A DNA stretch of 37,186 nt from Eubacterium sp. (lineage in GTDB: Bacteria > Bacillota > Clostridia > Lachnospirales > Lachnospiraceae). This document shows, piece by piece, positions 1 to 37,186 of the stretch (position 1 is its first letter; every line of letters starts with the position of its first letter). The stretch is from NCBI GenBank assembly GCA_022776205.1, contig JALFIK010000024.1, positions 1 to 37,186 of the forward strand, given 5' to 3'. The translations under genes and the position numbers were made by a program. The notes below the pieces were generated by a model. It saw only the letters and a list, made by a program, of their open reading frames with translations. It ran no database searches and had not been told where the DNA came from.

Positions 1-40
1 GTGGGAGGGACATTCCCGCAATTACCACAATAGGAGGTTA
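1..40 (+). promoter_or_regulatory. Hairpin leader upstream of rplK (GTGG GAGGGACATTCCCGCAATTA CCAC, then GGAGG)
   Basis: GTGG(1-4)/CCAC(25-28) with inner GGGA/TCCC, immediately before the SD. A near-identical copy precedes rplA at 496-530. Confidence 0.5.
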
Positions 41-46
41 GCTATC

Positions 47-472
47 ATGGCAAAGAAAGTTACAGGTTATATTAAATTACAGATTCCGGCAGGAAAGGCA
101 ACACCAGCACCGCCTGTAGGTCCTGCTTTAGGTCAGCACGGTGTGAATATTGTCCAGTTTACAAAGGAATTCAACGCCAGAACAGCAGACAAGGGCGATT
201 TGATCATTCCTGTAGTTATTACAGTATACCAGGACAGAACATTCAGTTTTGTTACAAAAACACCACCGGCAGCAGTATTATTAAAGAAATACTGCAATAT
301 CAAATCCGGATCAGGCGTTCCGAATAAGACAAAGGTTGCTTCAATTTCCAAAGATAAGATTAAGGAAATTGCAGAGATGAAGATGCCTGATTTAAATGCA
401 GCGAGTATTGAAGCAGCAATGAGCATGATTGCTGGTACAGCCAGAAGCATGGGCATTACTGTAGAAGATTAA
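47..472 (+). CDS. rplK: 50S ribosomal protein L11
   Basis: Protein [35 protein letters not shown]...[12 protein letters not shown] is classic L11. SD AGGAGG upstream. Confidence 0.98.
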
Positions 473-495
473 TCGGATTTGACAGATACAACGAA

Positions 496-530
496 GTGGG
501 AGGGTCGCTCCCGATAATACCACAGGAGGT
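496..530 (+). promoter_or_regulatory. Hairpin leader upstream of rplA (second copy)
   Basis: GTGGGAGGGTCGCTCCCGATAATACCACAGGAGGTTA resembles the rplK leader. GTGG(496-499)/CCAC(520-523). Confidence 0.5.
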
Positions 531-537
531 TATTTAA

Positions 538-1227
538 ATGAAAAGAGGAAAAAGATATCAGGAAGCTGCAAAGCTTAGAGATAAAACAAACTTATATGAT
601 GCACCGGAAGCCATTGCCATCGTAAAAAAAGCAGCCAGTGCAAAATTTGATGAAACAATCGAAGCTCATTTCAAGATGGGTCTTGACGGACGTCACGCAG
701 ATCAGCAGATTCGTGGAGCTGTTGTATTACCTCATGGTACAGGTAAGAAAGTGCGTGTTCTCGTATTTGCAAAAGGTGATAAAGCAGAGGAAGCTGCAGC
801 AGCAGGAGCTGAATATGTAGGAGCAGAAGAACTGATTCCTAAGATTCAGAACGAAGGCTGGCTGGAGTTTGATAAGGTTGTTGCCACACCGAATATGATG
901 AGCGTGGTAGGTCGTCTCGGTCGTATCCTCGGACCGAAGGGCTTAATGCCAAACCCAAAGGCCGGTACAGTTACCATGGACGTTGCAAAAGCCGTTCAGG
1001 ATTTAAAAGCCGGTAAAATTGAGTACAGATTGGATAAGACCAATATCGTACACGTGCCAATCGGAAAAGCTTCTTTCACAGAGGAGCAGTTATCCGAAAA
1101 CTTCCAGACATTAATAGATGCAATTATTAAAGCAAAACCGGCAGCTGCAAAAGGCCAGTATATCAGAAGTGCTACTCTGACATCCACAATGGGCCCGGGA
1201 GTGAAGCTGAATCCGGCTCGTTTCTAG
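538..1227 (+). CDS. rplA: 50S ribosomal protein L1
   Basis: L1 signature ...[27 protein letters not shown]... Directly follows rplK. Confidence 0.98.
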
Positions 1228-1287
1228 TTCGGGAATCCTGAATAAGAAACCGATGAAGAACAAAGCGGAGCGAATGTTTCGCTTAAA

Positions 1288-1342
1288 AACAGCGGATGGT
1301 CCGTTTATCAATGGATGAAGGGACTTTCCGCTGTTTTTCTTT
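1288..1342 (+). terminator. Rho-independent terminator after rplKA
   Basis: AAAAACAGCGGA ... TCCGCTGTTTTTCTTT inverted repeat with a T-run. Confidence 0.8.
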
Positions 1343-1390
1343 GGAAAAGGTTAAGAAAAACATTAAAGAAAGCATACGGAGAGAAAAATA

Positions 1391-3688
1391 ATGGAAACAA
1401 AACCGAAGCAGTTTAACAAAGAGAAAAAAGCGGTTATTTATTTTCTGGCTGCTTTTTTGAGTATAGGTCTTGGGGCTGTTGCAGTTCTGTATTTGCAGGG
1501 CGGCATGAATAAATTAAGTTTCTGGGCTCCGCCGATTTTGAAGAGACTGACAGTTGCCTTTGTCATTTTTATACTTACAGTGGGAATCGCCCATTGTGTA
1601 AAGGAAAAACTCCACAGGAGAATCGGAGTGGTTCTTGTTATTTTACTGGCAGTGTTATCTGCGTGGCATATTTCCGGTGTCCGGGAAGAAATCGCATTAA
1701 AACCGCAGACTCTGCAGCTTGAACAGAAAGATTTTCGTAGATATGACATTGATAATGGGCATTTCAGAGTACGAGAAGCCCGGCCTAAAATAATAAAAAA
1801 AATAGAAAAAACCAGAATTGATAATATAAAGATTTATTTTTCAAAACCGCTGCCCCAGAAAACCCTTGTGAAAGTAAAGTATAAGAAAGAAATGGAAGAG
1901 AAATTCCGTTATGGAAAGAAAAAAGAAGTTTCTATGAAGAAGGGAAGTACTTCAGTACTAATTCCGGTGAAAGGGGCAGATGCCGTTGCCGTTAAGCTTG
2001 TTCTGGGGGAAAAAATCGGAAATGAATTTGATCTGGACCGTATAGAAATTAACGGAAATTATAAAGAACGTATTCAGGAAAAAGGAATGCGGTTTGTAAT
2101 GTATCTTGCAGCATTTTTGTTACTTCCGTGTTTGTTCCTGTTGTTCCGTACCGGTCAGGAATTTCAGATAAAGACAGATCAGAAACTGCCGATCAAAATT
2201 CTGTCGGCTCCATTTGGATTTCTTTCCATACTTTCTATTTTGCTGGCATCCCTTGCTACATATCTGGTGCACTGGGTAAAAACGACCTGCGGGGATGTCT
2301 CATTTTCAATTATCGTGTTGCAGCTTACCAGTCCGATTAAAGGGACTGACAGCACGATTATTAACAGTATAATTAAGTCGGGTATTATACCACCGTTCAT
2401 AATTACAATTACCATTGTGCTGGCATATTTGCTGATTGTGAGGGCGCTTCATCATATGGGAGAACTTCCGGTGAGGAAAATTCCGAGATGGAGTAAGATC
2501 ATGATTGAAATTGCCCTGGTAGTATTTCTTGTAAATACGATCTGTGTGCAGGGTACGAATGTAGGTATGTGGGATTATCTTTACAGCCTGAAACAGACGA
2601 CTACACTTTATGAGGATAATTACGTGGATCCATCCAGTGTGAATATGACATTTCCTGAGAAGAAGAGAAATCTGATTTATATTTATCTGGAATCCATGGA
2701 GAACAGTTACATGGATGAAGCTAATGGCGGAAATATGAACGATAATTATATCCCGAACCTGACGAAACTTGCAAAAGAAAATGTAAGTTTCTCAAACAGA
2801 GCAAATAAGCTGGGCGGATCCGTGTGCCTGGAGGCGACTGCATACACAGCAGGGGGGCTGATTGCCCAGACGGCAGGAATAAATCTGAAACTCGAGAACA
2901 CAGGTTCAATGTTTGGAAAGTTCCTTCCGGGACTGACTTCTCTCGGGGATATTCTTAATAAAGAAGGTTACAAACAGATGTTTTTATGTGGAAGCAACGG
3001 AGATTTTGCCGGACGTGACACTTATTTTAAAACCCATAAGGATTATCAGATTGAAGATTATAATTCCGCAATTGAAGAGGGTGATATCCCGTCAGATTAC
3101 AGGGTATTCTGGGGACATGAAGATGAAATCCTTTATAAGAGGGCTAAAAAACATCTGAAAAAAATGGCAGAGGATGGACAGCCGTTCAACTTTACAATGC
3201 TTACAGTAGATACCCATTATCCAAAAGGATACAAATGTCGACTGTGTAAAAATCAATATGAGTATCAGTATGCAAATGTAATTTCTTGTGCAGACCAGCA
3301 GGTTTATGATTTTGTGAATTGGATAAAACAGCAGGATTTCTTTGAGAATACAACCATTATCATTGCGGGTGATCATACGACCATGGTTGATACGGCAGAC
3401 CCATTCTGGACGAATCTGGATGATGATTATAAGAGGACCGTGTATAATGTGATTATTAATCCGGGGTGTTCTTATAAAAAAGAAGTGACCAGAAAAAGAA
3501 ATTTCTCCACAATGGATATGTTTCCAACCACACTGGCAGCCCTGGGTGTTCAGATTGATGGAAATCGTCTCGGCCTCGGAACCAATTTATTCTCCGGCGA
3601 AAAAACGCTCCCGGAAAAATACGGTGTGAAATATCTTAACACGGAACTGAAGAAAAACGATAAAGAATATAATAAATTCTATGAGTAA
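1391..3688 (+). CDS. LTA synthase / phosphoglycerol transferase (OpgB-like) family membrane protein with sulfatase-fold domain
   Basis: Multiple N-terminal hydrophobic segments. Alkaline-phosphatase/sulfatase-fold motifs IYLESMENSY, TAGGLIAQTAG, DTHYPKG, TIIIAGDH. Confidence 0.8.
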   Translation: METKPKQFNKEKKAVIYFLAAFLSIGLGAVAVLYLQGGMNKLSFWAPPILKRLTVAFVIFILTVGIAHCVKEKLHRRIGVVLVILLAVLSAWHISGVREEIALKPQTLQLEQKDFRRYDIDNGHFRVREARPKIIKKIEKTRIDNIKIYFSKPLPQKTLVKVKYKKEMEEKFRYGKKKEVSMKKGSTSVLIPVKGADAVAVKLVLGEKIGNEFDLDRIEINGNYKERIQEKGMRFVMYLAAFLLLPCLFLLFRTGQEFQIKTDQKLPIKILSAPFGFLSILSILLASLATYLVHWVKTTCGDVSFSIIVLQLTSPIKGTDSTIINSIIKSGIIPPFIITITIVLAYLLIVRALHHMGELPVRKIPRWSKIMIEIALVVFLVNTICVQGTNVGMWDYLYSLKQTTTLYEDNYVDPSSVNMTFPEKKRNLIYIYLESMENSYMDEANGGNMNDNYIPNLTKLAKENVSFSNRANKLGGSVCLEATAYTAGGLIAQTAGINLKLENTGSMFGKFLPGLTSLGDILNKEGYKQMFLCGSNGDFAGRDTYFKTHKDYQIEDYNSAIEEGDIPSDYRVFWGHEDEILYKRAKKHLKKMAEDGQPFNFTMLTVDTHYPKGYKCRLCKNQYEYQYANVISCADQQVYDFVNWIKQQDFFENTTIIIAGDHTTMVDTADPFWTNLDDDYKRTVYNVIINPGCSYKKEVTRKRNFSTMDMFPTTLAALGVQIDGNRLGLGTNLFSGEKTLPEKYGVKYLNTELKKNDKEYNKFYE

Positions 3689-3702
3689 AGAAAATATGAT
3701 TG

Positions 3703-3738
3703 AAAAAAACCGGCGGGAATCTCCCGCCGGGATTTTTT
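3703..3738. terminator. Bidirectional terminator between LTA-synthase-like gene and htpG
   Basis: AAAAAAACCGGCGGGAATCTCCCGCCGGGATTTTTT; convergent genes on both sides. Confidence 0.9.
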
Positions 3739-3743
3739 GTCTT

Positions 3744-5741
3744 TTATTTAGTGAGGACAGATAAGATTTTGTTGGAGCGGGTGACGAACTTTGTCATCTC
3801 CTCCGGTTTTAACGGATGGTTTGCAAGACGGGCAAGATCGTAAAGCTGCTGACAAATCAGTTCTGTGTTTTCATTTTCCTCATTTTCCAGAACGTATTTT
3901 ACAAGGTCGTTATTCATATTAAGTACGAGGGTTTCTCCTTCTGTACCAAGTCCGGTGGAACTGTTGCTCATGCCGTACATTTCCATCATTTCAGCCATAC
4001 GTCTCGTCTGTTCCGGAACGGTGATCATGGAAGGAACGTCTGCATTTTTAAGCTTCTCTACTTTCAGTATAAGGTTCTCTACTCCGGTTGCCTTTTTGAA
4101 TTTTTCGGCCAGCTTTTCTGTCAGATCCTTTTCCTCGTCCTCGCTGAGGTCTTCCTTGAAGTTTTCGGTAAGATCTGCATCAATACGGGTAAATTTAACA
4201 TCAGGATTTCTTTGCTCAAGATGAGTGATAAATGTAGTGTCAATCTGGTGTGTTAGATAGATTGCATCAATTTCCTGCTCTTTAAACATATTAATGTACT
4301 GGGACTGGGCAACTTCATCGGTAATATAGAATACCTGGTTTTCATGTTTCTCTTTTCCTGCTTCGAGGTAATCCGGAAGAGTAATATATTTTCCTTCCAT
4401 ATTTTTGAAAATGATATAATCTTTCATCTTCTCATTAAATTTTTCATCGCGGATGCAGCCGAATTTAATGAATGGACTGATATCGTCCCAGTATTTCTCG
4501 TAGTTTTCACGATCGGTCTTGCACATACCGGAAAGTTTTTCCGCAACTTTCTTTGTGATATAGTTGGAAATCTTCTTTACAAATCCGTCGTTCTGGAGAG
4601 CACTTCTTGATACATTAAGAGGCAGGTCAGGACAGTCGATGCAACCTTTTAATAAGAGCAGATATTCCGGAATGACTTCTTTAATGTTGTCTGCGATAAA
4701 TACCTGATTGTTATATAATTTAATGGTTCCTTCAATGGTATCGTATTTGGAATTGATTTTTGGGAAATACAGGATACCTTTTAAGTTGAACGGATAATCC
4801 ATGTTCAGATGAATCCAGAATAAAGGTTCTCTGTAATCGTGGAATACATCGCGGTAAAATTCCTTGTATTCCTCTTCCGTACAGTCATTTGGATGTTTTG
4901 TCCAGAGAGGATGAATCTGGTTGATCGGCTTTGGAGTATCGTCTTCTTCCTCTTCTTCCTCCTCGTCCTCTTCAATTTCGTCATCCAGGGTAACATCACC
5001 GTTTTCATCGGTTTCTTTTTCTTCCTCAGATTTCTCTTCTTCGGTATCCACGTCCACAATCTCCTGCTCGGCGGATTTCTTTGCGGCTTCTTCTGCTTTT
5101 TTCTCTTCTTCTTCCTCGTTAAAGAAATAGATTTCTACCGGCATAAAGGAACAATATTTGTCCAGAACTTCACGACAGCGGTATTCGTTACAGAATTCAT
5201 AACTTTCATCATTTAAGTACAGAGTAATTGTTGTTCCCCGTTCTTCCCTGTCACCGTCTTCCATATCAAACTCTGTACCGCCGTCACATTCCCAGTGTAC
5301 CGGCTTTGCTCCTTCTATATAGGAGAGAGTATCAATGGTAACTTTGTCGGCTACCATGAATGCAGAATAAAAACCAAGTCCGAAATGGCCAATGATCTGC
5401 TCGTCATTTGCTTTGTCCTTGTACTGGGCGAGGAAGGCTTCCGCGCCAGAAAAAGCAATTTGATTGATGTATTCGTCCACTTCATCTTCTGTCATTCCAA
5501 TACCGTTATCTTTAAATACGATGGTCTTGTCTGTCGGGTTAACCCACACTTCTACTTTATACTGATTTCCTTCCGGTTCTTCAAATTCTCCCATCACTGA
5601 TAATTTTTTCAGTTTTGTGATGGCATCACAGCCGTTGCTGACCAGCTCACGGATAAAAATATCGTGGTCAGAATAAAGCCATTTCTTTATTATAGGAAAA
5701 ATATTTTCGCTGTTGATTGATAAACTGCCCTGTTTTGCCAT
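3744..5741 (-). CDS. htpG: Molecular chaperone HtpG (Hsp90 family)
   Basis: MAKQGSLSINSENIFPIIKKWLYSDHDIFIRELVSNGCDAITKL, DNGIGMTEDEV, GHFGLGFYSAFMVADKV, LPLNVSRSALQND. SD AAGGAGATGCTATT-ATG. Confidence 0.97.
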   Translation of the reverse strand: MAKQGSLSINSENIFPIIKKWLYSDHDIFIRELVSNGCDAITKLKKLSVMGEFEEPEGNQYKVEVWVNPTDKTIVFKDNGIGMTEDEVDEYINQIAFSGAEAFLAQYKDKANDEQIIGHFGLGFYSAFMVADKVTIDTLSYIEGAKPVHWECDGGTEFDMEDGDREERGTTITLYLNDESYEFCNEYRCREVLDKYCSFMPVEIYFFNEEEEEKKAEEAAKKSAEQEIVDVDTEEEKSEEEKETDENGDVTLDDEIEEDEEEEEEEDDTPKPINQIHPLWTKHPNDCTEEEYKEFYRDVFHDYREPLFWIHLNMDYPFNLKGILYFPKINSKYDTIEGTIKLYNNQVFIADNIKEVIPEYLLLLKGCIDCPDLPLNVSRSALQNDGFVKKISNYITKKVAEKLSGMCKTDRENYEKYWDDISPFIKFGCIRDEKFNEKMKDYIIFKNMEGKYITLPDYLEAGKEKHENQVFYITDEVAQSQYINMFKEQEIDAIYLTHQIDTTFITHLEQRNPDVKFTRIDADLTENFKEDLSEDEEKDLTEKLAEKFKKATGVENLILKVEKLKNADVPSMITVPEQTRRMAEMMEMYGMSNSSTGLGTEGETLVLNMNNDLVKYVLENEENENTELICQQLYDLARLANHPLKPEEMTKFVTRSNKILSVLTK

Positions 5742-5777
5742 AATAGCATCTCCTTACTTATATTATATTTCTATTTG

Positions 5778-5885
5778 TGCACGTTTTTAATTATACAGAC
5801 GTGCTGTTTTGTCGATATTACTATAGTAATACCACTTCTACTTAATGTCAAGAAAAAATTAGCACTCATTTAAAATGAGTGCTAA
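5778..5885 (-). promoter_or_regulatory. Candidate sigma-A promoter for htpG with CIRCE immediately upstream of -35
   Basis: Minus strand TTGACA (plus TGTCAA 5846-5851), 17-nt spacer, TACTAT. CIRCE at 5859-5885. Confidence 0.55.
5859..5885. promoter_or_regulatory. CIRCE element (HrcA operator)
   Basis: TTAGCACTC-ATTTAAAAT-GAGTGCTAA is an exact match to the consensus TTAGCACTC-N9-GAGTGCTAA. Confidence 0.96.
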
Positions 5886-5993
5886 CAAGAAAAAGAATAT
5901 ACTTTATCCTTTTTTACAGCAGTACTTTATGATATACTATAGAATGGTAAAAATAAAGCATTTTGTTAATCTTGACAACGAAGGGGAGAATTT

Positions 5994-7529
5994 ATGGAGA
6001 ATTTAATGAAGGAATTCAGGGAAGATATTAAAGACTTTCGTGAAATGACAGATAAATTTTACGGAAAAGAAGTCAGCATGAAAGAGTATAAGGGATTTTC
6101 CGGGGGTTTTGGCAGTTATGCGCAAAGAGGCGGGAATGTCAGCATGATTCGTTTCCGTCTGCCGGGAGGAAGAATTTCGAAGGACAAATTGAAATTTCTG
6201 GCAGATACGGTGGAAAAATATCAGATAAACAAAGCGCATCTTACCACATGCCAGGCAGTACAGTTCCACAATGTGGAGGGAAAATTTGTCGGAGATATTA
6301 TGGAAGAGGCTCTCGATGCCGGGATTATTACCCGTGGTGGCGGCGGCGATTTTCCTCGTAATGTCATGGTGTCACCGCTGTCTGGTGTGGAGAAGGGGGA
6401 ATATTTTGATGTACTGCCTTTTGCACAGAAGGTATCCGACTATTTGATTACTCAGATTAAAGCAGTGCATATGCCGAGAAAACTGAAAGTCGGATTTTCT
6501 AATTCTCCAGCCAACGTGACCCATGCTACTTTCCGTGATCTGGGATTTGTGGCAAGAGAGAATGGAAATTTTGATGTGTACAGTGCCGGCGGGCTTGGAA
6601 ATAATGCGAGATTTGGAGTGAAGGTTGGAGAAGATGTGGCTCCATCCGAATTACTTTATTATGTTAAGGCTATGATTGAGACATTTATTACCTATGGCAA
6701 TTATGAGAATCGCGGAAAGGCAAGAACCCGCTATATGCAGGAAACCCTTGGAGAGGAAGGATATAAAGAGGCGTTTCAGAAAAAACTGGATGATGTAAAA
6801 GGGAAATATGATCTTTCCATGACTGTGGAAGAAATTTCCCATATGAAGGAAGGAAATGGAAGTACCGTTTTTGACAGCCGTGTTATCGAGCAGAAACAGG
6901 AAGGGTTGTATACAGTTGTTTATCATCCGATTGGCGGGATCATTCCGGTTGATAAATTTGGAGAACTTTATGGTGTAATCAGAGATATGGAAGAAGCAGA
7001 GCTTCGCATTGCACCAGATGAAACGCTTTACATTATTAATCTGAACGGAGAGGAAGCAAAGAAGGTACTTTCCGTAACCTCAGACGGAGCCAAAACATTG
7101 TTCGAAACATCCGTAGCCTGTATCGGATCCACGATTTGTCAGGTGGGGCTCAGAGATTCCCAGGGCCTTCTTGCGGCAATCATTCAAGAAGTGGATGCCC
7201 ATAATTTTGCAGACGGAGTACTTCCACGGATTCATATCTCAGGATGTCCGTCTTCCTGCGGAACGCACCAGATTGGTCAATTAGGATTCCGGGGAGCGTC
7301 AAAGAAGGTAGATGGTAAGATGCAACCGGCGTTTGCCTTCTTTGTTAACGGATATGATGGACAGGGAGAAGAGCGTTTTGGAGAAGAATGGGGTATCATG
7401 ACCGCAGAGGATATTCCTCATTTCTTTGTGGATCTGGGAGAAGAGATTTCCCGTCAGGACATGACCTACGATGAATGGTTTGAAAAGAAACCGGAAGATT
7501 TAAGAAAAATAGCAGAGAAATATTTGTAA
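5994..7529 (+). CDS. Nitrite/sulfite reductase-like hemoprotein (siroheme and 4Fe-4S binding)
   Basis: NIR_SIR architecture: N-terminal ferredoxin-like half-domain, TTCQAVQFHNV, and C-terminal HISGCPSSCGTHQIGQLGFRG siroheme/4Fe-4S motif preceded by CIGSTICQVGLRDSQ. Confidence 0.85.
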   Translation: MENLMKEFREDIKDFREMTDKFYGKEVSMKEYKGFSGGFGSYAQRGGNVSMIRFRLPGGRISKDKLKFLADTVEKYQINKAHLTTCQAVQFHNVEGKFVGDIMEEALDAGIITRGGGGDFPRNVMVSPLSGVEKGEYFDVLPFAQKVSDYLITQIKAVHMPRKLKVGFSNSPANVTHATFRDLGFVARENGNFDVYSAGGLGNNARFGVKVGEDVAPSELLYYVKAMIETFITYGNYENRGKARTRYMQETLGEEGYKEAFQKKLDDVKGKYDLSMTVEEISHMKEGNGSTVFDSRVIEQKQEGLYTVVYHPIGGIIPVDKFGELYGVIRDMEEAELRIAPDETLYIINLNGEEAKKVLSVTSDGAKTLFETSVACIGSTICQVGLRDSQGLLAAIIQEVDAHNFADGVLPRIHISGCPSSCGTHQIGQLGFRGASKKVDGKMQPAFAFFVNGYDGQGEERFGEEWGIMTAEDIPHFFVDLGEEISRQDMTYDEWFEKKPEDLRKIAEKYL

Positions 7530-7540
7530 TAGATTAATCC

Positions 7541-7568
7541 AATAACCCCGGCTATAGCCGGGGTTATT
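7541..7568 (+). terminator. Hairpin after nitrite/sulfite reductase-like gene
   Basis: AATAACCCCGGCTATAGCCGGGGTTATT, a perfect inverted repeat; the T-run is weak. Confidence 0.65.
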
Positions 7569-7682
7569 CTGATGGTGCGGACAGTTGTTTTAGTTTATGT
7601 CACATAATGACGATTCAAAGAATGGAACTTCGGGATTATTTTATTATCACAAGAAAATCTCTGTTTCTCAGAAAGAATGTAT

Positions 7683-7710
7683 TTGAATTTTATTCTTTAT
7701 GTGTTAAGAT
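7683..7710 (+). promoter_or_regulatory. Candidate sigma-A promoter for sortase-pilin operon
   Basis: TTGAAT-N16-TAAGAT, upstream of 7747. Confidence 0.4.
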
Positions 7711-7746
7711 AAGAATAAGAAAATCCGGGAGAAATAGGATGATAGT

Positions 7747-8592
7747 ATGAAAAGTAAATTAATGAGAACCACAGTCATTCTGCTTTTTGCTGCCGGCTTA
7801 CTTATTTTTAATTATCCGGTGCTAAGCAGCCTGTATAATCAGATTCAACAGAATAAGCTCATGGATGCTTATGATACCAAGGTAGGTACCATGAGTGAGG
7901 CGGATAAAAAGAAATATCTGAAGGAAGCAGCGATTTATAATAAGAAACTGGCAGAGCAGAGAGTGCAATTATCAGATGCCTTTTCTGAGGAAGGAGAAAA
8001 AAAGGATGCGCGGTATGATAAAGTGCTTGCCATTGATAAAAGTGGTGTGTTGGGAAGCATAGAGATACCGAGGATTTCCCTGTATCTTCCCATTTATCAC
8101 GGAACTTCTTCTGAAGTTCTTGAGAGGGGAATCGGTCATCTGGAGGGGACATCCTTCCCGGTGGGAGGAGAGAATACTCATGCCGTTCTTACGGGACACA
8201 GGGGACTGCCAAGTGCAGAATTATTTTCAAATCTTGATCAGATAAAGAAACAGGATATATTTTATATTCATATTCTGGGAGAAACACTGGCCTATAAGGT
8301 GTTTTCTGTTGAGACGGTTGAACCGTCGCAGACGGATCATCTGGTCGTGGAAAAAGGACAGGATCTTGTTACACTTGTCACCTGTACACCTTACGGTGTA
8401 AATACTCACAGGCTTTTGATTCATGGTTACAGGATCCCTTATAAAGAACCTGCGAAGAAAAATACAGTGAAAGAGAATCTCTGGAAATGGATCTGGAAAC
8501 AGAAGACATTTTTAGTTTCCATCCTCATTGTTCTTTTGGCAGTATTGTTTGAGATGGCACAACTGGTTAAGAAACGCCGAAAAAAAGCTTGA
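7747..8592 (+). CDS. Class C sortase (pilin polymerase type)
   Basis: TLVTCTPYGVNTHRLLIHG catalytic motif, HAVLTGHRGLPSAELFSNLDQI, N-terminal TM and C-terminal TM with basic tail typical of class C. Confidence 0.9.
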   Translation: MKSKLMRTTVILLFAAGLLIFNYPVLSSLYNQIQQNKLMDAYDTKVGTMSEADKKKYLKEAAIYNKKLAEQRVQLSDAFSEEGEKKDARYDKVLAIDKSGVLGSIEIPRISLYLPIYHGTSSEVLERGIGHLEGTSFPVGGENTHAVLTGHRGLPSAELFSNLDQIKKQDIFYIHILGETLAYKVFSVETVEPSQTDHLVVEKGQDLVTLVTCTPYGVNTHRLLIHGYRIPYKEPAKKNTVKENLWKWIWKQKTFLVSILIVLLAVLFEMAQLVKKRRKKA

Positions 8593-8608
8593 AGAAGGAG
8601 GTAAATGA

Positions 8609-10078
8609 ATGAAAAAAATTTTTACGAAATGGAAAGCCTGTTTTCTGGCAATTGCAGCAATCGTATCAATGTTACTCGGGATGATCGTTCCGACCCAGGC
8701 GGAGGAAACCTATGACAAGGATAAAACAGGGAGTATTACCCTCACATTAAATGATCTGGGAACAGATAAAGGCAATGTATCATTTTCCCTTTATCAGGTT
8801 GGAGATCTTGAGGAAAGTAACTCTGTTTCTTTCCGGCTGAAAGATAGTCTTGCCAAAAGTGGAGTGGATCTCCATAAGATCACATCGGCACAGGCCAACG
8901 TGGAGAGTGCAAAGAAACTCGTTCATGTGATTAAGGATGTGGGAATTAAGGCAGATAAAACAGTCGCAACAGACACAGTCGGAGTGGCAGTCTTTCCGAA
9001 TCTGTCTCAGGCCATGTATCTGATTGTTCAGTCAGGTCCTTCTGCTTACGGAACGGTTGATCCGTTTCTTGTGGCGGTTCCTTATATGGAGGATGGAAAG
9101 AATTGGATTTATGATGTGAAGGTTAGTCCGAAAGGACAAAAGAATGAGAGTATTACCCGTTCTCTCACCGTGACAAAGAAGCTGTATTATACAGATTCTA
9201 CGGGAAATACATATAAGATTCAGCCGGCAGATGACAGCTTTTATGTTGGCCTGTTCTGTGATGAGAGCGGAACAATCCCTTATCAGAAGGATTACCTGAA
9301 AAAACTCCATTTTCAGGGAACAAGCAGTGAATCTGCAACTTATGAGAATCTGCCAAAGGGAATTTATTATTTGTATGAGACGGATGAGAAGGGAACACCA
9401 ATTGCTTTTGATCAGAAACAAAATGATAAATTCGGACGACCATTTAAATGCGTCATTGGTGATGGAGACGTTGAAAGTGGAAGTAATCAGATAGAAATGG
9501 ATGTTTCCGGAGAGAAGAGTATTACGCTGAGCAATATTTTTTATAAATTACCGGATCAATACCTCATCGAGGGCGATCTTTCCATTAAGAAGTTAGTGAG
9601 AAAAGACGGAGAAGAGACGACGACCGATGATACATTCTATGCTTCTGTCTATAAGAAAACCAGTGATACGGATTCAGAGCTTGTTACAGTTGTTGAACTG
9701 AAACAAAATGATACAGTTACGGTTCCGGTGCCTCTGGATGAAGGAAAGAAAACGACCTTCATTATTGAGGAGACAGATAAGGACGGCAATGAGCTGGATC
9801 CTGATAATTTTGCATATAAAGTAAGTGGTGAGGGTGAGGTAGTCCTTTCCATGGATCAGACAACAGGATCTATTACATTGAAAAATACCGTTAAGGATAA
9901 GGATGATTCCGAAGAAGAGACAACAGATGATAAAGAGGATACAACAGGTTCAACGAAGAAGTCAAAGTCCGGGAAAACCGGTGACCAGACTCCGATCGGA
10001 ACCTGGATTGCCGTTGCGGTAATCGCGCTGCTTCTGGTAGTCTTTATCGTGATGAGAAAACGTAAAAGTAATAAATAG
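8609..10078 (+). CDS. Pilin-like / Cna-B-containing cell-wall-anchored surface protein
   Basis: N-terminal signal peptide, YDVKVSPK segment, Cna-B-like repeats, C-terminal KSGKTGDQTPIGTW + hydrophobic helix + RKRKSNK. Lies 16 nt after the sortase. Confidence 0.8.
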   Translation: MKKIFTKWKACFLAIAAIVSMLLGMIVPTQAEETYDKDKTGSITLTLNDLGTDKGNVSFSLYQVGDLEESNSVSFRLKDSLAKSGVDLHKITSAQANVESAKKLVHVIKDVGIKADKTVATDTVGVAVFPNLSQAMYLIVQSGPSAYGTVDPFLVAVPYMEDGKNWIYDVKVSPKGQKNESITRSLTVTKKLYYTDSTGNTYKIQPADDSFYVGLFCDESGTIPYQKDYLKKLHFQGTSSESATYENLPKGIYYLYETDEKGTPIAFDQKQNDKFGRPFKCVIGDGDVESGSNQIEMDVSGEKSITLSNIFYKLPDQYLIEGDLSIKKLVRKDGEETTTDDTFYASVYKKTSDTDSELVTVVELKQNDTVTVPVPLDEGKKTTFIIEETDKDGNELDPDNFAYKVSGEGEVVLSMDQTTGSITLKNTVKDKDDSEEETTDDKEDTTGSTKKSKSGKTGDQTPIGTWIAVAVIALLLVVFIVMRKRKSNK

Positions 10079-10086
10079 TTTGAAAT

Positions 10087-10118
10087 AGGCAGCTCCCAGG
10101 TGGAACTGCCTTTGTTCT
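10087..10118 (+). terminator. Terminator after pilin-like gene
   Basis: AGGCAG...CTGCCTTTGTTCTTT inverted repeat followed by a T-rich tract. Confidence 0.55.
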
Positions 10119-10244
10119 TTGATGGGAAATTTTTCTGTTTTCTGTTATTAAAAAAGTGCAGACACGAGAAGTCTTTCTTCCTGTAGTTCTTAGATTTCCA
10201 TACATACAAAATAATTTTGAAAACTAAAATTTTTTTATATAAAG

Positions 10245-10273
10245 GTTGACTTAAGGGAGAATGAGTGATAAAT
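10245..10273 (+). promoter_or_regulatory. Candidate sigma-A promoter for ridA
   Basis: TTGACT-N17-TAAATT upstream of 10313. Confidence 0.5.
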
Positions 10274-10312
10274 TATTATTGTAATAAAAAATAATTAAGG
10301 AAAGGTTGATGA

Positions 10313-10702
10313 ATGATGAAAAAAATTTTAAGTACAGATCAGGCACCACAGGCAATCGGACCGTACTCTCAGGGAGTAGATACAGGAAATCTTTTATTCC
10401 TTTCCGGTCAGATTCCAATCTGTCCTGAGAAGGGTGATATTGTTGCAACAGATATTGAAGGACAGACAAAACAGTCTCTTGAAAATGTGAAAGCTGTTCT
10501 TGCATCTGCAGGATGTACGATGGATAACGTTGTGAAAACCACAGTATTTTTAAAAGATATTGCAGACTTCGGGAAAATGAATGAAGTTTATGCTACCTAT
10601 TTCAGTGAAGGAAATTATCCGTCAAGATCTGCCGTTCAGGTTGGAGCTCTGCCAAAGGGTGCTTTAGTTGAGATTGAAGTTGTTGCGTTAAAGAATAATT
10701 AA
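10313..10702 (+). CDS. ridA: RidA family reactive intermediate/imine deaminase
   Basis: STDQAPQAIGPYSQGVDTGNLLFLSGQIP ... YPSRSAVQVGALPKGALVEIEVVALK is the RidA/YjgF signature. Confidence 0.95.
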   Translation: MMKKILSTDQAPQAIGPYSQGVDTGNLLFLSGQIPICPEKGDIVATDIEGQTKQSLENVKAVLASAGCTMDNVVKTTVFLKDIADFGKMNEVYATYFSEGNYPSRSAVQVGALPKGALVEIEVVALKNN

Positions 10703-10718
10703 TATTATACATTAGGAT

Positions 10719-10746
10719 GGAAAAGAGCCTTTCGGGGCTCTTTTTC
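10719..10746 (+). terminator. Terminator after ridA
   Basis: AAAAGAGCCTTTCGGGGCTCTTTTT. Confidence 0.85.
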
Positions 10747-10820
10747 TGTGTCAGAAAATGTTCCATTTTCCGGCATGGAAAGACCTTTCGGGGAGAGGTA
10801 CATTTCAAAGGAGAAAAAGA

Positions 10821-11996
10821 ATGTCAGCAATAGAAAATTGTAAATCAGCAGAAGAACTTACAGCCGAACTGATTCGAATTCAGAGCACGAATCCGGGCAC
10901 CGGTGAGCGGGAGATGAGAGAGGCTGTGGAATTATTTTTAAAAGGTTGTGATGTGCAAATTATTGAGGATGAGGTAGAGCCAGACCGGAAAAATGTGATT
11001 GCCACGCTCCCGGGAGATGAAAAGAAACCTGCTCTCGTCTGGATTTGTCATATGGATACGGTTGTGGAAGGAGAGGGATGGACGAGGGAACCCTTTGGGG
11101 GGAAGACAGAAGGAGAAAGAATTTATGGACGGGGTTCCTGTGATATGAAGTCCGGGCTTTCCTGTGCCCTCATGGTCTTTAGACGGGTGGCACAGGAAGT
11201 GGAGAAAGGAAAGAAAATGAAACGTTCTCTTCGAATGATCTGTACGGTGGATGAAGAAGGGGATATGAAAGGAGTAGATCACCTGATTGACAGGGGATAT
11301 GTCACAAAAGAGGATTATGTTCTTGACATGGAACCGACCGGAGGGGAAATCCAGATGGCACATAAAGGGCGTTTCTGGGTAGAATTGTCTGTCCATGGAA
11401 TTACGGCTCATGCCAGTAAACCAGAAGAAGGTGCGGATGCCATTGCAGCTGCAGCAAAAATTATTACTAAAATCAGAGAAAAGGTAGAAGAGTTTCCGGT
11501 GTCTGATAAAGAGATGGGAAAGACTACGGTTACTTTTGGACAGATTCAGGGGGGCTATCAGCCTTATGTCGTACCGGACGAATGTAAAATCTGGATGGAT
11601 TTTCGTCTGGCACCGCCGGTTACCGAAGAGGAGATGCTTAACATTACAGAAGAAACCTGTGAAAGTGTAAGAAAAGAAATCCATGGAATACGGACAGAAT
11701 ACCAAATCACTGGAAATCGCCCTTTTGTGGAGAAAAATGAAGAATCCGTTTTACTTGAAAATCTACGGAAAGCGGTTTATGAAGTGACCGGAGAAAAAAA
11801 GAAAGCAGGGGTATTCCCCGGTTATACAGATTCGGCAGTGATTGCGGGAAGGCTTGGAAACAGGGAGTGTATGTCCTATGGTCCGGGTGATCTAAAATAT
11901 GCACATAAACCGGATGAATTTGTTGAAAAAGAGGATATCAGACGATGTGAAGAAGTAATGGAATATCTGGTAAGGGAAATGTGTATGGAAAATTAG
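10821..11996 (+). CDS. M20 family metallopeptidase (ArgE/DapE-type deacylase)
   Basis: WICHMDTV, YGRGSCDMKSG, VDEEGD, HKGRFWVELSVHGITAHASKPEEGADAI motifs. Start placed at ATG 10821 behind AAGGAGAAAAAGA rather than the longer track ORF start at 10758. Confidence 0.88.
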   Translation: MSAIENCKSAEELTAELIRIQSTNPGTGEREMREAVELFLKGCDVQIIEDEVEPDRKNVIATLPGDEKKPALVWICHMDTVVEGEGWTREPFGGKTEGERIYGRGSCDMKSGLSCALMVFRRVAQEVEKGKKMKRSLRMICTVDEEGDMKGVDHLIDRGYVTKEDYVLDMEPTGGEIQMAHKGRFWVELSVHGITAHASKPEEGADAIAAAAKIITKIREKVEEFPVSDKEMGKTTVTFGQIQGGYQPYVVPDECKIWMDFRLAPPVTEEEMLNITEETCESVRKEIHGIRTEYQITGNRPFVEKNEESVLLENLRKAVYEVTGEKKKAGVFPGYTDSAVIAGRLGNRECMSYGPGDLKYAHKPDEFVEKEDIRRCEEVMEYLVREMCMEN

Positions 11997-12008
11997 GAAA
12001 GGAAAAAG

Positions 12009-12048
12009 AAACCGTCTGCAGATGAAGCAATTTCTGCAGACGGTTTTC
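12009..12048. terminator. Bidirectional terminator between M20 peptidase and carbamate kinase
   Basis: AAACCGTCTGCAGA-TGAAGCAATT-TCTGCAGACGGTTTT. Confidence 0.88.
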
Positions 12049-12068
12049 GTGATATAAAAGAGGATGGA

Positions 12069-13013
12069 TTAAAGATGGAAGGCAGTACCGGTCTCTCCGC
12101 GGATGGCATCTCTTGCCTTTTCAAGAAGAGTGATCACAGCGGTACGCCCCGGCTTTGACCCGGCAAAGTCAACAGCTGCCTGCACCTTTGGTAACATCGA
12201 TCCAGGAGCAAAGTGTCCTTCATTGATATATTGTTTTGCTTCTTTAACAGAAATGTCGGAAAGAAGTTTTTCTTCCGGTGTTCCGAAGTTAAGGGCTACC
12301 TTTTCTACTGCAGTGAGAATGATAAGGTAATCTGCATCAAGCTCTTTTGCAAGAAGACAGCTTGCGAAATCCTTATCAATTACGGCCCCGACACCCTTTA
12401 AATGATTTCCATGTCTCACAACGGGAATCCCTCCGCCTCCGCAGGCAATGACGAGGTTTTTGTCATTGACCATGGTACGGATCGTGTCAATTTCCACAAT
12501 CTCTGCAGGTTTTGGGGAGGCAACAACACGACGGTAACCTCTTCCGGCATCTTCTACCATAGTGTAGTGGAATTCTTTTTCTAAATTTTGGGCCTGCTCT
12601 TTTGTATAGAATTTTCCAATCGGTTTGGAAAGGTGATCAAAAGCAGGATCATCCGGGTCAACGCGTACCTGTGTGATCATGGTGGCAACCGGGATATCCG
12701 TCATATTACGATTCATGAGTTCCTCGCGGAGTGCGTTTTGCAGATCGTAGCCAATATAAGCCTGGCTCATAGCAACGCAGACCGACAGAGGGATGTTTGG
12801 CTGATCAGGATCTTCGTTACGCAGGGCGAGCATGGCGTTGTTTACCATGCCAACCTGCGGACCGTTACCGTGGGTTACCACAACCTCACAGCCTTCTTCG
12901 ATTAAATCGACGATGGCGCGGGCTGTGATTTTTACGGCATTCATCTGATCGGCAAGTGTGTTTCCCAGAGCGTTACCACCTAAAGCAATAACAATTCTTT
13001 TTTTCTTTGCCAT
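12069..13013 (-). CDS. arcC: Carbamate kinase
   Basis: RIVIALGGNALGN, VVTHGNGPQVGM, ACGGGGIPV, DKDFASCLLAKELDADYLIILTAVEKV, FAPGSMLPKVQAA. Confidence 0.96.
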   Translation of the reverse strand: MAKKKRIVIALGGNALGNTLADQMNAVKITARAIVDLIEEGCEVVVTHGNGPQVGMVNNAMLALRNEDPDQPNIPLSVCVAMSQAYIGYDLQNALREELMNRNMTDIPVATMITQVRVDPDDPAFDHLSKPIGKFYTKEQAQNLEKEFHYTMVEDAGRGYRRVVASPKPAEIVEIDTIRTMVNDKNLVIACGGGGIPVVRHGNHLKGVGAVIDKDFASCLLAKELDADYLIILTAVEKVALNFGTPEEKLLSDISVKEAKQYINEGHFAPGSMLPKVQAAVDFAGSKPGRTAVITLLEKARDAIRGETGTAFHL

Positions 13014-13037
13014 GATGAAATATACCCCCCTGTAATA

Positions 13038-14231
13038 TTATTCAAATACTCGTGGAGTAGATTTTTCTTCCAGTTTCTTTAAAACAGCTGCCGGATCTTT
13101 GAATTTAGCAAGGAAGATCATTGCAGCGATAATGTATGGCTTGTAGCTTGCTTCTTTGTATAACGGATCTCTGTAACGATCAAATACGGATGCATCTACT
13201 TCACCGGATTCACAGCTTACACCGGTAATATCTGCAGGCAGGCAGTGCATGTAAAGCGCTTGTCCGTTTTTCGTTGTTGCCATGAGTTCTTCGGTACATG
13301 CCCAGTCTTTATGCTGTGCATTTTGTGCGAGCAGTTCTTTTTCCAGTGCCTCGATACCTTCTGTATCACCGTTCCCGTAAAGCTCCGTACGTTTTTCCAT
13401 GGCAGCAAACGGAGCCCAGCTCTTTGGATATACAATATCAGCATCTTTGAAAGCTTCTGCCATGCTATTTGTTTTCGTGAAGGATCCGCCGGATTTTTCT
13501 GCGTTTGCTCTGGCAACGTCTTCTACTTCAGGGAATACTTCGTATCCTTCCGGATGAGCAAGAACCACATCCATACCAAAGCGGGTCATCAGTCCGATAA
13601 TTCCCTGAGGTACGGATAACGGCTTTCCGTAGGAAGGAGAGTAAGCCCATGTCATGGCAATCTTTTTTCCTTTTAAATTCTCTACACCGCCAAATTCATG
13701 AATAATGTGGAGCATGTCGGCCATGGCCTGTGTTGGATGATCGATGTCACACTGTAAATTTACAAGGGTAGGTTTCTGCTCTAAGATACCATCTTTATTT
13801 CCCTGTGTAACAGCGTCAACGACTTCATGCATGTATTTGTTTCCTTTTCCGATGTACATATCATCGCGGATTCCGATTACGTCAGCCATAAAGGAAATCA
13901 TGTTCGCTGTTTCACGCACAGTTTCACCATGGGCAACCTGGGATTTTCCTTCATCTAAATCCTGAACTTCCAGACCTAAAAGGTTGCAGGCAGAAGCGAA
14001 GGAAAAACGGGTTCTTGTGGAGTTGTCACGGAATAAGGAAATTCCGAGGCCACTCTCAAATACTTTTGTGGAGATGTTATTTTCTCTCATATAACGAAGC
14101 GCATCTGCCAGAGTAAAGACAGCCTCGATCTCATCATCTGTCTTTTCCCAGGTAAGGAAGAAATCTCCATTGTACATATCCTTAAAGTTTAATTTATTTA
14201 ATTTATCGATATAAGTCTGTAATGTTTTCAT
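13038..14231 (-). CDS. ygeW: YgeW-type (knotted) carbamoyltransferase
   Basis: FRDNSTRTRFSFASACNLLGLEVQDLDEGKSQVAHGETVRETANMISFMADVIGIRDD and HCLPADITGVSCESGEV; ygeX/ygeY context. Confidence 0.9.
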   Translation of the reverse strand: MKTLQTYIDKLNKLNFKDMYNGDFFLTWEKTDDEIEAVFTLADALRYMRENNISTKVFESGLGISLFRDNSTRTRFSFASACNLLGLEVQDLDEGKSQVAHGETVRETANMISFMADVIGIRDDMYIGKGNKYMHEVVDAVTQGNKDGILEQKPTLVNLQCDIDHPTQAMADMLHIIHEFGGVENLKGKKIAMTWAYSPSYGKPLSVPQGIIGLMTRFGMDVVLAHPEGYEVFPEVEDVARANAEKSGGSFTKTNSMAEAFKDADIVYPKSWAPFAAMEKRTELYGNGDTEGIEALEKELLAQNAQHKDWACTEELMATTKNGQALYMHCLPADITGVSCESGEVDASVFDRYRDPLYKEASYKPYIIAAMIFLAKFKDPAAVLKKLEEKSTPRVFE

Positions 14232-14281
14232 TATAAATCCTCCTGAAATATTTATATGTATTAAAAGCAGTTAAGAAATAA

Positions 14282-15595
14282 TTATTTTGCATACTGAGTC
14301 GGAAGTGCGGCGTATACGGCAGCGCAGGTTACAAGATCCTGTTTCCATGTTTTTTCGTTCGGAGCATGAGCCTGTGCTTCGGCACCAGGACCAAAGCCGA
14401 TGCAAGGAATGTTGTTTCTTCCCATGATGGAAACACCATTTGTGGAGAAAGTCCATTTGTCTGTTAACGGGCGGGCCTGTCTCATGGCCAGTGTTTCCGG
14501 TGCACCGATTCTCTTATCTCCGTAAAGTCCCTTGTAAGCCGCTTCTAATGCCTTGGTTACCTTGTGATCTTCCGGAATTGCCCAGGTTGGGAAGTAGCAT
14601 TCAATCTCGTAAACACATCCGGTGTAGGAAGGACGGTCATAGTTGTACATGGAAACAGTAACGTCGTCTCCGTATTTTTTTACACTTGGAAGAGCACGGA
14701 TTTCATCAAGACAGCTTTCCCATGTTTCCCCGAAAGTCATACGACGGTCAAGGGAGATAGAACAGGAGTCTGCAACTGCACAACGACTTGGTGAAGTGTA
14801 GAAAATCTGGGAAGTTGTTACGGTTCCGCGACCAAGGAAACGGGCTTCCTTCCAGTCTTTGTTGTATTTTGGATCAAGCATTTTTACAAGGCCTTTGATC
14901 TCTGTGCCGTCTTCTGCGTCATTTTCATTTAACGCACGGATATCCTGAAGAATGTCTGCCATTTTGTAGATTGCATTATCTCCTCGTTCCGGAGCGGAAC
15001 CGTGGCAGGAAACCCCTTTGACATCAACACGGATTTCCATACGTCCACGTTGTCCTCTGTAAATTCCTCCGTCGGTTGGCTCTGTGGAAACAACGAATTC
15101 CGGACGGATTTTATCTTCATTAATAATGTACTGCCAGCAAAGACCGTCACAATCCTCTTCCTGTACGGTACCGACAACCATGATTTTGTACCCGTCAGGG
15201 ATTAAGTTGAGATCTTTCATGATTTTTGCACCGTATACAGCGGAAACAATACCGCCACACTGATCGGAAACACCCCGGCCGCCGATTTCTGTCTCTGTCT
15301 CATAGCCCTCATATGGATCAAATTCCCAGTTGTCAATGTTTCCGATACCTACTGTATCAATGTGGGCATCATAGGCAATAATCTGGTCGCCCGTACCCAT
15401 AAAACCGATGACATTTCCCTGCGGATCAATGTTTACTTCGTCAAAACCGACTTTTTCCATCTCGGCAGCGATGGTTTCGATGTGAGCCTTCTCATCACAG
15501 CTTTCTCCCGGATTCTTAACGATTGCCCGTAAGAAAGCGGTCATGTCTTTTTCATATCCTTTTGCAGCTTCTTTTACTTTATCAAAATCAAACAT
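14282..15595 (-). CDS. ygeY: YgeY family M20 hydrolase (selenium-metabolism-associated)
   Basis: M20 motifs ([51 protein letters not shown]) and operon context with ygeX/ygeW. Confidence 0.9.
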
Positions 15596-15622
15596 TATTC
15601 GAATTCCTCCTGTAAAATGATT

Positions 15623-16870
15623 CTATTTTAAATCTTCAAATGGTTCTTTTTCTGTTCCGCATAATCCTTCCCATGTGATTTCATGATAGCGGTCCGGGTC
15701 GGTATCGCCCTCGGAAGAAACGAGGAGAACCTGCGAGTTTTCATCCAGTTTTAATGCATCCTTTAAATCTTTGTATTCCGGTTTTGTCATGATGGCATGG
15801 AGAAGTCCCATGGTTACGGATCCGGATTCCCCAGAGATGACCTGTTTATCCCCGCGGAGAGGACAGCCGTAAATTCTTGTTCCGTTTGCGCTTACCCAGT
15901 CCGGACAGGAAACAAAAGCACTGGCATGGTTTCTTAAAATATCCCAGGAAACAGTATTGGCTTCCCCACAGGCAAGCCCTGCCATGATGGTGAGCATGTC
16001 ACCGTCGACATCCACGCGGCTTCCGTCGGCTTTCACAGCGGAACGGTACAGACAGTCTGCCGCATTGGCCTCCGTGACAACCATGACTGGCGGATTCTCC
16101 TTAAACCGGTTTGCAAAATATCCGATCACTGCACCGGCAAGAGAGCCGACACCGGCCTGGATGAAAATGTGGGTTGGACGGCATCCGTCTTCTTCTAATT
16201 GTCTGTCCGCTTCCATGGCCAGGGTCCCGTATCCCTGCATGATCCAGGTAGGAATTTTTTCATATCCTTCCCATGCAGTATCCTGTACCATAATGCCGCG
16301 GGTTGTTTCTTCGGCTTCTTTTGCGGCTTTTCTTACGCAGTCATCATAGTTAAGATTCTCAATGGTGACTTCCGCATTTTCTTTTGCGATGTTATTAAGA
16401 CGGGTCTGGGTAGTTCCCTTAGGCATTCTTACGACACATTTTTGTCCAAGTTTGTTTGCTGCCCAGGCGACGCCACGTCCATGGTTTCCATCGGTGGCAG
16501 TAAAGAAGGTTGCCTGTCCGAATTCCTCTCTTAATTTATCGGAAGTCAGAACAGAATAAGGAACTTCACTGACGTCTTTGCCAAGTTCATCGGCAATGCA
16601 TCTTGCAATCGCATAAGAACCGCCAAGTACTTTGAAAGCATTTAACCCGAAACGATAGGACTCATCTTTCACATATACGCTTTTTAATCCCAGGTAATCT
16701 GCCAGATTGGAAAGCTTCGTAAGAGGAGTGACGTTATACTGGGGGAAACTTTTGTGAAAATTTCCGGCTTTGATCATCTCTTCTTTTGACATGTTCTTTA
16801 CCTGGACATCATCACTTTTTGCAATGTGATTGAGTGTCCATTTAATCTGTTTGTCTGCTAAATGACTCAT
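15623..16870 (-). CDS. ygeX: 2,3-diaminopropionate ammonia-lyase (PLP-dependent)
   Basis: YVKDESYRFGLNAFKVLGGSYAIARCIADELG (PLP Lys), FFTATDGNHGRGVAWAANKLG, QAGVGSLAGAVIGYF. ATG start at 16870 preferred over TTG at 16879. Confidence 0.93.
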   Translation of the reverse strand: MSHLADKQIKWTLNHIAKSDDVQVKNMSKEEMIKAGNFHKSFPQYNVTPLTKLSNLADYLGLKSVYVKDESYRFGLNAFKVLGGSYAIARCIADELGKDVSEVPYSVLTSDKLREEFGQATFFTATDGNHGRGVAWAANKLGQKCVVRMPKGTTQTRLNNIAKENAEVTIENLNYDDCVRKAAKEAEETTRGIMVQDTAWEGYEKIPTWIMQGYGTLAMEADRQLEEDGCRPTHIFIQAGVGSLAGAVIGYFANRFKENPPVMVVTEANAADCLYRSAVKADGSRVDVDGDMLTIMAGLACGEANTVSWDILRNHASAFVSCPDWVSANGTRIYGCPLRGDKQVISGESGSVTMGLLHAIMTKPEYKDLKDALKLDENSQVLLVSSEGDTDPDRYHEITWEGLCGTEKEPFEDLK

Positions 16871-16908
16871 AGTTATCAAAATCCTCCTGAAAATTAAGTA
16901 AGATAAAT

Positions 16909-17556
16909 TTATTTATTAATGTCTACGTAACTGTACAGGGTATATTTTGAAATACCGAAGTACTTTGCAACCTTGTCCCCTGATTTTGTTATTAGGAAAG
17001 CACCGGCATCATTTAAGAAGTTAATCGCTTTGATCTTATCTTCCTTTGACATAAGCGGGACGGGAACGCCCACAAGCCGGACAGATTCTTCGATGAGTTC
17101 GTCGAGAAGCTGATTCACATCATGTGTGATCGTTTTCGGTGAGGAATCCGGTTTCTCCTCGTCTCTGTCGTGACAGGCAATCAGGGAGTGAATGCTCGTC
17201 TCAATTGCGAGAAGACTTGTGATGTCATAGTTGATTGACAGAATATACCGGAGCGTTTCCGTCTCATCTTTAATATAGAGGGTACTCGATTTTAAAATTT
17301 TCCCGTTATCGGTTTTGGTCAGGTAGGCCAGCCTGTCTGTAAGAGTACCATGCTTCTCATAATGTTTCAGTGCATTAAGCACTGCTCCGGAAGATCCATC
17401 ACCGGTCTTTCTTCCGGTCACGTGCCCGTTTATGATGTAGACGATGGAATTTTCCGGGGAACGCTCATGAAGATCGTGAATGACGATTTCACAATTTTCT
17501 CCAAACTGGGCTGCCAGCCCGTCTGCTATTTGCCTGAGTATGTCCAGATATGCCAT
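16909..17556 (-). CDS. YheO/DauR-type PAS-HTH transcriptional regulator
   Basis: N-terminal YheO-like PAS (ADGLAAQFGENCEIVIHDLHERSPENSIVYIINGHVTGRKTGDG) and C-terminal HTH (AGAFLITKSGDKVAKYFGISKYTLYSYVD). First gene of the minus arm. Confidence 0.85.
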   Translation of the reverse strand: MAYLDILRQIADGLAAQFGENCEIVIHDLHERSPENSIVYIINGHVTGRKTGDGSSGAVLNALKHYEKHGTLTDRLAYLTKTDNGKILKSSTLYIKDETETLRYILSINYDITSLLAIETSIHSLIACHDRDEEKPDSSPKTITHDVNQLLDELIEESVRLVGVPVPLMSKEDKIKAINFLNDAGAFLITKSGDKVAKYFGISKYTLYSYVDINK

Positions 17557-17587
17557 GATATAACCTCGCTTTCCAGTAACATTGATT

Positions 17588-17631
17588 GGTCTCTCTACAC
17601 ACTACTATAACAGATAAATTTGGAAAATCAA
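17588..17631 (-). promoter_or_regulatory. Candidate promoter of the regulator-ygeXYW-arcC arm with GGTCTCTC motif at about the transcription start
   Basis: Minus strand TTGATT (plus 17626-17631), 16-nt spacer, TATAGT (plus 17604-17609). TTGGTCTCTC at 17586-17595. Confidence 0.5.
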
Positions 17632-17742
17632 GAGAAAAATCAAAAAAAATTTAGTGCAAAAAAATATTTTTTAGAGCAAGGTTCTGTTTTTTCTAATAAA
17701 TTGAAAAAATTATTTTTGTAAAAAAAAATTATTGAAAACCGG

Positions 17743-17771
17743 TTGCATATTGTGGTAAATGATGATAAAAT
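17743..17771 (+). promoter_or_regulatory. Candidate sigma-A promoter (distal) toward permease operon
   Basis: TTGCAT-N17-TAAAAT. Confidence 0.4.
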
Positions 17772-17971
17772 GAGGCCAATGAAAGTCGTATTTAGTAAAA
17801 ATACTAGTTTGATATTTTCTTAAACACTAAAGCATTGTCAGATTGCATGGACGTATAACTTGATATTCGAAGGTTTCAACACCAAAAAAATTTTGGTAAT
17901 GATGAAAAATTTGAAAATTCGTTATAAAGAACTGATAATGTTATATGGAAGATTTTCCTTCTTTTTCCCGG

Positions 17972-17996
17972 TTGGTCTCTCCGGTCTCTCTATAAT
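17972..17996 (+). promoter_or_regulatory. Tandem GGTCTCTC repeats next to TATAAT (proximal promoter of permease operon)
   Basis: TTGGTCTCTC C GGTCTCTC T followed by TATAAT (17991-17996). The repeats occupy the -35 region. Confidence 0.5.
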
Positions 17997-18002
17997 GGGA
18001 GT

Positions 18003-18137
18003 CTTTCATATGACACTTTCATGCAAAAGATATTGGTGAGGCACCATGGGAACGGCCAATAGGTAGAATCTTGTCCCATTGGAGTACCTGGATTTGTAAG
18101 AACGGCAGGTGCACAAACAGAAAAAGGAGAAAGTAAA
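18003..18137 (+). promoter_or_regulatory. Candidate structured 5' leader RNA (possible riboswitch) upstream of permease
   Basis: GCACC(18041-45)/GGTGC(18108-112); ATGGGA(18046-51)/TCCCAT(18074-79); loop AGGTA(18061-65)/TACCT(18085-89) possible pseudoknot; duplicated GAACGGC at 18050 and 18100. Confidence 0.45.
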
Positions 18138-19490
18138 ATGAATAAGGATGAAAAGAACAAGACGACGGTCCTGTCTGATGAGCTTTTTAAGATTGATGGG
18201 AAGCCTTCTTTCGCACAGGCACTTCCTCTGGCACTTCAGCATGTCGTTGCAATGATCGTTGGATGTGTGACACCGGCGATCATCGTGGCCGGAGCCGCAG
18301 GATTGTCGGGGAGTGATTCGGTAATTTTAATTCAGGCGGCACTTGTAATGTCTGCACTCACTACTTTGGTGCAGCTCTTCCCTGTAATCAAAACAAAGAA
18401 GTTTCAAATAGGTTCAGGACTTCCGGTAATCATGGGAATCAGTTTCGCCTATGTTGCCACAATGCAGGCTATTGCGGAGAAGTTCGATATTGCAACGATT
18501 CTCGGAGCGCAGATTGTCGGCGGTGTGGTTGCAATTTTTGTGGGTACATTTATTCGGCAGATCCGAAAGTTTTTTCCGCCTCTGGTTACAGGAACGGTTG
18601 TATTTGCCATCGGACTGTCCCTGTATCCCACGGCGATTAATTACATGGCCGGAGGTGTGGGGAACGAATCCTATGGTTCCTGGCAGAACTGGGTTGTTGC
18701 ATTTATTACATTAACTGTTGTCACTGCCCTGAATCATTATGGAAGGGGATTTTGGAAACTGGCTTCCATTTTGATCGGAATTATTGTAGGATATATTGTG
18801 AGCATATTCTTTGGAATGGTTGATATTTCTCCGGTATTTACTGCATCCTGGTTCCAGCTGCCCCGGCCAATGCATTTTGGTATCCGGTTTGATCCGTCAT
18901 CCTGTGTCGCCATAGGAGTTTTGTTTGCCATTAATTCTATTCAGGCAATCGGCGATTTTTCTGCAACCACGACAGGTGGTCTGGACAGAATGCCAACGAC
19001 CGGTGAATTAAATGGAGGAATCGTTGCCTATGGATGTACGAATATTTTATGTTCCTTTTTCGGAGGACTTCCGACCGCGACCTTCAGTCAGAATGTAGGT
19101 ATCGTTTCTTCGACGAAGGTTGTGGCGAAGAGAGTTTTTGGTATCGCAGCTGTCATTATGCTGGCTGCCGGACTGATTCCAAAATTTTCATCTGCTCTTA
19201 CAACCATTCCATATTGCGTGCTGGGCGGAGCAACCGTATCGGTATTTGCATCGATTGCCATGACGGGTATTAAGCTCATTACATCGAAACCGCTTACCTT
19301 CCGGAATACCTCTATTGTCGGACTGGCAATTGCTCTTGGCATGGGAATTACCCAGGCAAATGCCGCACTGGCAACTTTCCCGGATTGGGTGACAACAATT
19401 TTCGGAAAAACTCCTGTCGTTGTTGCAACGATTACAGCAGTTGTTCTGAATCTGATTCTGCCAAAAGAAAAAACAGAGGAGGAAAAATAA
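18138..19490 (+). CDS. NCS2/NAT family nucleobase permease (xanthine/urate-type)
   Basis: NAT signature TFSQNVGIVSSTKVVAKRV, many TM segments, QAIGDFSATTTGG. Confidence 0.93.
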   Translation: MNKDEKNKTTVLSDELFKIDGKPSFAQALPLALQHVVAMIVGCVTPAIIVAGAAGLSGSDSVILIQAALVMSALTTLVQLFPVIKTKKFQIGSGLPVIMGISFAYVATMQAIAEKFDIATILGAQIVGGVVAIFVGTFIRQIRKFFPPLVTGTVVFAIGLSLYPTAINYMAGGVGNESYGSWQNWVVAFITLTVVTALNHYGRGFWKLASILIGIIVGYIVSIFFGMVDISPVFTASWFQLPRPMHFGIRFDPSSCVAIGVLFAINSIQAIGDFSATTTGGLDRMPTTGELNGGIVAYGCTNILCSFFGGLPTATFSQNVGIVSSTKVVAKRVFGIAAVIMLAAGLIPKFSSALTTIPYCVLGGATVSVFASIAMTGIKLITSKPLTFRNTSIVGLAIALGMGITQANAALATFPDWVTTIFGKTPVVVATITAVVLNLILPKEKTEEEK

Positions 19491-20821
19491 TGTTAGTTGT
19501 AGGAAATGGACGTTTAATCACAAGAAATCCCGCTCTGCCGTTCTTAAAAGATGGTGCTGTTGCCATTAACGGTACGAAAATTGCGAAGATCGGGACAACA
19601 AAAGAATTAAAAGAACAGTATAAAAATGCAGAGTATGTGGATGCAAAGGGCGGAATCATCATGCCGGCCTTTATCAATACTCATGAACATATTTACAGTG
19701 CCATGGCCAGGGGTCTTTGCATAAAAGGATATGATCCGAAGGGCTTCCTTGATATATTAGATGGTCAGTGGTGGACAATCGATCGTCATCTTACCCTGGA
19801 ACAGACGAAATACAGTGCCATGGATACGATGATCTCCTGTATTCGGAATGGCGTGACGACGATTTTCGATCATCATGCGAGTTTTGGACAGATTGACGGA
19901 AGTTTGTTTACCATTGCTGATGTGGCAAAAGAACTGGGAATTCGTGCCTGTCTGTGTTATGAGGTTTCCGACAGGGACGGAATGGACAAGGCAAGAGCAT
20001 CGGTAAAAGAGAATGCAGATTTTATCCATTATGCCTTAAAAGATGACTCGGACATGATTGCCGGAATGATGGGAATGCATGCCCAGTTTACCATTTCCGA
20101 TGAGACAATGGAACTGGCAGCGGCAAATAAACCGGCGGAAGTTGGTTATCACATTCACGTGGCAGAAGGAATTGAGGATCTTTATGACTGCCTGAAAAAA
20201 TATGGAAAGCGTATTGTGGACCGCCTGATGGATTTCGATATTTTAGGAGAGAAAACATTACTTGCCCACTGTATTTACGTAAATTCCCATGAGATGGACG
20301 TTATTAAGGAAACGGGTACCATGGTTGTACATAATCCGGAATCCAATATGGGAAATGCCTGCGGATGTCCTCCGACAATGGAACTGGTGCACAGGGGAAT
20401 TCTTACGGGCCTTGGTACCGATGGATATACCCATGATATGACCGAATCTTATAAAGTGGCGAATGCACTTCATAAACATCATCTCTGTGATCCGAATGCT
20501 GCATGGAGTGAAGTACCACAGATGTTATTTGAAAATAATGCAGCAATTGCAAATCGTTATTTTAAAGCACCTCTTGGGGTGTTAAAAGAAGGGGCGGCCG
20601 CGGATGTGATCGTGATGGATTATGTTTCTCCGACCCCACTTGACGAGACAAATATTAACGGGCATATATTATTTGGTATGACGGGACGGGATGTGGTCAC
20701 GACGATCGCAAACGGAAAAGTCCTGATGAAAGACCGGGAAGTGAAAGTAGCGGATGTGGAAGAAGTCTATGCAAAATGCAGGGAAGAATCTGCGAAGCTG
20801 TGGAAGAGCATTAACGGATAG
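19490..20821 (+). CDS. ssnA: Putative aminohydrolase SsnA (amidohydrolase superfamily)
   Basis: NTHEHIYSAMARGLCIKGYDPKGFLDILDGQWWTIDRHLT, HIHVAEG, HNPESNMGNACGCPP, GLGTDGYTHDM. Start ATG overlaps the permease stop (TAATG). Confidence 0.93.
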   Translation: MLVVGNGRLITRNPALPFLKDGAVAINGTKIAKIGTTKELKEQYKNAEYVDAKGGIIMPAFINTHEHIYSAMARGLCIKGYDPKGFLDILDGQWWTIDRHLTLEQTKYSAMDTMISCIRNGVTTIFDHHASFGQIDGSLFTIADVAKELGIRACLCYEVSDRDGMDKARASVKENADFIHYALKDDSDMIAGMMGMHAQFTISDETMELAAANKPAEVGYHIHVAEGIEDLYDCLKKYGKRIVDRLMDFDILGEKTLLAHCIYVNSHEMDVIKETGTMVVHNPESNMGNACGCPPTMELVHRGILTGLGTDGYTHDMTESYKVANALHKHHLCDPNAAWSEVPQMLFENNAAIANRYFKAPLGVLKEGAAADVIVMDYVSPTPLDETNINGHILFGMTGRDVVTTIANGKVLMKDREVKVADVEEVYAKCREESAKLWKSING

Positions 20822-20833
20822 GAGGAAGAGTGT

Positions 20834-23815
20834 ATGAGTGATATTATGACCTGTATTCCTTTTGAACAGTTGTTACACTGGATTATAGAGGAACATGATA
20901 CGAAAAACACAGTATTTGGCGTGCACAGACCATATGTGGCAGATCCATCAGAAAGTCAGACGATTTTTGGAAGAAAACTGGAGACGCCGATTGGACCGGC
21001 AGCGGGACCAAACAGTCAGCTGGCGCAGAATATCGTTGCATCTTATTATGCCGGAAGCCGTTTCTTCGAACTGAAAACCGTACAGATCATGGATGGTGCG
21101 GAACTTGCTGCCTGTGTAAATAAGCCATGTATTAAGGCGGATGACGAATGTTATAACTGTGAGTGGTCTACAGAATTATATGTACCACAGGCCCAGGATG
21201 AATATATTAAGGCATGGTTTTTGTGTGCTTTTCTGGCAAAGGAATACGGACTGGGCAGTATGGATGGCTACCAGTTTAATATCAGTGTGGGCTATTATCT
21301 GGCAGGAATTAAATCAGAAAAAATTGATACATTTATCGAGAATATGAAAAACGCAGAGAACACAGAGATGTTCAAGGAGTGTAAAGAGGTACTTCTCTCC
21401 CATGTTTCAGAATTCAAGAATATGACAAAAGAAGATATTCTTTCCATTTCTCCGGAGATCTGTAACAGTGCGACAATTTCCACCCTTCACGGCTGTCCGC
21501 CGCAGGAAATTGAGAGTATTGCCAATTATCTGCTGACGGAAAAGAAAATGCATACGTTCATCAAATGCAATCCTACTTTATTAGGATATGATTTTGCCAG
21601 GGAAACTCTCGATAAAATGGGTTACGATTATGTAGCTTTTGGAAAGTTTCATTTTGAAGACGACCTCCAGTATGAGGATGCGGTTCCAATGCTCACACGT
21701 CTTATGAAACTGGCATCAGACAGGAATCTGGAATTTGGTGTAAAAATAACAAATACCTTCCCGGTTGATGTGAAGGCAGGAGAACTTCCGAGTGAGGAAA
21801 TGTATATGTCCGGGAAGTCCCTTTATCCGTTATCCATTTCCCTGGCGGCAAAACTGTCGGAAGAGTTTGACGGAAAACTGCGAATCTCCTATTCGGGCGG
21901 TGCCGATGCTTTTAATATTGGGAAAATTATCGGAGCCGGAGTATGGCCGGTCACGGTGGCAACGACAATCTTAAAGCCGGGTGGATATCAAAGATTAAAA
22001 CAGATGGCAGAAATTATCGATGCCCAGGGCAAAGTTCCATTTACCGGCATTGATGTGTCTGCGATAAAACAGGTGGCAGAAGATGCCGTTACAGACAGAC
22101 ATCACGTAAAACCGGCGAAACTTCCGGGTTCAAGAAAATCCGCAGAAAAAGTTCCGTTACTCGACTGCTATACGGCACCTTGTCAGGATGCCTGTCCAAT
22201 TCACCAGGAAATTCCGACGTATGTGAAATTGGCAGGAGAAGGAAAATATGAAGAAGCATTGCAGGTTATTTTAAACAGAAATGCACTTCCATTTATTACC
22301 GGTACAATTTGTGCCCATGGATGCCAGAGCCACTGTACCCGTAATTTCTATGAAAGTGATGTGAAAATCCGGGATACAAAACTTCTTTGTGCAAATAAAG
22401 CATACGAGAAAGTAATTGATACGATAAAACCGGCACCTTCCTGTGGTAAAAAAGCAGCCATTGTCGGAGGTGGTCCTGCAGGAATGGCAGCAGCTTATTA
22501 TCTTGCAAAACTTGGTGTTGCGGTAACGATTTATGAGAAGAGAGATCGCCTTGGAGGAATTGTGAGTGCGGTGATTCCGGATTTCAGAATTGATGACAGT
22601 GTCATCGAGAAGGATGCTTCATTCCTTGCAAAGCTTGGTGTTCAGGTTATATATAATAAAGAAGTCACATCGATTGAAAAACTGAGACAGGAAAACGATG
22701 CGGTTATTCTTGCAGTAGGTGCTTACAAACGGGGCCGTCTATCCTTAGAGGGAAAGGAAGCAGTCAATGCTCTTGACTTTCTGGAAGATTTTAATAAGGC
22801 AGGCGGAAAACTGACACCCGGAAAGAATGTGGTTGTAATCGGCGGCGGAAATACGGCGATGGATACGGCAAGAGCAGCAAAACGCGCTGAAGGGGTAGAA
22901 CATGTTTATCTTGTATATCGCCGTACAAAACGTTATATGCCGGCGGATGAGCATGAACTGGAACTTGCCATTGCAGATGGGGTGGAATTTAAGGAGCTTC
23001 TTGCACCGGTTAAGGTGGAAGATGGAAAGCTGATCTGTAATGAGATGAAACTTGGTGCCATGGATGCATCCGGAAGAGCCGGTGTCGTTTCGACAGGAAA
23101 ACAGGCGAGTGTGCCGGCGGATTTTGTGATCGCAGCAGTAGGAGAAAAGGTGCCGGGTGAATTTTACGAAGCAAACGGTATTCATGTGGATGAAAAAGGG
23201 CGGGCTCTTGTCGATTCCAATTTACAGACCGGTCTGGAAAATGTCTATGTAATCGGTGATGGCCTTTACGGTCCGTCTCTGGTAGTAACAGCCATGGGTG
23301 AGGCGATTAAAGTGGCAGAGGCAATTACAGGCAAACCGGTAAGTGAAAGTATGAGTAAACCGGCTGCAGCAGAAGAATGTTACGGAAAGAAAGGAATTTT
23401 AGCGGAAAGTTCCGATAAGCCGGAAGCGGGAAGATGCCTGGGCTGCTCAAGTGTCTGTGAAAATTGTGTGGATGTGTGTCCGAACCGGGCGAACATTTCC
23501 ATTAAAGTGCCGGGAATGGAAAAAGCCCAGATTATTCATGTGGATTATATGTGTAATGAATGTGGAAACTGTAAGAGCTTTTGTCCGTATGACAGTGCTC
23601 CGTATCTGGATAAATTTACATTATTTGCCAATGAAAAAGATATGGCGGACAGTAAAAATCAGGGATTTACGGTTCTTGATAAGGAGACAGTAAGATGCAG
23701 GGTGCGTCTTTTTGGTAATGAATTTGAGTGGACGAAGGGAGAGACCGGTAAACTTCCATTTGGCCTTGCAAATCTGATCGAAACAGTTTGCAGAGATTAT
23801 TCTTATCTTCTGTAA
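20834..23815 (+). CDS. ygfK: YgfK-type putative selenate reductase subunit (flavin/Fe-S oxidoreductase)
   Basis: N-terminal dihydroorotate-dehydrogenase-like region, central GltD-like CYTAPCQDACPIHQEIPTYV + GGGPAGMAAAYYLAKLG, C-terminal CNECGNCKSFCPYD; 993 aa. Confidence 0.93.
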   Translation: MSDIMTCIPFEQLLHWIIEEHDTKNTVFGVHRPYVADPSESQTIFGRKLETPIGPAAGPNSQLAQNIVASYYAGSRFFELKTVQIMDGAELAACVNKPCIKADDECYNCEWSTELYVPQAQDEYIKAWFLCAFLAKEYGLGSMDGYQFNISVGYYLAGIKSEKIDTFIENMKNAENTEMFKECKEVLLSHVSEFKNMTKEDILSISPEICNSATISTLHGCPPQEIESIANYLLTEKKMHTFIKCNPTLLGYDFARETLDKMGYDYVAFGKFHFEDDLQYEDAVPMLTRLMKLASDRNLEFGVKITNTFPVDVKAGELPSEEMYMSGKSLYPLSISLAAKLSEEFDGKLRISYSGGADAFNIGKIIGAGVWPVTVATTILKPGGYQRLKQMAEIIDAQGKVPFTGIDVSAIKQVAEDAVTDRHHVKPAKLPGSRKSAEKVPLLDCYTAPCQDACPIHQEIPTYVKLAGEGKYEEALQVILNRNALPFITGTICAHGCQSHCTRNFYESDVKIRDTKLLCANKAYEKVIDTIKPAPSCGKKAAIVGGGPAGMAAAYYLAKLGVAVTIYEKRDRLGGIVSAVIPDFRIDDSVIEKDASFLAKLGVQVIYNKEVTSIEKLRQENDAVILAVGAYKRGRLSLEGKEAVNALDFLEDFNKAGGKLTPGKNVVVIGGGNTAMDTARAAKRAEGVEHVYLVYRRTKRYMPADEHELELAIADGVEFKELLAPVKVEDGKLICNEMKLGAMDASGRAGVVSTGKQASVPADFVIAAVGEKVPGEFYEANGIHVDEKGRALVDSNLQTGLENVYVIGDGLYGPSLVVTAMGEAIKVAEAITGKPVSESMSKPAAAEECYGKKGILAESSDKPEAGRCLGCSSVCENCVDVCPNRANISIKVPGMEKAQIIHVDYMCNECGNCKSFCPYDSAPYLDKFTLFANEKDMADSKNQGFTVLDKETVRCRVRLFGNEFEWTKGETGKLPFGLANLIETVCRDYSYLL

Positions 23816-23818
23816 TCC

Positions 23819-23867
23819 CTGCAGAAAGAAAGCAATCAGTAAAAAGTCGGAGAATTGCTTTGTGCAG
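23819..23867 (+). other. Intercistronic hairpin between ygfK and the xanthine dehydrogenase gene
   Basis: CTGCA...AAAGCAAT...ATTGCTTT.TGCAG; 5 + 8 bp stems, no T-run afterwards. Confidence 0.5.
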
Positions 23868-23899
23868 TAAATAATCCGGCATGAAATGGGGGAAACACT

Positions 23900-26482
23900 A
23901 TGTATACACTCAATATAAACGGACAGGAAGTAAAGACGGAGAAGAAACAGTCTCTCCTTCGCTTTTTAAGGGATGAGATGCATCTTACTTCGGTAAAAGA
24001 CGGATGTAGTCAGGGTGCATGCGGTGCGTGTACAGTGATTATTGATGGACAGACCGTAAAGGCTTGTGTTCCGACGACAGATAAACTGGAAGGGAAGAAA
24101 ATTATTACTGTGGAAGGCCTCAGTGAATGGGAGGCGAAGGTATATACCTATGCTTACGGGGAAGCGGGTGCTGTCCAGTGTGGATTCTGTATCCCCGGCA
24201 TGGTCATGTGTACGAAAGCTCTTCTTGATAAAAATCCGGATCCGACGGAAGAAGAAATCAGATATGCTTTGCGGAATAATTATTGCCGTTGTACTGGTTA
24301 TGTGAAAATCATTGCCGCGGTGAAAATTGCTGCCGAAATCCGCCGGACCGGAGTGATTCCCGAAAAAGGGGACGATGACTGGAAAATCGGCTCCCGCGTG
24401 CACAGGATCGATGTGGAAGAAAAAGTACTCGGCTACGGAAAATATCCGGATGATTATTACATGGATGATATGTGCTATGGAGCTGTACTCCGGAGTAAAT
24501 ATCCAAGGGCCAGAGTCCTTTCCATTGATACTTCGGCAGCAAAGGAACTGCCGGGTGTGATTGATGTTTTTACCGCGGAGGATATTCCGGGAGAAAATAT
24601 GATCGGTCATTTAAAACACGACCAGTACACGATGGTGCCGGTGGGAAGTCTTACCCATTATCTCGGAGATGCCATTGCCCTGATTGCGGCAAGGGACATG
24701 GAAACTGCGGTGAAGGCAAAAAATAAAATTAAGGTGGAATATGAAGTTCTGCCTGCCGTTCACAACATTAAAGAAGCGGCGGCGGAGAATGCACCTCTTG
24801 TTTTTGAGGAGGATACTTCAAATGTACAAGCCCACAAATTTGTGAGCAGAGGGAATGCCACAGAGGCAATTGCCGGAGCAAAACATGTGATTACAAAACA
24901 TTTTGAAACACCATGGACCGAACATGCCTTTCTGGAACCGGAAGCAGTGGTATCATACATGGATGAAGATGGATATGTGAGAATCATTTCTACGGATCAG
25001 TCTGCCTACTGCACCATGAATGAGTGCTGCCGTGTTCTTGGTACGGATAAAGTCCGGGTTCAAAATGGTCTTGTCGGAGGCGGTTTTGGAGGGAAGGAAG
25101 ATATGACGGTGCAGCCTTATGCCGCGCTGATTACATATCTTACAGGACTTCCGTGTAAAGTTCGCCTCACGAGGGAGGAATCCCTTCTTGTACATCCGAA
25201 ACGCCATCATTTTGAGATGGATTTTACCATGGGATGTGATGAGAATGGAAAAATCATGGGAGTAAAAGCGAAAGTGGTTTCGGATACCGGTGCCTATGCT
25301 TCCCTTGGCGGACCGGTTCTTGAAAGGGCATGCACCCATGCGGCAGGCCCTTATGCTTATGAAAATTTTGAAATTGAGGGGGATGCATATTATACCAATA
25401 ATCCACCGGCGGGAGCCTTTCGTGGTTTTGGAGTGACCCAGACCTGTTTTGCCACAGAGACCCTTCTTAACATGATGGCAGATGAAATTGGAATTTCTCC
25501 GTGGGAAATCCGGTATCGAAATGCCATTCGTCCGGGCGGGGTTCTTCCAAACGGTCAGATTGTGGATGAGTCCACGGGGCTGGTAGAAACGCTTGAAGCT
25601 GTGAAAGAAGAATATGATGCGGCGGTTGCTGCCGGGAAACCGGTCGGCATTGCCTGTGCCATGAAAAATGCCGGTGTCGGCGTGGGAATTCCGGATTGGG
25701 GCCGGGTAAAACTGATTGTGGAAGAAGATAAGAAGCTCCATATTTATTCCGGAGCGTCCTGTATCGGCCAGGGGTTAGGAACGGTTCTTGTACAGATGGT
25801 TGTGACGAATACAGATTTAAAACGGGAGGATATTGTTTACGAGCGGAGTAATACATGGATTGCACCGGATTCGGGAACGACTTCCGGCTCCCGGCAGACA
25901 CTCATTACCGGGGAAGCCTGTCGACGGGCCTGCGAGAAACTTATGGAAGAAAAGAAAGATGGAAAGACGTTGGAAGACCTCATTGGACAGGAATTTTATG
26001 GGGATTACCTGGCAAAGACCGATCCTCTGGGAGCCGATGTACCAAATCCCGTTTCTCATGTGGCTTACGGATATGCGACACAGATGTGCATCCTAGATAA
26101 ACAGACCGGGAAAATTGAAAAAATTGTGGCAGCTCATGATGTAGGTAAGGCTGTAAATCCACTATCCTGCGAAGGACAGATTGAAGGTGGTGTTGTCATG
26201 TCCATGGGATATGCCTTAAGGGAACGGTATCCGATTGATGAGGATTGTAAGCCAATTGGAAAATATGGGGCTCTCGGCCTGTTTAGGGCAAACGAAGTTC
26301 CTGAGATTTGCCCAATTGTCATTGATAAACCGGGTCTTAAGGTAGCCTGCGGAGCGATTGGAATTGGAGAAATCACATCGATTCCGACGGCACCTGCTAT
26401 TACGGACGCATATTATCGGTGGGATGGGGAGAGACGATATTCTCTTCCAATCTCCGGCACTCCATATGAAAGGAAAAAATAA
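23900..26482 (+). CDS. Fused [2Fe-2S]-molybdopterin hydroxylase (selenium-dependent xanthine dehydrogenase-like, XdhD type)
   Basis: N-terminal CSQGACGACTV...CGFCIPGMVM...NNYCRCTGY fused to MoCo domains (GGGFGGKEDM, PAGAFRGFGVTQ, GQGLGTVLVQM, GAIGIGE). No FAD domain in the ORF. Confidence 0.92.
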   Translation: MYTLNINGQEVKTEKKQSLLRFLRDEMHLTSVKDGCSQGACGACTVIIDGQTVKACVPTTDKLEGKKIITVEGLSEWEAKVYTYAYGEAGAVQCGFCIPGMVMCTKALLDKNPDPTEEEIRYALRNNYCRCTGYVKIIAAVKIAAEIRRTGVIPEKGDDDWKIGSRVHRIDVEEKVLGYGKYPDDYYMDDMCYGAVLRSKYPRARVLSIDTSAAKELPGVIDVFTAEDIPGENMIGHLKHDQYTMVPVGSLTHYLGDAIALIAARDMETAVKAKNKIKVEYEVLPAVHNIKEAAAENAPLVFEEDTSNVQAHKFVSRGNATEAIAGAKHVITKHFETPWTEHAFLEPEAVVSYMDEDGYVRIISTDQSAYCTMNECCRVLGTDKVRVQNGLVGGGFGGKEDMTVQPYAALITYLTGLPCKVRLTREESLLVHPKRHHFEMDFTMGCDENGKIMGVKAKVVSDTGAYASLGGPVLERACTHAAGPYAYENFEIEGDAYYTNNPPAGAFRGFGVTQTCFATETLLNMMADEIGISPWEIRYRNAIRPGGVLPNGQIVDESTGLVETLEAVKEEYDAAVAAGKPVGIACAMKNAGVGVGIPDWGRVKLIVEEDKKLHIYSGASCIGQGLGTVLVQMVVTNTDLKREDIVYERSNTWIAPDSGTTSGSRQTLITGEACRRACEKLMEEKKDGKTLEDLIGQEFYGDYLAKTDPLGADVPNPVSHVAYGYATQMCILDKQTGKIEKIVAAHDVGKAVNPLSCEGQIEGGVVMSMGYALRERYPIDEDCKPIGKYGALGLFRANEVPEICPIVIDKPGLKVACGAIGIGEITSIPTAPAITDAYYRWDGERRYSLPISGTPYERKK

Positions 26483-26485
26483 GGT

Positions 26486-26962
26486 ATGGCATTTCAGAAA
26501 AAATTTCCTTACCGTTCCGCTTATGTTGCCTGTCAGGGCACCTGCCGGGATGGGCAGCAGCAGTGTGAATACGGATGTATCGGCTGTGAAAAATGTGTGG
26601 AAAACTGCAGATTCGATGCGATTTCCATTGGAGAAGGGGGAGTCGCCGTTATTGATTCGGAAACATGTATCGCCTGCGGAAAATGTGTCAGAGTTTGTCC
26701 ACAGCAGATTATTCATATCCATGAATGTGGTAATTTTATCGTTGTAAAATGTTCGAATAAAGAAAAAGGGAAAGCAGCAAAAGATGTCTGTTCCTCAAGT
26801 TGTATTGGCTGTGGAATGTGTGAAAAAACCTGTACTGCCCAGGCAGTCCGGGTGATTGAAAACTGTGCTGTTATCCGGGAGGACGAATGCTTAAGCTGTG
26901 GCATGTGCGTGGTCAAATGTCCACGGAATGCCATTGTGGATACGAGAGGAATTATTTATTAA
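26486..26962 (+). CDS. Cys-rich multi-[4Fe-4S] ferredoxin (RnfB-like Fe-S domains)
   Basis: CIGCEKCVENCRFDA, CIACGKCVRVCPQQ, CIGCGMCEKTCTAQA, CLSCGMCVVKCPRNA. Starts 3 nt after the preceding CDS. Confidence 0.9.
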   Translation: MAFQKKFPYRSAYVACQGTCRDGQQQCEYGCIGCEKCVENCRFDAISIGEGGVAVIDSETCIACGKCVRVCPQQIIHIHECGNFIVVKCSNKEKGKAAKDVCSSSCIGCGMCEKTCTAQAVRVIENCAVIREDECLSCGMCVVKCPRNAIVDTRGIIY

Positions 26963-26966
26963 GAGA

Positions 26967-27012
26967 GAAGTACAGAACAAATATTCGGATTTGTTCTGTA
27001 CTTTCTTTTTTT
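26967..27012 (+). terminator. Terminator at end of purine-degradation plus arm
   Basis: AGTACAGAACAAAT-ATTCGG-ATTTGTTCTGTACTTTCTTTTTTTC. Confidence 0.92.
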
Positions 27013-27078
27013 CTTCTGATATAATGTGGAAAGAACGGAGAGAATAGGAAAGCATACAAAAACAGGGAGGACCTGCAG

Positions 27079-29073
27079 ATGGATCATTTTGAACTAGTAT
27101 CCCCTTATGAGCCAACCGGTGATCAGCCACAGGCCATCGAGCAGCTGGTGAGGGGATTTAAAGAAGGCAATCAGTTTCAGACCCTTCTCGGAGTAACGGG
27201 GTCGGGAAAGACATTTACTATGGCGAATGTAATTGCACAGCTGAATAAGCCGACGCTGATTCTTGCCCATAATAAAACACTGGCAGCACAGCTGTACAGT
27301 GAGTTCAGGGCTTTTTTCCCTCACAATGCCGTGGAGTATTTCGTGAGCTATTATGATTATTATCAGCCGGAAGCTTATGTACCTTCGACGGATACTTATA
27401 TTGAGAAAGATTCCTCGATTAATGATGAGATTGATAAACTCCGCCACAGTGCGACAGCGGCACTCATTGAGCGGAAAGATGTCATTGTGGTTTCCTCTGT
27501 ATCCTGCATTTACGGAATCGGAAGCAAGAAAGAATATGAAGAGATGATGATCTCTCTGCGTCCGGGCATGGAGATTGACAGGGATGAGGTTGTGAGACGC
27601 CTGATTGATATACAGTATGTACGCAACGAACTGGATTTTAAGAGAGGGAGTTTCCGTGTGCGCGGTGATGTGCTCGAGGTGGTTCCCGTATCTACCTTTG
27701 AAGATGCGATCCATATCGAATTTTTTGGAGACGAGATTGACCGGATCACGCAGGTGGATGTTCTTACCGGGGAGATTAAGGCGAGCCTTAATTTTGCAGT
27801 GATCTTCCCTGCCTCCCATTATGTGGTTCCGCAGGAACAGATTGAACGTGCGGTTGTTGGAATCAAAGAGGAACTGGAAGAGAGGGTATCCTGGTTTAAG
27901 GAGCATGATAAATTACTCGAAGCCCAGAGAATCTCCGAGAGGACGAATTTTGATATGGAGATGTTAAAAGAGACAGGTTTTTGCTCCGGAATTGAGAATT
28001 ATTCCAGACATCTTACCGGACTTGAGGCGGGGAAACCTCCGTATACCCTTATTGACTTCTTCGGGGATGATTTCTTTATGATCATCGATGAGTCTCATAT
28101 TACCATTCCCCAGGTGAGAGGAATGTATGCCGGAGACCGGTCGAGGAAGCAGACGCTGGTGGATTACGGTTTTCGGCTTCCATCTGCTCTGGATAACCGT
28201 CCCCTTAATTTTTCTGAGTTTGAAGAGAAAATTGATCAGATGCTTTTCGTTTCCGCCACACCGAATATTTATGAGAAAGAACATGAGATGCTCCGGGCAG
28301 AGCAGATTATCCGGCCTACGGGTCTGCTGGACCCTCCGATTGATGTTCGGCCGGTGGAAGGACAGATTGATGATCTGATTAGTGAGATCAATAAAGAGGT
28401 GGCGAAGAAAAATAAAGTGCTCGTCACTACTCTGACAAAAAGAATGGCAGAAGATCTCACCTCATATATGAAAGAACTTGATATCCGGGTGAAGTATCTT
28501 CATTCTGACATTGATACATTAGAGCGGGTGGAAATCGTCCGGGATCTTCGGATGGGCGTTTTTGATGTGTTAGTCGGAATTAACCTGTTAAGAGAAGGAC
28601 TCGACATCCCGGAAGTAACACTGATTGCCATTTTAGATGCGGACAAGGAAGGATTTCTTCGTTCCGAAACCTCCCTGGTTCAGACCGTCGGAAGGGCGGC
28701 ACGGAATGTGGATGGGCATGTTATCATGTATGCCGACACAATTACCGATTCTATGAAGGCCGCCATTACGGAGACGAACCGTCGTCGGGAGATTCAGATG
28801 GCATACAACAGGGAACATGGTATCACACCGACGACCATAAAGAAAGAAATCAGGGATGTGATCACCATTGTCAATGAAGAGGATTCGAAGAAGACAGGTG
28901 ACGGACTTTCGAAGGATGTGGAATCCATGAACAAAAAAGAGCTGAAAGAGGAAATTGCCCGTCTTACGAAGAAGATGGAAAGGGCGGCAGCAGAGCTTAA
29001 CTTTGAGGATGCAGCTGCTTACAGGGATGAACTTAAAAAATATAAGATTGCCCTTCGGGACTATGACAGATAG
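27079..29073 (+). CDS. uvrB: Excinuclease ABC subunit B
   Basis: [44 protein letters not shown]-terminal UvrBC domain. Confidence 0.98.
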
Positions 29074-29105
29074 AGTTAGCAGATAAGGAGATTACAGGAG
29101 GGATT

Positions 29106-31940
29106 ATGAGCGAAAAAAAAGAGTATATTCGCATTCGCGGAGCTCGCGAACATAACCTTAAGAATATAGATATTGATATACCGAGAAACCAGTTTGTTGT
29201 TCTCACCGGACTTTCCGGCTCAGGGAAATCGTCCCTGGCTTTTGATACAATTTATGCGGAAGGCCAGAGACGGTATATGGAATCTCTGTCTTCCTATGCA
29301 AGACAGTTTTTGGGTCAGATGGAAAAGCCGGATGTGGATGATATCCAGGGACTTTCTCCGGCAATTTCCATTGATCAGAAATCCACGAACCGAAATCCAC
29401 GTTCCACAGTGGGAACTGTGACGGAAATTTACGATTATCTTCGTCTTTTATATGCCAGAGTCGGTATTCCCCACTGTCCGAAATGCGGGAAGGTCATTGC
29501 GAAACAGACAGTAGACCAGATTGTGGATATTCTGATGACACTGCCGGAACGAACAAAGATCCAGCTGCTGGCACCGATTGTCCGGGGAAGAAAAGGCGAG
29601 CATGTAAAAATTTTAAAAGATGCAAAACGGAGCGGATATGTGCGCGCACGCATCGATGGGAATCTTTATGATCTTTCTGAAGAAATTAAACTGGAAAAAA
29701 ATAAAAAGCATAATATTGAGATTATAGTGGATCGTCTGATGATCAGGGAAGGAATCGAGAATCGACTGACCGATTCCATTGAGACGGTGATGCGTCTTTC
29801 CGGGGGGCTTTTGATTGTAGATGTTGTCGGGGGACAACCAATGAATTTCAGTCAGAGTTTTTCCTGCCCGGACTGTGGAATCAGTATTGATGAGATTGAG
29901 CCGAGAAGTTTCTCTTTTAATAATCCCTTTGGTGCCTGCCCGGTCTGTCATGGTCTGGGATTCCAGATGGAATTTGATATCGATCTGATGATTCCCGATA
30001 AGACAAAGAGTATTGCAGAAGGGGCGATTGTCGTTACCGGATGGCAATCGTCTACCGATTCGAACAGCTATACAAGGGCGATTCTTGATGCACTGGCAAA
30101 GGAATATCATTTTGACCTCAACACACCGTTTTGCGAGCTTTCTCCGGAAATTCAGCACATGCTTATTCACGGAACCGATGGCCGGGAAGTCAAGGTATAT
30201 TACAAAGGACGCCGGGGAGAAGGAGTCTATGATGTGGCTTTTGAAGGAATCCTCAATAATGTCCGCCGGCGCTATCGGGAGAATCATTCTGACCGTCAGA
30301 GGGCGGAATATGAGAATTTTATGACAGTGACTCCGTGTGATGCCTGCCACGGGCAGCGTCTGAAACCCGAATCCCTTGCGGTAACTGTGGGAGAATACAA
30401 TATTTCTGAATTGACTTCCCTGTCTGTGAAACGGCTTCTGACTTACTTTAACGAACTGAAACTATCGGATCGGCAGATGCTCATTGGCAGGCAGGTTCTG
30501 CGGGAGATCCAGGGAAGAATCGGATTTTTAAATGATGTGGGTCTTGACTATTTAAGCCTGTCCCAGCCTACAGCAACCTTATCCGGCGGGGAGGCTCAGA
30601 GAATCCGTCTTGCTACCCAGATTGGCTCGGGACTGGTGGGCGTTGCCTATATTCTGGATGAGCCAAGTATTGGCCTTCACCAGAGAGACAATGATAAACT
30701 GATCTCAGCCTTGAAGCGGCTTCGTGATCTGGGGAATTCGCTGATTGTTGTGGAGCATGATGAGGATACCATGCGGGAAGCAGACTGTATCGTGGACATT
30801 GGACCGCGGGCGGGCGAAAATGGCGGCCGGGTCGTTGCCATGGGAACTGCGGAAGAATTAATGAAAAATCCTGATTCCATCACAGGGGCATATCTAAGCG
30901 GGAAAATGAGAATTCCCGTACCGGATTCCAGAAGAAAACCGCAGGGATTTCTTACGCTAAAGGGAGCCCGGGAAAACAATTTAAAAAATATTGATGTGAA
31001 ATTTCCCCTGGGTGTTTTTACCTGTGTGACCGGTGTTTCCGGTTCAGGAAAAAGCTCTCTGGTCAATGAGATTCTTTATAAAAAGCTGGCCTGTGTTCTC
31101 AACCGGGCAAGAATTAAGCCGGGGCTTCATAAGGAAATTCTTGGAGCAGATCAGCTTGATAAGATCATTAATATCGATCAGTCTCCTATCGGGAGAACAC
31201 CGCGATCCAATCCGGCTACCTATACAGGGGTTTTTGACTATATCAGGGAACTATTTGCCATGACAAAAGATGCCAAAGCCCGCGGATATGATAAGGGACG
31301 GTTCAGTTTTAACAAGAAGGGCGGACGGTGTGAAGCCTGCTCCGGCGATGGCATTTTAAAAATTGAAATGCAGTTTCTTCCGGATGTTTATGTTCCCTGT
31401 GAGGTGTGTCATGGAAAACGTTATAACCGGGAAACCCTGGAAGTGAAATATAAAGGAAAAAACATTTTCGAAGTTCTTGACATGACAGTGGAAGAAGCCT
31501 GTGAGTTCTTTGACAGTGTGCCTTCGATCAGGAGAAAAATTGAGACACTCCGGGATGTGGGCCTGTCTTATATCAAACTGGGACAGCCATCGACAACCCT
31601 GTCCGGCGGAGAGGCCCAGAGAGTGAAACTTGCCACGGAACTGAGCCGTCAGAGCACCGGGAAAACCATTTATGTTCTCGATGAGCCGACGACCGGACTT
31701 CATTTTGATGATGTGAGCAAACTGGTAGAGATTTTGCAGCGCCTTACGGAAGGAGGAAATACGGTTGTCGTCATTGAGCACAACCTGGAAGTAATCAAAA
31801 CAGCAGATTATATTATCGACATGGGACCGGAAGGCGGAGAAGGAGGAGGCACCGTTGTCACCTGCGGTACTCCGGAAGAAGTGGCAGAAATACCGGAATC
31901 CTATACGGGAAAATATCTTAGAAAATATCTTAGAAAATAA
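29106..31940 (+). CDS. uvrA: Excinuclease ABC subunit A
   Basis: [23 protein letters not shown], two ABC modules, zinc-finger CxxC motifs, [12 protein letters not shown]. Confidence 0.98.
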
Positions 31941-31955
31941 AGAAGGGAGAAGAAT

Positions 31956-33242
31956 TTGGAAGAAAAAACAAAGGCATTACTAGTCGGAGTGAATCTAAAC
32001 AATGATCCGGAATTTGAGACAGCTCTTGCAGAGCTTGAAAGTCTCGCAAAGGCCTGTGACATGGAAGTGATTGGTGTGGAAACCCAGAATGTCAGTCAGA
32101 TTAACACCGGAGTCTATGTGGGAACCGGACGGGTAGAAGAGATTAAGGCAGTTGCTCATATGCTTGGAGCCGAAGTCGTCATTTTTGATAACACTCTCTC
32201 ACCCATGCAGCTTCGCAACCTGAAAGATATTATAGAACGACCGATTCTGGACCGGACCCATTTGATTCTGCAGATTTTTTCCTCCAGAGCAAAAACACGG
32301 GAGGCACAAATTCAGGTGGAGACGGCACGACTGGAATACGAACTACCCCGTCTGACAGGAATGGGAGAGATCCTGAGCCGTCAGGGTGGGGGCAGTGGAG
32401 GTCTTTCAAATAAGGGGGCCGGTGAGAAAAAACTGGAACTTGATAAAAGAAAAATACGTCACCGTATCAGTGAACTGAAAAAAGAACTTCGGGAAGTAGA
32501 AAAAAACCGGGACACCCAGCGAAAACGTCGACTGACTCAGGGAATCCCCCAGGTTGCCCTGGTCGGCTACACCAATGCGGGTAAATCGACTTTGATGAAT
32601 GCATTTCTCGATCGTTATGAGCAAAAGGAAGAGAAAAAAGTAATGGTGAAAGACATGCTTTTTGCTACGCTAGATACGACGGTGCGAAAAATCCATCTGC
32701 CGGATAAAAGAGAGTTCCTTCTTTCCGACACGGTCGGTTTTATTAATAAGCTGCCCCATAACCTGGTCCAGGCATTTCATTCCACACTGGAAGAAGTAAA
32801 ATATGCGAATCTTCTTCTGGAAGTTGTCGATTTTTCCGATGAACATTACTTAGAGCATATGGAGGTAACCAGACAGACGTTAAAAGAACTTGAGGCAGAT
32901 CAGATTCCGTGTATCCATGTCTTTAATAAATGTGATCTGGCAAGAGAAAAAGGAAGAGAGGATGTTCCGGAAACTTTACCGAAAGTGGGAAAGGATACCA
33001 TCTACATGGCAGCCGGCCGGCAAATCGGCCTTGATGAGTTAGTCTCCCTGATCAGCCGGAATATTTTTCAGGACTATGTGGACTGCGTCATGCTCATTCC
33101 GTATACGGAAGGTTCCCTTGTATCCTATTTTAACGAAAATGCAACCGTAACAAAGACAGAGTATTTAGAAGAAGGGACAAAATTAACAATGAACTGTCTC
33201 CTCAAAGATTTAAAAAAATACAAACAATATGTCCTGATCTAA
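31956..33242 (+). CDS. hflX: GTPase HflX
   Basis: GVYVGTGRVEEI, GGSGGLSNKGAGEKKLELDKRKI, GYTNAGKSTLMNAF, DTVGFINKLPHNLVQAFHSTLEE. TTG start. Confidence 0.95.
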   Translation: MEEKTKALLVGVNLNNDPEFETALAELESLAKACDMEVIGVETQNVSQINTGVYVGTGRVEEIKAVAHMLGAEVVIFDNTLSPMQLRNLKDIIERPILDRTHLILQIFSSRAKTREAQIQVETARLEYELPRLTGMGEILSRQGGGSGGLSNKGAGEKKLELDKRKIRHRISELKKELREVEKNRDTQRKRRLTQGIPQVALVGYTNAGKSTLMNAFLDRYEQKEEKKVMVKDMLFATLDTTVRKIHLPDKREFLLSDTVGFINKLPHNLVQAFHSTLEEVKYANLLLEVVDFSDEHYLEHMEVTRQTLKELEADQIPCIHVFNKCDLAREKGREDVPETLPKVGKDTIYMAAGRQIGLDELVSLISRNIFQDYVDCVMLIPYTEGSLVSYFNENATVTKTEYLEEGTKLTMNCLLKDLKKYKQYVLI

Positions 33243-33280
33243 AAAACTGCCGGAAAAGATTCTGGCAGGTCAGACTATAG

Positions 33281-33322
33281 AAAAAGTCGGTGCCGGAGAT
33301 TTTCTCTGGCACCGACTTTTTT
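33281..33322. terminator. Bidirectional terminator between hflX and ABC operon
   Basis: AAAAAGTCGGTGCCGGAGATTTTCTCTGGCACCGACTTTTTT. Confidence 0.93.
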
Positions 33323-34145
33323 ACTGAAGGTTTAGTTTTTTAGTCATTATATATTTTGTTCCAAACCAGCATAAAAGAATACAGAGGATCGTGAAAATAT
33401 TACTGCAAATCATAATCGGATTCATACATTTCTGGAAATATTCCGGATAATTTCCCGGAAGTGCCGGAATGGTTTCTGCCCACTGGTTAAATCCAAAAAT
33501 AATCAGCTCAATAAATCCGAAGATCTGATTGATCACATAGATTCCGATATAGGTTCCAATGGCACCGAGAATCTTGTGGGAAGGGAAGAGACTTCCTACG
33601 GAAATGCTCACATAAAGCATGGTAATCAGGATAAACGGAGATAAAAGCAGGCTCAATGCAGCCAGTATGCTGAATACTGGAACTTTCAGAGCCATAGCCC
33701 ATACCTCCGGGAAAAAGGAGCCGAACAGAACAGAGAAAAACTCTTTATCGGCAATCAGAATACAGGCTGAAACGGCGACAACAATAATGTCAATCAAAAG
33801 CCATAAAAAGGCAGCAAGCCCTTTTGACAAGATAATCTGTGCAGGAGTGACCGGCAGGGTATTTGTAAGATATCCTTCATCGGTAAATACGTTTTTATAA
33901 AAACGGTATCCGCTGTAGATATATGTGAAAATACAGGCACTGAAGAGGACTAAGCACAGAGCAAAAATGAGAATGCCGGTGAGAGTATTTATCAGGGTAT
34001 TGCCAGACATGGTCAGATGGTCAAATCCTCCGCCGATGATAAAATACATTCTCGAAAGCAGGGCAAAGAGCAGAACTCCACCGTGGACCGGCAGCAACAG
34101 TCTGGAAATGGAACGCCATTCATGTTTAAATAATTTTCCTAACAT
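33321..34145 (-). CDS. ABC transporter permease (ABC-2-like)
   Basis: Hydrophobic multi-TM protein directly downstream of, and overlapping, the ABC ATPase gene. Confidence 0.75.
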   Translation of the reverse strand: MLGKLFKHEWRSISRLLLPVHGGVLLFALLSRMYFIIGGGFDHLTMSGNTLINTLTGILIFALCLVLFSACIFTYIYSGYRFYKNVFTDEGYLTNTLPVTPAQIILSKGLAAFLWLLIDIIVVAVSACILIADKEFFSVLFGSFFPEVWAMALKVPVFSILAALSLLLSPFILITMLYVSISVGSLFPSHKILGAIGTYIGIYVINQIFGFIELIIFGFNQWAETIPALPGNYPEYFQKCMNPIMICSNIFTILCILLCWFGTKYIMTKKLNLQ

Positions 34146-34837
34146 TTGAATACCTCCCTGAACAGTACATCCACAGATTTTCCCTGCTGGAAGCGAATGT
34201 CCTCAACATCCTGCTGCAGGCGGATGTGCCCGTTTTGAATAAAAACAACTTCATCCAGAATATTCTCCACATCAGAAATCAGATGAGTGGAAATCAGAAT
34301 GGTTGCATCCGGTTCATAGTTATTAATGATGGTGCCTAAAATGTAATCTCTGGCAGCCGGGTCAACTCCGGCAATCGGTTCATCCAGACAATAAAGCTTT
34401 GCCCGTCGACTCATGACCAGAATCAGCTGCACCTTCTCCTTCGTCCCCTTCGACAGTGTCTTAATTCGGCGGGACGGATCAATGGACAGCTTTTCAAGCA
34501 TGGAAAAAGCCCTTTCTTTGTCGAAATCCTCATAGAAATCTTCGAAAAACCGGACAGCATCGCTAACCCGCTGGGATTCATCCAGATAAGTTCGTTCCGG
34601 TAAATAAGAAACAATTTTCTTCGTTTCCACGCCCGGAGCCATACCGTTAACCAGAAGAGTACCGCTATTTGGAGAAAGCAGTCCGTTAATCAGTTTGATC
34701 AGTGTAGTTTTTCCGCTTCCGTTTGGTCCTAACAGCCCGATAATGCGTCCGGATTCCAGGGACAGATTGATGTGGTCAAGAGCCACAGTATGGCCATATC
34801 TCTTTGATAAATCTTTACATACAAGAATCTGACTCAT
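34139..34837 (-). CDS. ABC transporter ATP-binding protein
   Basis: GLLGPNGSGKTTLIK Walker A, LSKGTKEKVQLILVMSRRAKLYCLDEPIAGVD. Confidence 0.95.
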   Translation of the reverse strand: MSQILVCKDLSKRYGHTVALDHINLSLESGRIIGLLGPNGSGKTTLIKLINGLLSPNSGTLLVNGMAPGVETKKIVSYLPERTYLDESQRVSDAVRFFEDFYEDFDKERAFSMLEKLSIDPSRRIKTLSKGTKEKVQLILVMSRRAKLYCLDEPIAGVDPAARDYILGTIINNYEPDATILISTHLISDVENILDEVVFIQNGHIRLQQDVEDIRFQQGKSVDVLFREVFKC

Positions 34838-35205
34838 TTTTCTCTCTCCTTTCTGAATTTATCAAGTAACGCCAGCGTCATCTCATAATCAAATCCCATA
34901 TCTGCCATCTTCTCAAGAAAATATTTAATTTGTTCCGATGCCAGATTCTCTTTCATTTTTTCAATCATTTCCTTATCCTCTGTAATAAATCTTCCGCTGG
35001 TTCTCACCGAATAGACGAGTTCGTCTCTTTCCAGACCGGCGAGAGCCTTCTGCATTGTATTGGGATTCACTCCGGCCTGGGCCGCAAGATCACGGACAGA
35101 CGGGAGCTTCTCCCCGGGTTGATATCTTCCTGAAATAATATCCAGCGAAATCTTCTCAATAATCTGAGCGTAGATCGGACGGCTGGAATCAAGATTCCAT
35201 GACAT
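34834..35205 (-). CDS. GntR family (YtrA-type) transcriptional regulator
   Basis: RPIYAQIIEKISLDIISGRYQPGEKLPSVRDLAAQAGVNPNTMQKAL. ATG at 35205 preceded by AGGAGGTGACCTG; the track start at 35226 is upstream of the SD. Confidence 0.92.
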   Translation of the reverse strand: MSWNLDSSRPIYAQIIEKISLDIISGRYQPGEKLPSVRDLAAQAGVNPNTMQKALAGLERDELVYSVRTSGRFITEDKEMIEKMKENLASEQIKYFLEKMADMGFDYEMTLALLDKFRKEREK

Positions 35206-35257
35206 CAGGTCACCTCCTAACAACATAAATCTATGCCATTCGTATCACTGTGTTACT

Positions 35258-35305
35258 GTACTAATAAATTAATACAATAATACGACTTCATTGTAATATT
35301 GTCAA
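35258..35305 (-). promoter_or_regulatory. Consensus sigma-A promoter and inverted-repeat operator for GntR-ABC operon
   Basis: Minus strand TTGACA (plus 35300-35305)-N17-TATTAT (35277-35282). Inverted repeat GTACTAAT-AA-ATTAATAC at 35258-35275. Confidence 0.65.
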
Positions 35306-35415
35306 GAAAAAGATTAAAAAAATTTTCATGGAAAAATTTCCGGTTTCAGGGGTAGAAAGGGAAGGAAAAATGTTGTAGAATAACATACAAAAGTAATCAG
35401 ACAGGAGGAAATTCT

Positions 35416-36960
35416 TTGAAAAGAGAAACAGTCATTGTAATAGATTTCGGTGGCCAGTATAATCAGCTCGTTGCCAGACGTGTCCGTGAATGTAACGTCT
35501 ATTGCGAAATCTATTCATATAAAACAGATATTGAACAGATCAAAGCCATGAATCCGAAGGGGATTATCCTGACCGGCGGTCCGAACAGCTGCTACGAAGA
35601 AGATTCCCCGTCCTGCACGCGGGAGCTTTTCGAACTGGGAATCCCTGTTTTAGGGCTTTGTTATGGTGCACAGCTTATGATGCACGTCCTTGGCGGGAAA
35701 GTTGAAAAAGCCCCGGTGCGTGAGTATGGAAAAACAATCGTAAAAGTGAATACAGAATCCAGACTATTCCAGGGAATCGAAGAAGAAACAACCTGCTGGA
35801 TGAGCCATTTTGATTATATTTCCAAAGTGGCACCCGGTTTTGAAATCTGTGCCAGCACGGACAACTGCCCGGTTGCTGCTGCCCAGAATCCGGACAGACA
35901 GCTTTATGCGATCCAGTTTCACCCTGAAGTTCTCCATACCGTTCGCGGAAAAGAAATACTGAGTAATTATGTATATAATGTATGTCACTGTTCGGGCGAC
36001 TGGAAGATGGATTCCTTCGTGGAACAATCGATCCGGGCGATCCGGGAAAAAGTCGGTGATGGCAAGGTGCTCTGTGCACTGTCCGGCGGAGTTGATTCCT
36101 CCGTGGCTGCCGTACTCTTATCCAAAGCTGTCGGAAAACAGCTCACCTGTGTGTTTGTAGATCATGGCCTTCTTCGTAAAAATGAGGGAGACGAAGTCGA
36201 AGCAGTTTTCGGCCCGGAGGGTCCATATGACTTGAACTTTATCCGTGTCAATGCACAGGAACGTTATTATAAGAAACTGGCCGGTGTTACCGAACCGGAA
36301 GCGAAGCGTAAAATTATCGGAGAAGAATTCATCCGTGTCTTCGAAGAAGAAGCGAAGAAAATCGGTGCGGTGGATTATCTCGTTCAGGGAACTATCTATC
36401 CGGATGTGGTTGAAAGCGGTCTCGGCGGAGAATCTGCCGTGATCAAATCCCATCACAACGTGGGTGGACTTCCTGACTATGTTGATTTTAAGGAAATCAT
36501 AGAGCCTCTTCGCGATCTTTTCAAAGACGAAGTCCGCAAAGTCGGCCTCGAACTTGGCATTCCGGAGTATCTCGTATTCCGTCAGCCATTCCCGGGTCCG
36601 GGACTTGGCATCCGTATCATCGGTGAAGTTACCGCCGAAAAAGTCCGCATCGTGCAGGACGCCGATGCCATTTATCGGGAGGAAATTGCCAAAGCCGGCC
36701 TTGACAAGGAAATCAACCAGTACTTTGCAGCTCTTACAAACATGCGAAGCGTTGGTGTTATGGGTGATGAGAGAACTTACGACTATGCCGTTGCACTTCG
36801 TGCCGTCAAAACAATCGACTTTATGACCGCAGAATCCGCAGAGATTCCGTATGAGGTTCTCAATAAAGTAATGAACCGTATCATCAACGAAGTGAAGGGA
36901 GTAAACAGAGTATTCTACGATCTCACGAGCAAACCGCCGGGAACGATAGAGTTTGAATAG
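35416..36960 (+). CDS. guaA: GMP synthase (glutamine-hydrolyzing)
   Basis: [73 protein letters not shown] start. Confidence 0.98.
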
Positions 36961-37034
36961 TAGGCGGTGGCTTATATGTACCATGATGGATGGAAATTGG
37001 TTTATACGGATGATTCTCAAAGCAAAGAAAATTT

Positions 37035-37063
37035 TTGACATTTCTATGGAACCGTGATAATAT
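37035..37063 (+). promoter_or_regulatory. Near-consensus sigma-A promoter downstream of guaA
   Basis: TTGACA(37035-40)-N17-TAATAT(37058-63). Confidence 0.6.
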
Positions 37064-37069
37064 GATTAT

Positions 37070-37161
37070 AGAAAAAGAGTGCTACCGATAGACGGTTAGT
37101 CCGATATAAAGTTAGACAAAAATTGCCGCTTAGTTTACCAGACTGGGGCGGCTATTTTTGT
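37070..37161 (+). ncRNA. Candidate small RNA (possible antisense antitoxin-type RNA)
   Basis: Begins just after the promoter at 37035-37063 and ends in ACAAAAATTGCCGC...GCGGCTATTTTTGT (37116-37161). No convincing ORF. Confidence 0.4.
37116..37161. terminator. Terminator-like hairpin near window end (A-run and T-run on both sides)
   Basis: ACAAAAATTGCCGC / GCGGCTATTTTTGT: 14-position stem with one mismatch. Confidence 0.65.
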
Positions 37162-37186
37162 GGTTTATGATTATCCTTACCGAATG

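Follow-up and report, generated by a model that had tools for sequence, protein, structure and literature searches.

The window, by which we mean the whole stretch of 37,186 nt analysed here, carries a set of genes that, judged by its content, is an anaerobic urate/purine gene cluster (coordinates refer to the forward strand unless stated otherwise). An NCS2 xanthine/urate permease (18138–19490; PF00860, E=5e-80; TIGR00801 above cutoff) is followed by ssnA, ygfK, a selenium-dependent xanthine dehydrogenase and a ferredoxin-type protein (19487–26962; TIGR03314, TIGR03315 and TIGR03311 above cutoffs). A first-pass annotation of this DNA had placed a structured leader in front of this permease operon. 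Divergently, on the reverse strand, lies a regulator gene (16909–17556) with a YheO-like PAS_6 domain (PF08348, E=1e-34) and an HTH_22 domain (PF13309, E=6e-20). Beyond it, profile searches found diaminopropionate ammonia-lyase, YgeY, YgeW and carbamate kinase. This gene content matches the cluster ygeX-ygeY-ygeW-yqeA, ssnA, ygfK and xdh described for the anaerobic breakdown of urate (PMC12507026); a term search of that paper gave no discussion of a riboswitch or a regulator. Elsewhere in the window, at 7747–10078, a sortase-like gene precedes one for a pilin-like surface protein whose C-terminus has a sorting-type signal, according to a reading of the translations by eye.

The regulator shares its domain content, PAS_6 plus HTH_22, with the YheO/DauR-type regulators, and autoregulation via adjacent operators is plausible for it as for them; unlike these, it is tied to a urate/xanthine gene cluster. 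Orthologs with 66–76% identity occur in divergent loci of five other genera (g58, g263, g86, g323 and g77), all with the divergent arrangement kept. These loci (L-numbers for loci, g-numbers for genera, W for the window) became the basis of the comparison, in which leader elements common to the window and up to four other genera were found. A search for orthologous leaders by DNA similarity within the genus found none, and away from the few closest loci the leaders of permease homologs are unrelated and useless for alignment. In g86 (L054, L055, L084) the regulator faces ssnA and not the permease: the leader with its conserved hairpin directly precedes ssnA, and the permease gene is not adjacent to it. 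In L052 the permease appears truncated, its N-terminal part and start missing from the divergent strand about 470–700 nt from the regulator start.

The permease operon has its promoter at a conserved position. The sequence TTGCAT-17-TAAAAT (17743–17771) aligns with TTGCA(T/A/C)-17-TANNNT in L016, L050, L052, L054, L055, L084 and L045, and with TTGCTT-17-TATCAT in L064. Transcription is expected to start near 17778, which implies a leader of approximately 360 nt. The first-pass annotation had assumed a leader of about 135 nt (18003–18137) behind a TATAAT box. This box is indeed present at 17991–17996, about 220 nt downstream of the conserved promoter, but the promoter scan found no acceptable -35 element for it and the relatives share 17743–17771 instead; neither this promoter nor the proposed boundaries are supported. 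For the regulator the scan gives TTGATT-16-TATAGT (17604–17631, reverse strand), with a similar layout in L052–L055 and L057. Another promoter-like match, TTGAAA-17-GATAAT at 17911–17939 (10 of 12), scores well, overlaps the 3' arm of the stem P1 described below and could be a second start site; it was not found in the relatives compared. The search for intrinsic terminators in the leader gave just one weak 5-bp candidate (17986–18001).

Both ends of the intergenic region carry copies of TTGGTCTCYC. Copy A, TTGGTCTCTCT (17586–17596; AGAGAGACCAA on the regulator strand), is located just past the regulator's -10 element. Its position is kept in L016, L050, L045–47, L053 and L064, while g86 has the variant CTGTCTCCCT and L052 the core GTCTCCCT. 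Copies B (TTGGTCTCTC) and C (CGGTCTCTCTA) are located within the leader (17972–17992), with counterparts in L016, L045–47, L053 and L064. They overlap the TATAAT just mentioned, and the sequences TTGGTCTCTC/CGGTCTCTC at this spot have the appearance of DNA operators that serve the regulator next door. The orientation of the copies is opposite relative to the two transcripts, which is explained most simply by a DNA site. The two sites also change together: g86 has CTGTCTCCCT at both, and L115 lacks both. In L050 the regulator-side copy is kept and the leader copy is gone. Across the genome to which the window belongs, TKGGTCTCYCYR is matched three times: twice in this region and once within a reading frame of glycosyltransferase type. 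Thus, the motif is found at both promoters, is co-changing and is rare elsewhere in the genome, as one would ask of an operator. The PAS-HTH regulator is its likely binder; we infer this from the position of the gene, which makes it the obvious candidate. No description of a TTGGTCTCYC operator was found in the literature searched.

One may go further and regard all the conserved elements, TTTGTNRAA..ACGA, TTGCATGGA, GGTCTCYC and CCATGGGAACGG, as DNA to which the PAS-HTH regulator or some other factor binds, in which case the leader RNA would be functionless and its complementarity incidental. GGTCTCYC does behave like a DNA element, several of the others are short fixed words, and the covariation is thin. 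Furthermore, the operon is retained in L050 and g263, whose leaders lack such elements; that of L050, from the same genus as L016, is only about 80 nt long, stops just past TTGCA and is without the leader operator copy and the later elements. Two observations on the RNA speak against this reading and make it, in our view, rather unlikely, though it deserves to be taken seriously. One is the architecture around GCATGGA described below. The other is that folding exceeds chance expectation where the elements are present: the 360-nt leader of the window reaches z -3.27 against dinucleotide shuffles, L052 reaches -2.5, g86 -2.0 to -2.6 and L016 and L064 about -1.2. The leaders of g263, which have no such elements, are at +0.8 to +1.2.

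The most upstream of these elements, TTTGTNRAANNTRYACGA, is found near the transcription start. It is clear in L016, L050, L052, L054, L055, L064 and L115 and aligns with a diverged, degenerate copy in the window (17790–17808). RNAalifold finds only a weak helix in it (-1.4 kcal/mol).

The second element is part of a larger domain (domain 1, 17831–17942) predicted from base pairing. Its stem P1, formed by AGCAUUGUCAG (17831–41) and CUGAUAAUGUU (17932–42), has a 9-bp core with pair probabilities of 0.99–1.0 in the window and closes a loop with a conserved GCAUGGA. In the window the element reads TTGCATGGA (17843–17851) and is predicted to lie in an asymmetric bulge or internal loop. The motif (T/C)TGCATGG is found in W, L016, L052, L054, L055, L084 and L064, with the recurring consensus (T/C)TGCATGG(A/T). 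A bulge between two stems has an ensemble frequency of 0.44 in W, 0.78 in L054, 0.05 in L084 and 0.16 in L064; in each case 0–1 of 60 shuffles get there, and for the window none of 60. This recurrence of one unusual bulge in the ensembles of W, g86 and L064 is the observation that argues against a purely DNA-based reading of GCATGGA. L016, L052 and L055 gave no such ensemble signal; there the same arrangement can be drawn but costs 3.8, 7.2 and 7.8 kcal/mol above the best fold, respectively, and a stricter permutation test of stem energy supports domain 1 in g86 and L016 only; W, L052 and L064 are not significant. The stems closing the bulge differ by lineage: CAUUGUCAG/CUGAUAAUG in W, GCCAAAUU/AAUUUCAGGC in L016, UUCGGUU/AACCGAA in L054, GCCGG/CCGGC in L052 and UAUUGUCG/CGACAAUA in L064. 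As these were chosen by eye in knowledge of the target, they are suggestive. The leader of L016 has four copies of GCATGG (approximately 1285–1451), and it is uncertain which of them matches the element of the other lineages.

The third recurring element, GGCRCCATGGGANNGGCY, belongs to domain 2 (18031–18061), a candidate stem TATTGGT/GCCAATA around the loop GAGGCACCATGGGAACG, examined with a covariance model (R1) and a flank test. The conserved loop sequence, GGCACCATGGGAACGGCC at 18040–18057, is seen in the alignment of W, L016, L052, L054, L055 and L084. Around the shared GGCRCCATGGGANNGGC the arms are complementary in different ways: UAUUGGU/GCCAAUA in W, GAUGCCGGU/GCCGGUAUC in L052, CCGGC/GCCGG in L016 and UCGGC/GCUGA in L055. 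Shuffling of the flanks gave p values of 0.014 for W, 0.0025 for L052, 0.13 for L016 and 0.2–0.4 for g86, and the Fisher combination over these four lineages, with g86 entered once at 0.2, gives p of about 5e-4. Among the six sequences two pairs show double changes, which is not clearly above shuffles. In the window itself this stem has a predicted probability of 0, as a downstream UCCCAUUGG pairs with the loop instead; this partner was not found in the relatives. When R1 was run on 397 genomes of the family, five loci scored 40.8–55.8 bits and the next best match 26; among 392 genomes of the class the window alone exceeded 25 bits. As the model was built from the matched loci, these scores arise partly by construction, and it is the gap to the remainder that is informative. 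With one or a few genomes sampled per genus, the search bounds the spread of the element and is not exhaustive.

Since the conserved loop contains ATG GGA NNG GCY, preceded by a weak purine-rich sequence, a short upstream frame that opens with the ATG in GCCATGGGA (MGTA, MGPA or MGKA) might couple translation to the operon. In L016 this frame stops beside the permease start. However, the peptides share just four residues and stop at differing distances, the conserved bases reach upstream of the ATG, and the flanks are complementary; hence such a coupling is very improbable. A peptide reading of the loop in whichever frame (APWERP or MGTA) was also rejected, as no frame is conserved past a few residues.

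In the light of these relatives the fold first proposed for 18003–18137 can be judged. This was a possible translational purine riboswitch with an outer stem GCACC (18041–45)/GGTGC (18108–112), an inner stem ATGGGA (18046–51)/TCCCAT (18074–79) and a pseudoknot AGGTA (18061–65)/TACCT (18085–89). Competing pairings were ACCTG (18086–90)/CAGGT (18106–110) and TATTGG/CCAATA, and a repeated GAACGGC was noted at 18050 and 18100. All listed strings are present, and the complementarity is mildly enriched: 18003–18137 holds 11 perfect Watson-Crick helices, each 5 bp or longer, where shuffled sequences give 5.0 +/- 2.2 (p=0.02). The stability of the 135 nt is no better than that of shuffled sequences (-27.8 vs -26.6 +/- 3.7 kcal/mol, z -0.34). 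Computed within the longer leader, the outer stem has a pairing probability of 0; the inner stem reaches approximately 0.3–0.7 in the window, but its TCCCAT arm was not found in the aligned relatives. The pseudoknot helix has a probability of 0 as a nested helix, under an algorithm which cannot form a true pseudoknot. ACCTG/CAGGT, listed as an alternative, is predicted to form with a probability of approximately 1.0 and extends to GUACCUG/CAGGUGC. As to TATTGG/CCAATA, a stem at this spot is common to the relatives, though not predicted in the window. A reading of the single sequence had thus picked the wrong helices, the stem shared by the relatives having been listed as a competitor. Together with the promoter being elsewhere, this leaves the 135-nt switch hardly credible. 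The proposed structured regulatory leader is supported in part, by the conserved elements, by the significant folding of the leader in its full length and by the lack of an Rfam family; no support was found for its promoter, its boundaries, its outer stem and, as a nested helix, its pseudoknot, and the inner stem is seen in the window only.

Over the ribosome-binding site the window shows a prediction of its own. The Shine-Dalgarno region of the permease, GAAAAAGGAG (18120–18129), would pair with CTTCTTTTTC (17958–17967) in a 10-bp helix CUUCUUUUUC/GAAAAAGGAG with a probability of 0.62–0.76, and the Shine-Dalgarno sequence is unpaired with 0.16 compared to 0.61 in shuffles (0/40). This partner is specific to the window. 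Burial of the ribosome-binding site as a shared switch was considered and discarded, as it is not seen in most relatives.

Comparison with known classes yielded no assignment. Neither the region 17557–18140 nor the relatives matched any Rfam family, at gathering or at relaxed (E<=2) thresholds. The only hits near the leader were of eukaryotic snoRNA or miRNA type and are due to chance. The earlier view that this does not look like an xpt-type purine riboswitch agrees with the Rfam scan: the purine/xanthine-II covariance model was unmatched in 17557–18140 and in the relatives, and no three-way junction was seen. What the purine (guanine) riboswitch and the xanthine-II variants of it have in common with the leader is control of purine genes, with xanthine dehydrogenase among the neighbours of xanthine-II (PMC9295807). 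The NMT1 motif or xanthine-I riboswitch resembles the leader in being an RNA before purine-oxidation genes whose conserved bases lie in bulges flanked by two stems. It has been reported from Proteobacteria only (PMC7373994), its model matched neither the window nor the relatives, and the conserved bases and architecture differ. No 'ssnA' RNA motif was found in the literature searched.

A metabolite riboswitch acting on translation through the modules of the longer leader, with xanthine, urate or a molybdenum/selenium cofactor related compound as ligand, would suit the purine operon context, the conserved bulge and loop and the ribosome-site burial predicted in the window. Set against this are a very narrow distribution over a single operon type, the lack of an Rfam match, burial that is not conserved and the presence of a protein regulator, and we regard it as improbable. 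A bolder version, which we rate a little lower still, sees here a lineage-restricted new class of riboswitch: the GCAUGGA bulge would combine with the CCAUGGGA hairpin loop into a pocket that binds xanthine, urate or a molybdenum/selenium cofactor, and the switch would control urate breakdown jointly with the PAS-HTH repressor; 5'-CAUGG-3' of the bulge and 5'-CCAUG-3' of the loop are complementary and could kiss. Nothing points to the purine or urate ligand suggested initially beyond the downstream genes; metabolite sensing by the leader is possible and at present unsupported.

The reading we favour, with about an even chance of being right, is that the region is a transcribed leader of approximately 360 nt of a purine/urate catabolic operon with two layers of control, DNA operators and RNA modules. 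The divergent PAS-HTH regulator would bind TTGGTCTCYC at its own start site and inside the leader, thereby repressing itself and blocking or modulating the operon until released by a signal, either purine-related or redox. In the folded leader there would be two conserved, lineage-restricted modules: GCAUGGA bulged out between two stems, and a hairpin with the loop GGCRCCAUGGGANNGGC. These probably tune translation of the first gene or stability of the RNA, and in this genome the predicted fold would bury the ribosome-binding site of the permease. Conservation, the position of the promoter, the paired copies of the motif and their joint change are observed; that the modules act as RNA, and in which direction control runs, we infer, and the comparison covers only four to five independent lineages.

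Summarizing, our verdict is that a selenium/molybdenum urate operon has here a leader which is lineage-restricted, operator-controlled and probably structured, and plausibly a candidate new regulatory RNA found in few related genera. Anaerobic breakdown of urate by gut bacteria bears on gout and on human urate levels, and its control has been little described. If our reading is true, it would provide a regulator and its operator as a pair open to testing, and besides these a candidate leader RNA, for switching the urate pathway on and off.
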